From: Desulfofarcimen acetoxidans DSM 771
Lineage (GTDB): Bacteria; Bacillota; Desulfotomaculia; Desulfotomaculales; Desulfofarciminaceae
Reading direction: 5' to 3'
Assembly: GCF_000024205.1 (NCBI RefSeq)
Contig: NC_013216.1
Coordinates: forward strand, 2,542,001 to 2,606,000
DNA length: 64,000 bases
Part shown: one piece after another, positions 1-64,000 of the stretch
How positions within the stretch are numbered: the stretch's first letter is position 1
How the letters are laid out: every line of letters begins with the position of its first letter
Notes under the pieces: generated by a model
What the model saw: only the letters and a program-made list of their open reading frames with translations
The model's database searches: none
What the model was told of the DNA's origin: nothing
Program-made: the position numbers and the translations under genes

Positions 1-170
1 ATAAATATTTATATGTTAAATTATAGTTAATTATTCCATAAATATACTTGTGGAGTATGATTGAATTATAGTATTTATTTTCCAGTACATAAATTGACTA
101 TATCTAATTGCAAAATGCGTGATTAAAATTAAAAAATTAGATTAATCCGTCTAAAGAAAATCAAAATCAA

Positions 171-275
171 CAAGAAAGTCACTTAAAGCAACTTTCGAGC
201 AGCCACAGGTGCTCGTTGAGAATTATGTAATATAACCTTAACTTATCTACGGATTTATAATAAACATAATTTCCC
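171..275 (+). repeat. dispersed intergenic palindromic repeat, copy A
   Basis: An imperfect hairpin (AAGAAAGTCACTTAAAGCAACTTTCGAGC) core read at 171-200 is followed by AGCCACAGGTGCTCG and an AT-rich tail ending ATAAACATAATTTCCC. The same order of blocks recurs near 6.6, 8.9, 32.2 and 40.0 kb. No coding potential is seen. Positions 1-170 hold only AT-rich sequence with nothing I recognise. Confidence 0.75.
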
Positions 276-284
276 AGAATACTC

Positions 285-322
285 AAAAACCCGTACCACT
301 CTCATAGTGATACGGGTTTTTT
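285..322. terminator. bidirectional intrinsic terminator after the purine operon
   Basis: A 15-bp stem (AAAAACCCGTACCACT with AGTGATACGGGTTTTT, one mismatch) has A and T runs on its two flanks. It can therefore stop transcription from either side. It lies about 40 bp past the stop of the leftward acetyltransferase gene, the last gene of the pur operon. Confidence 0.8.
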
Positions 323-363
323 CAGTGATTGAGCAATTGTTGTTAGTCAAATGGGCTAACATA

Positions 364-837
364 CTATTTGCTCTCATTTTTTACGGGCAATTCAATTAGA
401 ACCGCTTTTTCATCACAATTAGGGAATTCAGGGCAATTAACACATTCTTTCCAGACTTTCTGAGGCAATAAATCCTTGTCAATATCCGTAAAACCACATT
501 TTTTGAAAAAGCCTGGCTGGTAGGTTAATGCAAATACCTTGACTATGCCTAGATCTCGTGCTTCATCTAAAAATATTTTAACCAGCTCACGCCCTATGCC
601 CTGTTTAAAATACTCGGATGAGACTGCCAGAGCACGTATCTCGGCTAAATCCTCCCATATTATATGCAGCGCGCCAACTCCGATGATTATATTATCTTTT
701 TCGGCAACGGTAAATTCCCTCAGATTCTCGTAAAGCATAGCCCGCGAGCGGCCCAGCATTAATCTCTTTCCGGCAAAATGATTGACCAGGCTGTGAATAG
801 CCTCCACATCAGAAATCTTAGCCTTTCTCAGGATCAC
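364..837 (-). CDS. GNAT N-acetyltransferase, ArgA-like short form
   Basis: This 157-residue protein has a single GNAT fold, with the acetyl-CoA loop near residues 76-86 (EYFKQGIGRELV). The C-terminus carries a cysteine-rich tail, KECVNCPEFPNCDE, which is typical of short stand-alone N-acetyltransferases related to the acetyl domain of N-acetylglutamate synthase. The substrate cannot be read from sequence; an amino acid such as glutamate is an inference. The start is GTG at 837 behind AAGGTG. It begins 20 nt after purQ ends in the same direction, so it is probably the last gene of the purL-purQ operon. The link to purine synthesis is only positional. Confidence 0.75.
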   Translation of the reverse strand: MILRKAKISDVEAIHSLVNHFAGKRLMLGRSRAMLYENLREFTVAEKDNIIIGVGALHIIWEDLAEIRALAVSSEYFKQGIGRELVKIFLDEARDLGIVKVFALTYQPGFFKKCGFTDIDKDLLPQKVWKECVNCPEFPNCDEKAVLIELPVKNESK

Positions 838-857
838 CTAGCTTCACCTTTTTCATT

Positions 858-1634
858 CTAATTTGCTTGAAAATACTTCACTGCGTTATGAAAAATTGCC
901 AAACCGTCTGCCTCCCCCTTCTTTAGCCTACGCCAGTTAGGATGCTGGGTTAATTTAACAAACCTTTCAGGGTGCGGCATAAGTCCGAGTATTCTGCCTG
1001 TATCGTCACATATACCGGCAATGGAGTTGAGTGAACCGTTGGGGTTGGCAGGATAATCAGCAGTGACTGCACCTGCTTCCTGAACATAGCGAAAAACCAC
1101 TTGCCGATTAGATTCTATAATTTTTAACTTATCTATATCGGAAAAGAACTTGCCTTCTCCGTGGGCAGCCGGAAGGTTGACAACCTTTCCTTCCATTCCT
1201 TCAGTAAAAACGCACTTAGTCTTTTCTATGCCCATATTAACCCACCTGCACTCAAAACGACCGCTATCATTTTCCATCAATGCTGCATCTATGTTGCCCA
1301 GGTTTTTAAAAGGCAAAAGTCCAGTTCTTACCAAAACTTGAAAACCATTACATATACCCAGAATAAGTTTATCAGAGTTTATAAACTGCAGCATTTGCTC
1401 CTTTAAGAAAGAAGTTAGCTCTACAGCCAGCACTTTTCCTGAGTGAATGTCGTCACCGTAAGAAAAACCGCCTGGTACTGCCAGAATTTGATATTCCGAG
1501 AGTGATTGCTCACCGTTTCTGAGTTGATTAACATGCACCAGACGGCAATTAGCTCCCGTTATTTCAAAAGCATGATATGTTTCCAAATCGCAATTGGTTC
1601 CGTCGGTTCTTAAAATACAAACTCTGGGTTTCAC
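858..1634 (-). CDS. purQ: phosphoribosylformylglycinamidine synthase, glutaminase subunit PurQ
   Basis: PurQ releases ammonia from glutamine and passes it to PurL for conversion of FGAR to FGAM, the fourth step of purine synthesis. It is a class I glutamine amidotransferase of 258 residues. The nucleophile elbow is LILGICNGFQVL (Cys near residue 95), the oxyanion region is VPGGFSYGDD, and the His-Glu pair is in LMPHPER near residue 220. It is longer than the roughly 227-residue Bacillus PurQ. The GTG start overlaps the purL stop by 4 nt (GTGA), so the two are likely translationally coupled and made in equal amounts. Confidence 0.95.
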   Translation of the reverse strand: MKPRVCILRTDGTNCDLETYHAFEITGANCRLVHVNQLRNGEQSLSEYQILAVPGGFSYGDDIHSGKVLAVELTSFLKEQMLQFINSDKLILGICNGFQVLVRTGLLPFKNLGNIDAALMENDSGRFECRWVNMGIEKTKCVFTEGMEGKVVNLPAAHGEGKFFSDIDKLKIIESNRQVVFRYVQEAGAVTADYPANPNGSLNSIAGICDDTGRILGLMPHPERFVKLTQHPNWRRLKKGEADGLAIFHNAVKYFQAN

Positions 1635-4519
1635 TGGCGAAATACCCCCTTCATAGGTTGCTGCCAGGCAGCTTTCAGACTGCTGAGAGAAACATCAAAA
1701 AGCTCTCTGCCCTCATAAAGGATTTCAACAGACAATTTCTCAACAGTTTTTCCTATTACATAATAAGGAATACCGGCAAATAGTTCGGCAGCGTCCATAC
1801 CGTCAGGAATTTCAACCATAAAGCAACCGGCAGTCTCGTTATACAAGAAATATTCAGGGTTTTCCCCTGCCGGAATTGAAATTTCGGCTCCCACATTTCC
1901 TCCAAAACACATTTCAGCCAGAGCCGCCGCCAGGCCCCCTTCACTGATATCATGGCAGGCCGGCACTGCACCGCCGGAAATAGCCCGGTGAAGTACATGG
2001 AAAACCTTATTCACCTTTTCCAAATTAATCTTGGGCAGGTTGCTGCCAGTGTAGCCGGCCAAATCATAATAAACTGATCCGGCCATCTCGCAAATTCTCC
2101 TCTCACCCAGGAGCACAATTTGACTGCCAGTATATTTGAAATCCGAAGAAACTGTTTTTTGCACATCTGCTATGCGTCCAAACACGGAGACGCACAGAAC
2201 GGGAGGAATCTTCAACACAGTCCCGTCCTTACCCCTGTAAGTGCTGGATAAACTGTCCTTGCCTGAAATAAAAGGCATCCCGGTAACCTTAACAAAATCC
2301 ACGCAGGCGTCTACCGACATATCCAGAGCGCCCAAAGATTCCTCATCAGGGAAAGGCCAGATAAAGTTATCAATCAATGTTAAATCTTCGGGGTTGGCAC
2401 CTGCAGCCACCGCATTGGAAACCGCCTCTACCGCCGCCCATAGGCTGCCGTGATAAGGGTGTATTTTATTTAAAACGGGATTTAATCCATGGCTGATTAT
2501 TGCTCCATAGGGCTTATCCAAAAGAGGGGAAATAATAGTTGCGTCATTCGGCCCATCCTGGAAAATACCGGTAAAGGGCGGTAAAACACTTGACCCCTGT
2601 ACCCCATGATCATAAACCCTGACAATTGGTTCCTTAGAACATACATTCAAGTGAGACATAACCGCCTGGTAAATCTTCTCCCTGACATTGCTCAGATTGA
2701 CAACCTCTCCGCAGCCGGCAGCAGCACTATCAAAAACAATATCCGGTGATTGAGGCTCCTCATAATCTTCTTTTACCCAGGCTGCCTGCATAACCCGTTG
2801 GGGCAACCCGTTGTGCAGAAATTCCATGTCCAGATCGCAAACATTTTCACCGTTATAGGTTACCAGTAAGCGTCCGTCACCTGTAAACTCAGCTATGGCA
2901 GTTGCTTCAACATTATAATTCCTGCAAATAGCCATAACCCTGTCCATGTTCTCGGGCGCTACAGCCAATACCATACGCTCCTGGCTTTCCGACAACCAGA
3001 TTTCCCAGGGGTTGAGACCAGGGTATTTAAGAGGTACCCGATCCAAAAATACCTTAACCCCAATTTTTTCACCCATTTCACCCAATGCAGAGCCGTAGCC
3101 ACCGGCGCCGCAATCAGTTATGGCACGGATTAAACCCTCTTGGGAGGCCTCTAAAATAGCATCGCTGGTCCTTTTTTCCTCTATTGCATGACCTATTTGA
3201 ACAGCGCTTGAATTTACAGTTATAGTCATGTCTGTCATCTCCGCGCTGGAAAATGTTGCCCCGTGAATACCGTCACGACCGGTGCGCCCACCTAATACCA
3301 GGGCAACATCTCCCGCCTGGGGACTGGCCTTTTGACAGCGTTCAGCCGGCAACAAACCATAAGCGCCGACTATCACTGTTGGCTTAGCCCTGAAATCCGG
3401 ATGAAAATGGACCGAACCGTTGTTCGTAGGGATACCCATCCGATTGCCGTAATCACGCACACCTGCCACTACACGGCGCAGCAAATAATGAGGATGCAAA
3501 CAACCGGCAGGAATAACCTCCGCAGGCATATCGGGTGGAGCAAAGCAAAACATATCCGTAGAGGCAATAACTTTGGCACCCTGTCCGGTACCCATGACAT
3601 CCCTGAACACTCCCCCGCTGCCGGTCATAGCGCCTCCGTAGGGTTCGATGGCTGAGGGTGAATTATGTGTCTCCACCTTGCCGCATATGGCCTGACCTTC
3701 ATAAAATCGCATAACTCCGGAGTTATCCACAAAAGCAGAAAGCACCAGCGGGTGCCCGGCCTCTATTGTAGCTTCCTGCAACCGCTTGAGCAATGGTTTT
3801 TTCTCCTTGCCGTCAACCATCAGCTTGGCCCGGAAAGTTTTATGACCACAATGCTCTGACCAGGTTTGAGCTATAGTTTCGATTTCACAATCAGTGGGAT
3901 CTCGGTCAATAGAAATAAAATAGTTCTGGATAACCCTCATTTCTTCCAGATTCAAAAATAAGTTATCCTTGCTGAGCTGCATAAGCTCTTGATCATTCAT
4001 TTTTCGCACAGCTATTGTCCCGGTAGTGCCCGGTTGACCCGAAATCAGCAGGGTCTCAGGTTTTACAGTTACCACTCTTTCCACAGTGGCGTTAACCAGC
4101 AGCTTATCAGTGATTAACTTAATCTCATCTACGCTAATATCCTGTCCCCAAAAAAAATATTCCTTGCTCGAATCAGCGGCAAGCAAATCTTCAATCCCCA
4201 AATCCTTGACCGATTTGATGATCGAAGCTACCTCAGGGTTCATTACTCCCGGCTGATAAGCAACTTCCAGCCATACGTCCGCTCCCGTTATAACAGGGGC
4301 ATTGACCTGGCATATTTGAAATATTTCCTCAGCTAAAAGATTCTTAGCCAGGTATAAAGCATTGTCCTCACTGATTCCTTCAAAACGATAAACCCTGGTT
4401 GTTCTTACTTCTTGTACACTATTAATGCCCAGAGCATTCTTTATTTCATATAATATTTCTTCTCCCCTGGGATCTGGCAGGGAAAACTTATTGGTTACTC
4501 TTACTTCCTGAATATTCAT
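1631..4519 (-). CDS. purL: phosphoribosylformylglycinamidine synthase, synthetase subunit PurL with PurS-like N-terminus
   Basis: This is the ATP-dependent FGAM synthase synthetase subunit, 962 residues. Bacillus PurL is about 740 and the Escherichia coli single-chain enzyme about 1295. Residues 1-155 look like two PurS-type halves in tandem (RVTNKFSLPDPRG near residue 8, WLEVAYQPGVMNPEV near residue 85). A linker with TWSEHCGHKTF leads to the two AIRS-like halves, and the chain stops without a glutaminase domain. That domain is the separate PurQ. ATG at 4519 is chosen because GGGGGAG lies 6 nt upstream; a TTG just before it is less likely. Confidence 0.95.
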   Translation of the reverse strand: MNIQEVRVTNKFSLPDPRGEEILYEIKNALGINSVQEVRTTRVYRFEGISEDNALYLAKNLLAEEIFQICQVNAPVITGADVWLEVAYQPGVMNPEVASIIKSVKDLGIEDLLAADSSKEYFFWGQDISVDEIKLITDKLLVNATVERVVTVKPETLLISGQPGTTGTIAVRKMNDQELMQLSKDNLFLNLEEMRVIQNYFISIDRDPTDCEIETIAQTWSEHCGHKTFRAKLMVDGKEKKPLLKRLQEATIEAGHPLVLSAFVDNSGVMRFYEGQAICGKVETHNSPSAIEPYGGAMTGSGGVFRDVMGTGQGAKVIASTDMFCFAPPDMPAEVIPAGCLHPHYLLRRVVAGVRDYGNRMGIPTNNGSVHFHPDFRAKPTVIVGAYGLLPAERCQKASPQAGDVALVLGGRTGRDGIHGATFSSAEMTDMTITVNSSAVQIGHAIEEKRTSDAILEASQEGLIRAITDCGAGGYGSALGEMGEKIGVKVFLDRVPLKYPGLNPWEIWLSESQERMVLAVAPENMDRVMAICRNYNVEATAIAEFTGDGRLLVTYNGENVCDLDMEFLHNGLPQRVMQAAWVKEDYEEPQSPDIVFDSAAAGCGEVVNLSNVREKIYQAVMSHLNVCSKEPIVRVYDHGVQGSSVLPPFTGIFQDGPNDATIISPLLDKPYGAIISHGLNPVLNKIHPYHGSLWAAVEAVSNAVAAGANPEDLTLIDNFIWPFPDEESLGALDMSVDACVDFVKVTGMPFISGKDSLSSTYRGKDGTVLKIPPVLCVSVFGRIADVQKTVSSDFKYTGSQIVLLGERRICEMAGSVYYDLAGYTGSNLPKINLEKVNKVFHVLHRAISGGAVPACHDISEGGLAAALAEMCFGGNVGAEISIPAGENPEYFLYNETAGCFMVEIPDGMDAAELFAGIPYYVIGKTVEKLSVEILYEGRELFDVSLSSLKAAWQQPMKGVFRQ

Positions 4520-4534
4520 CAACTACTCCCCCGC

Positions 4535-4858
4535 TCAGTTCATTTTTGCACGTATTTTATCATTTATTCTTTCGACCAGGTACATGGTTGAACAGGTATG
4601 ATGGATTTGAACGATCACACTTTCAATATAACCGTCTAAATCTACTAATGACGCATTTTGTTCAATTTCTAAGCCGTATAATTCTACTATTTTTGCATAA
4701 AAATTCTCCAACAGCTTTAAGCGTGTTTCCCTCTTACCCGTTTCCTGCCATTTTAAAAACGGATCATCTATATTATTCCCGCTGATCAGGCTCAATTGCT
4801 CCATAAAAAGCTTGCGGAACTCATTAAAATCAGGTTTTTTGGGCGTGGTTAGATTCAT
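4535..4858 (-). CDS. conserved hypothetical protein at the head of the pur operon
   Basis: I do not recognise this 107-residue protein. It is charged, mostly helical by composition, has no signal peptide or membrane segment, and contains two histidines in VIVQIHHTCS near residue 85. ATG at 4858 is preferred over a possible earlier ATG at 4906 because AAAGGGGG sits about 9 nt upstream of it. It ends 15 nt before purL in the same direction, so it is probably co-transcribed with purL and purQ. No function is assigned. Confidence 0.65.
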   Translation of the reverse strand: MNLTTPKKPDFNEFRKLFMEQLSLISGNNIDDPFLKWQETGKRETRLKLLENFYAKIVELYGLEIEQNASLVDLDGYIESVIVQIHHTCSTMYLVERINDKIRAKMN

Positions 4859-4924
4859 TTTTCTTAGAGCCCCCTTTCCAATCACTATTGTATCATATTT
4901 AAGCACCTATTAAATTTATAAATG

Positions 4925-4955
4925 TTTTACAGATTGAATTATTTTATCTGTAAAA
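4925..4955. repeat. perfect 10-bp inverted repeat upstream of the pur operon
   Basis: TTTTACAGAT at 4925-4934 and ATCTGTAAAA at 4946-4955 are perfect inverted arms separated by 11 nt. The site lies 70-100 bp upstream of the first gene of the leftward pur operon, where an operator or a leader hairpin could sit. It has no T-run, so it is not an obvious terminator. Confidence 0.5.
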
Positions 4956-4990
4956 AGAGGCTAGATTATAATACAACCACTAAAATAATA

Positions 4991-5012
4991 AGCCCCCTAA
5001 AACTAGGGGGTT
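4991..5012. repeat. short GC hairpin in the pur/lgt intergenic region
   Basis: CCCCCT (4993-4998) pairs with AGGGGG (5005-5010) across a 6-nt loop. It lacks a good T-run on either side, so a terminator role is uncertain. Apart from this hairpin, the inverted repeat at 4925, a tiny reading frame at 5044 and the lgt promoter, the 400-bp gap holds nothing recognised. Confidence 0.4.
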
Positions 5013-5043
5013 GTAAATTAGAATATATAATTAAGGAGGGCGT

Positions 5044-5070
5044 ATGTGTTCTTCAAGTTATTTCTTATAA
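5044..5070 (+). other. possible 8-codon leader reading frame
   Basis: AAGGAGGGCGT directly precedes ATG at 5044, an unusually strong ribosome-binding site. The frame encodes only MCSSSYFL before TAA. It lies about 190 bp upstream of lgt and upstream of the lgt promoter, so it is not an obvious lgt leader. It may be a decayed gene start or a real mini-peptide. Confidence 0.25.
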
Positions 5071-5192
5071 TACGGTAAAACACTAAAAGTTTTAAGAGTT
5101 TATGTGTTAATAGCTTTATTTAGAGTTTAAATAGTTATATTTACAAGTAAACGGAAAATTTTTTAGTCTAAACATTTTTGTTAAAGGTTTAA

Positions 5193-5224
5193 TTGTTGTA
5201 GGCTTGTAAAAAATCAAGTATTAT
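5193..5224 (+). promoter_or_regulatory. sigma-A-like promoter of lgt
   Basis: TTGTAG (5196-5201) and TATTAT (5219-5224) are separated by 17 bp. Transcription would start near 5231, giving a leader of about 30 nt that contains the AAGGAG site of lgt. Confidence 0.6.
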
Positions 5225-5260
5225 ATAAGCATGTTGATATATAAAGGAGTTGTCGGTAAT

Positions 5261-6034
5261 ATGATTGATCCTGTGGCCGTTTCTATAGGAGTTTTTCCTA
5301 TTCACTGGTACGGAGTAATTATGGCTCTGGCCTTTTTAAGCGCATTAATAGTTGCCTATCATAATGCTAAAAAAGCAGGTGTAAATCCTGAACATATCTT
5401 AAACATAGCAACCGTAGCAATACCGTCAGGCATTATCGGAGCACGACTGTATTATGTAATTTTTCAATGGAGTCAATACCGGGAAAATTTATGGGAAATA
5501 CTGGCTGTATGGCATGGAGGGTTGGCTATTCACGGAGGCTTACTGGGAGGCATTACAGCCGGTTATCTTTATGTAAAAAAACAAAACCTAAGCTTCTGGG
5601 GTACAGGAGACCTTATCGCACCGGGTATTGTACTGGCACAGAGCATTGGCCGTTGGGGTAATTTTATTAACCGGGAGGCACACGGGGGACCGGTTAGCGA
5701 AAACTTCATCAATCATTTCCCATTATTTATTAAAAACCAGATGTATATCAACGGAAGTTATTTTCACCCGACATTTCTCTACGAATCACTGTGGAATTTT
5801 AGCCTTTTCGTTTTCCTAACAACCCGTCTGACGCGTAAAAAGTTTCAGGGTGAAATACTCTTAATCTACCTGGGACTGTATTCGACAGGCAGATTTGTTA
5901 TTGAGGGTTTACGCACAGACAGTTTAATGCTAGGGCATATAAGAGTGGCTCAACTGGTAAGTTTGACACTGATAGTAACTGCGATTTTCTTATATTTTTA
6001 CAAAAGATTCAGAGCAACAAAACTTGATGTTTAA
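5261..6034 (+). CDS. lgt: prolipoprotein diacylglyceryl transferase
   Basis: Lgt attaches diacylglycerol from phosphatidylglycerol to the lipobox cysteine of prolipoproteins in the cytoplasmic membrane. This 257-residue protein has about seven hydrophobic segments. It carries the family signature SIGRWGNFINREAHGGP and the HGGLAIHGGLLGG segment with the conserved histidine. ATG at 5261 is chosen because AAGGAG is 11 nt upstream; an in-frame ATG at 5231 has no such site and coincides with the predicted transcript start. It stands alone, converging with the next gene. Lipoprotein substrates in this window include the YhcN-like protein near 46 kb. Confidence 0.95.
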   Translation: MIDPVAVSIGVFPIHWYGVIMALAFLSALIVAYHNAKKAGVNPEHILNIATVAIPSGIIGARLYYVIFQWSQYRENLWEILAVWHGGLAIHGGLLGGITAGYLYVKKQNLSFWGTGDLIAPGIVLAQSIGRWGNFINREAHGGPVSENFINHFPLFIKNQMYINGSYFHPTFLYESLWNFSLFVFLTTRLTRKKFQGEILLIYLGLYSTGRFVIEGLRTDSLMLGHIRVAQLVSLTLIVTAIFLYFYKRFRATKLDV

Positions 6035-6039
6035 AGCAA

Positions 6040-6543
6040 TCAGTTTAGAAAATTGGGAGCTGCAGCGGGTCTCAGAATATCCAGCAACTCATACAGCTTT
6101 TCCTGGGGTTCGCTGCTTAATACTTCATCTATTACCTGTTTTAATAGAAAATCCATACCTGTTTCGGCATCGTTGATAACCATTGCCTTGGGAAGAATAG
6201 TATCCATTATTTCTCCTTCAAAGGTTAAACCTTCCTCTAATATTCGCCAGTCAACCATCAAAATCAACTGTCCTTTTTGCCTGATAATAGACAAAAAATT
6301 CCACAGCTCTTGAGAAAAACCGATAGTTACAGGATCCTTTTCAGAATCCCATAGTACTAACAGACCTATAAGGTAGTTCTTATCATCTTTCTTAATTAAT
6401 TCCCACTTAACCCTGTAATCAATTTCCTCTTTACGATATATTCTTTCAAATAAACCCATTAAACCGTCACCGGAGCTGGTTACAACCAGAATTAACGCGT
6501 CATCCAATTCAGCAACCAGTTCTGGCAATACTATTTCCCGCAT
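6040..6543 (-). CDS. conserved hypothetical protein
   Basis: I do not recognise this 167-residue protein. It is acidic and probably soluble, with a hydrophobic strand ALILVVTSSGDGLMGLF near residues 16-32 and a second region LIGLLVLWD near residue 58. The start at 6543 has AGGGGGTG 5 nt upstream, which supports it as a real gene. It converges with lgt, leaving 5 nt between the two stops. There is no helix-turn-helix, signal peptide or catalytic motif I can name. Confidence 0.55.
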   Translation of the reverse strand: MREIVLPELVAELDDALILVVTSSGDGLMGLFERIYRKEEIDYRVKWELIKKDDKNYLIGLLVLWDSEKDPVTIGFSQELWNFLSIIRQKGQLILMVDWRILEEGLTFEGEIMDTILPKAMVINDAETGMDFLLKQVIDEVLSSEPQEKLYELLDILRPAAAPNFLN

Positions 6544-6610
6544 CTGCCCACCCCCTACATTACCATATACACATATTACATAGTTGTTACCTGTTTTTCA
6601 AGCTTGACCT

Positions 6611-6825
6611 GCAAGAAAGCCGCTTTAAGCGGCTTTCTTGCAGCCATAGGCATTTGTGCTACTCTGAAAATAAACTCAAAAGTACCGTTTTCATTCTCCG
6701 CGGTGCTCACTGCAGCATATGAATCTCATAGAAAATCATGCAATACTAACCTTATTTATGCAACATAAATTTGCACTTCATTAAACAATGATTTATCCAT
6801 GGCTCCATCATAAGCATAATTTCTT
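6611..6825 (+). repeat. dispersed palindromic repeat, copy E (split and diverged)
   Basis: GCAAGAAAGCCGCTTTAAGC begins a strong hairpin at 6611-6641, followed by CAGCCATAGGCATTTGTGCT. After unrelated sequence, the tail blocks ATGCAATACTAACCTTA (about 6738) and CATCATAAGCATAATTTC (about 6807) follow in the same order as in the other copies. The copy looks interrupted by about 80 bp. The surrounding 6544-6897 stretch holds no gene. Confidence 0.6.
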
Positions 6826-6896
6826 CACGAAAATGTTTTCATTTTTATGCTATTCTATGAGTTAATGCTCATGAGAGTTTCCTAGTCTAAAAAAAA

Positions 6897-6937
6897 TAAC
6901 CCTGCCGCTATTAAAGCCGCAGGGCTATTTTTTACAG
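6897..6937 (-). terminator. intrinsic terminator of htpG
   Basis: On the minus strand AGCCCTGCGGCT and AGCGGCAGGGTT form a GC-rich hairpin, followed by a run of eight T. It begins about 11 nt past the htpG stop codon. Confidence 0.75.
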
Positions 6938-6947
6938 TTTAACAAAC

Positions 6948-8831
6948 CTATTGCTGTAATGCCCTCTCAAGAATACGGTACATGCGGCTGACCATCAGGC
7001 GAGGGTCAACAAACAGACCTGACGAGACAAGAGCATTATCATATATTTGCTCAGCAGCCAACCTGGCAAATTCCTCGTCCTTTTCACGCAGTGCTGATAA
7101 TCTCTTAATTAATTCATGCCCGGGATTAATTTCCAAAGCTTTTTTGCCCATATGCATATAGTCCTTATGCACTGCCTGCATCACCCGCTGCATACTGCTG
7201 GTCATAAACTCGTCCATGTTCAATAAAACAGCCGGGCTGTCCACCAATCGTTTTGATTCCCTTACCTCGCTGACTTTATCACCAAGAGCTTGCTTTAACC
7301 ATTCCGATAAGGCTTTTATGGTATCGCTGTCCAGCGCATCTTCCCCTGTCTCAAGCTCAGCTTCAGTTTCCGGCAGCTCCAACTCAGACTGGTCAGCAGA
7401 AATAAGTTTCTTACCCTCAAACTCTCCCACATGAGTCATGATAAAATCATCGACCGCTTCATGGGTATAAATAACCTCAATATCCTTTGCCTTAAACATT
7501 TCCAGATAAGGCCCGGCCTCAATAAATTCACGGCTGGGACCGTTAATATAATAAATGTATTTCTGCTCCTCTTTCATTCTGGATAGATAATCCTCAAAAG
7601 AGGTATACTTTCCATCCTCTGTCTTGGAAGACTCAAAACGCAGCAGCTTGACAATATCTTTGCGATGTACAATATCAGATGTTGCACCTTCTTTGAGAAA
7701 CCTGCTAAATTCTTTATAGAATTCAGAGTATTTTTCCGGATCGGATTTGGCCTGCTCAGCCAGGAATTTTAAAAATCTGCCGGTAAGCACTTTGCGCAGC
7801 TTTGCCATCAGGGCACTGTCCTGCATGGTCTCGCGAGATATGTTCAGCGGTATTTCCTCGCTGTCCACCACACCTTTGACAAAACGAAGCCATTCCGGTA
7901 AAATTCCCTCCGAATGCTGCTGAATTAAAACCTTGCGGCAGTATAAATTTACTCCCGGCTCCAAATTGCCAAAGCCAACCTGTTCCAAATTGTTTTTTGG
8001 CACAAATAATATGGCATTAATGGTTAAAGGCGCATCGGCGTTAAAGTGCAGTCGATAAAAAGGTTCATCATAAGCATTGCCGATAAATTTGTAGAATTCG
8101 TTGTACTCATCATCTTTAATTTCATTCTTATTCTTTGTCCAAATGGCCTCCACGGTATTAACTTTCTCTTCACCAATAAAAATCGGAAAGGCCACAAAAC
8201 TGGAGTACTGCTTGATAATACGCTTAACGGTTTCCGGTTTGATAAAGTCTAGGGCATCCTCTTTGAGTTCCAATATTATTCTGGTTCCCCTTGTGATGCC
8301 GCCGGCTGTTTTGACAGCATAACTGCCCATACCCTCAGAAGACCATTCATATGCCTGTGCTTCAGGTTGATAGGACTTTGTCAATACGGTAACTTTCCTG
8401 GCCACCATAAAAGCGGCATAAAAACCGACACCAAACTGGCCGATTAAATTGAGATCCTTTTTGTCATTATCTGCCATAGACTTAATGAAAGCCTTAGATC
8501 CGGAATGAGCTATAGTACCCAAGTTTTCTATTAATTCATCACCTGTCATGCCAATACCGGTATCTGAAATTATCAGAAGCTTTTCCTTCTCATCTAACTC
8601 AATAGAAATATGCAGGGGCAAATCAGGATCACTTACATCTTTATTGATAATGTTTTCATAGCGGAACTTTTCTAAAGCATCCGCTGCGTTGGAAATAAGC
8701 TCTCTTAAAAAAATTTCCCGGTCAGTATATAAAGAATTAATCACTATATCCAGAAGTTGTTTGACCTCAGCTTGAAACTCCCTGGTCTCCTGTTTGGATC
8801 CGGAATTTTCCGATTCAAGATTAACAGACAT
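6948..8831 (-). CDS. htpG: molecular chaperone HtpG (Hsp90)
   Basis: HtpG is a cytoplasmic ATP-dependent chaperone. The 627-residue length matches the family. The N-terminal GHKL ATPase shows ELISNAADALEKFRYE (catalytic Glu and Asn), SDTGIGMT, GTIAHSGSKAF and GQFGVGFYAAFMVA, followed by the middle and C-terminal dimerisation domains. ATG at 8831 is used because GGAGGTG is 6 nt upstream; a TTG at 8846 would put the ribosome site inside the gene. A promoter with a CIRCE operator lies about 200 bp upstream, so HrcA heat-shock control is likely. The long leader contains repeat copy B. Confidence 0.97.
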   Translation of the reverse strand: MSVNLESENSGSKQETREFQAEVKQLLDIVINSLYTDREIFLRELISNAADALEKFRYENIINKDVSDPDLPLHISIELDEKEKLLIISDTGIGMTGDELIENLGTIAHSGSKAFIKSMADNDKKDLNLIGQFGVGFYAAFMVARKVTVLTKSYQPEAQAYEWSSEGMGSYAVKTAGGITRGTRIILELKEDALDFIKPETVKRIIKQYSSFVAFPIFIGEEKVNTVEAIWTKNKNEIKDDEYNEFYKFIGNAYDEPFYRLHFNADAPLTINAILFVPKNNLEQVGFGNLEPGVNLYCRKVLIQQHSEGILPEWLRFVKGVVDSEEIPLNISRETMQDSALMAKLRKVLTGRFLKFLAEQAKSDPEKYSEFYKEFSRFLKEGATSDIVHRKDIVKLLRFESSKTEDGKYTSFEDYLSRMKEEQKYIYYINGPSREFIEAGPYLEMFKAKDIEVIYTHEAVDDFIMTHVGEFEGKKLISADQSELELPETEAELETGEDALDSDTIKALSEWLKQALGDKVSEVRESKRLVDSPAVLLNMDEFMTSSMQRVMQAVHKDYMHMGKKALEINPGHELIKRLSALREKDEEFARLAAEQIYDNALVSSGLFVDPRLMVSRMYRILERALQQ

Positions 8832-8873
8832 ACAATACACCTCCAAGATTTTATTTAAAAATACTTATTATTT

Positions 8874-8988
8874 CAAGAAAGTCGCCTTAAGCAACTTTCG
8901 AACAGCCACAGGCGCTCGCGCTCATCGGAAATTATGCAATACCGACCTTAAATTACAATAAATTCATTGTAAGCATAATTTTACCATA
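8874..8988 (+). repeat. dispersed palindromic repeat, copy B, inside the htpG leader
   Basis: CAAGAAAGTCGCCTTAAGC opens the hairpin core, then CAGCCACAGGCGCTCG and a tail with ATTATGCAATACCGACCTTA and GTAAGCATAATTTTACC. It lies between the htpG promoter and start codon, so its reverse complement should be transcribed as part of the htpG 5' leader. Confidence 0.75.
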
Positions 8989-9014
8989 ATATAAAGAACT
9001 CTTTTCACTAATTA

Positions 9015-9041
9015 CTAGCACTCATGAGAAGCGAGTGCTAA
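9015..9041. promoter_or_regulatory. CIRCE operator (HrcA-binding site)
   Basis: CTAGCACTC (9015-9023), a 9-nt spacer and GAGTGCTAA (9033-9041) match the CIRCE consensus TTAGCACTC-N9-GAGTGCTAA with one difference. It begins immediately downstream of the predicted minus-strand htpG transcription start, the usual position for HrcA repression. Confidence 0.92.
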
Positions 9042-9051
9042 CACCAAATAA

Positions 9052-9080
9052 ATATTAGCAAAACAACAAACAAAATGCAA
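9052..9080 (-). promoter_or_regulatory. sigma-A-like promoter of htpG
   Basis: On the minus strand TTGCAT (9080-9075) and TAATAT (9057-9052) are 17 bp apart. Transcription would begin near 9045, just before the CIRCE operator. Confidence 0.8.
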
Positions 9081-9266
9081 TAATATTTTAACCGAAAAAT
9101 ACTTCAATAAAACTAAATTAGGCTAATTTTCTACCAATATCATTATTATCCTTTTTAAAACGAAGAATTTTATAACCTTATCTCAGGGATAATTGGTCTT
9201 GTACTATACCGTTTGACTGTATTAAAATTAAGCTTGGCAAAAACTCATTCTAAAGGACGTGATTGC

Positions 9267-9863
9267 ATGGCCAAAACCAAGAAAAAAACACCTGAATTAA
9301 CAGCCAGCGGTTTTAATTATGATCAGGATCTGGCTAAGGTCCCCATTAAGGTGTTCCCCGCTTTGCAAGCTCTTATTGCCAACCAGCATGATTTAATAGA
9401 AATCGCGCAAAAGTACGAACCGGATAAATTTATATTTCTGGAAGCACATAAAGGCGAACTGGCGGAAGTTGAAGAAATTATTGCACAACAGCACTCAATA
9501 TTTTTTGAAAAAAAAGAAAAGGCCAAAGCTAAAAGGCTTCAAGAAAAGAATGCCTTTAGCGAGCCCGAAAATAAATCTTTTAACAGCGGCTTTGTCAGGA
9601 ACACGGAATTCGGGGACTTCGAACCGGCTGTTGAAAGAGAAAGTGAACCTCCGACACTGGACATGCTGGCTGAACAAATGAGTCCCGGGCTGCCGTCAGC
9701 TAAATATGAGCCGAGAAAAGTCTTTGAGCCGGCTGCAGAAAAACCCGATATCAGGAGAATAGCTGTGGGAGCTTCCATTAAAGCATTAACCAACTTATTA
9801 AGCCGTAAGCTAACGGAAGAAGAAGTTACAGCCATAGAAAAAGAAATAGACTCTTACCTTTAA
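9267..9863 (+). CDS. hypothetical protein, charged
   Basis: I do not recognise this 198-residue protein. It is lysine- and glutamate-rich, with a basic N-terminus (MAKTKKKTPE), a predicted coiled or helical stretch at residues 60-95 (EVEEIIAQQHSIFFEKKEKA), a proline-rich linker, and a small helical C-terminus (SIKALTNLLSRKLTEEEVTA). ATG at 9267 follows AAAGGACG. It is cytosolic by composition, and its 3' end overlaps the convergent flavoprotein gene by 4 nt. No function is proposed. Confidence 0.6.
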   Translation: MAKTKKKTPELTASGFNYDQDLAKVPIKVFPALQALIANQHDLIEIAQKYEPDKFIFLEAHKGELAEVEEIIAQQHSIFFEKKEKAKAKRLQEKNAFSEPENKSFNSGFVRNTEFGDFEPAVERESEPPTLDMLAEQMSPGLPSAKYEPRKVFEPAAEKPDIRRIAVGASIKALTNLLSRKLTEEEVTAIEKEIDSYL

Positions 9864-11098
9864 TTTTGAGCGGCACTGCTGCCGCTCAAATAACCGGTAG
9901 AGAAAGCTATTTGCAAATTATAACCTCCGGTTAAAGCGTCCACGTCGATAACTTCACCGGCAAAGTATAAGCCTTTAATAAGTTTTGATTCCAGAGTTGA
10001 AGAATTAATTTCTTTAGTATTAATGCCGCCGCTTGTAACAATAGCCTCCGCCAGCGGTCTGGTGCCGGTTGCAGTAATAGTAATATTTTTAAATGTATGT
10101 GCCAGCTTGTCACGTTCTAATCTAGTAATTTGATTAATTTGTTTGTGTTCATCCAACCCGGATAAACCTATAATCACCGGTATCATTCTTTGCGGCAGCA
10201 AATCATCCAGTGCATTTTTCAGGTGCTTGCTCTGATAGGTTTGAAAATCCCTCTGCAGCCGCATATCCAGTTGTTCTATTGAGAGAGCGGGTTTTAAATC
10301 AACCCACAGCTTTACCGGAGCCTGTGACCAGTAATTTTTTAAATAACTGCTAATACTCAGTATAACCGGGCCGGAAACCCCGAAATGTGTGAAAAGCAGT
10401 TCTCCGAACTGTTCTGTTACCGCACGATTGTTTACCACAGCACTGACAGATACATTCTTCAGGGTCAAACCTTGCAAATCTTTGGCCCATTTTTCTCTGC
10501 ACACCAGAGGAACCAGAGCAGGCTTTGGTTCAATAACAGAATGCCCTAATTGACCGGCCATCCTATAGCCGTCCCCGGTTGAACCGGTCTGGTGATAAGA
10601 TAAACCGCCGGTAGCCAATAGCACTTTTTGACCCTTTACCAGGCTCCCATTTCGCAGCATTACACCTGTTGTACAGCTTCCTTCTTGAGTTACCCGTTTT
10701 ACCTCAGTATTTAGCCTGACTTCCACGTGATTTTCGTGCAAATGCCTGCTGAGCGCTTTTATCACATCGCTTGATTTATCAGATACCGGAAATACCCGGC
10801 TGCCTCTTTCAACCTTGGTTTTAACTCCCAAAGAATGCAAAAGCTCTATCAAGCTCTGATTGCTGAAGCTATAAAGAGAGCTGTATAAAAACTTCTTATT
10901 GGTTGTAATATTGCGCAAAAAATCATCCATATCACCGTTATTGGTCACGTTGCAGCGGCCTTTGCCGGTAATATACAGCTTCTTACCCAGCTTTTCGTTT
11001 TTTTCCAGCAGAACAACTTTCAGTCCTTTCTCAGCAGCCGCTGCAGCTCCAAGCATACCGGCCGGCCCACCACCAACCACAATCAGATCGTAACCCAT
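9860..11098 (-). CDS. NAD(P)/FAD-dependent oxidoreductase, HI0933/BaiN family
   Basis: This 412-residue flavoprotein has an N-terminal FAD dinucleotide fold, IVVGGGPAGMLGAAAAAE at residues 6-23. It also has the family signature GKGRCNVTNNGD at 46-57 and a C-terminal FAD-binding segment AGEVIDVDALTGGYNLQIAF near 375-394. The family is widespread, and one clostridial member (BaiN) acts in bile acid dehydroxylation, but the substrate here is unknown. The gene stands alone with about 200 bp of AT-rich sequence upstream, in which CGGAGGTTTA occurs twice (a duplicated ribosome-site-like block). Confidence 0.88.
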   Translation of the reverse strand: MGYDLIVVGGGPAGMLGAAAAAEKGLKVVLLEKNEKLGKKLYITGKGRCNVTNNGDMDDFLRNITTNKKFLYSSLYSFSNQSLIELLHSLGVKTKVERGSRVFPVSDKSSDVIKALSRHLHENHVEVRLNTEVKRVTQEGSCTTGVMLRNGSLVKGQKVLLATGGLSYHQTGSTGDGYRMAGQLGHSVIEPKPALVPLVCREKWAKDLQGLTLKNVSVSAVVNNRAVTEQFGELLFTHFGVSGPVILSISSYLKNYWSQAPVKLWVDLKPALSIEQLDMRLQRDFQTYQSKHLKNALDDLLPQRMIPVIIGLSGLDEHKQINQITRLERDKLAHTFKNITITATGTRPLAEAIVTSGGINTKEINSSTLESKLIKGLYFAGEVIDVDALTGGYNLQIAFSTGYLSGSSAAQN

Positions 11099-11302
11099 GT
11101 TAAACCTCCGAATTACCGTTATAATCCAAACTTTTTCATCTAATCAAATCATAATCTATATAAACCTCCGAGCCAATATGCAAATATTAAATATAAGCAT
11201 ATTATAAATCTCCTTAGCAAACCATGCAAACCGATATTCAAAATGCAGCTGAATCGGTCTGAAAAACAGCCTGGTTATTGACCATAAAGCTCATGCAACG
11301 CA

Positions 11303-11662
11303 TCAACCTTTAGGCCTAAAAATCAGCGCGCCCATGAAACCAAAAATAATTGCAGCTGAAATACCGGCACTGGTAACTTCAAATATCCCGGTTAATATCC
11401 CTACCATACCGGTAGTTTTAGCCTCCGTCAAAGCGCCGTGAACCAGAGAATTGCCAAAACTGGTTATTGGCACAGTAGCACCGGCACCGGCAAATTCAAC
11501 CAGAGGTTCGTACAACCCCAGACCACCCAGCACAGCCCCTGATACCACCAGAAGTGTCATGGTGTGAGCCGGAGTGAGCCTGGCCACATCCATCAGCAAC
11601 TGACCTATAACACAAATCAAACCACCGATTAAAAAAGCCCAAACAAATATCAAAAGAATCAT
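11303..11662 (-). CDS. spoVAE: stage V sporulation protein AE (SpoVAEb type)
   Basis: This 119-residue membrane protein has about four hydrophobic segments and is part of the SpoVA channel, which moves dipicolinic acid into the forespore and out during germination. It shows [20 protein letters not shown], a signature shared with SpoVAC. ATG at 11662 overlaps the end of spoVAD by 4 nt (ATGA). It is the last gene of the operon DUF1657, DUF421, spoVAC, spoVAD, spoVAE. Confidence 0.93.
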
Positions 11663-12672
11663 CCTTCCCCATCATATTCAAAGCTGACTGCGTAACAAAT
11701 ACCGGGAATACTCTCATTTTGCTGGAAGGTTAGAGGAGACAAAAGAGCGCCTGTAGCGGCAATCAAAACTTTTTTCAGTTCACCTTTTTTCATCCGGTTA
11801 AAAATATGGCCATATGTAACTGTTGCAGCACAGGCACAGCCACTGCCTCCCGCCATTACCGGCTGGTCTTCCTTGTATATGAGCAAACCACAGTCAGTAA
11901 ATTTATCCTGCGGTACAGGTAAACCATGTTTTTTAAGTAAATCAACAGCAATGGTATTGCCAACTCTGCCTAAATCGCCTGTAGCAATAAGATCATAATT
12001 ATCAAACCCAAGACCCGTATCCCTGAAATGAGCCTCCAAAGTGTCAACCGCAGCAGGCGCCATGGCAGCACCCATATTAAAAGGATCAGTTATGCCCATA
12101 TCTACTACTCTGCCAATAGTAGCAGCCTTGACTCTCGGTCCCTGGCCCTTTGGAGCCAGAATAGCGGCACCTGCCCCTGTCACCGTCCACTGGGCTGTAG
12201 GTGGTTTTTGAGAACCGTATTCAGTAGGGTAGCGAAATTGTTTTTCCACAGAAGCATTATGACTGGCGGTAGCACACAATACATATTTGGCAGCTTTACT
12301 GTCTAGCAGCAAAGCTGCCAGAGCAAGGCCTTCCATGGAAGAAGAGCAGGCGCCGTAAAGACCGAAAAACGGTATGCCCAAGGTTCTGGCTGCAAAGCTG
12401 CTGGATACTATTTGGTTCATTAAATCCCCGCAAAGAAAAAACTGAATATCTTCTTTTTTTAAACCGGCTTTTTGAATAGCCGTTTCACAGGCATCTTCCA
12501 ACAATTTTTTTTCAGCTTTTTCGTAAGTCGTCTGGCCCAGCCACAGGTCATCGTGCAAAATATCAAAATCACCGGACAGAGCCCCCTGTGCCTCAAAAGG
12601 CCCACCTATAGCGCTTGAAGCAATAATGCAAGGTTTACTGGAAAATACCCAGGTTTGATGTCCGCGCAGCAT
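11659..12672 (-). CDS. spoVAD: stage V sporulation protein AD
   Basis: SpoVAD is a thiolase-fold protein that binds dipicolinic acid on the outer side of the spore inner membrane. The 337-residue length is normal. It has the ketoacyl-synthase-like pocket [17 protein letters not shown] near residue 107 and TGDLGRVGN near 232. ATG at 12672 follows AGGAGCCTGAT. It lies 1 nt after spoVAC and overlaps spoVAE, so the three are translated as a set. Confidence 0.95.
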
Positions 12673-12673
12673 A

Positions 12674-13162
12674 TCAGGCTCCTCCCAGCATGGTAAGCAG
12701 TGTTTTTATCAAAGCAATCACAAAGGCGGCAAAAACTCCAAAAACAATCACGGAACCGGCCAATTTAAACATATTGCCGCCTACACCCAGAACAAATCCT
12801 TCACTCCTGTGTTCAATGGCTGCCGCAGCTATGGAATTGGCGAAGCCTGTTACAGGTACGGCAGTACCGGCACCCGCCCACTGTGCAATATGATCATATA
12901 CTCCCAGGGCAGTAAGAATTACTGAGATTAGAATGAGTACGGCTACAGTAGGATTACCCGCAGTTTTTTGAGTGAAACCAAAGTGGTTGACAAAAAAACC
13001 TTGAATAAGTTGTCCAAAGACACAAATAGTGCCACCCACCAGAAAAGCCCGAGCGCAATTCATCAACACCGGTCTCTGAGGCTCTCTAATTTGGGCAAAC
13101 TTTTTATATTCCTGTTGAACCATTGTTAATTTCTTTAATTTCTGATTTGACAATAACAGCAC
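12674..13162 (-). CDS. spoVAC: stage V sporulation protein AC
   Basis: SpoVAC is a membrane protein, up to 162 residues here, with about four transmembrane segments. It is the mechanosensitive-channel-like part of the SpoVA complex. The signature WAGAGTAVPVTGFANSIAAA lies near residue 103. The start is uncertain: GTG at 13162 has little in front, TTG at 13153 follows GGGGTG at 6 nt and fits better, and ATG at 13123 also exists. The gene is 34 nt downstream of the DUF421 gene and in the same direction. Confidence 0.93.
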   Translation of the reverse strand: MLLLSNQKLKKLTMVQQEYKKFAQIREPQRPVLMNCARAFLVGGTICVFGQLIQGFFVNHFGFTQKTAGNPTVAVLILISVILTALGVYDHIAQWAGAGTAVPVTGFANSIAAAAIEHRSEGFVLGVGGNMFKLAGSVIVFGVFAAFVIALIKTLLTMLGGA

Positions 13163-13195
13163 CCCATTCAGTTTAATTATCTAATCCAGCCCGCG

Positions 13196-14056
13196 TTATT
13201 TTTTTAACCAGGGTTCTAAATCCATCACTACACTGCCTAATGTATCAGCAGCTTCACTGAACATAGACCTGGCTTTAGAATCATTTGTTCCCAGGGCGTA
13301 TAATTCACAATCAGCCAGGCACTTTTTTAAATTAACAAAAACCAGTTCTTTGGTTTTAGGTTGGGGAAGATTTATTGCATCATCAAATAAGTCCAAATAT
13401 AACTGGCCATAGGAATCAACCTGGGCCATAAATACATTTTCAGTAGCTACCCCCAGCTTGTCCAGTTCCGCGGCCAGCCAGCTTTTATTGAGCCCCATTG
13501 AGGCCAGGGGTTCGTTCAATATAATACCGTCGAGTATTACCGTTTGCGGAGATGTTTCTTGCCCCATGGCTATACCCATAGTTTTAGCTGAAACAGGCTG
13601 CTTGTCTTTTTTCAGCAGTACGCTTACTTCCCCGTCAGGCTCTAAAACAGCAAACTCAACATCAGCAAAGTTAAATACACTTTTTTTACGCAACTGGCTT
13701 AATAAATCTTCAGAAGTCAAACGAACTTGTGTTAACTTGTCTTCCAACAGCTTTCCGTTATTGATCAATACAGTTTCTTTTCCATGAACAATCTCACGAA
13801 ATTTTTTCGATTTAAGAGCCAGAATATGTACCAATGCCGGCAGCAGGCTCCACACCAGCAAAACAGTTAAGCCCAATAACAAATTGTCTATTATGTTTAA
13901 GCCGATAGACGCCACCGTAACTCCTAATACCACAGACCAAACAAAGTCAAATAAAGTCATGCGTGAAGCCTGTCTTATACCCATAATACGTATAATAAGC
14001 AGCAGCAAAGCCAATAAACCTACGGATCTAAGTATAATCATTAATCCCTCTGACAC
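13196..14056 (-). CDS. DUF421 (YetF-like) membrane protein of the spoVA operon
   Basis: This 286-residue protein has three N-terminal transmembrane segments (MIILRSVGLLALLLLIIRIMG and two more before residue 90) followed by two small soluble DUF421 repeats. GTG at 14056 follows AAGGGGA at 7 nt. DUF421 proteins occur in sporulating Firmicutes beside DUF1657 and spoVAC-AD-AE, including the mobile spoVA operon linked to very heat-resistant Bacillus spores. A role in the spore inner membrane is therefore likely, by family context. The biochemical activity is unknown. Confidence 0.85.
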   Translation of the reverse strand: MSEGLMIILRSVGLLALLLLIIRIMGIRQASRMTLFDFVWSVVLGVTVASIGLNIIDNLLLGLTVLLVWSLLPALVHILALKSKKFREIVHGKETVLINNGKLLEDKLTQVRLTSEDLLSQLRKKSVFNFADVEFAVLEPDGEVSVLLKKDKQPVSAKTMGIAMGQETSPQTVILDGIILNEPLASMGLNKSWLAAELDKLGVATENVFMAQVDSYGQLYLDLFDDAINLPQPKTKELVFVNLKKCLADCELYALGTNDSKARSMFSEAADTLGSVVMDLEPWLKK

Positions 14057-14090
14057 ATTAATTTCCCCTTAATTTATTTTCTTAAAACAC

Positions 14091-14297
14091 TTAAAAGCCC
14101 TTGTATTGCGGCTCTTCAAATTCGATTAAACCAATTCTGTCTTCAAAGTCCTTCACAACGCTGTTGATTTTTTCAATATTCATGTCCAACACCTTTTTGG
14201 CCTCTGAATTCTCTGTATAGGAAGCAAATGTCTCCAAGGTATTCACAGTTCCTTTAAGTACTGACATAGTTTGTTTTAACTGTGAAGCAACAGTCAT
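14091..14297 (-). CDS. DUF1657 small protein, first gene of the spoVA operon
   Basis: This 68-residue helical protein begins MTVASQLKQTMSVLKGTVNT, which matches the usual MTV start of DUF1657 proteins. ATG at 14297 is used because GAGAGGTG lies 6 nt upstream; a GTG at 14306 would lie inside that site. The predicted structure is two long helices. It precedes the DUF421 gene by 34 nt. Its function is unknown, but it co-occurs with spoVA genes in many spore formers. A perfect AT-rich hairpin (14353-14374, AGCTAAAAA arms) lies upstream and may be part of its leader. Confidence 0.8.
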   Translation of the reverse strand: MTVASQLKQTMSVLKGTVNTLETFASYTENSEAKKVLDMNIEKINSVVKDFEDRIGLIEFEEPQYKGF

Positions 14298-14507
14298 GTC
14301 ATTCACCTCTCTCCTGCAATTTATTTTGTATTCTGATAAGAGTTTATATACCAGCTAAAAAACCATTTTTAGCTTGTGAATATAATAACTTAATCTGAAT
14401 ATATATCTTATAATATTTGGTATGGTATTAAACAACCACGTATTTTACCCATTTTAAGTTCACATAATATATTATCCGACATATGTGCATATAAAATTAA
14501 TAAACAC

Positions 14508-14539
14508 TTAACAATCGCTTAACAGAATGCTGGTATAGT
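14508..14539 (+). promoter_or_regulatory. PhoP-box-like repeats and -10 element before the phosphate genes
   Basis: TTAACA at 14508-14513 and 14519-14524 are direct repeats with an 11-bp period, the pattern bound by PhoP of Bacillus (TTAACA-type hexamers with 5-bp spacers). TATAGT at 14534-14539 could be the -10 element, with no good -35 of its own, as expected for an activated promoter. Phosphate-starvation control of the next two genes is the inference. Confidence 0.65.
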
Positions 14540-14588
14540 TCTACTGGGTAAATATTTGTATAAATCATAATGCGGGAGGCTAATTTTG

Positions 14589-15203
14589 ATGTTTTTCAAA
14601 AAAAAGGACATATTCTTTGAAACTATAATCTTAGATGTAGATAATCTAAAAGAAGCTGCCTACCTGTTTCAAGAAGAAATCCACAATTTGCATGATTCTG
14701 AACATTACGCCGAAAAAATTAAGACCCTGGAGGACAAAGGGGATGGGTATACCCATACAATAATGCACGCGCTAAACAGGACATTTATTACCCCGTTGGA
14801 AAGAGAAGATATCTTCGGATTGGCTTCCAAGCTGGACGATGTACTGGATGGAATAGAAGCTTGCGCTGACAGAATGGAACTATATAATGTTAAGGAATCA
14901 GACGACTACATGAAGCTGTTCGCTCAAATGATTGTTAACTCTGTGGATGAAATATCCTTTGCCATAAAGCTGCTGGTACAAAAAAAGATGATGGAAATGT
15001 CCAGGCATATTAACAGGATTAATGAACTGGAAAATGAGGCAGATCAACTTCTGAGAGAAGCTATAAAAACTTTATTTGAGGAAATTGATAATCCCATACT
15101 GATTATTAAAAAGAAGGATCTTTATGAGGTCTTGGAAAGTGTTACTGATGCCTGTGAAGATGTGGCAGACCTTTTGGAATCCTTGATTATGCGTAATTCA
15201 TAA
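14589..15203 (+). CDS. DUF47 / PhoU-like phosphate transport regulator
   Basis: This all-helical protein of 204 residues belongs to the DUF47 family (PhoU-like helix bundle). It is usually encoded next to Pit permeases and thought to gate or regulate them. Conserved acidic metal-binding stretches include EDKGDGYTH near residue 49 and DVLDGIEACADRME near 91. ATG at 14589 follows GGGAGG at 9 nt. It ends 11 nt before the permease gene, and a PhoP-box-like site lies upstream. Confidence 0.92.
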   Translation: MFFKKKDIFFETIILDVDNLKEAAYLFQEEIHNLHDSEHYAEKIKTLEDKGDGYTHTIMHALNRTFITPLEREDIFGLASKLDDVLDGIEACADRMELYNVKESDDYMKLFAQMIVNSVDEISFAIKLLVQKKMMEMSRHINRINELENEADQLLREAIKTLFEEIDNPILIIKKKDLYEVLESVTDACEDVADLLESLIMRNS

Positions 15204-15214
15204 GGAGAAGAAAA

Positions 15215-16213
15215 ATGGATTCAACTCTGGTTTTAATTGCAGCTGTGGTTTTGCTGGCTTTATCTTTTGATTTTATCAATGGTTTTCATGATACAGCAAA
15301 TGCTATTGCCACTTCTATTTCCACAAAGGCCTTGACACCCCGTGCCGCAATTGTTCTGGCTTCTACTATGAACCTGGTCGGAGCCCTGACTTTTACCGGC
15401 GTAGCCAAGACAATTGGAGGCAAAATTGCCGATCCAATGAAATTGGAGCACGGTTTGCCTATAGTCATAGCGGCTTTAGTGGCCGCCATTATATGGAACT
15501 TAATCACCTGGTATTACGGTATTCCCAGCAGTTCGTCCCATGCTTTAATAGGCGCTTTAACAGGTTCAGTCATTGCCTCCGCCGGACTTTCAGCCGTTAA
15601 TTTTGCCGGCTTTCTTACAATACTGCAAGCACTGATACTGTCTCCTGTTTTAGCTTTTTGCATAGGATACATTATTATGAGTATATTAAGATTCGTCTTT
15701 AGGAGTGCCAACCCTCGTTCAACTAACCGGATGTTTAGATTTTTACAAATATTGACCGCCGCTTTTCAGGCCTTCAGCCACGGCACTAATGATGCACAAA
15801 AATCAATGGGTATAATTACCTTTGCTTTAATTGCCGGTGGTTTACAGAATACCCATGACATACCCTTTTGGGTTAAGCTGACCTGCGCCATAGCTATGGC
15901 GCTAGGAACTTCTGTCGGCGGATGGAAAATCATTAAGACAGTGGGGACTCAAATTATAAAGCTTAAACCTATCAGCGGTTTTGCTTCAGATGTTACGTCC
16001 GCAAGTGTTATTATAGGAGCAACTATCATTGGTCAACCGGTAAGCACTACTCACGTTATATCTTCTGCTATTATGGGCGTAGGTTCGGCTAAAAGACTTT
16101 CCTGTGTAAAATGGTGTACCGCCCAAAGAATGATCACCGCATGGTTAATAACACTTCCTATTACAGCCACTTTAGCGGGCTTAGTTTACCTGATTGCATC
16201 TATACTTTTTTAG
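15215..16213 (+). CDS. pit: inorganic phosphate transporter, PiT family
   Basis: This low-affinity, cation-coupled phosphate permease has 332 residues and about ten transmembrane segments. It has the duplicated PiT signature: FDFINGFHDTANAIATSIST near residue 17 and AFQAFSHGTNDAQKSMGI near 187. GIPSSSSHALIGALTG and QPVSTTHVISSAIMG are the paired second motifs. ATG at 15215 follows AAGGAGAAG. It is in an operon with the DUF47 gene, and its stop codon lies within the stem of the terminator hairpin. Confidence 0.95.
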   Translation: MDSTLVLIAAVVLLALSFDFINGFHDTANAIATSISTKALTPRAAIVLASTMNLVGALTFTGVAKTIGGKIADPMKLEHGLPIVIAALVAAIIWNLITWYYGIPSSSSHALIGALTGSVIASAGLSAVNFAGFLTILQALILSPVLAFCIGYIIMSILRFVFRSANPRSTNRMFRFLQILTAAFQAFSHGTNDAQKSMGIITFALIAGGLQNTHDIPFWVKLTCAIAMALGTSVGGWKIIKTVGTQIIKLKPISGFASDVTSASVIIGATIIGQPVSTTHVISSAIMGVGSAKRLSCVKWCTAQRMITAWLITLPITATLAGLVYLIASILF

Positions 16214-16257
16214 CAAATAAAAGAAGCTCTCGACTCAAGAGCTTCTTTTATTTGCTA
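16211..16257. terminator. bidirectional terminator with a 20-bp perfect stem
   Basis: Positions 16211-16230 pair perfectly with 16238-16257 across a 7-nt loop. The stem contains the stop codons of both converging genes (pit and the HTH gene). A-rich and T-rich outer halves let it act in both directions. Confidence 0.8.
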
Positions 16258-16754
16258 AATACTCTTTTCCACCAACTTTGTGAAGATTTATTTGATAATT
16301 CTTTATCGGTATTTTTTTGAAATGCTTCCGCCTTTTCTAATCGTCGTCGCATTTGTTTTAATTCCTCTCGCAGTTTGTTCAATTCTTCTTCCTGAGCGCT
16401 AATATACTCAAAAGCAACAGTAATTTGACGCATTGCTTTGACCAAAAGTTCCAGTAAATTAACCAAAATCATCAACGGCACTAGTACCCGGTAAGATTTA
16501 GCATTTCCTACTGCCATAAAAGCGCTATAATCATTCTTAAGTTTTTCGGAAATTTCATTTATAGTTAAGCCGTTTTGATCAAGAGATGAAATATGTATCA
16601 TAAGATTAACCGTTTCCGGTGTATACCTTTTATAACGGCCAAAAATACGGTATTGCAGGTAACGGTCATACAGATTTGCATAACGTTTTACTGTAATTTC
16701 TGATAACCCTGCTTCCTCAGCCACTTGAGTTAATGTTAACCATTTTTCTTCCAT
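16248..16754 (-). CDS. MerR-like helix-turn-helix protein with coiled coil
   Basis: This 168-residue protein starts with a winged helix-turn-helix of MerR type (LTLTQVAEEAGLSEITVKRYANL, residues about 7-29). It has a hydrophobic segment VLVPLMILVNLLELLVKAM near 90-108 and a C-terminal coiled coil rich in Glu, Leu and Arg (EEELNKLREELKQMRRRLE). ATG at 16754 follows AAGGTGG at 6 nt; an earlier GTG at 16772 is less likely. DNA binding is likely, but the target and any signal are unknown. The design resembles RacA-like or spore-gene-associated MerR proteins, though I do not claim that identity. Confidence 0.65.
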   Translation of the reverse strand: MEEKWLTLTQVAEEAGLSEITVKRYANLYDRYLQYRIFGRYKRYTPETVNLMIHISSLDQNGLTINEISEKLKNDYSAFMAVGNAKSYRVLVPLMILVNLLELLVKAMRQITVAFEYISAQEEELNKLREELKQMRRRLEKAEAFQKNTDKELSNKSSQSWWKRVFSK

Positions 16755-16915
16755 TTTTTCCACCTTACACACTGAAGTTAACTTATAAATTTAAATGGAG
16801 GAAGCTATGAATTCTTTGTGTATAAATATAATTATCTTTACTTATTAGCACGGCATAATAAGGTATTATACCATATTTTTTCTTTATAAATGAAAAGAAC
16901 AGGTGAAAAAACTAT

Positions 16916-17584
16916 TTATTTTTCCAACAGTTGGCTGCTTATAATCCCTTGCGGCATATCTACCACTACATTGGGAACCTGGCCGACAATAATACTCTCA
17001 GCTAAAGGAACCTTTGTGGCAATTTCTGTTTCTCCCTTTTGCAGTGGCAACATGATTTGAATATTTGTTCGCAGGTACAGGTAGATCTTGTGTCTGGTTT
17101 GGTTAATACCCGCTTGCTCAAACTTATCTGTTATGTCAGCATGGACAACACCCACAGGCATAATATTGAATTTCAATCTAAATCCTGAATTAGCAAACAA
17201 AGATGTGCCTGATACCTGACCGATCGGAATAAAAATATCCTGTATTTTTAATTCTTCTAAAGACTTTTCAACGGCCAGGGTTATGTCGGAAGCTGTACGG
17301 CTGACTTTAATCGTATTAGCCTGCATCATAACTATTCGACCCTCGTTGTCCTTATGGATATTGACAAAGTCCTGGTATTGAACAGTTTCTTCAGAAATCT
17401 GCTTTTGAATACACCTGTTAACCGACTCAGTAGACAATTGTATTGCCCTCGCCTGAGCAATTTCATAAATAACAGGCTTAAGACGATACTCAACAATATA
17501 AAATCCTCCTGTCAATATCGTAAAAATAAATAATGAAAAAAATATAATAAAAACAGTTCTGGCAGGCCGCCTCCGTTTAAACAT
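16916..17584 (-). CDS. yunB: sporulation protein YunB
   Basis: This 222-residue protein has one N-terminal membrane anchor (VFIIFFSLFIFTILTGGFYI, residues 11-30) and an extracytoplasmic domain. The segment IPIGQVSGTSLFANSGFRL near 118-136 is typical of YunB, a sigma-E-controlled protein needed for efficient spore formation. ATG at 17584 follows GGAGGTG. It stands alone between an HTH gene and tyrS, both on the same strand. Its molecular role is not known. Confidence 0.9.
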   Translation of the reverse strand: MFKRRRPARTVFIIFFSLFIFTILTGGFYIVEYRLKPVIYEIAQARAIQLSTESVNRCIQKQISEETVQYQDFVNIHKDNEGRIVMMQANTIKVSRTASDITLAVEKSLEELKIQDIFIPIGQVSGTSLFANSGFRLKFNIMPVGVVHADITDKFEQAGINQTRHKIYLYLRTNIQIMLPLQKGETEIATKVPLAESIIVGQVPNVVVDMPQGIISSQLLEK

Positions 17585-17702
17585 GCTATCACCTCCACAA
17601 AAGTATTTGGAGGCCAGTCATAATTAGACCGGTTGCTTCTCCTTATAATATGTGAAGGTGAACTAAAAGGTGCTCTATTTCCCGGAGTATAAAAATACTA
17701 AT

Positions 17703-18923
17703 CTATACAATTATTCTTATGAACTTTCTTTTGCCTACCCGGATAATATTTCCCATCACAGGCGCATATTCATATAAAGAATCTTCTACTTTATGACCGT
17801 CAATCTTAACCCCGCCCTGACTTATTAAACGTTTTGCCTCACTTGCGCTGGAGGTCAGACCGGCTTGAAATAGCAGTTTATCCATTCTGATAGTACCGTT
17901 TTCCAGTCCATCTTCTTTAATAACAAAATCAGGTATATCATCGGGCAAATCACCTTGCTGGAAAATTCTCTTAAATTCTTCTTCTGCCTGAAGCGCAGCT
18001 TCCTGACCATGATATACAGCTGTAATTTCACGGGCTAAGCGCATTTTAACATCACGCGGATGCATTGTACTGTTCTGCAGGCCTTCAGAAATTGCTCTTA
18101 CTTCTTCCAGGGGCACCTGTGTTACCAGTTCAAAATAACGAACCATAATTTCATCGGTAATGGACATTGTTTTTCCATACATCTCCCTGGGGGATTCATC
18201 CACACCGATATAGTTGCCCAGGCTTTTGCTCATTTTTTGTACGCCGTCAAGACCTTCAATAATTGGCATGGTGATAGCTATCTGTGGCTTCTGACCATAT
18301 TCTTTTTGTAAAGTACGGCCCATTAAAAGATTGAATTTTTGATCCGTACCCCCTAATTCAACATCTGCTTCAAGAGCAACTGAGTCATAGCCCTGCATTA
18401 ACGGGTAAAAAAATTCATGTATGCTGATCGGCAGATTTTCACGATAGCGCTTGGCAAAATCATCCCTTTCCAGCATCCTGGCTACTGTATACTTGGCCGA
18501 TAGCTCAATTACATCAGCAAAATTAAGCTTGCCCAGCCACTCACTGTTAAAAACAAGTTTTGTTTTTTCAGCGTCAAGTATTTTAAATATTTGTCTTTCA
18601 TAAGTTTTGGCATTTTCCAGTACTTCTTCTTCAGTAAGTTGTTTACGAGTCTCTGATTTACCTGTAGGATCACCTATGCGCCCTGTAAAATCACCAAGTA
18701 TGATAATTGCTTTATGTCCCAAATCCTGAAACTGTCGCATTTTTTGTAGGACTACCGTATGTCCCAGGTGTATATCCGGTGCCGTGGGATCGAGACCCAA
18801 TTTAATAACCAGGGGTTTTCCCGTTTCTATGGAATTCTTTAATTTTTGTACCAGTTCTTCTTCAGGTATAATCTCTACAGCACCTCGTTTTATAATCTCC
18901 AATTGTTTTTCCAGTGACAGCAT
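17703..18923 (-). CDS. tyrS: tyrosyl-tRNA synthetase
   Basis: TyrS charges tRNA-Tyr in the cytoplasm. This 406-residue class I enzyme has the HIGH-type motif [19 protein letters not shown] near residue 52, KMSKSLGN near 230, and a C-terminal S4 RNA-binding domain ([20 protein letters not shown]). ATG at 18923 is chosen because GAGAGGAG is 7 nt upstream; an in-frame ATG at 18950 would place that site inside the gene. I see no T-box in the 140 bp upstream, unlike pheS and thrS in this window. Confidence 0.96.
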
Positions 18924-19098
18924 ACCCAAACTCCTCTCCGCATTTATCATATATGTTTAATGATTCATGATAACTATGTAAAATTCTTAACAATTATATC
19001 AGAAGGTGCTGGCACTGACAAGGCAGCAACGAATTATCTGCTTTTTTTTAAGCATTTATGTTATAATACTTTTATAAGCACTTAAAGGAGTGTTTTTT

Positions 19099-21282
19099 TT
19101 GACGGAAAACGAGAAGAAAAAGAAGCTTAACTGGTTCCGACTCTTCTTATTAATTGGTCTGCTGGTTCTGCTCATTGTGCTGGGTACCTCCATAGGCTTG
19201 CTTATCTCTATAATTGTGGATTTACCTGATATAAATATAAAAGATTTGAAATACAATGCAGCAACACTTATTTATGATCAGAATGATAATTTGATTACTA
19301 AAATTGGCACAGAAAATCGTATCCCGGTTAAAATAAATGAAGTGCCCAAAGTTGTACAAAACGCTTTTCTGGCTGTAGAAGATGTTCGCTTTTACCAGCA
19401 CCACGGTATAGATATACGAGGAATTGCCAGAGCGGCCTGGCAAAACATAACCACAGGAAAAATTAAGGAAGGTGCCAGCACTATAACACAGCAGCTGGCG
19501 CGCGATATATATTTGAATAATGATCAGAAATACAAACGAAAAATTCAGGAAATTTTTTTGGCCTTAATGCTTGAGCGAAAATTAAGTAAGGAAGAGATAT
19601 TAGAATTATATTTAAACCGTATCTATTTTGGTGAAGGCTCTTACGGCATTAAAACTGCTGCGGAAACATACTTTGGTAAAAAATTAAATGAATTAGGGTT
19701 AAAAGAGGCTGCCTTACTGGCGGGTTTGCCACAAGCGCCCAGTTCTTACTCACCTTATCAAAATAAAGACCTGGCTTTAAAGAGGCGTAACCTTGTTTTG
19801 GAAAATATGCTTAAATATAATTATATTAACAATTATGATTACAACAATGTTGTTAACGCTGATTTAGGAACTCTGACAGAACCCGCTGCCAAAAAATATC
19901 CCTATCCTTTTTATATTGACTATGTAACTGAACATTTAATAGCCAGGTACGGTGAGTCTCAAGTATTTACAGGCGGGCTGATAGTTCATATTGCTATGGA
20001 TAAAAAAATGCAAACTATAGCAGAGGAAGTTATATCAAACAAAAACAATTTCCCTACCGCGGATATTCAAGGCGCGGCAGTGGTTATAAATCCTCATAAC
20101 GGATATATAACTGCACTGGTGGGCGGACGGGAACACACTAACATGCGGCAGTGGAACAGAGCTACCCAAACCTACCGCCAGCCTGGTTCGGCTTTTAAAC
20201 CTATTATAGCTTACGGACCCGCTATCGAGTTAAAAGGTAAGGGACCGGCATCAGTAGTAGACGACTCTCCTATTAGAATTGGCAGCTGGTCACCACGCAA
20301 TTCCAACGGTAAATTTAGTGGTTTAACTACTTTGCGAAATGCCCTGACTTATTCGATAAATATCGTATCAGTTAAACTTTTACAGGAGGTTACTATTCCA
20401 AAAGCCAGGGACTTTGCAAAAAAGATAGGTATTTCATCGCTTGATCCTAAATATGATGTTGGATTAAGTATGGCTTTAGGTGGGCTGCACCAGGGTGTAA
20501 CCCCACTGGAACTGGCTGGGGCTTATGGCGCCTTTGCAAACCTTGGCACTTATAATAAGCCCATAGCTATCACTCAGGTTAAAAAATCTGACGGCACCGT
20601 CCTTTGGGATACGCAACAAAGCATACCGGTTCAAGCTATGAAACCAACTACAGCTTATTTAATAACTGATATGCTCCAATCAGCCGTACAAAGGGGCACG
20701 GGGACGGCTGCTCAAATAAGCAGGCCTGCTGCAGGCAAAACAGGCACAACTGAAAACGGTAAAGACATATGGTTTGCCGGTTATACTCCGGAACTTGTAG
20801 GTATCGTTTGGATGGGTTATGATGATCCTAAACCAACACCATACTTCGGCGGCGAATATTCCGCCAGAATATGGCATAATATCATGGGGAAAATTCTTGA
20901 AGGACAGCCACTTAAACAGTTCCCCCGTCCTGATAACATAGTTTCCGCCACAGTGGACAGCAAGTCCGGGCTTTTGCCCGGACCCAATACCCCTGATACA
21001 GACAAAGTTACAGATCTTTTTGCGGCTGAAAATGTACCAAAAAAAGTCGATACTTCTCATGTGTTGGTAGAAGTGTGTGCTGTTTCCGGAATGCTGCCAA
21101 ATGAATACTGCCCGGATAGAGTAACAAAAGTATTTTTAAAGACCGGTACATTTTCCTCCAGTGTTGCAGACAGTGAAAGCAGAGTACCGACAGGTGTTTG
21201 TACCGTGCACGGGCCTGAAACAAGCAATAAGGAAGTGGAAGCGGAAACACATAATATAACACCTCAAGGAAAAACCAATTAA
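19099..21282 (+). CDS. class A penicillin-binding protein 1A family
   Basis: This bifunctional peptidoglycan glycosyltransferase and transpeptidase has about 727 residues and is anchored by an N-terminal membrane helix (LFLLIGLLVLLIVLGTSIGL). The GT51 domain shows EDVRFYQHHGIDIRG (catalytic Glu) and GASTITQQLARD. The transpeptidase domain shows QPGSAFKPI (SxxK serine), TYSINIVSV (SxN) and AAGKTGTTE. A short C-terminal tail has paired cysteines (EVCAVSGMLPNEYCPD). TTG at 19099 is preferred, with AAAGGAG 8 nt upstream; GTG at 19090 overlaps that site. It is divergent from tyrS. Confidence 0.93.
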   Translation: MTENEKKKKLNWFRLFLLIGLLVLLIVLGTSIGLLISIIVDLPDINIKDLKYNAATLIYDQNDNLITKIGTENRIPVKINEVPKVVQNAFLAVEDVRFYQHHGIDIRGIARAAWQNITTGKIKEGASTITQQLARDIYLNNDQKYKRKIQEIFLALMLERKLSKEEILELYLNRIYFGEGSYGIKTAAETYFGKKLNELGLKEAALLAGLPQAPSSYSPYQNKDLALKRRNLVLENMLKYNYINNYDYNNVVNADLGTLTEPAAKKYPYPFYIDYVTEHLIARYGESQVFTGGLIVHIAMDKKMQTIAEEVISNKNNFPTADIQGAAVVINPHNGYITALVGGREHTNMRQWNRATQTYRQPGSAFKPIIAYGPAIELKGKGPASVVDDSPIRIGSWSPRNSNGKFSGLTTLRNALTYSINIVSVKLLQEVTIPKARDFAKKIGISSLDPKYDVGLSMALGGLHQGVTPLELAGAYGAFANLGTYNKPIAITQVKKSDGTVLWDTQQSIPVQAMKPTTAYLITDMLQSAVQRGTGTAAQISRPAAGKTGTTENGKDIWFAGYTPELVGIVWMGYDDPKPTPYFGGEYSARIWHNIMGKILEGQPLKQFPRPDNIVSATVDSKSGLLPGPNTPDTDKVTDLFAAENVPKKVDTSHVLVEVCAVSGMLPNEYCPDRVTKVFLKTGTFSSSVADSESRVPTGVCTVHGPETSNKEVEAETHNITPQGKTN

Positions 21283-21360
21283 GGACAAGCAGTGCAAATA
21301 TTTTTGATTTAGCATTAAAATCCAAGAGACTAAAAACATTTTTTTAATACTCTAAGAAAT

Positions 21361-21400
21361 TACCGGAGCTGCCAGAGAGTCCTCTCTGGCAGCTCCGGTA
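21361..21400. terminator. long hairpin between PBP and mutS2
   Basis: TACCGGAGCTGCCAGAGAG and its near-perfect complement (21383-21400) form an 18-bp stem with a 3-4-nt loop between two converging genes. The flanking T-runs are interrupted, so it is a likely but not textbook terminator for both. Confidence 0.65.
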
Positions 21401-21415
21401 ATGCTTAATATTTTA

Positions 21416-23776
21416 TTATTTTAAATCTACCACAGTTACACCTGCTCCACCTTCACCATGTTCACCCAGGCGAAAAGATTTAACCCGTCTGCTGTTCTGC
21501 AGTTCCCTTTGAATCATGGCCCGTAAAGCACCGGTTCCCTTGCCGTGCACTACATATATCTTGTTTAAACCGGCTAAAAATGCATCATCCAAGTATTTCT
21601 CCACTTCCAACCAGGCTTCCTCAGCTCTCATGCCTCTTAAATCAAGTTTTGTTGAAATCTCCTGAGATTTATTTTTAAGTAAACCGGCAAATTGCACTTT
21701 ACCGCTGTTTTCTTTTTTAGCTTCATCAACTTTGCGCAGATCTTTAACGGGCATATTTAATTTCATTATTCCTACCTGGACCAGGGCTTCCTTCCCGTCA
21801 GTGGAAACATTCAAAACATAACCTTGTTGGTTTAAATTAGGAATAAAAACCTCTTCACCGATTAATAACTCCCGGGGTACCACACCCCCGTGGCTTTTCT
21901 CGGGTGCTTTACGCAGGCGCCCCTGCATCCCCTTAATTTTGTTGCGAACCTCCTGCACAGCCATTTCTTTCAGGCGGTTATCATTTTCCTGCAGCATGCC
22001 GCGAAATTCCTTGATTGCTTCTTCAGCTTCCTGCCGTGTATTTTTAACCGTTTTACTGGCTTCTTCATGAGCTTTGGCCAGAATATCCTCTCTCTTTTCC
22101 CTCAGCATTTGTTCCAGCTCAGTATACCTGGCTTTCAGTTTTTCAGCATCCTGCCGCAATAATTCAGCGATTCGCTTTTCCTCCTCGGCTGCCTGGCGTT
22201 CTTTTTCCAGCCGCAGCATCAGCTCAGAGATCTCTATTTGTTCGGTTGTCAGAAAATCCCTGGCTCTGCTGACAACCCCAGGCTCGAGCCCCAGGCGTAG
22301 AGCGATTTCAAAAGCATTGCTGCGTCCCGGTTTGCCTATCAAAAGACGGTAAGTAGGCTTTAAACTAATCGGATCAAATTCCACACTGGCATTTTCAACC
22401 CGTCTGTGGGCATAGGCAAAATTTTTCAGCTCGCTGTAGTGAGTTGTAGCTACAATTTTAGCCTTTTGCTCATGCAGCTTCTCCAAAATTGCCTGGGCCA
22501 GTGCCGCTCCCTCAGTGGGGTCTGTACCGGCTCCCAATTCATCCATTAATACCAAACTACCCGCCCCTGATTGGTTGAGGATACTGACAATGTTGCTCAT
22601 ATGCGAGGAAAAGGTACTGAGGGATTGCTCAATACTCTGTTCATCACCTATATCAGCGAATACCTGTTCAAATATTCCTGTTTCCGAACTGCTTTCAGCA
22701 GGAATGTGCAACCCTGACTGGGCCATCAATACCAGCAGCCCGATGGTTTTTAAAGTTACGGTTTTTCCACCGGTATTGGGGCCGGTTATGATTAAAGAGT
22801 CGAACTCTTTGCCTAAATGCACGCTGACCGGCACAACATCTCCGGCTAACAAAGGATGACGGCCTTTTTGTATATTTACCACCGGACCGTCAACTAAAAC
22901 AGGGGCCCAGGCATCCATTTGACTGCTCAGCCTGGCTTTAGCCAGAACAAAATCAAGATGCCCCAAAGCCTCCAGAGTAACCCCCAGCGGCTCACTTTCC
23001 TGAGCTACCCGGCAGGAAAGGTCAGTTAGTATTTTCACAATCTCCTGCTTTTCGGCTGCAATTAAGCGCCTTAATTCGTTATTAGCCTCAACTACAGCCA
23101 TTGGCTCAACAAAAAGAGTCGCCCCGCTGGCTGAGGTGTCATGTACAATACCCTGTACCTGACCCCGGTATTCCAGCTTTACCGGGACCACATAACGCCC
23201 TTCTCTTATTGTTACTATAGGATCCTGCAGATATTTTTGATAATTCGGGGAACGAATAATGTGCTCCAAACGCTCTTTGACAGATGCACGGTTGTTGGTA
23301 ATACGCCGACGAATTTGTGACAGTGCATCAGATGCCCTGTCAGCAATTTCCCCCCCCGGCAAGATGGCATTTTTTAACCTGTGTTCAAGATCGGCAAAAC
23401 TGGTGATGCGCGAGCCTATCCCGGCCAGCAAGGGATAAAACTCATCTCTTTCCAGTAAATAATTCCTGGCTAAGCGAGCTGCCGCCAAGGTTTCTCCTAT
23501 CTCCGAAAGATCTTTGGCTTCCAATACCGCCCCCTGGTGTGCCCTGATTACGCTTTTTCTTATGTCATGCCAGCCTCCGATGTCCGCAGCAGGCTCCAGC
23601 CGAAACATCTCTCTGGCTTCCGTAGTTTCTGAAAGCCAGATTTTTACCGTTTGATAATCAACAGAAGGCATAAGGCTTAAAGCCCTTTCCCTGCCCAGCA
23701 CTGAACCGGTGCAGCCGGCTAATTTCTTCAGGATTTTGTCAAATTCCAGGCGCTTTAATGTTTTCCTTTCTAACAT
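21416..23776 (-). CDS. mutS2: endonuclease MutS2
   Basis: MutS2 is a MutS paralogue that acts on recombination intermediates and collided ribosomes rather than mismatch repair. The length, 786 residues, is typical. It has the Walker A motif GPNTGGKTVTLKT near 331, Walker B LVLMDELGAGTDPTEG near 410, a long coiled coil at about 510-600, and a C-terminal Smr nuclease domain (LDLRGMRAEEAW near 712, VVHGKGTGALR near 743). It follows the U32 peptidase gene by 10 nt on the same strand. The link to the zapA-pheST block matches the Bacillus order. Confidence 0.96.
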   Translation of the reverse strand: MLERKTLKRLEFDKILKKLAGCTGSVLGRERALSLMPSVDYQTVKIWLSETTEAREMFRLEPAADIGGWHDIRKSVIRAHQGAVLEAKDLSEIGETLAAARLARNYLLERDEFYPLLAGIGSRITSFADLEHRLKNAILPGGEIADRASDALSQIRRRITNNRASVKERLEHIIRSPNYQKYLQDPIVTIREGRYVVPVKLEYRGQVQGIVHDTSASGATLFVEPMAVVEANNELRRLIAAEKQEIVKILTDLSCRVAQESEPLGVTLEALGHLDFVLAKARLSSQMDAWAPVLVDGPVVNIQKGRHPLLAGDVVPVSVHLGKEFDSLIITGPNTGGKTVTLKTIGLLVLMAQSGLHIPAESSSETGIFEQVFADIGDEQSIEQSLSTFSSHMSNIVSILNQSGAGSLVLMDELGAGTDPTEGAALAQAILEKLHEQKAKIVATTHYSELKNFAYAHRRVENASVEFDPISLKPTYRLLIGKPGRSNAFEIALRLGLEPGVVSRARDFLTTEQIEISELMLRLEKERQAAEEEKRIAELLRQDAEKLKARYTELEQMLREKREDILAKAHEEASKTVKNTRQEAEEAIKEFRGMLQENDNRLKEMAVQEVRNKIKGMQGRLRKAPEKSHGGVVPRELLIGEEVFIPNLNQQGYVLNVSTDGKEALVQVGIMKLNMPVKDLRKVDEAKKENSGKVQFAGLLKNKSQEISTKLDLRGMRAEEAWLEVEKYLDDAFLAGLNKIYVVHGKGTGALRAMIQRELQNSRRVKSFRLGEHGEGGAGVTVVDLK

Positions 23777-23786
23777 CAGGCTTACT

Positions 23787-26333
23787 TCATCCTCCTATAA
23801 CCCCTCGATAATAATGCCCCTTGGTTAACCCGCCGGGAACCAATGCTGCCAGAGCTTCTTTGGCCGCCGTAAAATCGCGCAGCTTGCCTTTGGTCACACT
23901 ATTTAGAGCCTCGCGATAAGTGGAAACCACTTTTTTTACGTACTTAGCGTCTTCACGCCTGGCCTCAATGCGCAACAGGGAGATATTCATGCTGCTTATT
24001 TGAGACAAATCCTCCAGCAAACAATGATCCCTGGAATTAAAAATATGCATATTACAATAATAATCAACTTCCACCGGAAAAGTTATAGCCATCCTGTCTC
24101 TTAAACCGCAGCGCTTGCCGCTGCACGGGCCGGAACAATTTGTTTGAGTGCTCTTACCCCCCAATAAACTGCCTAACACACAATACCTGGAAACCATTAA
24201 AGGCAAAGCTCCGTGCACCAGAATTTCGGCATCAAAATCAACAGCTGTTTTCAAATAGTGAAGTTGTCCCATAGTCAGCTCGGGAGACAATGTGATATGC
24301 CTTACACCCTGCTTTAGTAAAAAATGCACTGCCTGGTGATTAAAAATATTAAAAGAGAAATCAGTGTAAACAGGTTTACCTGTATTTTCCCGAACATACT
24401 TCAATAAGCCCAAATTGCCTACCTGTATTCCATCTAAAGGCCATTCAGAGGTTTGTTTCAGCAGTTTGGCAAAACGGCTCAATTCTTCATCCTGCAGAAT
24501 CCTGGGCGAAGACAATACAAATAAAACGTTATTGGCCCGACAATAATCAAGACCATGGTAAATATCGTCTATAGACAGGTTTTTCTTGGAACGAAAACTT
24601 TCCCCGCCAAAATAAACAAGTCTGGCTCCTGAACGCACAGCTTCCTGCAAAGATGCTAAATCTGTTACTGTAACAGAAATACCGGGCTCACTAATATGTA
24701 CATCTGACCGTCTATGTTCTGCACCGGTGCCCAACAAGGCTCCCTCTAATCTCTCTTGATAAACATTTTCCGGTACCGGGATCTTACTGCCTGCCTTAAT
24801 CCTGTTCTGTTTCAGCTCCTCCAGTACCTGCCGCCTTGCTTCGTTAATTTCCTTAACCGGATAAATTATAGAACCATCTATATCACAACTAAGCCCAGCC
24901 AGGCCAAAGGGACTGTTCCCCAACCGCCCTAACTGTTTGAGTAAAAACTCCCTGTCCAGTGGCCTGTTCTCTGCTTTTTGACCTACTGTCCCGGTTGCAG
25001 CCTCGGCAGATTGGCCGGAAGGTTCCACCGCCTGCAAATAAAGCGGTTCTCCTTCCCTGGCTCGGACAAAAAACTGCAAAGCAATTTTGGTGCGCTCTCT
25101 TTGAGAAGTAAAAGTTGCCCTGGCCTTTTCAATTAAGTCGGCGTCATGTGTCTTGAAAACACGGTCACCGATACCAACCTTGCGCGGTAGAAAAATCTGT
25201 ACCTGTGAGCCTGCCGGAGCCCGCTCCACTTTTTTCCCCGCCATCAATAAAGTATCTATTTCAATACCCAACCTGCCCCCGTCCGTAACCCAGATTTCCA
25301 CCCCGTCACCCACCCGGAGAGGTTCATCCAGAATCAATGTGGCAACCTTCTCACCACGGTCATACTGCTTAACCCGGCCCAGTTTAACACCGCGGTTATT
25401 AGGTCTTTTATAACTCATTAAATCATGTCCCGGATGCCCGAAAAAGTAACCGGCAGAAAAGTCCCGGTTAAATATTTGTGTCAGCTTACGGGTTTCCTCT
25501 TCACTGACATGATATTCCTGCCCGTCTGCCCGGTCAATCAGGCCGCGGTAGATTCTGATTACCGTAGCCACATATTCAGGACGTTTCATTCTTCCTTCTA
25601 CTTTAAAAGATAAAATACCAGCCCGGATCAACTGGGGTATATGCTCACTCAAGTTAAGATCCCGCGGACTAAGCAAGTAATCTCCCGTTTTAGCCTGATC
25701 AAGCATCGGCCTCCCCGCTTCATCAACCAATTCATAGCGCATTCGGCAAGGTTGGGCGCAACGGCCCCGGTTGCCGCTGCGCCCGCCAATAATGCTGGAC
25801 ATCAGGCACTGTCCTGAATAACATATACATAAGGCACCATGAATAAATATTTCCAGATCTGCCCCGGTCCTTTTCTTAATATTGTCTATAGAAGATAAAG
25901 ACATTTCACGGGCCAGTACAACACGCTCAAAACCGGCTTCCAACAGCAGCTCAACAGCGGGCAAATTATGAACGGTCATCTGTGTACTGGCATGCAGGGG
26001 CAGCTCGGGCAAGACGAGCCGTGCTAACTCTGACAGGCCTAAATCCTGAATTATAACAGCATCGGCACCCGCGGTGTAAAGAAAATATAAAAATTCCATT
26101 GCTTCAGTTATTTCCTGGTCTGCCAGAAGTGTATTAACAGTTACATATACCTTTACCCCGCGCACATGGGCATATTCAACAGCACGTGATAAAGCCTGGT
26201 TGTCAAAGTTAGCGGCAGAACTGCGGGCACTGAACAACTTTCCTCCCAGGTAAACAGCATCAGCGCCATTTTCCACCGCAGCCACAAAAGATTCCCAATC
26301 ACCTGCCGGTGCTAACAACTCGGTTTTGTGCAT
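23787..26333 (-). CDS. U32 family peptidase / DUF3656 protein
   Basis: This 848-residue protein has two U32-type halves. The first contains DLEIFIHGALCICYSGQC near 160 and GGRSGNRGRCAQPCRMRYEL. The second, after residue 540, contains EILVHGALPLMVSRYCVLG and a cysteine cluster. DUF3656 lies between them. Related proteins include the tRNA/rRNA hydroxylases TrhP and RlhA, which use Fe-S clusters, and the conserved cysteines fit that. The exact substrate is open (RNA modification is more likely than collagen cleavage). ATG at 26333 follows GGAGGTC. It is probably co-transcribed with mutS2. Confidence 0.9.
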   Translation of the reverse strand: MHKTELLAPAGDWESFVAAVENGADAVYLGGKLFSARSSAANFDNQALSRAVEYAHVRGVKVYVTVNTLLADQEITEAMEFLYFLYTAGADAVIIQDLGLSELARLVLPELPLHASTQMTVHNLPAVELLLEAGFERVVLAREMSLSSIDNIKKRTGADLEIFIHGALCICYSGQCLMSSIIGGRSGNRGRCAQPCRMRYELVDEAGRPMLDQAKTGDYLLSPRDLNLSEHIPQLIRAGILSFKVEGRMKRPEYVATVIRIYRGLIDRADGQEYHVSEEETRKLTQIFNRDFSAGYFFGHPGHDLMSYKRPNNRGVKLGRVKQYDRGEKVATLILDEPLRVGDGVEIWVTDGGRLGIEIDTLLMAGKKVERAPAGSQVQIFLPRKVGIGDRVFKTHDADLIEKARATFTSQRERTKIALQFFVRAREGEPLYLQAVEPSGQSAEAATGTVGQKAENRPLDREFLLKQLGRLGNSPFGLAGLSCDIDGSIIYPVKEINEARRQVLEELKQNRIKAGSKIPVPENVYQERLEGALLGTGAEHRRSDVHISEPGISVTVTDLASLQEAVRSGARLVYFGGESFRSKKNLSIDDIYHGLDYCRANNVLFVLSSPRILQDEELSRFAKLLKQTSEWPLDGIQVGNLGLLKYVRENTGKPVYTDFSFNIFNHQAVHFLLKQGVRHITLSPELTMGQLHYLKTAVDFDAEILVHGALPLMVSRYCVLGSLLGGKSTQTNCSGPCSGKRCGLRDRMAITFPVEVDYYCNMHIFNSRDHCLLEDLSQISSMNISLLRIEARREDAKYVKKVVSTYREALNSVTKGKLRDFTAAKEALAALVPGGLTKGHYYRGVIGG

Positions 26334-26359
26334 TTTGCACGACCTCCATTGTAAAATAA

Positions 26360-27313
26360 CTATGCTCGACTGTGACGAATTAAGCCTGCACAGGGTATGA
26401 TTTCAATACCCTTCTTTTGCAGTTCATCCAAGATTAGATTCATGCCCAGAGAATCACTGGCCATATGACCGGCGATGACTACGTTAACGTGATTCTTTTC
26501 AGCTTCTTTACGGTGTTTCTCATTTAAATGCATAACCACAACCGTACCTATGCCGGCCTGCGCCAGTTTGGAATAAACCTCTTCAGAACCGCTGGTGCCA
26601 CCGGTCATCTCCACCAATATTTTACCTGCCCGCCTTTCCTTGCTTCCTACTACAATAGTCGGCCCGGCATTATTAGTAACGGCTTCTTTGTATTCAGGAA
26701 TAGTTTTGAGTAATTTAATAACATCAGTCAACCGTTCAGGTTTCTCCTCATCAAATATTTTCTGTAAAAAATCAACTACATGGTTGTCCGCCGGCGTGTG
26801 CATGCACATTAAAGACTGGTTTAAAATCTTTGCTGCATCAACAGCCCGGTTATGATTTAACGGCATTAATCCACGTTTTACTTCAGCAATTCTTGAAGCC
26901 ATCATGCCCTCGGCCACGTTAATGGGCACACCGTAGCGGGCCAAAAAATCCTCTTGCAGGTGCATTACCTGGTAAAGTGCTGACATGGCCTTGCCTTCCG
27001 GGTGATGAGCAATGATTAAATCTATTGGGCCACTGCGTTCACTCAGGCGATCGGCTAAAAGCACTTCACCGACTTCTATATCAATACCTACCAGCGCGCG
27101 GCCAACTTCTTTTTCCGGATCCCCGGCTAAAATTCTGGTATCACTGTAAGGATTAAATAGCTTGTCCTGGTCAAATTCAGATCTCTTTTCTTCTTTTAAA
27201 TCTTCATAACGCTTTTTTACTCGTTCCAAAAGCTTATGCACTGTCTCCATACCACGCGGGTCGCGTTCAATTCCTTTCTGTACAGCCAGTTGGTAAATCT
27301 CTTTGATTTTCAC
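26360..27313 (-). CDS. NIF3-like dinuclear metal-binding protein
   Basis: This 317-residue protein contains LIIAHHPEGKAMSALY near residue 103 and VNVVIAGHMASDSLGMN near 277. These resemble the histidine-rich metal ligands of NIF3/YqfO proteins. The fit is partial, because a canonical NIF3 has a GHxxxE-type second motif. An N-terminal region of about 60 residues (VQKGIERDPRGMETVHK) is extra. GTG at 27313 follows AAGGGAG. The function is unknown; a metal-dependent hydrolase role is inferred. It is on the same strand as the U32 gene with a 26-bp gap. Confidence 0.6.
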   Translation of the reverse strand: MKIKEIYQLAVQKGIERDPRGMETVHKLLERVKKRYEDLKEEKRSEFDQDKLFNPYSDTRILAGDPEKEVGRALVGIDIEVGEVLLADRLSERSGPIDLIIAHHPEGKAMSALYQVMHLQEDFLARYGVPINVAEGMMASRIAEVKRGLMPLNHNRAVDAAKILNQSLMCMHTPADNHVVDFLQKIFDEEKPERLTDVIKLLKTIPEYKEAVTNNAGPTIVVGSKERRAGKILVEMTGGTSGSEEVYSKLAQAGIGTVVVMHLNEKHRKEAEKNHVNVVIAGHMASDSLGMNLILDELQKKGIEIIPCAGLIRHSRA

Positions 27314-27404
27314 TTGCGGTTCGCTCCCTTTTTAATTAATGTATCCAAACTAATTTAGTTTACTTCATAAAATCCTTTACTAAAACTATACTATATCACG
27401 CATA

Positions 27405-27995
27405 TTATTTACGGGAAACATATTTATTACCTGTTACATAAAAACGCAAAAACAAATCTTTTCCCTGGCTGATGCCTATGCGATTGGTTACAGTAATATT
27501 TTCCGGTGTCACCCCTTGACAAATTACCAGCGCACCGGAAGTCAGATCAATACTGTTATGATTTATGCCCAATCCCATTGCTTGTACCAGTCGTGCCGGT
27601 CCCCCGCATAATTCCGGAAGTTTCTCCCGCTTTCTCCTGAACTGCATCAAAGGGATCCCTTCAACCGGCTCTAAAGCTCTCACCAGAACAGCTTCACCTG
27701 TACCTTCAGGCATAGTGACCACATTAAAACAACTGTAAATGCCGTAAATAATATAGACATAAGCATGGCCGGGCGGCCCGAACATAGAACTGTTTCGTTT
27801 TGTTTCTCCCCTTGCCGCATGACAGGCAGGATCCCCCTGCAGGTAAGCCTCCGTCTCCACAATTTGTCCAACAGTTCTGCCTTCCGGTGTTTCATGAACC
27901 AGTAATTTGCCTAACAATTCACGGGCTACCATTACCGTATCACGGTTATAAAAAGACCTGGACAAGATTTTTTTCTTGTTCACAAAATCAATCAC
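27405..27995 (-). CDS. 3-methyladenine DNA glycosylase (AAG/Mpg family)
   Basis: This enzyme excises alkylated and deaminated purines from DNA and has 196 residues, typical of bacterial Mpg. It shows [21 protein letters not shown] near 45 (Glu activates the water), [20 protein letters not shown] near 72, and [11 protein letters not shown] near 132. The start may be GTG at 27995 or the in-frame GTG at 27983; AGGAGT lies very close to the first. It is flanked by zapA and the NIF3-like gene on the same strand. Confidence 0.93.
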
Positions 27996-28058
27996 ACTCC
28001 TGCTTTATACAGCCTTAGACAAACACAAGGAAAAACTCATGGAGTACTCCATGAGCTG

Positions 28059-28367
28059 TTACTTAATAACACCCTTCTTATTATCTTTTACCGGCTCAGG
28101 GTTTGTCAATTCCTCAATCAATTCCTGATTTTCATGGGTTAATTCTTCATATTTTCTCATAAGTTTAAAATAATCATCAGCAATATTAATTGCGGCAAGA
28201 ATTGCTACTTTATTGAGGGGCAATTTGAAATTACGGTTGGATATATCCTTCATCATCTTATTGACATGCTGGGCTATTTTTTTCATATACTCTATGGATT
28301 CGTTTCCTTTCAGGATATACTCTTCTCCATATATTTCTATATTTACACGGTTAGGTTCTTCCGGCAC
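28059..28367 (-). CDS. zapA: cell division protein ZapA
   Basis: ZapA binds FtsZ and stabilises the Z-ring. The family core RVNIEIYGEEYILKGNESIE near residue 6 is followed by a helix and a C-terminal coiled coil (ADDYFKLMRKYEELTHENQEL). GTG at 28367 is chosen because it gives the usual roughly 100-residue length and has GAGAGGCGG upstream; an ATG at 28454 would add 29 atypical residues. It sits between pheT and the mutS2 cluster, as in Bacillus. Confidence 0.85.
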   Translation of the reverse strand: MPEEPNRVNIEIYGEEYILKGNESIEYMKKIAQHVNKMMKDISNRNFKLPLNKVAILAAINIADDYFKLMRKYEELTHENQELIEELTNPEPVKDNKKGVIK

Positions 28368-28582
28368 AAAAAACAACCGCCTCTCGGAATTAGTTATAAG
28401 CATTATTCGACACAATAATTGAAAGTACCTGCTAATTTCTTGCATTTTTATCAAACAATAAGAAAATATTTTTCAAATATAACCCTGTCTAATCTATATT
28501 TCATGTTCTTCCTTGACAAAAGTCTTAGTAAATAAAATAAATAACCGGTTTCCTCCGGTTAAACTGCACTTAGCCTAAAGCA

Positions 28583-28617
28583 AAAACCGTATCACCTTAT
28601 AAAGTGGCACGGCTTTG
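28583..28617 (-). terminator. terminator downstream of pheT
   Basis: On the minus strand AAGCCGTGCCACTT and AGGTGATACGGTTTTT form a hairpin ending in five T, about 60 nt after the pheT stop. A second small hairpin (AACCGG/CCGGTT, 28543-28560) follows. The 28455-28674 gap holds nothing else. Confidence 0.65.
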
Positions 28618-28674
28618 TTTATTTCGTTATATACGTTAATAGTTATTAATCAATACTGCAAACACTGCTCAAAG

Positions 28675-31089
28675 CTATCCCCGCAGTTCCGCTCCCAATT
28701 CTTTCTCTAGCGCACCGCGGATATTTTCCATTGTCTCATTTATCTCAGCATCGGTTAAGGTATGATCTTCCGCCTGTAAATTAAGAGCAAAAGCCAAGCT
28801 CTGGTAACCTTCCTTAACCTGCCCGCCACGGTAAACGTCAAAGAGCTTCACCGAGCGCAACAGCTTTCCACCGGTATTATGGATTACATGGAACAAAGCT
28901 TCAACTGCCAATGACTGCTTTACAACCACCGCCAAATCCCTGTCTACACCGGGATAACGAGGCAAAGCCTGGTATTTCTTAATCTTACCGGCAAGCATAA
29001 ATACTTCAGTTAAATTAATTTCGCAGGCTGTTACCCGCTCCGGTAAGTCATAATTCTCCAGAACATCAGGGTGAACCTCACCCAGTACACCTATTTGCCT
29101 GCCATCAAGCTGAATAACTGCTGTCCTGCCCGGATGATAGCCTGGAGCCTCTGACGTCACAAAAGCAATACCGGAAAGCCCAATGGTATCAAACATGGCC
29201 TCTAACACACCCTTAAGATAATAAAAATCCATTGGCACCGCTGGTTTATTCCAGGCAGAAGCCTGGTTTCCCATTGCTGCCGCGCCAAGCACCGGAATTT
29301 CATCCGGCAATTGACGGTCAGTGGGCAAAAAGCACCTGCCTGTTTCAAAAACAGCCCCGTTTTGTACACGGCGGTTATAATTGCGCTGCAAAACTTCCAG
29401 TAAATTAGGCAGCAGCGTGGTGCGCATGACCGATTGATCTTCACTGAGAGGATTTTTCACCTTTACTGCCCGGCGCAAGTCATTATCCTCTGCCAGACCC
29501 AGGGCATCAAACACATGCGGATTAACGAAGCTGTAGGTTATAACTTCTGTAAGCCCACAGGCAGCCAGTGTATCTTTGAGCCTGGTCTCTATCAACTGAA
29601 CCGGTGTTTTAGCTCCTCTGGTATTGTCACCCTGCATAAGAGTGGCAGGAATCCGGTTATAGCCGTACATCCTGGCCACCTCTTCTATTAAGTCAGCTTC
29701 TATGCTTACATCGTTGCGATGACTGGGCACAGTAACCAATAATTCATCCCCGTTATCCCTTACGTTAAAGTCCAAACTGCTTAAAACAGCAACAATTTGT
29801 TCTTTAGGCACTTCAACACCTAATATGCGGCTCACCCGTCCGGTACGCAGCAGCACGGTTTTCTCCAGCAGCACCTCAGGGTAATTGTCAACAGAGCCAG
29901 CCAGTACATCAGCAGCCCCCATTTCCTGCATCAGCTGGCAGGCCCGATCAGCTGCGCGCAGGCAGCCGTCCAAGTCAATTCCTTTTTCAAAGCGCAGCGA
30001 GGATTCCGAACGCAATCCGAGTTCCTTAGAGGTACGGCGCACACTAATAGGATTAAATTGCGCTGATTCCAGCAATACGGCAACAGTATTACCTGTCACC
30101 TCGGTGCGCAATCCCCCCATCACTCCTGCTACTGCTATCGCCCCGGTGGTATCGGCAATCACCAGCATATCCTGTTCCAGCTTGCGCTGGCTTCCGTCCA
30201 GAGTCATTATACTCTCACCGGCCGCAGCCCGGCGTACAATAATATGGTGATTCTCCAATGTGTCATAATCAAATGCGTGCATGGGTTGACCCAATTCCAG
30301 CATGACGTAGTTGGTCACATCCACAATATTGCTGATTGGTCTCACTCCGGCTGCCCTCAGTCTTTGCTGCATCCACCCCGGCGATGAACCAATCTTAACA
30401 TTAACCAAAACCCGTGCTGCATAACGCCGGCACAGAGAAGGAGCGGCAATGTCCACCCTGGCTTTTCCCGCAATAGCGTCCGGCAGTTCCTGCACAACCG
30501 GTTGAGGCACACGCAGCGTGTAGCCAAGCATAGCAGCCACCTCACGCGCTACACCAATCATCGAGAGGCAATCTCCCCTGTTTGGGGTCAGGTCAAGCTC
30601 CAAAATTGTATCATTTAAACCCAGTACTTCTTTTGCATCAACACCTATAGGAGTGTCTTCCGGTAAAATCATAACACCGGTTTGTTGTTCCGGAGGCAGG
30701 AACTTAGCATCCATGCCCAGTTCCTGGCCGGAACAAAGCATGCCATAAGACTCAACACCGCGCAGCTTTGATTTTTTAATTTTTAAACCACCTGCCAGAC
30801 TGGCTCCCACAACAGAGACAGGTACAATATGTCCTTCCCGGACATTTGTGGCACCGGTCACGATCTGCAAGGTTTCACTTCCGGTAGTTATAGAACAAAC
30901 AACCAGCTTATCGGCATTGGGATGTTTATCTATTTTCAGGATTTTACCGGTATAAACTTTTTCTATCCCTTCCCCCAGATACTCTACTTTCTCCACGGCA
31001 ACACCGGCCAGAGTCAAGCGATCTGCCAATTCCTGCGGAGGGATATCTATGTCAACATACTCTTTTAGCCAGTTATAAGATACAAGCAC
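28675..31089 (-). CDS. pheT: phenylalanyl-tRNA synthetase beta subunit
   Basis: PheT is the tRNA-binding and editing subunit of the alpha2-beta2 PheRS. The 804-residue length is typical. Domains in order: an EMAP-type tRNA-binding domain (about 40-150), B3/B4 editing, B5, catalytic-like core, and a C-terminal ferredoxin-fold anticodon-binding domain (YPGVDRDLAVVVKQSLAVE near 712). GTG at 31089 follows AGGGGG. It is co-transcribed with pheS, 36 nt downstream, under the Phe T-box. Confidence 0.97.
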   Translation of the reverse strand: MLVSYNWLKEYVDIDIPPQELADRLTLAGVAVEKVEYLGEGIEKVYTGKILKIDKHPNADKLVVCSITTGSETLQIVTGATNVREGHIVPVSVVGASLAGGLKIKKSKLRGVESYGMLCSGQELGMDAKFLPPEQQTGVMILPEDTPIGVDAKEVLGLNDTILELDLTPNRGDCLSMIGVAREVAAMLGYTLRVPQPVVQELPDAIAGKARVDIAAPSLCRRYAARVLVNVKIGSSPGWMQQRLRAAGVRPISNIVDVTNYVMLELGQPMHAFDYDTLENHHIIVRRAAAGESIMTLDGSQRKLEQDMLVIADTTGAIAVAGVMGGLRTEVTGNTVAVLLESAQFNPISVRRTSKELGLRSESSLRFEKGIDLDGCLRAADRACQLMQEMGAADVLAGSVDNYPEVLLEKTVLLRTGRVSRILGVEVPKEQIVAVLSSLDFNVRDNGDELLVTVPSHRNDVSIEADLIEEVARMYGYNRIPATLMQGDNTRGAKTPVQLIETRLKDTLAACGLTEVITYSFVNPHVFDALGLAEDNDLRRAVKVKNPLSEDQSVMRTTLLPNLLEVLQRNYNRRVQNGAVFETGRCFLPTDRQLPDEIPVLGAAAMGNQASAWNKPAVPMDFYYLKGVLEAMFDTIGLSGIAFVTSEAPGYHPGRTAVIQLDGRQIGVLGEVHPDVLENYDLPERVTACEINLTEVFMLAGKIKKYQALPRYPGVDRDLAVVVKQSLAVEALFHVIHNTGGKLLRSVKLFDVYRGGQVKEGYQSLAFALNLQAEDHTLTDAEINETMENIRGALEKELGAELRG

Positions 31090-31125
31090 TTAGCAATAAC
31101 CCCCTATCTTAAAATACCAGACTAA

Positions 31126-32148
31126 CTAAAACTGCCCCAAAAATCTTAAGTCGTTATCAAAAAGCAGGCGCAAATCATCAATACCGTATTTGAGCATAGC
31201 AATTCTTTCAACTCCCATGCCAAAGGCAAAACCGGTTACTTCCTCGGAATCATAACCGGACATTTCCAATACTCTGGGGTGCACCATACCTGAACCAAGC
31301 ACCTCCAGCCAGCCTGTGTGTGAGCAAACACGGCAACCTTTTCCACCACACATTACACAGGAAATATCAACCTCCGCACTGGGTTCTGTGAAGGGGAAAT
31401 AGCTGGGGCGGAAACGAGTTTTGGTCTGGTATCCAAACATCTCCTCAGCAAAAACCTGTAAGACGCCTTTTAAATCGCTGAAAGTAATTTTCTTGTCTAT
31501 AGCCAAACCCTCAATCTGGTGAAACATTGGTGAGTGTGTGGCATCATCGTCCCGCCGGTATACTTTGCCCGGAGCAATAATTTTTACCGGCAAGCCCGGC
31601 ACTGTTTTTTCCATAGTATGTACCTGTACAGGTGAGGTATGAGTGCGCAGCAACACTTCGTCAGTAATAAAAAAAGTATCCTGCATATCACGTGCCGGGT
31701 GATCCTTGGGCAGATTCAAAGCCTCAAAATTATAATAATCATGTTCAATCTCAGGTCCTTCAGCTATGGTAAAGCCCATACCCAGAAATATATTCTGTAT
31801 CTCCTCCGTAACTGTGGTTAACGGGTGTTTTTTACCCAGGATGACCGGCCTGCCCGGAAGAGTAATATCTATTTTTTCTGCCTTAATTTTAATTTGCTTT
31901 TCTATTGCTTTTAGCTTGTTAAGCCTGTTGCCCAATTCAACTTCTATTTGCTCTCTCACTTCATTGGCCACTTGACCGATTTTAGGACGTTCATCCGCTG
32001 AAAGTGAGCCCATTCCTCGCAAAACCTGAGTCAGCGAGCCTTTCTTACCCAGTACCCTGACTCTGATATCGTTTAACTGGCCCAAATTTTCTGCTGACTG
32101 AACAGCTGCAGCAGCTTCTTCAGCAATCTCCCGTAATTTTCTCTCCAT
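31126..32148 (-). CDS. pheS: phenylalanyl-tRNA synthetase alpha subunit
   Basis: PheS is the catalytic subunit of PheRS, a class II synthetase of 340 residues. The N-terminal coiled coil binds tRNA. Motif 2 is in the region [20 protein letters not shown] (near 200), and motif 3 is [18 protein letters not shown] near 310. Four cysteines in [12 protein letters not shown] near 270 may form a zinc site. ATG at 32148 is used since GGAGG lies 6 nt upstream; an ATG two codons earlier touches that site. A T-box leader with a UUC specifier precedes it. Confidence 0.97.
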
Positions 32149-32173
32149 ACCCATCCTCCTTTACATTTATTTA

Positions 32174-32239
32174 TCAAGAAAGTCGCTTTAAACGACTTTC
32201 GAGCAGTCATAGGCACTCTATCATAAACATAGTTTCCCA
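32174..32239 (+). repeat. dispersed palindromic repeat, copy C (short form)
   Basis: CAAGAAAGTCGCTTTAAACG starts the strongest hairpin of the family (GAAAGTCG..CGACTTTC). CAGTCATAGGCACTC follows, then directly the end block ATCATAAACATAGTTTCCC. The middle part found in copies A, B and D is missing. It lies between the pheS T-box terminator and the pheS start, so its reverse complement is within the pheS mRNA leader. Confidence 0.7.
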
Positions 32240-32244
32240 AAGTA

Positions 32245-32520
32245 AAACAAAAATCCGCCCCATTAGGGACGGAAATATTCCGCGGTACCACCCTGTTTGT
32301 CTGCCTCAAGAATACCGGCAAACCACTTAAAAATCCAGGTATTAAAACCTTTCTCCCGATAACGGTGGAAAAAACCGGCTACACCTACTGGTATTTTACG
32401 TTCAGCTGCAGTTCAGGGGTGAAATTCAACAGGCAAAGTTCTTGAAAAGGCTTTCAGTCAATGACCTTTCCTCCCTGAATAACTTATTGACCTCTTACTC
32501 TTCCCCTTCATTACTGTTAA
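32245..32520 (-). promoter_or_regulatory. T-box leader of pheST (Phe, UUC specifier)
   Basis: On the minus strand the T-box sequence AGGGTGGTACCGCGG lies at 32294-32280. It is followed by the terminator CCGTCCC-TAAT-GGGGCGG with a T-run (32273-32245). Stem I begins near 32520 with GAAGGGGAAGAGTAAG. The specifier loop reads GAATTTCACC, placing UUC, a Phe codon, where uncharged tRNA-Phe would pair. Uncharged tRNA would stabilise the antiterminator and turn on pheS-pheT. Confidence 0.93.
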
Positions 32521-32573
32521 CCATATATTTATATTTAAATAAAGATACCAAATAACTTTCCCAAAGCCTGCAT

Positions 32574-32741
32574 CAAGACAAGGGAAGAAAGAAAATAATA
32601 CCGTAATGTACTAGTGAATGGCTAGTTTCCTGTACATTATGTAGGCAGTAACCGACCCGGTCGCCTCGAACAGCCTCCAAAAAAAATCGGCGGTTAAAAA
32701 CAACTTAACCACAACCTTTCCCTGATTCTTGGGGACCTTCA
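32574..32741 (-). ncRNA. candidate structured RNA with paired ends upstream of the pheS T-box
   Basis: The minus-strand transcript from the promoter at 32748-32776 runs about 200 nt before the T-box starts. Its 5' part (32731-32716) contains CAAGA and AGGGAA, which pair with TTCCCT and TCTTG at 32591-32574. Inside are a GGTTAA/TTAACC hairpin followed by eight T, an AGGC-ACCG/CGGT-GCCT hairpin, and a nested TAATGTAC..GTACATTA plus ACTAG..CTAGT stem. End pairing over about 160 nt resembles the shape of 6S RNA, but I cannot confirm a family. Confidence 0.45.
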
Positions 32742-32747
32742 AGGTTG

Positions 32748-32776
32748 ATTATAACATATGGTCAGAGTCATTACAA
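32748..32776 (-). promoter_or_regulatory. promoter of the pheS leader RNA
   Basis: On the minus strand TTGTAA (32776-32771), a 17-bp spacer and TATAAT (32753-32748) form a near-consensus sigma-A promoter. Transcription would start near 32741. Confidence 0.8.
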
Positions 32777-32800
32777 GAAAGATAACTTATTTTTCAGTAC

Positions 32801-33601
32801 TTAAACAGATCTTTGGCGGACAGCTTCATAAAGCATTATGGCTGCCGCTATAGCCGCATTCAGAGACTCGGCGTGACCCGGCATAGGAATATTGACGGGG
32901 ATTGCCGGCAGTCTTTTTAAGCCTTCACTTACACCGTTAGCTTCACTGCCCACCACAAGAGCTACCGGTCCGGTTAAATCTACCGAGTATACAGGTTGGC
33001 AATCCTGCGGCATACCAACTACCAACCTAATTCCTGCTTGTAATAACAACTCTGCCGCCTGAACCGGTTCACCGGCCATAATCACAGGCAAATGAAATAA
33101 AGAACCCATAGTAGCTCGCAGGGTTTTGGGATTATATAAATCCACTGTGCCTCTGCTCAAAATCACCGCGTCTACACCGGCAGCATCAGATGTTCTAATA
33201 ATTGTGCCCAGGTTGCCGGGATCTTGAATACCGTCCACTAAAACCAGCAACTGTTTTTTGACCCTGGTTAAAATCTCCTGTAAACCGGTTGGAACAGACT
33301 TGATCACAGCTACTACTCCCTGTGGGGTAGCTGTGTCAGATAAACTTTCCAATATTGGCTCAGTTACCTCCCAAAAGGGAACATTAGATTTATATATGCA
33401 TTCCAGCAATTCTTTCCCACGGTTGTTTTGAAAAAGTTTTGCCGAATATATTACTGCTTCGACAGACATGGCGGAGGCGAGCGCTTCCTCTACAAAACGC
33501 ACGCCTTCAATAATAAATTTCCCTTCTGTTTCACGAAAACGCCTTTTAGCCAAATGTTTCAGGTATCTTATTCTGGGGTTGTCCATACTGGTTATGAGCA
33601 T
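32801..33601 (-). CDS. TrmH/SpoU family RNA methyltransferase
   Basis: This SAM-dependent 2'-O-ribose methyltransferase has 266 residues. It has an N-terminal substrate-binding domain (MDNPRIRYLKHLAKRRFRET) and a SPOUT knot: LVDGIQDPGNLGTIIRTSDA near 132, VALVVGSEANGVSE near 213, and IPMPGHAESLNAAIAAAIML near 238. It is probably an rRNA 2'-O-methylase; the exact nucleotide is unknown. It is the YsgA/SpoU-like gene often found beside pheS in Firmicutes. It lies between rplT and the pheS promoter, on the same strand. Confidence 0.92.
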   Translation of the reverse strand: MLITSMDNPRIRYLKHLAKRRFRETEGKFIIEGVRFVEEALASAMSVEAVIYSAKLFQNNRGKELLECIYKSNVPFWEVTEPILESLSDTATPQGVVAVIKSVPTGLQEILTRVKKQLLVLVDGIQDPGNLGTIIRTSDAAGVDAVILSRGTVDLYNPKTLRATMGSLFHLPVIMAGEPVQAAELLLQAGIRLVVGMPQDCQPVYSVDLTGPVALVVGSEANGVSEGLKRLPAIPVNIPMPGHAESLNAAIAAAIMLYEAVRQRSV

Positions 33602-33717
33602 ATTAAAGTTAACTCTCTTTCAGGCCGCTTATACGATCAAAGCATGGCATAAGTACCGCAGCACCATATACCATGCTTATTGTTATTCGACCAGACCATA
33701 GCATGAGTCAATATAAA

Positions 33718-34074
33718 TCAACCAAGCTTACTTTTAGCTATTTGCACAAGTTGAACAAAACTCTGGTTGTCGTTAACGGCCAGTTCCGCCAACATCTTAC
33801 GGTTTACTTCCACACCTGCCTGCTTTAAACCGTTCATAAATTTATTGTAGGATAATCCGTTAGTTCTGGCAGCAGCATTAATCCTGGCAATCCAAAGTCT
33901 GCGAAAATCGCGTTTTCTGGCTTTACGGTCCCTATAGGCATAGGAAAGTGCCTTCATTACAGACTGGTTCGCTACCCTAAAAAGTTTACTTCTGGAACCA
34001 CGGTAACCCTTAGCTAACTTTAATATCTTCTTATGTCTTTTTCTTCTGGTAACACCGCTTTTAACACGTGACAT
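33718..34074 (-). CDS. rplT: 50S ribosomal protein L20
   Basis: L20 (118 residues) binds 23S rRNA early in assembly and, in Firmicutes, represses its own operon through the infC leader. The sequence is highly basic at the N-terminus ([20 protein letters not shown]) and has the L20 signature [20 protein letters not shown] near 59-78. ATG at 34074 follows AAGGAGG. It is the last gene of infC-rpmI-rplT. Confidence 0.98.
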
Positions 34075-34116
34075 GATTATTCCTCCTTAATAAACCCATA
34101 AGTTAAATCATCTATG

Positions 34117-34308
34117 CTAAGGGATTAACCTCATAATCCGCTTGGTATCAGGCTTACTCAATACATACTCCTTACGCAGCTTACGCTTGCGCTTGGCAGA
34201 TTTCTTACCCAAAATATGACTTTTAAAAGCGTGATTGCCCTTAATTTTTCCGTTAGCTGTTTTCTTAAAACGTTTAGCTGCCCCACGGTGGCTTTTAATT
34301 TTAGGCAA
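34117..34308 (-). CDS. rpmI: 50S ribosomal protein L35
   Basis: L35 is a 63-residue basic protein of the large subunit ([20 protein letters not shown]). The start codon is TTG at 34308, 7 nt after GAGGAGTG. It lies between infC (18-nt gap) and rplT (42-nt gap) in the usual infC operon. Confidence 0.97.
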
Positions 34309-34326
34309 TAGAATACACTCCTCTCA

Positions 34327-34839
34327 CTATTCTTGTTTTGGTGCTAAAATCATTATCATGTTTTTTCCTTCGAGTTTTGGATGCCTTTCCACAGTAGCTA
34401 TGTCCTTAACCTGTTCGGCCATTTTAACCAGCAACTGTTGGCCTAAATTAGTATGCACAATTTCTCTACCGCGGAACATGATTGTTACCTTAACTTTATC
34501 CCCGTCCTTCAAGAAGCGGACAGCATTTTTAGCTTTAACTTCAAAATCATGTTCCTCAATATTGGGTCGCAATTTGACTTCCTTTACAGAAATTATACGT
34601 TGTTTCTTTCTGGTCTCTTTTTCCCGCTTGCTCTGCTCATACTTATACTTGCCGTAATCCATAATACGGCATACAGGTGGCTTGGCCTGTGGAGCTATTT
34701 CTACCAGTTCCAACTGCTTCTCTTCAGCCAGCCTCATAGCATCACGGGTAGCCATTATCCCTAACTGATTTCCATTGGCATCTACTACCCTAACTTCTCT
34801 TACCCGTATAGAATTGTTCACACGGAGTTCTTTCGAAAT
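34327..34839 (-). CDS. infC: translation initiation factor IF-3, AUU start
   Basis: IF-3 binds the 30S subunit and checks the start codon. Reading from ATT at 34839 gives (M/I)SKELRVNNSIRVREVRV, which matches the usual IF-3 N-terminus, for a total of 170 residues. GGGGGTGAT lies upstream at the right distance, and an in-frame stop closes the frame just before. A GTG at 34821 would cut off six conserved residues. AUU is the classic infC start that lets IF-3 limit its own synthesis. The C-terminal domain ends with KNMIMILAPKQE. Confidence 0.95.
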   Translation of the reverse strand: MSKELRVNNSIRVREVRVVDANGNQLGIMATRDAMRLAEEKQLELVEIAPQAKPPVCRIMDYGKYKYEQSKREKETRKKQRIISVKEVKLRPNIEEHDFEVKAKNAVRFLKDGDKVKVTIMFRGREIVHTNLGQQLLVKMAEQVKDIATVERHPKLEGKNMIMILAPKQE

Positions 34840-34992
34840 AGTATATCACCCCCATAAAAAATTAAAAAAGCAGGCAAAAGCCCGCTTAACAGACAAAAGT
34901 CCATATTTTTTAAAATACCTTAGTAACAGCTCAAGGCGTTTTAAGGTGAGAAGCGGCAACTTCTACTTTGTAAATTATGTTATTTATACATA
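34840..34992 (-). promoter_or_regulatory. infC operon leader with attenuator (L20-leader-like)
   Basis: The roughly 150-nt minus-strand leader ends in AAGCGGGC-TTTT-GCCTGC followed by six or more T (about 34885-34862), an intrinsic terminator just before the infC ribosome site. An upstream stem candidate includes GAAGTTGCCGCTTC. In Bacillus, L20 binding to such a leader causes early termination; the same control is inferred here. Confidence 0.65.
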
Positions 34993-34998
34993 TCATTC

Positions 34999-35027
34999 AT
35001 TTTAACATGTCATTTCTTACAAGTCAA
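34999..35027 (-). promoter_or_regulatory. promoter of infC-rpmI-rplT
   Basis: On the minus strand TTGACT (35027-35022), a 17-bp spacer and TAAAAT (35004-34999) lie just after the thrS stop codon. Transcription would start near 34992. Confidence 0.8.
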
Positions 35028-35045
35028 GCCATAAATTTAGATACT

Positions 35046-36950
35046 TCATTTTTTATCCCTTATTTCCTCTTGCAATTTATCAATGAAGTCCTCCAGCGTA
35101 CTTATTCCTAAATCACCCTGTGAGCGGTGGCGTATAGCTACCAATTCTTTTTCCAGCTCTTTATCACCTATTACCAGCATATAGGGTATTTTTTGGGTCT
35201 GTGCCTCACGTATTTTATATCCTATCTTTTCATTGCGTTGATCAAGCTCCACCCTTATACCGGTCTCTTTCAGTCTATCCACTACTCTTACAGCGTAATC
35301 TGACTGGCGATCAGTAATGGGCAATACCCTGACCTGAACGGGTGCCAACCAGGTCGGAAAAGCACCGGCAAAATGCTCGGTCAGAATACCTATAAAACGT
35401 TCGATGCTGCCGAAAACAACTCTGTGCAGCATTACCGGGCGGTGCTTTTGGCCATCTTCTCCCACATAGCTCAAATCGAATTTTTCCGGCATTAAAAAGT
35501 CCAATTGTATAGTCCCGCACTGCCAGGTACGTCCCAGACAATCTTCCAGATGAAAATCAATCTTCGGCCCGTAAAAGGCCCCATCGCCTTCATTAACCTT
35601 ATAGTCCAAACCTTTTGCTTCAATAGCCTCTTTTAAAGTATTGGTGGCCATATCCCAGACTTCATCAGATCCCATGGCTTTCTCCGGTTTAGTAGACAAC
35701 TCCACATGGTATTTGAAACCGAATATACTGTAGAAATCATCGACCAGATCAATAACTCCAATAATCTCGTCCTTAACCTGCCCCGGCAGCATAAAGATGT
35801 GCGCATCATCCTGAGTAAAGCACCTTACCCGCATTAAGCCGTGCAGCACACCAGACAGCTCATGGCGGTGAACCAAACCAAGTTCCCCCATCCTGATTGG
35901 GAACTCGCGATAACTGTGCAATTTAGATTTATAAATCAGCATACTTCCGGGACAGTTCATTGGTTTTACAGCAAAATCAAAATTGTCTATTTGGGTAAAA
36001 TACATATTCTCCTTGTAATGATCCCAGTGGCCGGACTGCTCCCAGAGAACTCTGTTCAGAATAATTGGGGTGCGTATCTCCTGGTAACCTCTTTTTTCAT
36101 GCTCCTGTCGCCAGAATTTTTCTAATTCATTGCGCAAAATCATACCCTTGGGATGAAAAAACGGGAACCCGGGACCTTCTTCCATTACACTGAATAATTC
36201 CAATTCAGCGCCCAGCTTACGGTGATCTCTGCGTTTAGCCTCTTCAATCCTGTTAATATGCTCATCCAGCAGAGCTTTTTTGGGAAATGAGGTACCGTAA
36301 AACCGCTGCAGCATTTTGTTCTTCTCGCTGCCTCGCCAGTAAGCACCGGCCAGACTCGTAAGTTTGACTGCCTTCAAGCTGCCTGTTGAGGGAACATGCG
36401 GACCTGCGCACAGATCACACCAGCCGCCTTGTTCATAGCAGGAAATTACAGCATCTCCCGGCAAGTCATTAATTAGCTCTACTTTATATTTTTCATCTAG
36501 GTCCGTAAATTTATCTATGGCCTCTGCGCGGGACAACTCAAAGCGTTTAAAGGGCTGGTTTTCTTTAATAATCTTATTCATCTCGGCTTCAATTTTCTCC
36601 ATATCAGCCGGGGTAAATTTATGTTCAGAATCGAAATCATAATAAAAACCATCTTTAATAGCCGGCCCAATGGCCAGTTTAGTTCCGGGAAACAGGCGTT
36701 GAACCGCCTGTGCCAACACATGCGAGCTGCTGTGGCGATAAATCTCCTGTCCTTCCGGGTCATTAAAAGTAAGAATTTCCAAAGAGACATTATCTTCAAG
36801 AGCAGTGCTTAAATCCACAGCTTTACCGTTTATTTTACCTGCTAAAGCTGACCTGGCCAAACCAGGGCTAATATCTTCAGCTACTTGTATAATCGTGATA
36901 CCTGGCTCATACTCCCTGGTTGAACCATCTTTCAGACTAACCTTAATCAT
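35046..36950 (-). CDS. thrS: threonyl-tRNA synthetase
   Basis: ThrS is a class II synthetase of 634 residues. Domains in order: TGS (1-60), the editing domain with HSSSHVLAQAVQRLFPG near 74 and the HxxxH and Cys sites, the catalytic core with zinc ligand region AVKPMNCPGSMLIYK near 330, RMGELGLVHRHELSG (motif 2 region), and a C-terminal anticodon-binding domain (PVQVRVLPITDRQSDYA). ATG at 36950 follows AGGAG at 8 nt. A membrane-protein gene 16 nt upstream separates it from the Thr T-box. Confidence 0.97.
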   Translation of the reverse strand: MIKVSLKDGSTREYEPGITIIQVAEDISPGLARSALAGKINGKAVDLSTALEDNVSLEILTFNDPEGQEIYRHSSSHVLAQAVQRLFPGTKLAIGPAIKDGFYYDFDSEHKFTPADMEKIEAEMNKIIKENQPFKRFELSRAEAIDKFTDLDEKYKVELINDLPGDAVISCYEQGGWCDLCAGPHVPSTGSLKAVKLTSLAGAYWRGSEKNKMLQRFYGTSFPKKALLDEHINRIEEAKRRDHRKLGAELELFSVMEEGPGFPFFHPKGMILRNELEKFWRQEHEKRGYQEIRTPIILNRVLWEQSGHWDHYKENMYFTQIDNFDFAVKPMNCPGSMLIYKSKLHSYREFPIRMGELGLVHRHELSGVLHGLMRVRCFTQDDAHIFMLPGQVKDEIIGVIDLVDDFYSIFGFKYHVELSTKPEKAMGSDEVWDMATNTLKEAIEAKGLDYKVNEGDGAFYGPKIDFHLEDCLGRTWQCGTIQLDFLMPEKFDLSYVGEDGQKHRPVMLHRVVFGSIERFIGILTEHFAGAFPTWLAPVQVRVLPITDRQSDYAVRVVDRLKETGIRVELDQRNEKIGYKIREAQTQKIPYMLVIGDKELEKELVAIRHRSQGDLGISTLEDFIDKLQEEIRDKK

Positions 36951-36966
36951 CTCACCTGCTCCTTTA

Positions 36967-37629
36967 CTATTTAAAGTATTCTATTAAAAACAAAATTATT
37001 GAACCTGCTGCAACCGGTATTAAAGCTATTAACAACCACATATAACGGTTGCCGCTAACTTTCCCGGTACCTTTTTTCAAACCCAAAAACAATTTAAGTT
37101 CATTTTCCAGCTTCAAATCAGGTGCTCTTAAAACCAAAGCAGCAGTCAAAAGCTTGATTTGTTTTTCATCTAAAAGACGGGTTGCAAAAACTCTGCTATT
37201 ACCGGCACCCTCCAATACAGCCTGTTCAGCCGTACAATTATCCAACATATCAGAGCCACTGATTAAAGCCGGCAATTCATTATCCTGGTTATTCTTTAAA
37301 ACGATACCATACTGGGGAGGTTTTTGCTCGGGACGGTAGAAAACCAAGCGCATATCACTATACGGCAGAAAAAAACTTAATACTTCCGGCTTAAACTGGC
37401 TGCTGTTCCAGTATAATTGACGAACAGCCATACCATTGCTCTGAAGTTCCAGCCGAAAAACCAAATAACGCCAGAGTACAACCACAGCCACCAGCATGCT
37501 TAAAAAACCGGCCAAGGAATTCAAGGTCGATTTTAACAGGCTGTTATCCAAAAAAGCTATGCCGGATAGAGCCAGACCAGTCACAAAAAATAAGGCAAAG
37601 TAGAGCAATTCAAACTTAGATGCCCTCAT
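36967..37629 (-). CDS. membrane protein of unknown function in the thrS T-box operon
   Basis: This 220-residue protein has two N-terminal transmembrane segments (LLYFALFFVTGLALSGIAFL, then LSMLVAVVVLWRYLVF), a soluble middle domain of about 120 residues, and one C-terminal helix (LLIALIPVAAGSIILFLIEY). I do not recognise the family. TTGGAGGG is 5 nt before ATG at 37629. It lies between the Thr T-box and thrS with only a 16-nt gap to thrS, so it should be induced on threonine starvation. A part in threonine handling is possible but not shown by sequence. Confidence 0.65.
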   Translation of the reverse strand: MRASKFELLYFALFFVTGLALSGIAFLDNSLLKSTLNSLAGFLSMLVAVVVLWRYLVFRLELQSNGMAVRQLYWNSSQFKPEVLSFFLPYSDMRLVFYRPEQKPPQYGIVLKNNQDNELPALISGSDMLDNCTAEQAVLEGAGNSRVFATRLLDEKQIKLLTAALVLRAPDLKLENELKLFLGLKKGTGKVSGNRYMWLLIALIPVAAGSIILFLIEYFK

Positions 37630-37642
37630 ATAAATCCCTCCA

Positions 37643-37914
37643 AAATAAGAAAACCGTCCCTGAGAATAGGGACGGTCTTATTCCGTGGTTCCACCCAAAT
37701 TAGGAAATAAAATTTCCTCACTTCAGAGCAATTAACGTTTGCCGCCGGCTAAGCTTACTGATCTATAATCCCCTGAGGATTAAAATTTTCGGCTATGCAG
37801 TTCAAGGGTGGTTTTTAACCTGCCTTCTTTTAAAGACGCTTTCAACCAAGGCGGCTTCTCTCTGTAAACAGTACAGGTTTACTCTTCCCTATCATCACTT
37901 GTGAATATAATTTT
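37643..37914 (-). promoter_or_regulatory. T-box leader (Thr, ACC specifier)
   Basis: On the minus strand the T-box sequence GGGTGGAACCACGG lies at about 37695-37682. It precedes the terminator ACCGTCCCT..AGGGACGGT with TTTTCTTATTTT (37673-37645). The stem I start GGGAAGAGTAAAC is near 37890. The specifier loop reads TTAAAAACCACCCTTGAACTG, which presents ACC, a Thr codon. It controls the downstream membrane-protein gene and thrS. Confidence 0.93.
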
Positions 37915-37920
37915 GCCTGT

Positions 37921-37949
37921 ATTATAAATAATATTTTACATTTTGTCAA
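37921..37949 (-). promoter_or_regulatory. consensus promoter of the thrS T-box transcript
   Basis: On the minus strand TTGACA (37949-37944), a 17-bp spacer and TATAAT (37926-37921) are both perfect consensus hexamers. Transcription would begin near 37914, at the T-box. Confidence 0.9.
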
Positions 37950-37960
37950 TGTCTCAATTG

Positions 37961-38857
37961 TTACTGCCTGTATTGAGCACAAATATCACAACCACTGCAT
38001 TCCTGTACCTTGCCGGTAAAAACATTTTTTAATGTTGTCAATGAATTAAAAGCGGAATTATCATCCATTCTATGAAAAACAATTTTCTGTGGAGCAATAC
38101 TTATCAAAGCACTAATCAGCAGATCCTCATAATTAATTTCACTATCTATTAAATCCATAACATAACCCTCTAAAAATTCACTGTTAATTACCTTTTGTTT
38201 TTCATCTAACAGCTTAAATACACCGCTATTTAATACTATTACATGCACCATTTCCAAACGTGATTCCTGAATGTCTACAAAGTATCTCAGGAGCTGGATA
38301 AATTCCTTGTACTCTCTTTCCATCATAAACTCATCAACAGCTTTTTCGACCATATCATATAATTCTTCCATATAATCCTTGAGGCGAAATCTTATAAAAC
38401 CGTCAATATTTATCCGATCATTATTTTTTAAGTATTCCATAAGCTTATTGAGAATTTTTGTTTTTCTTCTCAGTTTATGAAAGTCAACTTCACTAATCTC
38501 AGCCGTATTATTTGTAAGTCCCAGGGTATAATTTAAAATAGTATTTCTCTCTTCTTCTTCAAAGTAGTAATAGCTTTCCAGAATAATTTTTTTAATGATA
38601 TAGCTTTCCCAATAACCCAGTATTAAGTCAGATATTACATCCGCAACATAATAACTAAAAATTGATCTATAATCTTTCTGCGAAGAAGTATCACCGGAGT
38701 CCTTAATGTAACAATTTAAATATTTGTAGTCACCTGTGGGTTTTTCCTTAAACTCAATATCAATTCCCTCATTCTCCAGAAGCCGCAGTTCCCTGCCCAG
38801 CTTTGATTTGAGCAAATCAATATGCTGGGTGGCACTGATTGATATACCTTGTGCCAT
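37961..38857 (-). CDS. ytxC: putative sporulation protein YtxC
   Basis: This 298-residue protein of the YtxC family (Bacillus YtxC is about 280) lies just upstream of thrS, as in Bacillus. It is acidic and helical, and ends in a cysteine group, CSGCDICAQYRQ. ATG at 38857 is chosen since GGAAGGAGTG precedes it by about 9 nt; an ATG at 38953 would add a spurious hydrophobic stretch. The molecular role is unknown. The thrS promoter starts within 20 bp of its stop codon. Confidence 0.85.
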   Translation of the reverse strand: MAQGISISATQHIDLLKSKLGRELRLLENEGIDIEFKEKPTGDYKYLNCYIKDSGDTSSQKDYRSIFSYYVADVISDLILGYWESYIIKKIILESYYYFEEEERNTILNYTLGLTNNTAEISEVDFHKLRRKTKILNKLMEYLKNNDRINIDGFIRFRLKDYMEELYDMVEKAVDEFMMEREYKEFIQLLRYFVDIQESRLEMVHVIVLNSGVFKLLDEKQKVINSEFLEGYVMDLIDSEINYEDLLISALISIAPQKIVFHRMDDNSAFNSLTTLKNVFTGKVQECSGCDICAQYRQ

Positions 38858-39113
38858 CTGCCCGTTCACTCCTTCCGTACATTTATTATATGTGAGGCTG
38901 AATGTTTGTATACTGGCACATAGTACGGAAACTAATATCAATAACACCAGCAAAGCTTATGATATGTTGTTTCGTAAATAAGAAGCTGCTACAGTTTATT
39001 AATTGACAATATTTTAATTATTATAATGCGTTGTTTTTTTAATTCATTTTGTATATACTTTAATCAACTAAATAAAATGCATAAGACTATCCTTCAACCG
39101 GGGTGATATATAT

Positions 39114-39890
39114 TTGAAAAAGCATCATTTAATAATAGTCTTATACACAGCGCTCTTATTAACTCTAATTATTCCAAAGTTTACTGCTCATCCATGGTTG
39201 AATAAAACCCAGGCCAATAATAAATTGCCGATTATTCCAAATGCAGCTCCTGAAAAACCCATAAATTTTTCTAGTGAGCATGTTATTTACAGGGTTAATA
39301 ATACAGAAAAGTTAGTTGCCATCACTGTGGATGACGGGCCTAATCCAAAATTCACACCTAGGTTATTAGATATTCTTAGGGAAAATAAGATTCATGCTAC
39401 TTTTTTTGTTGTAGGCAATCAACTGGAAAAATATCCCGAGCTGGGAAAAAGAATTTTAAAAGAAGGTAATGAAGTTGGAAACCATACTTATACTCACCCC
39501 AAACTATTAAAAAATAACAGCAGTGAAATAATTGATGAAATTGTAAAGTGTAATGATACTATCGAAAAAGTTTTAGGTATTAAAACTAAATATTTTCGTC
39601 CGCCTAAAGGCCAACTAAACCATGATATTATTAAAGCTGCCCATGAACATGGGGAAAAAGTAGTACTTTGGTCTATTGCCTTGGAACACCATGACGCCAA
39701 TACACCTGAAGAAATGGTTAATAGAATAGTTAACAATATAACTCCCGGCGGGATTATCTTAATGCATGATGGTCGTTTGGATCGAACTAAATCTATCCAA
39801 GCCGTACCTGAATTAATCAAAGAGTTACAGGATAACGGCTATAAGTTTGTCACCCTTTCCGAGTTGCTGGAATCCAACAAAACAATTTAA
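39114..39890 (+). CDS. polysaccharide deacetylase (NodB domain), membrane-anchored
   Basis: This metal-dependent deacetylase has 258 residues, with an N-terminal membrane anchor or signal (LIIVLYTALLLTLIIPKF). The NodB domain motifs are in order: AITVDDGPNPKF (motif 1, two Asp), VGNHTYTHPKL (motif 2, two His), YFRPPKGQLN (motif 3), VVLWSIALEHHD (motif 4) and IILMHDG (motif 5), so all catalytic residues are present. It probably acts on peptidoglycan, possibly a spore cortex or cell-wall enzyme like PdaB. The TTG start at 39114 is 6 nt after GGGGTGAT. Confidence 0.93.
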   Translation: MKKHHLIIVLYTALLLTLIIPKFTAHPWLNKTQANNKLPIIPNAAPEKPINFSSEHVIYRVNNTEKLVAITVDDGPNPKFTPRLLDILRENKIHATFFVVGNQLEKYPELGKRILKEGNEVGNHTYTHPKLLKNNSSEIIDEIVKCNDTIEKVLGIKTKYFRPPKGQLNHDIIKAAHEHGEKVVLWSIALEHHDANTPEEMVNRIVNNITPGGIILMHDGRLDRTKSIQAVPELIKELQDNGYKFVTLSELLESNKTI

Positions 39891-39918
39891 CTATTACATT
39901 ACAGATTTTCGAAATATA

Positions 39919-39966
39919 TAAAGTAAGGACCGCCAGGGTTAATCCTCTGGCGGTCTTTACTTTATA
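39919..39966. terminator. terminator after the deacetylase gene
   Basis: AAAGTAAGGACCGCCAG pairs with CTGGCGGTCTTTACTTT across a short loop, a long perfect stem about 30 nt after the stop codon. Confidence 0.75.
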
Positions 39967-40001
39967 TAAATTCTCTATATTATAGTAATCTTTTTATACC
40001 A

Positions 40002-40110
40002 TGGAAAATTATGCTTATGATGAATTTATGAATAAGTTAAGGTTAGTATTATATAATTTCACGAGTGCCTGTGGCTACTCGAAAGCAGCTTAAAGCAACT
40101 TTCGAGCAAG
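40002..40110 (-). repeat. dispersed palindromic repeat, copy D (reverse orientation)
   Basis: Read on the minus strand it gives CTTGCTCGAAAGTTGC, then TAGCCACAGGCACTCG, ATTATATAATACTAACC, and CATCATAAGCATAATTTTCC. The block order is the same as in copies A and B. The stretch 39967-40251 otherwise holds no gene. Confidence 0.75.
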
Positions 40111-40251
40111 TATCTTGCTTCTCATTTCAGAACACAAACAAGAAAATCATATAAATATAGCCGTAATATTAAATTTTCATTGTAATAAACAGGATATAAG
40201 TTGTCTTCAAAGAATACATTTAATTGTCGGGATGTTATGGAGGGAACGGAC

Positions 40252-41268
40252 TTGATCTTAAAACGTGAACAGTGGGTTGATATTTTCAAGGGATTACTAA
40301 TCATTTTTGTAGTAATAAGTCACTCTATCCCAAACGAAGAGAGAGGAATATCTTACTATATTTTTTGGTTTCACATGCCTGCATTTTTTATTATAGGCGG
40401 GTACCTGTTTAAGCCGCTAAACAACTGGGCGGAATATAAATCATTTGCATTTAATAAAGCCATTAAATTTCTTGTCCCTTATTTTACTTTTTTATTTGTA
40501 ATCACATTTATACACTTTATGCTGACCTTTCAACCATCAACTATTTTGAGTGATTTTATTCAAGTTCTTTACGGAGGGCAAAAGGCTATTGAATATTTTG
40601 GTACATTTTGGTTTATTACATGCTACTTATCCACAATGCTTTTATTCGCAGGCATATTACTTATTTTTAAATCAGCCAAGTTACGCTTTTTAGTACTTCT
40701 ATTCTTTTATATTTCAGCACATATTGAATCCTGGCTTGCCTTAACTTACAAGATTCAAATCCCCTGGAATATAGATGTATCACTTCTTTCTGTGGTATAC
40801 TTTTCTATAGGCTATTCAGGCCGTCAAATCTTACACCAGATAAACACAAAAATATTTATCAGTGCATTATTATTATCTACAATATCTATTGCCGCAGACT
40901 ATTTCAATATAATTACCTATGAATTAAATATGAAAAACCTTTTTTACAATAACTATGTTTTGGATTTAGTAATTCCTGTCTTATTTCTAATTTCCCTATG
41001 CGGTATCTGTCAACATTTACCTAAATATAACACAAAAATAATTGGTTATATCGGAGAAAAATCGCTTGTAATAATGTACCTGCATATACCGATTAGAATA
41101 ATTATGGCGCATCTTACTACCTACAATAACGTAGTGTATATATTTATTGGTACAATAATTCCACTTCTTATTTGCAAATTATTTGATTATAATGAATTTA
41201 CCAAAATGCTCTTTTGGGGAAAGATACCAAAATGGATTAATTTGGCAAATAATGCGCAACAAAACTAA
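40252..41268 (+). CDS. acyltransferase family membrane protein (acyltransferase 3 type)
   Basis: This integral membrane O-acyltransferase has about 338 residues and around ten hydrophobic segments. The N-terminus has WVDIFKGLLIIFVVISHSI (the Asp and the His near the first helix are the family signature) and IFWFHMPAFFIIGGYLF. The likely substrate is a surface polysaccharide or peptidoglycan sugar. TTG at 40252 is preferred because GGAGGGA lies 7 nt upstream; a TTG at 40201 has a weak site. The gene is AT-rich even for this window, with no co-directional partner, so it may have been acquired. Confidence 0.88.
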   Translation: MILKREQWVDIFKGLLIIFVVISHSIPNEERGISYYIFWFHMPAFFIIGGYLFKPLNNWAEYKSFAFNKAIKFLVPYFTFLFVITFIHFMLTFQPSTILSDFIQVLYGGQKAIEYFGTFWFITCYLSTMLLFAGILLIFKSAKLRFLVLLFFYISAHIESWLALTYKIQIPWNIDVSLLSVVYFSIGYSGRQILHQINTKIFISALLLSTISIAADYFNIITYELNMKNLFYNNYVLDLVIPVLFLISLCGICQHLPKYNTKIIGYIGEKSLVIMYLHIPIRIIMAHLTTYNNVVYIFIGTIIPLLICKLFDYNEFTKMLFWGKIPKWINLANNAQQN

Positions 41269-41334
41269 ATGACTAATATTCATTCTTGGATAAATTAAAA
41301 TATAGACGATAGGCCATATTAATACTTTAATATA

Positions 41335-41571
41335 TTACCTTTTTTTTATCGGGATTGGACTCAACAAAATATATTTTACAAATTTGTGTCTAGTGCCAAT
41401 AAAAATTCTAAAATTAATATTACTTTGTTTTCCTTTCTCGTTTTGAAGATTACGAATGGTATCCAATAATTTTTTATCCCTTAGGTCACTGCCGCGCTCC
41501 ATTTGAGATAGCTTCTTTTTCAGTAATTCACTATCTCTGATAACTGGTTTTTCAAATATTAAAGATGGCAT
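41335..41571 (-). CDS. small basic hypothetical protein
   Basis: This 78-residue protein has 21 Lys or Arg residues, and its helical middle part is ELLKKKLSQMERGSDLRDKK. GGGGGGTG lies about 6 nt before ATG at 41571, which supports translation. The C-terminus (KYILLSPIPIKKR) ends in AT-rich sequence. I do not recognise it; it may be the truncated start of a larger gene. The stretch 41590-41860 has no gene, only a short ATAATC-type tandem repeat. Confidence 0.4.
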   Translation of the reverse strand: MPSLIFEKPVIRDSELLKKKLSQMERGSDLRDKKLLDTIRNLQNEKGKQSNINFRIFIGTRHKFVKYILLSPIPIKKR

Positions 41572-41862
41572 ATAAACACCCCCCTATCAAATAATATTTC
41601 TACATATTGGCCACACTTTCCTTCCTAATAAAGTAATTATTTCTTTATTATGTAAATAAATGATCTATAAAACTTTACTCTTAGTTCATCAAGCATTCAC
41701 ACGGAGTTCATAATGATAGTATATAATCATAATCATAACCACAAACAAACACAAAATACTAAAAACTGGCAAAGGCAAGTTAACATACACCCCTAAATAA
41801 TAATTCCCAATAGCCTCTGCTTGCGGAGGTTTTCTTTTAGTCAAAATAAGACAAGTAATTTA

Positions 41863-41891
41863 TTGACAATAGGTTTTATTAGTGGTAATAT
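41863..41891 (+). promoter_or_regulatory. promoter of a 23-codon gene
   Basis: TTGACA (41863-41868), a 17-bp spacer and TAATAT (41886-41891) form a near-perfect sigma-A promoter, with a start near 41898. Confidence 0.75.
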
Positions 41892-41924
41892 GGTCAAGTC
41901 ACTGTTTGGAAGGAGGTGGAATCG

Positions 41925-41996
41925 TTGACTAAAGAATTGATTAATGAGATTCTTGAGAGCGTTGGACTGGAGAGAATTGAGGAGGAAGATGAATAA
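41925..41996 (+). CDS. 23-residue acidic small protein
   Basis: The frame reads MTKELINEILESVGLERIEE then EDE. It starts at TTG 41925, 5 nt after AAGGAGGTGG, a full-strength ribosome site. A near-consensus promoter lies 57 bp upstream, and an intrinsic terminator begins 2 nt after the stop. So all parts of a gene are present around a very short, acidic, probably helical peptide. No known family is recognised. IS relics lie directly downstream. Confidence 0.55.
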   Translation: MTKELINEILESVGLERIEEEDE

Positions 41997-41997
41997 A

Positions 41998-42029
41998 ACC
42001 GGAGGCGGGATGGGCCTTCGGTTTTTTGC
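41998..42029 (+). terminator. terminator of the 23-codon gene
   Basis: ACCGGAGGC and GCCTTCGGTT form the stem and are followed by six T. Confidence 0.75.
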
Positions 42030-42062
42030 TTATTACATCAAATAATAAAACAGAAGCTTGCT

Positions 42063-42126
42063 TAGCAGAGATGGTCTTTCTATGAACATCAAGACCGGCA
42101 CAAATCTCATAAGCTGCTGGAATCAT
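42063..42126 (-). pseudogene. 5' fragment of an IS110-family transposase
   Basis: ATG at 42126, with AAGGAAGGTG upstream, opens MIPAAYEICAGLDVHRKTIS. This is the start of the RuvC-like DEDD domain of IS110 transposases, with the first Asp in GLDVHRK. After about 21 residues the similarity stops, so only the first part of the gene is left. Its ribosome site and start are intact. Confidence 0.7.
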
Positions 42127-42360
42127 TGTTGCACCTTCCTTAAAAACAAGATATGATATCTATATAAAAGGGAGAGAATGGTTGCACCACAATACCCCGT
42201 AAATTATGCTTGAAGATGCTGTAAAGAAAACTTTCTCTAAGACGGGTAAAATCCATCTTTCTAAGATAAGGACTGGTTATGCCCAGGGATTTGGTGTCAG
42301 CCATATTGATAGAACACCGCGGTTTAGAAATGCTAGCGGTTTAGATATATACTTGTAGGG

Positions 42361-42509
42361 CGGGAACCGTCCGAAATCATGCCTGCTGGAGGCCATGCAA
42401 GACCTATTCTCTTTGTAGCGTAGGCGGTAGCTGATGAATCAGGAAACGCTAGTTGAAGTTCCAATGGAAGTCCCCACTTCTTAATGGAGCGTAAGCGGGG
42501 GTAGTTCAC
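42361..42509 (+). ncRNA. right-end RNA (omega/reRNA-like) of an IS200/IS605-type TnpB element, relic
   Basis: The segment ends with GAAGTCCCCACTTC, GGAGCGTAAGCGGGGG and TAGTTCAC, the pattern seen at the right ends of TnpB (IS605/IS1341-type) elements. There the 3' end of the gene makes a guide RNA. A CTGAT-GA-ATCAG hairpin and AGCGT/ACGCT stem precede it. No tnpB coding sequence remains upstream; 42130-42360 has only an unrecognised broken frame ending TAG at 42360. Bases after 42509 (GAAGTGCCATTGTTTT) would be the guide. This is recognised by similarity from memory. Confidence 0.55.
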
Positions 42510-42541
42510 GAAGTGCCATTGTTTTATTTTTTGACTAGGAG

Positions 42542-43852
42542 ATGGAGTTTATAAAAAAACGACCAGAAAAACCAAACGTTCTTAACCTCGGAATAAATTT
42601 TCCTCAAATGATTACCATAAAGCAAAATCTACCAAGACAAGGACTGGACGATGTCAGAAATGAGGTACGAAGAATTTTAGCAGAATCAAGACTGGAACAA
42701 AAGCTGCGCCCCGGAGCCAAAGTGGCAATTACCGCAGGTAGCCGTGGCATTGCCAACATTGCTTTGATTATCCGTGAAACGGTAGATTATCTAAAAAGAC
42801 TGAACACCAAACCTTTCGTTCTGGCAGCCATGGGCAGTCATGGAGGCGGTACCATTCAGGGCCAACTAAAAGTCCTAGCCGATCTGGGCATAACCAGCGA
42901 AAGCATAGGTGCACCGATAATGGCCACCGTAGAAACAGTCATCACCGGTAGTTTTGCAGGTATAGCGGTACATATCAGTCAACTGGCCTATGAAAGTGAT
43001 GCCGTAATTTTAATTAACAGAGTAAAACCACACACCTCTTTCCACGGGCCCAATGAAAGCGGGTTGGTAAAAATGCTGGCAGTGGGCCTGGGAGGGCCAC
43101 TAGGAGCAGCGGCCATTCACGCCACCGGAGTATCGGCATTATCCCATATAATCCCTGGTGTAGCCAGTGTAATGCAAAAACACCTTAACATAGCTCTTGG
43201 CCTTGCTATAATTGAGGATGCTTATGAGTCAACTAAAAAAATTGTTTCTGTACCGGTGGAAAATATAGCTTCTGAAGAAACAATACTTCTACAGGAAGCC
43301 TATGAAGCTATGCCACGTTTGCCAGTAAACAACCTAGACCTTTTAATCGTGGAAGAAATGGGTAAGTGCTTTAGCGGCACAGGAATGGACACCAATATCA
43401 TAGGCCGTATGCGTATTCAAGGCATTCCAGAGCCACCTTCTCCAGCAATTAAACGGATTGTGGTACTGAATTTGGCCACCGCATCTCATGGCAACGCTTA
43501 TGGACTGGGCCTGGCTGACTTTACTACCAGGCAACTAGTAAACAAAATTGATTTTGAGGTCACTTATCTAAACGCAGTAACCAGTACCTTTGTTCAGCGG
43601 GCCATGATCCCTATGACACTCCCTACAGAAAAAGCGGCAATAGAAGCAGCAGTAAATAGCCTTGGAATTAAGGAAATCTCACAAATCCGAATTGCCCGTC
43701 TGCGTAATACTTTGCATATTACAGAGCTGCAAGTTTCCGAGAACTTATTAGAAGAGATATCCAGCACACTATCCATAGATATAATGGGGTTACCTAACCC
43801 CTTACAATTTAACTCTAACGGCAATTTATATCCCTTCTTGGATACTGTATAG
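42542..43852 (+). CDS. DUF2088 / lactate racemase-domain protein
   Basis: This roughly 436-residue protein has an N-terminal DUF2088 (LarA-like) domain with VAITAGSRGIANIA, AAMGSHGGGTIQGQ near 98, and a histidine motif RVKPHTSFHGPNESGLVKM near 167. LarA is a nickel-pincer lactate racemase, but this longer DUF2088 type has no proven substrate. The start is unclear: ATG at 42542 directly abuts GGAG, and an ATG at residue 24 lacks a ribosome site. The TnpB right end lies 30 bp upstream, so the insertion may have replaced the native promoter and start. Confidence 0.78.
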   Translation: MEFIKKRPEKPNVLNLGINFPQMITIKQNLPRQGLDDVRNEVRRILAESRLEQKLRPGAKVAITAGSRGIANIALIIRETVDYLKRLNTKPFVLAAMGSHGGGTIQGQLKVLADLGITSESIGAPIMATVETVITGSFAGIAVHISQLAYESDAVILINRVKPHTSFHGPNESGLVKMLAVGLGGPLGAAAIHATGVSALSHIIPGVASVMQKHLNIALGLAIIEDAYESTKKIVSVPVENIASEETILLQEAYEAMPRLPVNNLDLLIVEEMGKCFSGTGMDTNIIGRMRIQGIPEPPSPAIKRIVVLNLATASHGNAYGLGLADFTTRQLVNKIDFEVTYLNAVTSTFVQRAMIPMTLPTEKAAIEAAVNSLGIKEISQIRIARLRNTLHITELQVSENLLEEISSTLSIDIMGLPNPLQFNSNGNLYPFLDTV

Positions 43853-43982
43853 AATATATTCCTGCAAATTTAAAAATGGTAATCATTCTCCCCAGAATTA
43901 AAGCGTGATGCATCCCAAAAAATGAATGATATTCTGTTGGGATCCAACGGTACCAATAATGACACCGAAAAATAAATGGCAC

Positions 43983-44016
43983 CAAAAAGAAAACCGGCAC
44001 TCTTTCTAAGTGCCGG
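43983..44016 (-). terminator. terminator of the tRNA-Val gene
   Basis: On the minus strand CCGGCAC and GTGCCGG pair across a 9-nt loop, followed by TTTTCTTTTT, 16 nt after the tRNA 3' end. Confidence 0.8.
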
Positions 44017-44031
44017 AACCCTTGATTTTAC

Positions 44032-44106
44032 TGGTGGGCGGGATTGGTATCGAACCAACGACCTCTTGCGTGTCGAGCAAGCGTTCTACCACTGAACTAC
44101 CCGCCC
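44032..44106 (-). tRNA. tRNA-Val (GAC)
   Basis: The minus-strand cloverleaf has acceptor GGGCGGG/CCCGCCC, D-stem GTTC/GAAC with a short AGTGGTA loop, anticodon stem CTTGC/GCAAG, loop TCGACAC, T-stem GTTGG/CCAAT with TTCGATA, and an encoded ACCA end. The anticodon is GAC, so Val. Position 33 would be C instead of the near-universal U. Confidence 0.88.
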
Positions 44107-44139
44107 ACAAACTCGACTAGTTACCATTAAACATATTTG

Positions 44140-44168
44140 ATTATAAGGTGTTATTTCCAATAAGTCAA
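44140..44168 (-). promoter_or_regulatory. promoter of tRNA-Val
   Basis: TTGACT (44168-44163), a 17-bp spacer and TATAAT (44145-44140) on the minus strand lie about 35 bp before the tRNA. Confidence 0.85.
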
Positions 44169-44173
44169 GTAAT

Positions 44174-45319
44174 TTAATTATTTATTCCTGAACTAACCGA
44201 TAATTTCTCCCATTTTCTCCTCAACCAGGACTTTCTTTCTATGTCATCCCCTGCAACCAAAGAAATTCTGCCTACTTCCCGGTTTTCAAGGGAACAAATA
44301 ATTTCCCCAAGGACCTGACCACTTTTGACAGGTGCCATTACTGAATTTTTAAATAAAAATTTTTTCCTGAGCAAAGATATCTTATCGTCTGTAATGTCGA
44401 TCTGTAAACCAGATTGAGTAATTAACGGTACTTCCTTTAATACCCCTTCCATAACTGGCACTGATACTACCTGCTCTCCTTTTTTGAAAACTTGATAGCT
44501 TTTAATCTCCTTAAAACCGTAATTTAAAATATTGGCAGCATCAGTATACCTGTTATTACTGTGCAACACTACTGCTATCAGCCGCCTGCCATTTCTGCTC
44601 GCAGAGGCTATTAAACAATCCCCTGCTCTGGGAGTAGAACCAGTCTTTACCCCGTCAATACCAGGAAAACCTTCCCTAAGCAATCTATTAGTATTGCGTA
44701 TTTCTAATGTGCGATTTTTATTGCCTTCCCAATTGAGGGTAGTTTCTTTAATGCTGATCAGCCGGTTAAACTGCTTATTCCGGAGAGCCTGTCTGGCAAT
44801 TAGAGCCAGATCATAGGCAGTAGTATAGTGATTTGGAAGAGTGTAGCCATTAGTATTAGCGTAATTTGTATTGACCGCACCCGCAGATAAAGCTCTTGCA
44901 TTCATCATAACCAAAAAATTTTCTACATTTCCCCCCACATGCTCGGCAATAGCTACAGTAGAATCATTGGCCGAACATACAAGTGCCGCTTTTAACAGAT
45001 TTTCCAGAGTTATTTCCTCACCGGCTCTAAGGTCAATAACCGAACCCATACTGACTGAAGCCGCTTTTTTACTTATTTTAACCACATCATTAGGATCACC
45101 ATTCTCCAGAGCTACCAGTGCGGTCATAATTTTAGTCAAGCTGGCCGGAAAACGTCGCTTATCAGGCTCTTTAGCAAAAAACACTTGGCCTGTAGCTGAG
45201 TCCATTAATACAGCAGCATCTGCCGATAAAACCGGTTCCTGTGCGTATGCAATACTTGTGTTTGTCAACGACAGAATAACTGCAGCTAAAGCTAAAATTA
45301 ATTTCTTATAGCAAAACAT
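44174..45319 (-). CDS. D-alanyl-D-alanine carboxypeptidase, S11 family (DacF/DacA-like)
   Basis: This secreted penicillin-binding protein trims the terminal D-Ala of peptidoglycan side chains. It has 381 residues with a signal peptide (ILALAAVILSLTNTSIAYAQ). Catalytic motifs: SLTKIM (SxxK) near residue 60, SAND (SxN) near 116, and VKTGSTPRAGDC (KTG) near 223. A C-terminal PBP5-like domain follows. ATG at 45319 is used since AAAGGAAG lies 8 nt upstream. The context with a YhcN-type spore lipoprotein suggests a DacF-like role, but this is not certain. Confidence 0.92.
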   Translation of the reverse strand: MFCYKKLILALAAVILSLTNTSIAYAQEPVLSADAAVLMDSATGQVFFAKEPDKRRFPASLTKIMTALVALENGDPNDVVKISKKAASVSMGSVIDLRAGEEITLENLLKAALVCSANDSTVAIAEHVGGNVENFLVMMNARALSAGAVNTNYANTNGYTLPNHYTTAYDLALIARQALRNKQFNRLISIKETTLNWEGNKNRTLEIRNTNRLLREGFPGIDGVKTGSTPRAGDCLIASASRNGRRLIAVVLHSNNRYTDAANILNYGFKEIKSYQVFKKGEQVVSVPVMEGVLKEVPLITQSGLQIDITDDKISLLRKKFLFKNSVMAPVKSGQVLGEIICSLENREVGRISLVAGDDIERKSWLRRKWEKLSVSSGINN

Positions 45320-45445
45320 TTTATCAACTTCCTTTCGGCAAATATATTGCCAAAAGAACAAGCTATTTATAAGAGGAAATAATTCCAAAAATATATTTTT
45401 AATAGGAGCGTATCATAATGATCAGGGTACAATAATGCACAAACA

Positions 45446-45477
45446 AAAGGCCATTACATAGTGTAAAGGCCTTTATC
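45446..45477 (-). terminator. terminator of the YhcN-like gene
   Basis: On the minus strand AAAGGCC and GGCCTTTT are the arms of a hairpin (inner TTTACAC/TGTAAT pairing) ending TTTTGTTT, about 25 nt after the stop. Confidence 0.65.
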
Positions 45478-45500
45478 TTTCAAAATATGTTACTTAATAT

Positions 45501-46067
45501 TTAAGGTGTAGTCCTTGGTGAAGTTCCGGGCTTGGTTGGTGTAGTCGGTGTATTGGGGGACATGCGGCGAGCGATTTCAGCCATTTCACGGTTAAAGGCG
45601 CTTAAAGGTTGTCCTTTAGACAAACCGGTGGAAATCCTTTTTAATCTGGTAATTATGTCCGCATCAGTGCTGACCATTACATTTGCTAATCTGTCTTCTT
45701 TAACTTTAACAACCCTGGCTACTTCTTTTTTAATTCTATCTGTTCTAGATTTCTCCGCCTCGTTGGCTATATCAACACCAACATAAGCAGTGTTTCCGGA
45801 AATTACAACAGTAGAGCCTTTTACCCCGCTAACCTTTGCTGCTTCGGCGGCCAGCATTTTAGAAATACGATTCAATTCTTTGTTGTTTGTTGGCATATTC
45901 CTTACTGGCAATGTTTTGTTCTGTGATTGAGGAACTGGGCTAGCTTGAGGGCTAGGAACGGTTGGTGACGGTTCCGGTTTTTTGGCTACTGAACAACCAC
46001 CGGCTGTTATCATTATAAAAAACAAAGCCATTACGAAATAAACCGCGATCTTTTGAGGTTGCTTCAC
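45501..46067 (-). CDS. YhcN/YlaJ family sporulation lipoprotein
   Basis: This 188-residue lipoprotein has a hydrophobic signal and lipobox (ITAGGC, Cys near residue 25), a Pro/Ser/Gln-rich linker, the YhcN/YlaJ domain (LNRISKMLAAEAAKVSGVKG and VVISGNTAYVGVDI), and a Thr/Pro-rich tail. Members sit in the inner membrane of the spore. GTG at 46067 is 5 nt after GAGGAGGG. It would be modified by Lgt (5.3 kb). Confidence 0.88.
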   Translation of the reverse strand: MKQPQKIAVYFVMALFFIMITAGGCSVAKKPEPSPTVPSPQASPVPQSQNKTLPVRNMPTNNKELNRISKMLAAEAAKVSGVKGSTVVISGNTAYVGVDIANEAEKSRTDRIKKEVARVVKVKEDRLANVMVSTDADIITRLKRISTGLSKGQPLSAFNREMAEIARRMSPNTPTTPTKPGTSPRTTP

Positions 46068-46244
46068 ATTTTCCCTCCTCTCAATTTGTTAATGATATTA
46101 TGTGAATTGTTTATTAAAATATTCGCTAATAAAATTAATGCAACAACTCCTAATTTTTGAAGGAATATGAGCCTTTGTGTTTAATATATTACTCAAGTCA
46201 TTAATCTCTCAAAATATCAAATAACCGAGCTCTTTATAGTACAA

Positions 46245-46276
46245 TTAAATATGCCTGCTAATCCAGGCATATTTAA
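46245..46276. repeat. perfect 13-bp hairpin upstream of usp
   Basis: TTAAATATGCCTG (46245-46257) pairs perfectly with CAGGCATATTTAA (46264-46276) over a 6-nt loop. It lies between two divergent genes without a T-run or nearby gene end, so a terminator role is not evident. It could be an operator for usp (57 bp downstream) or a remnant. Confidence 0.45.
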
Positions 46277-46332
46277 TACTTATTCTTACATAATACAATT
46301 AGTAAAAATTAAAAACAGGAGGAGGTTATCCT

Positions 46333-46773
46333 ATGAACAAAGTTCTGCTGGCCACTGACGGATCAGCAAACTCCATCAAAACCGCTGAGTTTGCCGCTAA
46401 CTTATTTAAAAATCAACCTGATATAATTGTTGTGCTTTTAACTGTAATCCCTCAGGACAGGGATTTGGGACTGTTTGAACTGCATATACCCGAGGAAGAA
46501 ATGGAATTCCTGAAAAACAAATCAAATGAGAAAGCACAGTATATTCTCAATCAAACCGCTAAACCGCTTGAAAGAGTAGGTATAGTGGTTGATAAAATAT
46601 CTAAAGTAGGTGTACCCGGTGAAACCATAGCGGACACGGCACAGAGTATTTATGCGGATCAGATTATTATGGGGACAAGAGGACATACCTTCTTGAAGGG
46701 GTTAGTATTAGGAAGTGTCGCCATGCGTGTACTTCAACTGACTAAAATACCTATTACCCTTGTTAAAGAATAA
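46333..46773 (+). CDS. universal stress protein, UspA family
   Basis: This 146-residue cytoplasmic nucleotide-binding protein has the alpha/beta Usp fold. It starts KVLLATDGSANSIKTAEFAA and has the ATP-binding loop GTRGHTFLKGLVLGSVAMRV, which fits the G2xG9xG(S/T) pattern of ATP-binding members. GGAGGAGG is upstream of ATG 46333. It stands alone, with a terminator right after it. Confidence 0.93.
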   Translation: MNKVLLATDGSANSIKTAEFAANLFKNQPDIIVVLLTVIPQDRDLGLFELHIPEEEMEFLKNKSNEKAQYILNQTAKPLERVGIVVDKISKVGVPGETIADTAQSIYADQIIMGTRGHTFLKGLVLGSVAMRVLQLTKIPITLVKE

Positions 46774-46785
46774 AACAACATGTTA

Positions 46786-46821
46786 AAACCTGCCTTATCT
46801 AAACCATAAAAGGCAGGTTTT
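46786..46821 (+). terminator. terminator of usp
   Basis: AACCTGCCTT and AAGGCAGGTTTTAATT form a hairpin ending in a T-rich tract, 12 nt past the stop. Confidence 0.7.
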
Positions 46822-46845
46822 AATTTATTTTATCTATATTTTATT

Positions 46846-47454
46846 CTACTTTGTCCTTTTCTTACGGTAAAAGTAATAAATTATTGCAGCTATTATGGCC
46901 AAAACTATCAGCGCATCCATACGGTGAAACCAAGGTTTTAAATTGGTCCAGTTTTCACCTAATTTAACTCCCAGGTAAACGAGAAAAATTGACCATGGCA
47001 ATGATCCCAGAAATGTATATACAGTAAACTTTTTGATATCCATCCCACTGATACCGGCCGGTAACGAAATAAAGGTTCTTATTACAGGCATTAGCCTGGT
47101 AAAAAATGCTGTCGCTTCACCATATTTTTCAAACCAACTATCGGCAAAAGCAAGTTTCTTTTCAGTTATACCTATGTATCTCCCGTAACGAAGCAAAAAT
47201 GGACGCCCACCCAGCAAACCGGCATAATAGGATAGCACTGAACCAACAGTACCACCAACTGTTCCAGCCATCACAGCCCCCCAAAAACTTAATTTGCCAA
47301 TAGAAACCAGATAACCTCCAAAAGGCAGTATTACCTCACTGGGCAATGGTATATTGGCACTTTCTATTGCCATGCCAATAGCCAAACCCCAGTATCCCAA
47401 TGCGATAATGCAACTAGTTGTAGTGCTTATAATAACTTCAATAAGTTCCTCCAA
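46846..47454 (-). CDS. DedA family membrane protein
   Basis: This 202-residue protein has about four or five hydrophobic segments. The DedA signature lies near residues 107-135 (FEKYGEATAFFTRLMPVIRT and SLPAGISGMDIKKF), with the conserved arginine FTRLMPVIR and E/D in IPLPSEVILPFGGYL. Family members move lipid carriers such as undecaprenyl phosphate or phosphatidylethanolamine; the substrate here is unknown. TTG at 47454 follows GGGGTGA. A terminator of the upstream gene lies 25 bp before it. Confidence 0.9.
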   Translation of the reverse strand: MEELIEVIISTTTSCIIALGYWGLAIGMAIESANIPLPSEVILPFGGYLVSIGKLSFWGAVMAGTVGGTVGSVLSYYAGLLGGRPFLLRYGRYIGITEKKLAFADSWFEKYGEATAFFTRLMPVIRTFISLPAGISGMDIKKFTVYTFLGSLPWSIFLVYLGVKLGENWTNLKPWFHRMDALIVLAIIAAIIYYFYRKKRTK

Positions 47455-47479
47455 CCCCTCACCCCTAAATAATCAAAAT

Positions 47480-47512
47480 CCCCGTTATTTCCCCGAAAGG
47501 AAATAACGGGGT
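47480..47512 (-). terminator. terminator of the SEC-C protein gene
   Basis: On the minus strand CCCCGTTATTTCC and GGAAATAACGGGG-like arms form a 13-bp stem followed by ATTTT. It begins 7 nt after the stop of the SEC-C gene. Confidence 0.75.
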
Positions 47513-47518
47513 CCCATA

Positions 47519-48892
47519 TTAAAGCCGTAAATTCTCAAGAATTTCCGCCAGCAAAGGATCGACTTTTTTAAGTTCTATAAGAGGCGAATCCTGTGTAAAA
47601 TATCTACGGTCAAAAGCCACTAAATCAAGTGCTCGGCAGAGAGAACGAAAATTATTTGAAATAGTTGAGGAAGCTACCCCGTATTCTTTAGCCAGTGTGT
47701 TTTGGTGAACCCCCTTATCCAATCCCAATCTTGCAACAGCATAAACCAGGGCAACAGACCATGTGGAAGCCTTACGAAAAACCGGCTTTTCTTTACTGCA
47801 GAAATCAAACCACATGCGTACGGCACCTTCCTGCTGAGAAGGGTCATATCCCTGCTTGTGCAAAATCTCGACTAATTGCTCTGCTACCTCACTATATATT
47901 TCCCTTTCCCATTGAAAACCTTCATGTACATTCAGCTTTTGCAGGTTAGAACCAGCCTTTTTTATCGCCTTTTTGCCTATTAATTTACCCTGGTATTTTT
48001 CTCTCATAACCCTGCTATCACTGTTAAGGCCACTACTCTCGGTAGATTTAAAGGATATATACCTGGCAATATTTTTTAACAGCAGATCAACATCGTATTC
48101 GGTTAACTTAAAAATATTTAAATTCATTTCTTTATCCCTAGAATTGCCTCTGTTATCAGGCAAACCTGAGTACAAACCTATGTCAATAACCCAGCTGTTT
48201 ATTATATGAGATCTGGCATGAAGATATTTTTCCCATGCCATAGGTACCTGTAATTTATTTTTATTATACAATTCTTGAACATCATCATGTATTTTTATAA
48301 TAAGAAACGGTTTAGATGCAGCCGGAAGCGCTAAACCACTGGTAGAAAACTCATATTCTTGACCAACTTTTAAAACTCGCATTAATAATATATTTCCTAC
48401 TTCTACTTCTGTTGCTACGCTTGCATCACGCACATGCAAATTCTGTCCTGAAACAATATCCTTTATTATTAAGCTTTTTTTTGGAAAAACTTTTATAACT
48501 TCATAAAGCGATATTCTGGAATTTATCCAATCAGCCAGCAGCACCTTCTCATGAAAACTTATATCAGGAAGTTCGGAATACACTTTTGACAGTGTTTTAT
48601 CGCCCTTCATCCGGTAATCAAATATAAACCACTCAAAACATCTTTCCATTGTAAAATCATCATCAATCAAATCTTCATCCAGACTGGCAAAATAATAGTC
48701 CTGTGCCTTTCCGGATTCCTCAATAAACTGTGACTCTTCCGCAAACTCGCCCAGTTTACGCCGCAAATCTCTCCCGGTTTTTCTCCACCTGGCCTGTTCG
48801 AGTGAAATAACTTTTTCCTCCATACCACAACATTCAGAGTACATTTTACCACTACCGCAAGGACAGGTAAGATTTGTGAACTTTTTAGCGAT
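47519..48892 (-). CDS. SEC-C zinc-motif protein with C-terminal helix-turn-helix, likely AUC start
   Basis: The frame carries LTCPCGSGKMYSECCG, a full SEC-C metal-binding motif, at residues 8-23. It is included only if translation starts upstream of the first ATG (48844). The only codon before an in-frame TAA at the right place is ATC at 48892, 8 nt after GAGGAGG. The rest (about 440 residues) is unfamiliar, ending in a helix-turn-helix-like part (NTLAKEYGVASSTISNNFRS). SEC-C motifs can bind zinc and protein or ribosome partners. The total length is about 457 residues. Function is unknown; similar SEC-C proteins occur in other clostridia. Confidence 0.75.
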   Translation of the reverse strand: MAKKFTNLTCPCGSGKMYSECCGMEEKVISLEQARWRKTGRDLRRKLGEFAEESQFIEESGKAQDYYFASLDEDLIDDDFTMERCFEWFIFDYRMKGDKTLSKVYSELPDISFHEKVLLADWINSRISLYEVIKVFPKKSLIIKDIVSGQNLHVRDASVATEVEVGNILLMRVLKVGQEYEFSTSGLALPAASKPFLIIKIHDDVQELYNKNKLQVPMAWEKYLHARSHIINSWVIDIGLYSGLPDNRGNSRDKEMNLNIFKLTEYDVDLLLKNIARYISFKSTESSGLNSDSRVMREKYQGKLIGKKAIKKAGSNLQKLNVHEGFQWEREIYSEVAEQLVEILHKQGYDPSQQEGAVRMWFDFCSKEKPVFRKASTWSVALVYAVARLGLDKGVHQNTLAKEYGVASSTISNNFRSLCRALDLVAFDRRYFTQDSPLIELKKVDPLLAEILENLRL

Positions 48893-49040
48893 TTATAACA
48901 CCTCCTCATAGCTGAGTGGCCAATATTTTTCATGCAGGTCATATGACAGATATTCCACACTGATTGCCTTATTCCTGCTTTAGTCTATTTATAATCAGAT
49001 TTAAAAGCAACCCTAAGAAATAGAAGGGTTGCATAAAAAA

Positions 49041-50525
49041 TTAGTTCTCAAGTCTTATCTTACCATTATTTACAGTTTGACTAATATTTAATACCTCTAG
49101 TACCTTAACAGGAATAAAAGAAACACCTTCTTTCATAATCACTCTGGAAGTCAGATTGATTTCCTGGTCATTTAGCCTGGCTATAATTCCGTTAGGAAAC
49201 AAAACCAGATTATCGTTATAACCACTTATCCTAATGCCAGATTTAGAGTTTTCCGAATACCAGCTAACTTCATAAAAAAGAGCTTCCAGAGCAAAGCGAA
49301 GGGGAACATATACCTCACTGTTTGATATAAACGGGACAGCTGGATTCTCAATTACTTCACCGTTAACGGAAACCTTATGTTCGCCTAAATTAAACTCGAC
49401 ATAACGGCTGTTCGGCGGGTTTAGTAATTGACGGGCAAGAGGAATCAGCAAACTACTGGTTAAAACAGACCTATCAGGTTTAATACCGATCAAATTTAAA
49501 TCATTTCCTGAGGGTGTCAGGTATTTAGATATCGTCAGTTTAAGGGCTCCGCCAGTTTCCAGGGGAATTAGATCCTGTACTACCCCCTTGCCAAAAGTTC
49601 TGTCGCCCAATAAAACTGCTATTTTATAATCTTGCAGGGCCCCGGCTAAGACTTCTGAGGCACTCGCAGTCAACTCATCAGTCAGAATAACTACCGGTAT
49701 ATCTTTCAGTTCCGCTTTACCATCCGATAAGACAGTGTCTTCTTTACCGTTACGATCCACCATTTTAACAATTGGCTTACCTTTTTCTATGAAATGGCCT
49801 GATATATCAGCGGCAGCATCCAAGCGACCACCTGTATTCTCCCTTAGATCAAGAATCAATGACTGCATACCTGAAGCTTTTAAAGAATTTATAGCTATGG
49901 AAAATTCTTTAGCAGTTTCACTGCCAAAAGATTCAAGAGCCACATACCCTGTATTACCCTGCAATATCTTATACTCTACAGTAGGCAAATTTATAAGAAC
50001 ACGTTGAATAGTTAAATTTATTCTCTTATTTTCCCTGAGCAGCTCCAACGCTACCTCTGAACCCTTTGGCCCGCGTGTTAAACGGATAACATCAGCAATA
50101 GGTAAACCAGTGATGTCTTCCCCATCAACCTCCAAAATAATATCATCTTTTTTTATTCCCGCTTTAAAAGCAGGAGAATCATCAATTACATCCTTTATAT
50201 AAACCAAATCATCCTTAAAATCAAGAATAATCCCAATTCCAACAAAATCACCGTTTAGAAATTGCTCTAAATCATCAATGTTTTCTCGTGTAAGATATTC
50301 TGAATAAGGATCGTTGAGGCTGTTAAGCATACCGTTTATAGCCCCGTTAATCAATGCATCCATTTCAGGCTTATCCAAATGTTCATCATAAACATACTGC
50401 AATATTTCTTCAAACTGCAGTACTTTTAAAGCAGTTCTGTCACTTACGTTATTAATAGCCCAAGCAGGTTGACCCAGTGACAAGCACATTAACACGACAA
50501 TAGCCAGGATAAAATTTTTGCGCAA
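49041..50525 (-). CDS. S41 family carboxyl-terminal processing protease with copper-amine-oxidase-like domain
   Basis: This secreted serine protease of the CtpA/CtpB type has about 494 residues and an N-terminal signal (FILAIVVLMCLSLGQPAWA). A PDZ domain covers about 90-170. The catalytic region has LILDLRENTGGRLDAA, then Ser in ELTASASEVLAGAL and Lys in GDRTFGKGVVQ. The C-terminal 120 residues (VPLRFALEALFYEVSWY, VSFIPVKVLEVL) look like a copper-amine-oxidase N-domain repeat, common on clostridial surface proteins. CtpB-like enzymes trigger sigma-K processing in sporulation; that role is only possible here. TTG at 50525 is used, 6 nt after GAGGTG. Confidence 0.9.
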   Translation of the reverse strand: MRKNFILAIVVLMCLSLGQPAWAINNVSDRTALKVLQFEEILQYVYDEHLDKPEMDALINGAINGMLNSLNDPYSEYLTRENIDDLEQFLNGDFVGIGIILDFKDDLVYIKDVIDDSPAFKAGIKKDDIILEVDGEDITGLPIADVIRLTRGPKGSEVALELLRENKRINLTIQRVLINLPTVEYKILQGNTGYVALESFGSETAKEFSIAINSLKASGMQSLILDLRENTGGRLDAAADISGHFIEKGKPIVKMVDRNGKEDTVLSDGKAELKDIPVVILTDELTASASEVLAGALQDYKIAVLLGDRTFGKGVVQDLIPLETGGALKLTISKYLTPSGNDLNLIGIKPDRSVLTSSLLIPLARQLLNPPNSRYVEFNLGEHKVSVNGEVIENPAVPFISNSEVYVPLRFALEALFYEVSWYSENSKSGIRISGYNDNLVLFPNGIIARLNDQEINLTSRVIMKEGVSFIPVKVLEVLNISQTVNNGKIRLEN

Positions 50526-50680
50526 TATGTTCACCTCATATATTTATTCCATAAATTATAATTCGACGCAAATAAATTTTGTCCTTCCCGCCTGCTTGGC
50601 CTTTCTCAAACATATAAGCAGGTATTTTAGCAATCAACGGTGAAATAATAATTAAGACTAATTAAGGCAGGTGTAAGTAC

Positions 50681-53347
50681 TTGTCACTGAAATCTTTAAC
50701 GGAAGCTAAAAACAATACCATTTTAGTAATTGATGGAAACAGCCTTATCCACCGGGCCTTCCACGCCATCCCGCTTTTATCAACAGCAGATGGTTTGCCT
50801 ACCAATGCTGTTTACGGTTTCACCAACATGCTTTTAAAAATTCTCAATGATATACAGCCCAAGTGGGTAACAGTTGCCTTTGATAAGAGCAAAACAACTT
50901 TTCGCAACCAGGAATACAGTGAATATAAAGCGCACCGCAAGGCCACTCCAGAGGAACTTAGGCCACAGTTCTCTCTGGTTAAAGATGTCTTAAATGCGTT
51001 GTCCATTAAATGGTTAGAAGCCGAAGGTTATGAGGCGGATGATTTAATAGGGACGATCGTAAAAAAAGCTGAAGAGGAAGATGCGGATGTAGTCATACTT
51101 AGCGGTGACAAGGATATATTGCAACTTGTCTCTGATAAAACAAGAGCCATCTTAACGAAAAAAGGTATCACTGAAATTGAAGAATATAATGCAGAAAATG
51201 TATATAGGAAATTCGGTGTTCACCCAAATCAAATTACTGATTATAAGGGACTAACCGGGGATCCGTCTGACAATATACCCGGAGTTCCTGGCATCGGCCC
51301 TAAAACAGCAACTAAACTGCTGCAAGATTTTGATTCAGTAGAAAATATTTTAGCAAATTTAGATAAGATTACTTCAAGAGCACGAACTTTAATGGAAAAC
51401 AACAGTGAACAGGCCTTGTTATCAAAAAGGCTGGCTACAATTATAACAAATGTCCCCGTGCAAATAACCCTGGAACAATGTATCAGAACAGAACCTAATG
51501 AAGCTGAATTATTTAATATACTAAAAAAATTAGAATTCAAGAAACTGCTGCGAGATATGTTGACCGCAGAAACCGGCAATTCCAATCAGATTAAACAAAA
51601 GCATCTAATAAACAAACAGAGCTACGCGGTAGAATATATAACCTTATCAGAACAGGAGGACTTTGAAGATCTTCTTGTTCAGGCTCAAAAAAGCGGTAAG
51701 GTTGCTCTGGCTCTGCAAGGAAGGAGAGAAAAAGGCTTAATATCAGTAGCTCTGTGCTTATCAGAGGGACAGAACTACTTATTGCCATTAAATTCAAGTA
51801 CTGAAACCACGTCATTTGCACTAAAATTATTGCAAAATATATGTGTAGACAGTAAAATAAAAAAATGTTGTTATGACACTAAAGCTGATTTATGGCTGTT
51901 GCACTATTACGGTATAGAGATAAACCAACCAGGTTTTGATGTTATGCTTGCGGATTACCTGCTTAATCCCGGCAAATCTGCCCGCAGTCTGCCTGAAACA
52001 GCACTATCGCACTTGGATATTGTTCTGCAAGAGGGCAGCGAAACATATTTGCCGGCCAGTGCGGAAGTCATTTCTCGCTTGGTCGATATTTTACAAAGCA
52101 AGCTGCTGCTGCAGGAACAGGAAAATCTATATTATGATATTGAACTGCCGCTGCTGAAAGTACTGGCCAGCATGGAAAGAACAGGCGTTAGTGTAGACAA
52201 AGAACAACTGCAGCTGATGTCTGAAGAACTAAATAAAAAACTTCAGGTATTAACCACGGATATTTACGAACATGCAGGCGAAATTTTTAACATTAATTCT
52301 ACTAAGCAATTGGGAAGCATACTCTTTGAAAAACTTAAACTCAAGGCAGGCAAAAAAACCAAAACCGGTTATTCTACTGATGTTACAGTGCTGGAAGAAC
52401 TCGCCGGTGATCACCCGGTTGTGTCATTACTCTTGGAATACAGGCAGTTGGCAAAATTGAAGTCCACTTATGTCGACGGTTTAACCGGCTTAATCAACCC
52501 TCAAACAGGGAAGCTGCATACTACTTTTCACCAGGCAGTTACGGCTACGGGAAGGTTATCCAGTTCGGAACCAAATCTACAAAATGTACCAATTAGATTA
52601 GATGCAGGCAGAAAAATACGAAAATTTTTCGTGCCCTGCAAGCCTGATAATTTTATTTTTTCAGCCGACTATTCGCAGATAGAACTGCGAATTCTTGCCC
52701 ATATTGCCCAGGATAATAACTTAATGGACGCTTTTGCTAAAAAACAAGATATTCATACCAGAACTGCATCAGAAGTTTTCGGAGTTGCCATGGATGAAGT
52801 TACACCTGAAATGAGGGGACGGGCCAAGGCTGTGAACTTTGGTATTGTTTACGGTATCAGTGACTTTGGCCTAGCTAAGGACATAAAGGTAACCCGCAAA
52901 GAAGCAGGAAGATATATTAATAACTACTTTAACCGTTATTCCGGAGTTAAAGCCTATATTGACCGGGTGATTCGGGAAGCCAGAGAAAAAGGTTATGTCA
53001 CTACGATTTTGAACAGGCGACGCTACCTGCCGGATTTATTTAGTTCCAACCGTGTTGTTCGTTCCTTCGGAGAAAGAACAGCCATGAACACACCCATTCA
53101 GGGAAGCGCGTCTGATATTATAAAACTGGCGATGGTTTTAATTTACCGGGAAATGCGTAAAAGAAAGCTTTCCTCCACCATGATTTTACAGGTTCACGAT
53201 GAATTAATTTTTGATGTAGTTGCCAGTGAAGTTGAAGAGATGCAGAACCTGGTTAAATATTATATGGAAAATGCAGTAGAATTAAGTGTTCCATTGGTGG
53301 TAGATATGAAAATAGGACCCAACTGGTATGACGTGCAAAAGATTTAG
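50681..53347 (+). CDS. polA: DNA polymerase I
   Basis: PolA fills gaps and removes RNA primers and has 888 residues. It has an N-terminal 5'-3' nuclease (VIDGNSLIHRAFHAIPLL; YEADDLIGTI; SGDKDILQL). The middle 3'-5' domain lacks catalytic acids (VALALQGRREKG where a DxE is expected), so proofreading is probably absent, as in Bacillus. The polymerase domain shows SADYSQIELRILAHIAQD (motif A), RGRAKAVNFGIVYGIS (motif B) and QVHDELIFDV (motif C). The start is TTG at 50681. mutM follows after 12 nt. Confidence 0.97.
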   Translation: MSLKSLTEAKNNTILVIDGNSLIHRAFHAIPLLSTADGLPTNAVYGFTNMLLKILNDIQPKWVTVAFDKSKTTFRNQEYSEYKAHRKATPEELRPQFSLVKDVLNALSIKWLEAEGYEADDLIGTIVKKAEEEDADVVILSGDKDILQLVSDKTRAILTKKGITEIEEYNAENVYRKFGVHPNQITDYKGLTGDPSDNIPGVPGIGPKTATKLLQDFDSVENILANLDKITSRARTLMENNSEQALLSKRLATIITNVPVQITLEQCIRTEPNEAELFNILKKLEFKKLLRDMLTAETGNSNQIKQKHLINKQSYAVEYITLSEQEDFEDLLVQAQKSGKVALALQGRREKGLISVALCLSEGQNYLLPLNSSTETTSFALKLLQNICVDSKIKKCCYDTKADLWLLHYYGIEINQPGFDVMLADYLLNPGKSARSLPETALSHLDIVLQEGSETYLPASAEVISRLVDILQSKLLLQEQENLYYDIELPLLKVLASMERTGVSVDKEQLQLMSEELNKKLQVLTTDIYEHAGEIFNINSTKQLGSILFEKLKLKAGKKTKTGYSTDVTVLEELAGDHPVVSLLLEYRQLAKLKSTYVDGLTGLINPQTGKLHTTFHQAVTATGRLSSSEPNLQNVPIRLDAGRKIRKFFVPCKPDNFIFSADYSQIELRILAHIAQDNNLMDAFAKKQDIHTRTASEVFGVAMDEVTPEMRGRAKAVNFGIVYGISDFGLAKDIKVTRKEAGRYINNYFNRYSGVKAYIDRVIREAREKGYVTTILNRRRYLPDLFSSNRVVRSFGERTAMNTPIQGSASDIIKLAMVLIYREMRKRKLSSTMILQVHDELIFDVVASEVEEMQNLVKYYMENAVELSVPLVVDMKIGPNWYDVQKI

Positions 53348-53359
53348 GGGGTGAAAGGA

Positions 53360-54187
53360 ATGCCGGAATTACCGGAAGTGGAAACAATCAAACGCACTCT
53401 TGAACCTAAATTAACCGGCCAATCCTTTACGGAAGCCTTAATTTACTTACCTACCATTATACGTATCCCCGGAATTGAAGAATTTAAAAAAGAAATAGTA
53501 GGACAAAAAATTAAGAGTATATCAAGGCGAGGTAAATATCTGACTATTAATCTTTCCAATAATTTAGCTTTGATATTTCACTTGCGCATGACCGGTAGGC
53601 TGATTTACTGCCATGCAGATGAACCAATAGTTAAACACACTCATTTGATTTTAAAATTGGACAGCGGCAATGAACTGCGTTTTATTGATGTACGCCAGTT
53701 TGGCCGTATTTGGCTGGTTTCCGTTCAAAAACTCAATACTGTAAGCGGGCTTAAAGATCTGGGGCCCGAGCCTTTTGATAAAAAATTCACTCGAGAATTC
53801 TTAAAAAAGGAACTGCGCAGGAGAAGAACCAGAATAAAACCTTTGCTTCTGGACCAAACATTTATAGCCGGGCTGGGTAACATTTATGCAGATGAGGCTC
53901 TACACCGGGCACGCATACACCCGGAAAAACTTGCTTGCAATCTTACTGCACGGGAAACCTCCAAACTTTTTATAACCATACGTGAGGTTTTGGAAGAAGG
54001 TATCAATAACAGGGGCACCACTTTTCGCGACTATGTGGATGGTAACGGCCAAGCCGGATCAAACCAGGAACTCCTGCAAATCTATAACAGGGAAGGCCAA
54101 CCCTGTTTGAAATGCAAAACAACTATTGTCAGGATTAAAATAAGCGGAAGAAGCTCGTACTTTTGTCCTTCCTGTCAAAAAGAATAA
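53360..54187 (+). CDS. mutM: formamidopyrimidine-DNA glycosylase
   Basis: MutM (Fpg) removes 8-oxoguanine and related lesions. It has 275 residues. The mature N-terminus PELPEVETIKRTLEPK holds the catalytic proline and Glu; the zinc finger is CLKCKTTIVRIKISGR..CPSC at the C-terminus. ATG at 53360 is needed to place proline second, so the GTG at 53351 is rejected; GGGGGTGAAAGGA is upstream. It is in an operon with polA. Confidence 0.97.
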   Translation: MPELPEVETIKRTLEPKLTGQSFTEALIYLPTIIRIPGIEEFKKEIVGQKIKSISRRGKYLTINLSNNLALIFHLRMTGRLIYCHADEPIVKHTHLILKLDSGNELRFIDVRQFGRIWLVSVQKLNTVSGLKDLGPEPFDKKFTREFLKKELRRRRTRIKPLLLDQTFIAGLGNIYADEALHRARIHPEKLACNLTARETSKLFITIREVLEEGINNRGTTFRDYVDGNGQAGSNQELLQIYNREGQPCLKCKTTIVRIKISGRSSYFCPSCQKE

Positions 54188-54215
54188 TTATATCAATGCG
54201 ACATGCACATATTTA

Positions 54216-54266
54216 CCCTCCTATCCATAAAATTTATTGAGGTCAAACCTCAACCGGATAGGAGGG
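54216..54266 (+). promoter_or_regulatory. nested RNA hairpin covering the ytaF ribosome-binding site
   Basis: CCCTCCTATCC (54216-54226) pairs perfectly with GGATAGGAGGG (54256-54266). Inside, TTGAGGT (54237-54243) pairs with ACCTCAA (54247-54253). The right outer arm contains the GGAGGG that should recruit ribosomes to ytaF. ATAG and seven T follow, so it could also be an intrinsic terminator after mutM. Confidence 0.8.
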
Positions 54267-54275
54267 ATAGTTTTT

Positions 54276-54929
54276 TTGCAACTAATATCTTTATTGCTCT
54301 TTGCTTTAGCTTTAAACATGGATGCATTTGCAACAGGCATCGCTTATGGGATGAGAAGAATATTATTACCCTTATCATCTTTGCTGATCATTAGTTTTAC
54401 ATCCATGGCCACTATTACCATATCAATGCAATCAGGAAGGTTCCTGGCCGATATTTTTTCACCGGCTTTTGCTCACCGCTTAGGTGGAGCCATTCTACTT
54501 TGTATAGGAATATGGATTCTAATACAAGCTATTAGAGAATCCAGACAGATAACTGAAGAAACTCAGGAAGCAGCAGAAATGACAATTAAACAATTGATGC
54601 ATATACGCATCCGTTCGCTGGGGCTGGTTATCCAGGTTTTACGTGAACCAACCAAGGCTGATATCGATAAATCAGGGGTTATTTCTCCCAAGGAAGCTAT
54701 AATTTTGGGTCTAGCCTTATCAATGGACGCTTTTGGTGCCGGTTTTGCTGTGTCAATGTTTGGATTTCCCATTCTGATCACAGCTCTGGTTGTTGGCATA
54801 GGTCATATAATTCTAACAAAAGCCGGTCTGCTTATCGGCAAAAGTGCTACAAAGTGCCACTTCAGCCGTCATTTTATAGCCCTTCCAGGCTGCATATTAA
54901 TTTTATTAGGATTATTTAAAATTGTTTAA
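54276..54929 (+). CDS. ytaF: sporulation membrane protein YtaF
   Basis: This MntP/DUF204-like membrane protein has 217 residues and about six helices. It has two copies of a family motif: ALNMDAFATGIAYGMRR (near 12) and ALSMDAFGAGFAVSMFG (near 157). These suggest a duplicated cation-transport fold. The gene is known in Bacillus beside mutM and coaE and is expressed during sporulation. TTG at 54276 follows GGAGGG at 9 nt, a site buried in the hairpin described at 54216. The ion moved, if any, is unknown. Confidence 0.88.
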   Translation: MQLISLLLFALALNMDAFATGIAYGMRRILLPLSSLLIISFTSMATITISMQSGRFLADIFSPAFAHRLGGAILLCIGIWILIQAIRESRQITEETQEAAEMTIKQLMHIRIRSLGLVIQVLREPTKADIDKSGVISPKEAIILGLALSMDAFGAGFAVSMFGFPILITALVVGIGHIILTKAGLLIGKSATKCHFSRHFIALPGCILILLGLFKIV

Positions 54930-55035
54930 GCTGCCTTGTGCAGTCTTTTTTATATAAGATTATTTTATTTGCACAAAGGAAAATATTAATTTTTAGCGAA
55001 TATCTTAAAACATTGTCTCAAGAAGGAGTCTTAAA

Positions 55036-55638
55036 ATGCTGACAATCGGACTTACCGGGAATATAGCAAGCGGTAAAAGCATTGTATCAAAATATTTAAA
55101 AGAACTGGGCGCTGAAATAATTGATGCTGATATTATAGCCAGAGAAGTTGTTAAGCCCGGTTCACCCGCACTCACTGAAATAAAACAAGAATTTGGTCAG
55201 CAGGTAACTCACCATAATGGTACTTTAAACAGAAAGTACCTTGGCAATATAGTTTTTGCCGATCCAAATGCTCTAAAGAAGCTAAATCAAATAACACATC
55301 CCCGTATTAGAGAGCTAATTAACATGGAGATACAAAAGCATTCTCTTAAGCTTAACTCTTCAAACAAAGGCATACTGATTATTGATGCTGCTCTGTTAAT
55401 TGAGTTTGGTATACATAAAATGGTTGACATAGTCTGGGTTGTTCAGCTAGATCCCATCCTACAGCTTAAGAGATTAATGCGGCGGGACAACCTTCCTGAA
55501 GCAGAAGCCCACCAGCGCATCAATGTCCAGATGCCGCAGTCTGAAAAAGTAAAACATGCTACCAAGATTATTTCCAATAACGGTACTGTTGAGGAACTAC
55601 ACAAGAAAATAAGGGAGTTATGGGATGAATTGAAATAA
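55036..55638 (+). CDS. coaE: dephospho-CoA kinase
   Basis: CoaE phosphorylates dephospho-CoA to CoA, the last step of CoA synthesis. The 200-residue length is typical. Walker A is GLTGNIASGKSIVSKYL, followed by AEIIDADIIAREVV and the HPRIRELI motif. The lid region RLMRRDNLPEAEAHQRINVQ is near 155. ATG at 55036 has AAGGAG upstream. It follows ytaF on the same strand with a gap of about 100 bp, in the Bacillus-like polA-mutM-ytaF-coaE cluster. Confidence 0.95.
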   Translation: MLTIGLTGNIASGKSIVSKYLKELGAEIIDADIIAREVVKPGSPALTEIKQEFGQQVTHHNGTLNRKYLGNIVFADPNALKKLNQITHPRIRELINMEIQKHSLKLNSSNKGILIIDAALLIEFGIHKMVDIVWVVQLDPILQLKRLMRRDNLPEAEAHQRINVQMPQSEKVKHATKIISNNGTVEELHKKIRELWDELK

Positions 55639-55704
55639 CATTTTTTAACTATGCAAAGAATATATTTACATTATATACTTTAAGATTATAACGGAGTGGT
55701 AAAA

Positions 55705-56286
55705 TTGGCAGTTTCCCGCAGAAGAAAAACCAGATTTAAAATTAAAAAATTCCTCACACTTATTCTACTAGTACTAATTACAACACTGTTTTTAAATTTG
55801 GATCGGTTCGGAAAAGTATTGTACAGCTTTCCACACAGGGATATAATTTTTTATTATGCCCAAGCCAATCAGGTTGATCCTTACCTAATTGCGGCTGTAA
55901 TTAAGACTGAAAGTAATTTTGATAACAAGGCCGTATCAGCAAAAGGAGCTCTGGGTCTTATGCAACTTATGCCCGATACTGCAGAATGGATTGCCAACCA
56001 GATGGGTAAAAACGATTTTAAGACCCAGGACTTATATAATGAAGAAACTAATATTGCTCTGGGCAGTTGGTATCTGGCAAACCTACACAAGGAATTTAAA
56101 GGTGATACTATTCTTGTCCTAGCCTCATATAACGGCGGCAGAGGCAATGTTAAGGAATGGCTGGAAAGCAATCATTGGAATGGGGAGCACAATACTTTAG
56201 ACCAGATTCCTTTTCCAGAAACCAGGCAGTTTGTGCGCAAGGTCTTATGGAATTACAAGATGTATAACTATCTATATGATGACTAA
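55705..56286 (+). CDS. lytic transglycosylase, SLT domain
   Basis: This membrane-anchored peptidoglycan lytic enzyme has about 193 residues, with an N-terminal anchor (FLTLILLVLITTLFLNL). The SLT domain has AAVIKTESNFDNKAVSAKGA (catalytic Glu in KTESNF), LGLMQLMPDTAEWIA and LASYNGGRGNVKEWL. TTG at 55705 is 8 nt after GGAG; a GTG at 55696 overlaps that site. It is the last protein gene before tRNA-Leu. Confidence 0.9.
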   Translation: MAVSRRRKTRFKIKKFLTLILLVLITTLFLNLDRFGKVLYSFPHRDIIFYYAQANQVDPYLIAAVIKTESNFDNKAVSAKGALGLMQLMPDTAEWIANQMGKNDFKTQDLYNEETNIALGSWYLANLHKEFKGDTILVLASYNGGRGNVKEWLESNHWNGEHNTLDQIPFPETRQFVRKVLWNYKMYNYLYDD

Positions 56287-56301
56287 TATATAATTTAACG
56301 C

Positions 56302-56330
56302 TTGCATGATATTAATTTATCTGCTATAAT
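56302..56330 (+). promoter_or_regulatory. promoter of tRNA-Leu
   Basis: TTGCAT (56302-56307), a 17-bp spacer and TATAAT (56325-56330) lie 35 bp before the tRNA. Confidence 0.85.
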
Positions 56331-56365
56331 AACAAATGCGTAAAGAGACAGGCTTCGCGCATTAA

Positions 56366-56448
56366 GTCGGAGTGGCGGAACAGGCAGACGCGTACGTTTG
56401 AGGGGCGTATCCGAGAGGGTGAGGGTTCAAGTCCCTCCTCCGACACCA
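56366..56448 (+). tRNA. tRNA-Leu (GAG)
   Basis: This 83-nt class II tRNA has acceptor GTCGGAG/CTCCGAC, anticodon stem TACGT/GCGTA with loop TTGAGGG (GAG, Leu CUC), a long variable arm (TCCGAGAGGG), T-arm GAGGG-TTCAAGT-CCCTC and an encoded CCA. Its 3' end faces the accessory element; tRNA genes of this kind are common integration sites. Confidence 0.93.
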
Positions 56449-56467
56449 AAAAAACACTTGTAAATCA

Positions 56468-56501
56468 AGACTTCCGGGGTTTTTACCGGGAAGTCTTTTT
56501 T
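56468..56501 (+). terminator. terminator downstream of tRNA-Leu
   Basis: AGACTTCC and GGAAGTCT form the outer stem, followed by six T, about 20 nt after the tRNA. Confidence 0.8.
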
Positions 56502-56525
56502 ATGTCCTTTTTGGACGTTTTTTCA

Positions 56526-56555
56526 CCAAGATGTATGTGCCAATACATCTTTTGG
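56526..56555. repeat. inverted repeat resembling a tyrosine-recombinase core site
   Basis: CCAAGATGTAT (56526-56536), a 6-nt centre GTGCCA, and ATACATCTTTT (56543-56553) form near-perfect 11-bp arms (9 of 11 paired). An 11-6-11 layout is that of XerC/XerD sites. It lies between tRNA-Leu and the first recombinase gene, so it may be the element's crossover or accessory site. Confidence 0.45.
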
Positions 56556-56604
56556 CGTATGCGGGTAGGTGTCAGTTGCGTACATTATCTTAGGAGGGAT
56601 ACCT

Positions 56605-57576
56605 ATCGCCAAAAGAAGAAAAAATACATTGGAACCAGTATTTGTTAGTGCTATTGAGGAAAAAGTACCCGAATTCACTGATGCTGAAAAACTTTTTTAT
56701 GCGAGCGAGAAGTCAAAAAACCGACTCAAACGAACTATCCAGTGGCATCAAGAAAACATCCAGGCATTTAAAAGGGCCATGTTTGAACAAGGTATTGAAC
56801 TAAATCTTAATAATATAACCTACAGAACCATTCGCAACAATCTAGTTCTTTACGCTATTGAAAAATGGGGTAATCAGCCGCAAACAGTTAATATGCGTAT
56901 TAGAACCTTAAAACAGTTTTTTGACTTTCTAGTAAGTGAAGGCTATCTGGCCGAAAACCCGGCTGCCCGTGTGGAAAAATTAAAAACGGCTAACACTTTA
57001 ATTGTTGCATTAAATAAAGATCAGGTACGACGTCTTTTGGCCGTACCTGATAAGGATACCTTGACAGGTTTTAGGGATTATACGATTATGCTTTTGTTAC
57101 TTGATACAGGTCTTAGACTTTCTGAAATCAGTGGTCTACGTATTTCCGACTTGCACTTTACCGAAAATTTTATAAAAGTTATGGGTAAAGGAGCAAAAGA
57201 AAGAACTGTGCCGCTGCAGGGTAAACTCAAGAAAACGCTTAGAGAATACCTACAACACAGGGGCAAGGAACCTGACCATGACTTTGTTTTTATCACTATT
57301 GATAATAATCCTATTAAAAACAGGACTATACAAGATAGACTGGACATTATAAGTAAAAAGGCCGGGGTAACGGAAATTCGTACTTCCCCTCACACTTGGC
57401 GACATACCTTTGCCCGTATGTATATTTTAAACGGTGGTGATGCTTTTTCTCTGAAAACCATTTTAGGACATAATAGCTGGGAGATGGTACACCGCTATGT
57501 TAAAATTTTCGGGACCGAGGTAAATACACAACATCTAAAAGCCAGTCCTTTAAAGAACCTCGACGATAATTATTGA
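56605..57576 (+). CDS. tyrosine recombinase (integrase), possible AUC start
   Basis: This phage-type integrase has about 324 residues. The N-terminal SAM-like DNA-binding domain covers about 35-115. In the catalytic domain, Arg is in DTGLRLSEISGLR, Lys in GKGAKERTVPL, HxxR in SPHTWRHTFARM, His in LGHNS, and Tyr in HRYVKIF. AGGAGGG lies 6 nt before ATC at 56605, which seems the likely start. The only standard option, GTG at 56569, has no ribosome site and adds residues after the repeat at 56526. It is the first gene after tRNA-Leu and converges with a second recombinase. Confidence 0.9.
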   Translation: MAKRRKNTLEPVFVSAIEEKVPEFTDAEKLFYASEKSKNRLKRTIQWHQENIQAFKRAMFEQGIELNLNNITYRTIRNNLVLYAIEKWGNQPQTVNMRIRTLKQFFDFLVSEGYLAENPAARVEKLKTANTLIVALNKDQVRRLLAVPDKDTLTGFRDYTIMLLLLDTGLRLSEISGLRISDLHFTENFIKVMGKGAKERTVPLQGKLKKTLREYLQHRGKEPDHDFVFITIDNNPIKNRTIQDRLDIISKKAGVTEIRTSPHTWRHTFARMYILNGGDAFSLKTILGHNSWEMVHRYVKIFGTEVNTQHLKASPLKNLDDNY

Positions 57577-58541
57577 TTGATTTTCTTTCTTAATATGCTG
57601 TCTACCGGTGATTTACCTTGGTATTTTTTAGCTAGGTCATCACTGAAAAGCCTTAGATAAATAATTACTGTGCTCATACTATTGTGACCTAAAAGGTCAC
57701 GCAAAACATAAGGGTCGCCCCCGTTCATTAAAAATTTTTTGGCAAATGTATGCCTAAAAGTATGTGGACTGGGGCGAACGCCTTTTAATCCGGCTGCACT
57801 AGCGTGCAGTGATATTCTGTCCTGCACTGAACGCTGTTTTAATGGATTACCGTCTTGATTTAGTATTAGGTTAGTTTCAGCATCCAGGTCACCGGTAACC
57901 TTAAGATATTTCATAATCGTGCGGCGTGTTTCAGAACCGAACAATACAGTTCTTGATTTATTTCCTTTGCCCTTGCGAACTAAAATTCTGCATGTTTTTA
58001 AATTAACATCGGAATACTTGATATTACATAACTCTTCTAACCTTACGCCGGTGTCAAGCAGTATTTGCATGATCATGTAGTCGCGCAGTCCTGCAAAGGT
58101 TGTCCTGTCCGGTTGTGCCAAAAGTGCATTTATCTGTTCGTCACTAAAAGGAAATATTTCCGGTTTGGGACCTCTGATTGTTTTGAGGCCAAGAGCCGGG
58201 TTATCGGGAATGTATTCTTTTTCATTTAATATACGGAAGAATACTCTCAAAGTTTTTACCCGGCCATTTATTGTGTTTTTCTTTTTGTCGGCATTCTTCA
58301 TGCTCTTTACATATTCATCCAAGGTCTTAGCAGAAATCAAAGAAATATTTACTGCCTGTGTGGTCAAAAACTTTTTAAATGCGGTCAGGTTTTCCAGGTG
58401 GTAGTTTAAAGTACGCTGGCTCCACTCGTCAACCATATAGGCATCTTTAAAAAGTTCGACTGCATAGTCAAAATCAATTTTATATCCGGTTTCATCTGGA
58501 ACTTCAATTGACCTTTTTCTAAAACCGCTTATAATTCGCAT
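57570..58541 (-). CDS. second tyrosine recombinase
   Basis: This 323-residue tyrosine recombinase is clearly related to the neighbour at 56.6 kb. It shares RDYMIMQILLDTGVRLEEL (Arg), KGKGNKSRTVLF (Lys), SPHTFRHTFAKK (HxxR), LGHNSMSTV (His) and IYLRLF (Tyr). ATG at 58541 follows GAGGTGA. The 3' ends of the two genes overlap by 7 nt. A paralogous pair like this may act together or serve excision and resolution of the element. A terminator separates it from parB. Confidence 0.92.
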   Translation of the reverse strand: MRIISGFRKRSIEVPDETGYKIDFDYAVELFKDAYMVDEWSQRTLNYHLENLTAFKKFLTTQAVNISLISAKTLDEYVKSMKNADKKKNTINGRVKTLRVFFRILNEKEYIPDNPALGLKTIRGPKPEIFPFSDEQINALLAQPDRTTFAGLRDYMIMQILLDTGVRLEELCNIKYSDVNLKTCRILVRKGKGNKSRTVLFGSETRRTIMKYLKVTGDLDAETNLILNQDGNPLKQRSVQDRISLHASAAGLKGVRPSPHTFRHTFAKKFLMNGGDPYVLRDLLGHNSMSTVIIYLRLFSDDLAKKYQGKSPVDSILRKKINQ

Positions 58542-58561
58542 CTTTTCACCTCGCTCAATAT

Positions 58562-58596
58562 AAAAAAACCGGATACTCAATTATTCCGGTTTTTTT
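58562..58596. terminator. bidirectional terminator at the parB end
   Basis: AAAAAAACCGGA (58562-58573) and TCCGGTTTTTTT (58585-58596) form a perfect 12-bp stem. The parB stop codon (58581-58583) lies in its loop. It can end parAB transcription before the second recombinase gene. Confidence 0.85.
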
Positions 58597-59438
58597 AACT
58601 CATTTAATGTATTCTGTATTCTTTTTTGTAGTTCACCTAATTCTTTTCTGCAAGCAATTTGCTGCTGTGCAGTCATATTAGGCCAATCTTTCTTTAGCTT
58701 ATTCATCTGCTTGTCCGATTTACTAACAAGATTGTGGACGGAAGTTTTGACCGGTACATCTGATAAATACTGTTGCGCCCATTCTATAGCCTGTTGGCCG
58801 CTTAAACCCATTGTTTCAATATCATCTATTAGTTTTTCCTGTAATTCTATCAGCCCTCTTAACATTATTAATGCTCGGGCATGCATTTCATTTAGGTCTG
58901 ACTGACAAAACTTTTCTAGTATATGTTCCGGCAGCTTTAAAATACCCAAGTACTGGCATACTCTTTGTCTGGTCAATCCTAGCATTTTTCCCGCTGCTTC
59001 TAAAGTCATCTTCTTGCCGGTTAACGCAAGTTGACATTCTATCATTTCCTTGATCGCCATTGCTTTTTCGAACGCAACCAAGTCTTCCCGCTGAATATTT
59101 TCGATCAATGCCTCGGCCATCACTTCGATATCTTTTACTCCTTCTGTAATCACGGCAGGTATCGTTTTAAGACCAATTAGATTACAGGCTCTCCACCTAC
59201 GCTCTCCGGCTATAATCTCATACATTCCTGATCCATTTGGCCGTACCCGAATTGGTTGCAACACGCCCCGCTCCCTAATTGACTCAGCCAGTTCTCCTAT
59301 TTTCTTATCGTTAAATGTTTTCCGTGGCTGGTTAGTACGGGGATTAACTTTACCTAATGGAAGTTCTTTAACCTGTGAACCGGTACTGGACGTTAGAAAC
59401 AGTGACACAACTTTATCTGCCCTATTTGTACCACTCAT
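58581..59438 (-). CDS. parB: ParB-like partition protein
   Basis: This 285-residue ParB/Spo0J-type protein has the N-terminal CTPase domain (NPRTNQPRKTFNDKKIGELA and IIAGERRWRACNLIG), ENIQREDLVAFEKAMAIKEM, and the helix-turn-helix (TLEAAGKMLGLTRQRVCQYL near 145). The C-terminus is lysine-rich and short. It overlaps parA by 4 nt (ATGA). Its divergence and place in this element suggest a plasmid- or ICE-type partition protein, not the chromosomal Spo0J. No parS-like 16-mer was recognised nearby. Confidence 0.92.
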   Translation of the reverse strand: MSGTNRADKVVSLFLTSSTGSQVKELPLGKVNPRTNQPRKTFNDKKIGELAESIRERGVLQPIRVRPNGSGMYEIIAGERRWRACNLIGLKTIPAVITEGVKDIEVMAEALIENIQREDLVAFEKAMAIKEMIECQLALTGKKMTLEAAGKMLGLTRQRVCQYLGILKLPEHILEKFCQSDLNEMHARALIMLRGLIELQEKLIDDIETMGLSGQQAIEWAQQYLSDVPVKTSVHNLVSKSDKQMNKLKKDWPNMTAQQQIACRKELGELQKRIQNTLNELKKPE

Positions 59439-60214
59439 AAGACTGCTGCCTTATCCACATCTACTCCCATAAGTTCCCGTGCCAGCATTTCATATTCCTT
59501 AGCACCCTTGCAATACTTATCATACAAATTAACTGCCTGTCCTACCCGGGTAGCCTCTATTAACTTAGAATTGACCCTGATCATGCTATTAAAAATGTTA
59601 CCGTTATATTGCTCTCGAATCTGCTGAAGAATTATTTTGTCTTCATTTCTCCGGAAATCGATCATCGTCGGCAACACTGTCCATTTATTTAGTTCAGGAT
59701 TAATTCTAATTTGAATTGTCTGAATGATATTGAGCAACTGCTTTAAGCCAGCCACTGCAAATGTTTGGGCCTGCACCGGTATAATAACTTCTGTTCAGGC
59801 TGACAAGGCATTTAACATTAATACGCCCAGTGTTGGAGCAGTATCTATAATTATATAGTCATAACCTTCGACTCTGGACAAGGCTGTTCTTAACTGCTGT
59901 TCCCGACCGATTTCTCCCATCAGTTCTGCTTCAGCTGCAGCCAACTCAATTCCAGAGGGAATAACGTAAAGGTTTTTAATTTCAGATTTACGGGCGATTT
60001 TAACTGTAGCTAAACCTTTCAATAAATCATATACTGTAGGTTCATTTTCATGCACGTCTATACCCAAACCTGTGGTTAGGTTAGCCTGGGGATCTAGATC
60101 AATTAACAAAGTTTTTTGCCCCAAGCTCGCCAAACAAGCTCCAACGTTTATTGATGTGGTGGTTTTTCCGGTTCCACCTTTTTGGTTGGAAACTGATATG
60201 ATTTTGGTTTCCAT
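59435..60214 (-). pseudogene. parA: ParA-like ATPase interrupted by an in-frame TGA
   Basis: The frame encodes a 259-residue ParA/Soj: SNQKGGTGKTTTSINVG (deviant Walker A), LLIDLDPQANLTTGLG, IIIDTAPTLGVLMLNALSA. Then TGA at 59797-59795 interrupts it, and TEVIIPVQAQTFAVAGL continues in the same frame to the stop at 59435. Only one codon is affected, at a place where ParA proteins normally have a small residue before (T/D)EVIIPVQ. A nonsense mutation is the simplest view, so the product would be truncated at about residue 139. A strong GGGAGGG site precedes ATG 60214. Readthrough or a sequencing error is possible. Confidence 0.85.
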
Positions 60215-60276
60215 TTAATCAATCCCTCCCGTGAATATTTTTTAGTTTTATTGCCCTACATTTGGGGCATTTATTT

Positions 60277-60294
60277 TGTAAACGTGAGTTTACA
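60277..60294. promoter_or_regulatory. palindrome upstream of parA, possible operator
   Basis: TGTAAAC-GTGA-GTTTACA is a perfect inverted repeat of 7-bp arms, 63 bp upstream of parA. A second weaker one (TGCCC..GGGCA, 60252-60269) is adjacent. Autoregulation of parAB or binding by the helix-turn-helix protein at 60.6 kb is possible. Beyond these, 60300-60617 has a CCCCAACCTAC direct repeat pair (60312-60335) and no gene. Confidence 0.45.
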
Positions 60295-60617
60295 TTTTGA
60301 AATATGTATTTTCCCCCCAACCTACCCCCAACCTACCCGCTCGACTCACCTAAGCTTTACTCTCCGGCCCACTCATTTAATACGCAGGTCTCTTAACCAA
60401 CATCCACGCGCTCGCCGGTATCAACTTCATTAACTAAAATTCTCCCTACATTCTTATTATATAAATTAACCTGGGAAAACCTATCCCTGCGCTGATAGGA
60501 TATAGGAAATCCTTATATTTGCACCCAGGATTCCTTTTGCAATAATGTAAATACACCTAACAATTTCGGAAGCCGCTGTTTCTATCGCAAACGGTGTTTT
60601 CTGTTGAACCGCCCATC

Positions 60618-61427
60618 TCAATTCATTGCATTTATTGTCATACCTCGCCTGCCGGATGCCGTTGCAGAAGCCTTTGCTATCGGTTCCAAGTATGAGTCAT
60701 TTTTACCTGACATTACTGCAACCTGTTTGCGCGGATATCTCCGGGGCAGATCTGCAGGCACGCCACTAACCATCAATAACTCACCTGTACTATGGTCATA
60801 GTGCATCCGGTTCCAGTCGGCCAGTCCCTCACTGCTTATGGTAGCAGGTTTTTTAGATGTACTTTTTCTCTTGTTCATGAAATACATGTCCTGCATTGCC
60901 TCACGGTTTGCAGCCGCCATTTCCCTTTCTTGCTGCCTGCGTTCCTTCTCCATCTGTATTTCAACTTCGCGCTCTACCAGATTTTCTTTTAGTTGAGCAC
61001 TTTCTTCTTTAGTTAGACCGGTTATTACTTCATTATTAGCGCATCTGGTTTGTATTTTTTTCATAACGTCGGTGATACTGTCAGGTTTTTTATTTACCCT
61101 CCTGGCAATTTCTCGATAGGTTATCCGGTGATCATTTATTAACTGCCTAGCTACTTCACAAGCTAGTTTATCATCTTCAAATTTCTTGGCCCTCTCCCTC
61201 ATCTTCAGGCTTATCCTTAATTTTTCGTTTTCTTCATCAGATAAGCCGATAATGATATGACCATCATTAATTTTTGACTGGATCTTCTTCATAACAAAAG
61301 ATATATCTTGTACTTTTACTCCGAGTAAATTTGCAATTTCACGTTGTTCTATCGTGAAATCTTCGATAAGTATATGTGCTACAGCCAATAGTGTCTTGTC
61401 CCTATTTCCTGTTGTTCCCTTTTTCAT
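60618..61427 (-). CDS. hypothetical protein with duplicated HTH-like halves
   Basis: This 269-residue protein contains two similar segments of about 60 residues. The first is LLAVAHILIEDFTIEQREIA..DISFVMKKIQ..HIIIGLSDEE (residues 13-65), and the second is KLACEVARQLINDHRITYREIA..SITDVMKKIQ..EVITGLTKEE (87-143). Each has a helix-turn-helix look (REIANLLGVKVQDIS, REIARRVNKKPDSIT). A Glu/Arg-rich coiled coil (145-175) and a basic tail follow. ATG at 61427 follows GGGGGTG. It lies upstream of parA on the same strand. A DNA-binding role in replication or partition is inferred; no family is recognised. Confidence 0.65.
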   Translation of the reverse strand: MKKGTTGNRDKTLLAVAHILIEDFTIEQREIANLLGVKVQDISFVMKKIQSKINDGHIIIGLSDEENEKLRISLKMRERAKKFEDDKLACEVARQLINDHRITYREIARRVNKKPDSITDVMKKIQTRCANNEVITGLTKEESAQLKENLVEREVEIQMEKERRQQEREMAAANREAMQDMYFMNKRKSTSKKPATISSEGLADWNRMHYDHSTGELLMVSGVPADLPRRYPRKQVAVMSGKNDSYLEPIAKASATASGRRGMTINAMN

Positions 61428-61576
61428 TTAAACACCCCCGATCACGATCTTTTTCATGGACATACGAATACCATATGGACTGCCGATCTTCTATATAGAA
61501 GTGATTAATAAAGTAATGGTAATTTTTACTCCTATCCTGTAAAATAGAATCAAGTGTGGGGAGGGGTATTATTACC

Positions 61577-62104
61577 ATGAGGAAATTGCATTTAAACAAT
61601 CCACAAAATTTAACCATTGAGGATTTGAATAAGATAAAAAGAGAAACACCATATAAACTAAGATGCAGAGTTCAAGCTGTTATTCTTGTCATGAAAGGGA
61701 GACAAGCAAAGCAGATTGCCGAATATCTTGATATAAGTGAACAAACCATAAGAAAATACGTTGCTTACTTTAATGAAGGTGGAGTTAAAAAACTGCTTCA
61801 TGTATCAAAAAAGCCGGGAAGACCGCCAAGGCTAACCAATGAACAAAAAGAAGAGGTCAAAGAGGTACTGAAACAATCACCATCAGAGGTTGGTTTTAGT
61901 ACCCATACTACTTGGAATTGTAAAACCCTCGCTGCTTACATTTATGATACATACGGCGTTAAATATACATCAGATGGTGTTTGGCGCATGCTTCTTAAGA
62001 TGGATTTTCGTTATAATCGTCCCACTTATGTATTAGCCAAAGCTGATCCGGAAAAACAAAAAGCTTTTCAAGATGAGCTGGAAGAGTTAAAAAAATCTCA
62101 CTGA
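61577..62104 (+). CDS. IS630 transposase, N-terminal part
   Basis: This part encodes the helix-turn-helix DNA-binding half (AKQIAEYLDISEQTIRKYVA, residues 44-63, GRPPRLTNEQ) and a linker of IS630 transposase. It ends in LKKSH at a run of seven A. ATG at 61577 follows GAGGGG; a GTG at 61556 is also in frame. A one-base shift at the A-run joins it to the DDE domain. Confidence 0.85.
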   Translation: MRKLHLNNPQNLTIEDLNKIKRETPYKLRCRVQAVILVMKGRQAKQIAEYLDISEQTIRKYVAYFNEGGVKKLLHVSKKPGRPPRLTNEQKEEVKEVLKQSPSEVGFSTHTTWNCKTLAAYIYDTYGVKYTSDGVWRMLLKMDFRYNRPTYVLAKADPEKQKAFQDELEELKKSH

Positions 62105-62123
62105 ATGTGAAATACTCCTATAT

Positions 62124-62627
62124 GTGGATGCATCTCACATTAGGGATTATCAAGGTTTACAACGAGCATGGTTCCCAAAAGGTGAGCAAAAAAAGATTAA
62201 GACCTATGGACACCATGCAAAAGTTACATTATACGGTGCTTTAAACTACTATACGGGTAAAGTTTTTTGTGTAAATTATGACAAAATCAATGCAGAAAAA
62301 TTCAAAGATTTTCTTAAAAAATTGGTATCACATTTTTTAAAAGATGACATTTCTAAAATTTACATTGTTCTTGATAATGCAAGAGTTCATCATGCAAAAT
62401 TACTTAAAGACTTTTTAGACGAGCATAAGGATCATCTGTTTTTGAAATTTCTTCCACCCTACTCACCCAATCTGAATTGCATAGAAGAGTTATGGAAATG
62501 GTTAAAAAATACAGCTATTTATAATCGCTTTCATAAAAATGCTTCAGAAATTCAAAAATCTGTTGACTCGTTTTTAGAGGAAATCAAATGCTGTTCGGAA
62601 GATGTGAAAAAGAGACTTTGCGTTTAA
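62124..62627 (+). CDS. IS630 transposase, DDE catalytic part in a shifted frame
   Basis: This part encodes the catalytic half: first Asp in LLYVDASHIRDYQG (upstream of the nominal ATG at 62124), second Asp in YIVLDNARVHHAK, and Glu in LPPYSPNLNCIEELWKW. It is read in the +1 frame relative to the first part. Deleting one A of the seven would give a single 350-residue protein. It has no ribosome site of its own, so it is either made by slippage or is broken. Confidence 0.8.
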   Translation: MDASHIRDYQGLQRAWFPKGEQKKIKTYGHHAKVTLYGALNYYTGKVFCVNYDKINAEKFKDFLKKLVSHFLKDDISKIYIVLDNARVHHAKLLKDFLDEHKDHLFLKFLPPYSPNLNCIEELWKWLKNTAIYNRFHKNASEIQKSVDSFLEEIKCCSEDVKKRLCV

Positions 62628-62661
62628 TTTATAACGATATTTATTATTTCGGTTCTATATA

Positions 62662-62757
62662 GCAAAAGATGCACCCCACTTCAATATTATTTAGTTTCCT
62701 GCGACCGACTATTCCATCGGTTTCGCCCGGTTACAATCCGGGACTCATCAGGCAGGT
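62662..62757 (-). repeat. 95-bp direct repeat, copy 1 (with ribozyme)
   Basis: On the plus strand it runs from GCAAAAGATGCACCCCACTT to ATCAGGCAGGT. It is almost identical to 63178-63272, with only a few changes in an AT run and two others. It contains a complete hammerhead motif on the minus strand. IS630 ends right at its left border. Confidence 0.9.
62698..62756 (-). ncRNA. hammerhead ribozyme, copy 1
   Basis: On the minus strand stem I CCTGC (62756-62752) is followed by CTGATGA and stem II G(T)CCCGG..CCGGGC. GAAA comes next, then stem III CCGAT..GTCGG (one G-U pair) and TC before the cleavage site, and the stem I partner GCAGG (62702-62698). All conserved core bases are present. Cleavage is expected between 62703 and 62702. 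It is type I, since both ends lie in stem I. Confidence 0.93.
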
Positions 62758-62837
62758 TATCTTTTACCCATCCAATCTCCTCCCACCCCCTACTCTCCTA
62801 AAACTCGTCAGGCACGACTTATCCCTATTTTCCAGCA

Positions 62838-63035
62838 TTAATTTTCGCCTCCCACCGGTTCAGCCATAAACACATCATGCCGGGCATACCATCTGTCACC
62901 GTTCACATTTTTAAACCACATAAATTCGCCTTTTATCCGGTATTCTGTAGCTATATCCGGCATTCCAATTGATTCTGCAATCTCGCGCTCTAGGTTGTTT
63001 AACACCTTAATTGCTTCGTTTAAATCTAACTCCAA
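62838..63035 (-). CDS. small hypothetical protein between the ribozymes
   Basis: This 65-residue acidic protein has a helical first half (LNEAIKVLNNLEREIAES) and a strand-rich second half (GEFMWFKNVNGDRWYARHDV). TTG at 63035 overlaps the end of the preceding 47-codon frame by 10 nt, suggesting coupled translation. No family is recognised. It ends about 80 nt before ribozyme copy 1. Confidence 0.5.
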   Translation of the reverse strand: MELDLNEAIKVLNNLEREIAESIGMPDIATEYRIKGEFMWFKNVNGDRWYARHDVFMAEPVGGEN

Positions 63036-63169
63036 CCCTTGCCGGTTAGTTGGTCTAAGATACTAGCTATCAGTTGATCTTTAACCCAACAATCAAAGCA
63101 TGAACGAGTAAGTTGGAATGCGGCCTTGGCAGCCGGTAAAACCTCTAAAGTTAAATTAACGTGTTTCAT
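63026..63169 (-). CDS. 47-residue small protein following ribozyme copy 2
   Basis: ATG at 63169 opens MKHVNLTLEVLPAAKAAFQL and continues to 47 residues, with Cys-Phe-Asp-Cys in the middle (SCFDCWVKDQ). The ribosome site is weak (AAGAGGC, 1 nt away). It starts about 48 nt after the predicted cleavage site of ribozyme copy 2, and its 3' end overlaps the next small gene. No known family. Confidence 0.4.
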   Translation of the reverse strand: MKHVNLTLEVLPAAKAAFQLTRSCFDCWVKDQLIASILDQLTGKGWS

Positions 63170-63177
63170 TGCCTCTT

Positions 63178-63272
63178 GCAAAAGAAGCACCCCACTTCAA
63201 TTTATTTAGTTTCCTGCGACCGACTATTCCGTCGGTTTCGCCCGGTTACAATCCGGGACTCATCAGGCAGGT
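63178..63272 (-). repeat. 95-bp direct repeat, copy 2 (with ribozyme)
   Basis: This is the second copy of the repeat at 62662, in the same orientation, 515 bp away. It includes the same flank (GCAAAAGAAGCACCCCACTT) downstream of the ribozyme on the minus strand. Confidence 0.9.
63213..63271 (-). ncRNA. hammerhead ribozyme, copy 2
   Basis: On the minus strand stem I CCTGC (63271-63267) pairs with GCAGG (63217-63213). The core is CTGATGA and GAAA. Stem II is G(T)CCCGG/CCGGGC with loop ATTGTAA, and stem III CCGAC/GTCGG has loop GGAATA. The GTC triplet places cleavage between 63218 and 63217. It begins 2 nt after the stop codon of the Xre-type gene. Confidence 0.94.
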
Positions 63273-63273
63273 G

Positions 63274-63507
63274 TTATATTTTTGTCAGTCGGTAGCGGCT
63301 CCCTGTCTCTTTGTCTTTAAATTCAATAGGACCAAGTATATTAACGCATTTAACTGCCACTTGAAGCGGTGTTGTTAGTTTGCCTTTCTCCAAACGTAAT
63401 ACATAGTACTTAGAAAAGCCAATGAGTTCACCAAATTTTTCTTGTGTTAGGTCTGCAGCTTTTCTTTTGGCAGCCAGATCTATGGGTACTATTAAACCCT
63501 TTGTCAT
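63274..63507 (-). CDS. Xre-family helix-turn-helix protein
   Basis: This 77-residue DNA-binding protein has the Cro/CI-type helix-turn-helix (LTQEKFGELIGFSKYYVLRLEKG, residues 20-42). ATG at 63507 follows GAGGTGAG. Its stop codon lies 2 nt before hammerhead copy 2, so the ribozyme would cut just after the mRNA of this gene. It is probably a regulator of the element. A palindrome with TTGAC arms lies upstream. Confidence 0.8.
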   Translation of the reverse strand: MTKGLIVPIDLAAKRKAADLTQEKFGELIGFSKYYVLRLEKGKLTTPLQVAVKCVNILGPIEFKDKETGSRYRLTKI

Positions 63508-63529
63508 TGCTCTCACCTCAACCATTTAG

Positions 63530-63546
63530 TTGACGGATTTAGTCAA
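63530..63546. promoter_or_regulatory. palindrome upstream of the Xre gene
   Basis: TTGAC (63530-63534), 7 nt, and GTCAA (63542-63546) form an inverted repeat 23 bp before the Xre start codon, a usual place for a self-repression operator. Confidence 0.4.
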
Positions 63547-63582
63547 TTTAATATAGAATATTCTTGTTATTGATAAATGATT

Positions 63583-63765
63583 TTATATGGTATTTATACG
63601 GCGCATGTAGTCTGTATTCTCCTTTAAAAGGTTAGGAACGCTTACGCCAAGTGTATTTGCTGCTTTTTCTGCTTCTATATTAGATAGGTACTTGATAAAT
63701 TTTTTTACTGGCTTTGACGACACGCCACAATGTAGCTTAAATTCTACCCTGGGGCCTACCGTCAA
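63583..63765 (-). CDS. small hypothetical protein
   Basis: This frame encodes up to 60 residues, with a helical C-terminal half (NIEAEKAANTLGVSVPNLLKE) that looks like part of a helix-turn-helix. The start is unclear: TTG at 63765 has no ribosome site. It lies upstream of the Xre gene on the same strand and may be the remnant of a longer gene. Nothing else is recognised in 63766-63898. Confidence 0.3.
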   Translation of the reverse strand: MTVGPRVEFKLHCGVSSKPVKKFIKYLSNIEAEKAANTLGVSVPNLLKENTDYMRRINTI

Positions 63766-63898
63766 GTGATTTTAACGGCACACATTAAGGCAGCCTTCCT
63801 GCCCTAAATCTTACCGTTAATATCTTTGCCTTATACTTCTATGTTTGGTTCTCCATAACATGGTATACTAAAGTAAGCGGCCCAAAAAATGCAAAAAA

Positions 63899-63930
63899 GT
63901 GCCTAATAAACGGCTAGGCACCATTTTTCT
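63899..63930. terminator. bidirectional terminator near the window end
   Basis: GTGCCTA (63899-63905) and TAGGCAC (63915-63921) pair across a 9-nt loop. Runs of A before and T after let it act on both strands. No gene is recognised in 63931-64000. Confidence 0.7.
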
Positions 63931-64000
63931 TGTAAATTATATCGATTAGTTAATTGTGTTATGAATATATAGGGATCATTATGTTGGTTGTCAGTATGTA

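Follow-up and report, generated by a model that had tools for sequence, protein, structure and literature searches.

A putative 30-codon YqzL-like gene, rather than a free-standing RNA, precedes the pheS T-box in Desulfofarcimen acetoxidans

The analyses presented here indicate that the 168 nt ahead of the pheS T-box of Desulfofarcimen acetoxidans DSM 771 (positions 32574–32741 of the window, by which we mean the whole 64,000-nt stretch of DNA analysed, from a genome consisting of a single contig of 4,545,624 bases) belong to a protein gene and not to a free-standing RNA. We put at roughly 0.86 the probability that the element comprises a sigma-A-type promoter and a 30-codon first cistron of the YqzL family, which would be followed by a T-box or spacer and then by pheS–pheT. 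The original prediction had seen here an extra structured RNA; this holds in so far as a conserved element is present whose leader and first ~11 codons are constrained at the RNA level, but the 30-codon gene had been overlooked.

On the minus strand the order is rplT, SpoU methyltransferase, small gene, T-box and pheS. Downstream of rplT (34074–33718, assigned by Pfam) and of the immediate upstream neighbour, a gene for a SpoU-family rRNA methyltransferase (32801–33601; PF00588), the promoter scan places a sigma-A-type promoter (TTGTAA, 17 nt, TATAAT, with an extended −10 TG; 32748–32776). It is followed by a 5′ leader of ~38 nt (32704–32741), in which the alignments reveal a conserved AAGGTCCCC-AAAAA and the SD sequence GAAAGG (32720–32715), and by the small gene itself (32611–32703; PF14006), with a TTG start and a TAG stop. 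Beyond it lie the pheS T-box leader (32262–32520; RF00230, 112.3 bits) and pheS (31126–32154; Pfam tRNA-synt_2d and Phe_tRNA-synt_N). The downstream T-box claimed originally is borne out, and with the promoter-like site at 32776–32748 about 220 nt of transcript would lie ahead of it.

Conservation of the element follows a reading frame. When the 280-nt intergenic region was searched against 60 genomes, one of them the window's own, 49 of the 59 relatives proved to contain the element, at 71–84% identity (E ≤ 8e-5). The matches fall between query positions 3 and 202 and so extend from the promoter to slightly beyond 32611; in the alignment, a frame with variable third positions tracks the conservation, which fades past the stop codon. 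Within its own genome the region is single copy (the next best match has 17 bases, E 0.32), and a repeat or mobile element was ruled out, there being no second genomic copy. With a protein profile built from 48 relatives, strong copies were detected in 107 of the 113 genomes of the class and in 79 of the 80 of good quality. Alignment A1 holds 48 of 50 loci, L035 and L044 being omitted for want of a start codon at codon 1 (they would begin at codon 2), whereas alignment A2 and the codon counts include all 107 loci, with the codon frame of L114, L115, L129, L130 and L131 set from the match coordinates or by a one-codon shift. A second, weak genomic match of the A1 profile (E 0.0086) was discarded, as it lies inside an ORF judged MutL-like by eye.

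The frame is 30 codons long in all 107 genomes, and its first codon is ATG (87), GTG (13) or TTG (5) in 105 of them. Pairwise differences among the 107 genomes at codon positions 1, 2 and 3 are 0.18, 0.08 and 0.50, respectively, so that the third position varies most. T15, G16, S17, Y21 and Y24 are invariant in 107/107 despite varying codons, W9 is likewise invariant, A20 is kept in 106, and Phe is present at positions 7, 8 and 12 in 104, 104 and 107 genomes. Judged by these comparisons of sequences, the 30-codon frame is under protein-level selection. An AlphaFold2 model of the encoded protein, MFLTADFFWRLFEATGSVTAYIMYRKLAIH, consists of helices 3–15 and 18–29 flanking a TGS turn (mean pLDDT 89, pTM 0.50); a search for a relative of the small protein with a solved structure yielded none (best E 0.57).

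The protein of the window matches the YqzL-like family, PF14006, with 28.0 bits (E 2.7e-6), barely over the curated cut-off of 27 and only across profile positions 1–22 of 44, so that coverage falls short of full length; in a six-frame search of the genome the same place reached 25.3 bits, under the cut-off. All 48 aligned relatives match PF14006 at E ≤ 0.01, and NCBIfam gave no match for the small protein. We treat the predicted protein as a short, diverged branch of the YqzL-like family and not as a typical member. It shares with the family the profile match over the cut-off and the core F.W..F..TG...AY.LY, but has 30 residues against 44 profile positions and lacks the extended C terminus seen in members linked to recO. 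Its setting differs too, the long members lying between Era-like and RecO genes (a context that is a feature of these members and does not define the Pfam model) and the short gene between SpoU and pheS.

In a phylum-wide sample of 299 genomes, 199 contain a PF14006 match at E ≤ 0.01, and in 123 the match exceeds the cut-off. Only the best 30 loci of this search were retrieved, and among these 17 adjoin PheS and/or SpoU–RplT. From the remaining 13, ten entered a neighbour check, 11 a layout comparison and 12 the start-in-loop count described below (L107 was omitted from the alignment of long members, the layout comparison and the count, and the misplaced alignment row of L108 was ignored). By eye, a RecO-like gene lies downstream in nine of the ten and an Era-like gene upstream in seven; at such loci Pfam confirmed RecO downstream in two and, upstream in one, a GTPase plus KH domain, an architecture that we take to be that of Era. 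As for the literature searched, YqzL was found only in a silage study (at the level of titles and listings), the papers listed for PF14006 concern malaria parasites and related apicomplexans, and neither the short pheST-linked form nor its start-codon hairpin turned up among the papers listed. While the family is already in Pfam, a short YqzL-like protein heading pheST is apparently unstudied.

The promoter scan found two promoter-like sites against 1.4 expected from shuffles. The extended −10 word stands upstream of the small gene in 105/107 genomes, just as many have a TTG[TA] word at the distance expected of a −35 box, and transcription would start ~7 nt past the −10, near 32741. PheS is downstream of the small gene in 104/107 (in two of the three exceptions the contig ends within 400 bases) and SpoU upstream in 94/107 (three of the 13 exceptions have <310 bases upstream in the retrieved stretch). 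This linkage to PheS makes the small gene the probable first cistron of pheST; in genomes that have the T-box, it would lie between the two genes.

Strict patterns recovered both T-box words in 22 of the 107 loci, and there stem I begins a median of 17 nt past the stop codon of the small gene (<40 nt in 19 of the 22); this leaves hardly any room for another promoter, and the T-box therefore lies between two cistrons in those genomes. The corresponding gap in the window measures ~90 nt and contains a weak promoter-like site (9 of 12, 32624–32595) that could drive the T-box and pheS separately, and because of this site we rate co-transcription of the small gene with the T-box and pheS only as likely. 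The T-box would be part of the same transcript but downstream of the small gene; in this region RF00230 matches 32262–32520 only, and not the small-gene element. A strict antiterminator pattern occurs in 53/107 loci. Rfam returned no T-box over its cut-off in 20 relatives, a count that understates T-boxes because L014, one of the 20, shows T-box words by eye. In four genomes (L049, L050, L144 and L145) the gap between the small gene and pheS is 54–61 nt, too short for a T-box, and the small gene is therefore independent of the T-box. In L055 and L059 the gap before pheS (122/123 nt) contains a terminator-like hairpin with a T run and no Rfam T-box, so that in these two genomes some other attenuator may stand in for the T-box.

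Turning to RNA structure, the GGTTAA/TTAACC stem that had been singled out proved to be real, and it encloses the start codon. In this hairpin (P2; 32690–32712), GTGGTTAA (32712–32705) pairs with TTAACCGC (32697–32690), the start codon is in the loop, and codons 3–5 are overlapped. On the 107-row alignment 86.4% of the cells are paired and 25 carry a double change, neither of which was reached in 500 shuffles, although this test, like the other pair and codon tests, ignores shared ancestry. Two other measures for P2 are unexceptional, the number of pairs showing a double change being reached in 186 of 500 shuffles and that of further pair types in 111 of 500, and a partner slid by −1 gives more double-change cells (31) but only 43.5% paired. 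Leader and start from one genome form more stable folds together than in re-paired combinations (0 of 2000), and the leader with the first codons (83 nt) has a z of −2.12, with 5/200 shuffles as good. The exact arm word is missing in 39/107 genomes. Thr4 is ACC in 68/68 genomes with the arm and in 21 of the 30 Thr-bearing genomes without it, and genomes without the arm more often use other synonymous codons at positions 3–5. RNAalifold on A2 (107 rows) recovered no such hairpin (three pairs, −0.46 kcal/mol), a negative result to which MAFFT, by displacing the leaders relative to one another, probably contributed.

The same layout, in other sequence, recurs in some pheS-linked relatives outside the class, for example with GGGGAGGGGUUUUAUGAUCCUUUCCGC in L098, L101, L102 and L103 (GGGGAGGGGUU-UUAUG-AUCCUUUCC in four loci). 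Defined loosely, a start codon in a loop occurs in 95/107 genomes in the class and in 12/16 outside it; shuffled leaders give 55% in both, which makes this a weak general test. Among the controls, the layout was seen in 5/12 recO-linked starts (36% shuffled), 28/65 PheS starts (25%) and 1/29 RplT starts (19%). On the pair counts and the re-pairing test, the loop of P2 contains the start codon in the majority of the genomes of the class.

The larger fold fared otherwise. Folded as a whole, the transcribed strand of the 168 nt reaches −42.2 kcal/mol, unremarkable at z −0.41 with 63/200 shuffles as good. The words of the proposed closing stems are present (CAAGA and AGGGAA at −28 and −20 relative to the start codon, with TCTTG and TTCCCT beyond the ORF), but of the 107 genomes only that of the window has the two stems together. 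Looking up to 80 nt past the stop, a 6-bp complement to the SD-side arm is no commoner in the own downstream sequence (25/107) than in foreign ones (116/428). The untranscribed strand of the window at 32574–32741 (+) is more stable than expected by chance (z −2.39).

Synonymous variation is unusually low in codons 3–11, a constraint that in part fits P2. TTT encodes Phe 7 and 8 in 202 of 208 cells but Phe 12 in only 56 of 107, and Arg 10 is AGG in 88 of 98 cases, against 118 of 254 for Arg at positions 19, 25 and 26. A possible outer pairing (P1; 32673–32737) would join GGTCCCCAAGAA of the leader (32737–32726) to TTTTTTTTGGAGGC of codons 6–11 (32686–32673). Duplexes of leader CCCCAAAAA with TTTTTTTGGAGG average −16 kcal/mol, whereas later codons yield −9 and −8; in an alignment-free test own pairs reach −16.2 and re-paired ones −15.5 kcal/mol (0 of 500), a small effect, and the own leader has a mean rank of 0.45 among all leaders, where chance gives 0.5. 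On A2, P1 displays no covariation beyond shuffles. Among genomes with variant codons, the own leader outperforms others in L039, L040, L045, L057, L119 and the seven whose codon 10 is AGA, but does worse in L042, L043, L114, L115 and L129–L133. L129–L131 carry Leu (CTT or CTG) at position 8, which breaks the T run, and L114 and L115 carry Leu at 7, their leaders differing too; the T run is therefore not obligatory. In sum, the evidence for an outer pairing P1 is suggestive only.

These observations bear on the second sensor of the original prediction, taken here as a ligand- or protein-sensing leader lying over the gene, in which the A-run and the SD sequence would compete for codons 7–8 and a ligand or YqzL would switch translation. 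Such a sensor would add to the gene and not replace it. The retention of the T run as TTT TTT, the pairing of the SD region with it in folds and of the leader A-run with it in duplexes, and the better own leader/ORF duplexes are all consistent with it; the lack of P1 covariation beyond shuffles, the leader rank, the shortness of the conserved leader (only ~38 nt) and its lack of likeness to any known RNA family speak against it, and we consider it improbable. Most of the conserved length is protein-coding, which fits a second sensor poorly, although there may be a small switch at the translation start. Similarly doubtful is a broader reading in which the miniprotein heads a pheST operon throughout the class and its mRNA is a dual-use element, where leader A-run and SD compete for TTT TTT with the start codon in the loop, and the protein, or the state of ribosome assembly or Phe-tRNA, sets both its own translation and, through coupling to the T-box, PheRS supply.

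The main rival for the gene reading is a leader peptide that attenuates pheST, ribosome stalling at Phe codons under scarcity of Phe-tRNA altering the downstream folding so that transcription reaches pheS. In E. coli, pheM encodes the leader peptide of pheST, of about 14 codons, and the frame described here resembles it as a short frame with Phe codons just upstream of pheST and near rplT. The position directly ahead of pheS, the retention of Phe 7, 8 and 12, the terminator-like hairpins of L055 and L059 and the four gaps without room for a T-box speak for such a peptide. Unlike pheM, however, the frame has 30 codons, evidence of protein-level selection, membership of the YqzL family and a T-box downstream, which in the window already serves pheS; moreover, the family also occurs beside recO, away from pheS. 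Conservation is not confined to regulatory codons, as would be expected of a pheM-like peptide: five residues other than Phe (T15, G16, S17, Y21 and Y24) and W9 are invariant, A20 is nearly so, and none of these is related to Phe. Conserved non-Phe residues with free codons therefore disfavour the role of leader peptide, which we judge unlikely.

Early termination at the GTGGTTAA/TTAACCGC stem and the T8 run, yielding a separate small RNA, is less probable still. The scan does class this stem and T run as terminator-like, but the stem has only three G–C pairs, a CGA spacer stands before the T run, and two terminator-like sites were found in 901 bases against 1.0 from shuffles. The T8 run is present as described, yet it consists of two Phe codons and their neighbours, so that termination would fall inside a conserved gene, and more than a third of the genomes (the 39 above) lack the exact arm word. 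To the element Rfam assigned no family, either when the window was searched at gathering scores or when the region was searched at E ≤ 10, where only unrelated matches at chance level appeared. A 6S-like RNA, to which only the apparent closing stems pointed, can be dismissed almost entirely, as RF00013 is unmatched at E ≤ 10, the closing stems are not conserved, and nothing beyond an irregular long fold is shared with that family; two 6S RNAs are encoded elsewhere in the genome (G000:C1:2446344-2446523 and G000:C1:1282158-1282339, at 95.6 and 67.3 bits).

Considering the preferred reading, a protein-coding first cistron, we suggest that transcription would begin near 32741, that ribosomes would bind at GAAAGG and initiate translation at the codon displayed in the hairpin loop, and that the product would be a 30-residue helical hairpin. 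Transcription would continue through the T-box (a short spacer in some relatives) into pheST, and, T-boxes being elements that respond to tRNA charging, the T-box would decide on pheST according to Phe-tRNA charging. The start-codon hairpin, possibly together with outer pairing of the leader A-run and TTT TTT, may set or regulate translation of the small gene. From its predicted structure and its neighbourhood, the peptide may be a functional protein, folded as a helical hairpin, with a part in translation or in the assembly of ribosomes; we favour this role because the two recurrent settings of the family are rplT–spoU–pheST and era–recO. A 30-residue protein of constant length in 107/107, found in 107/113 genomes of the class and before pheS in 104/107, is likely to matter to the cell. 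The locus also serves as a caution that what looks like a folded RNA in a leader may be a tiny gene, and it offers, in some relatives, a pheS T-box placed between two cistrons.

Two further leaders lie upstream in the window. A ribosomal protein L20 leader (RF00558, 67.5 bits; 34856–34974, minus strand) precedes infC- and rpmI-like genes and rplT. A second T-box (114.7 bits; 37665–37904, minus strand) is separated from a gene that by eye is threonyl-tRNA-synthetase-like (36950–35046) by an ORF of 220 amino acids (37629–36967), an unusual arrangement.
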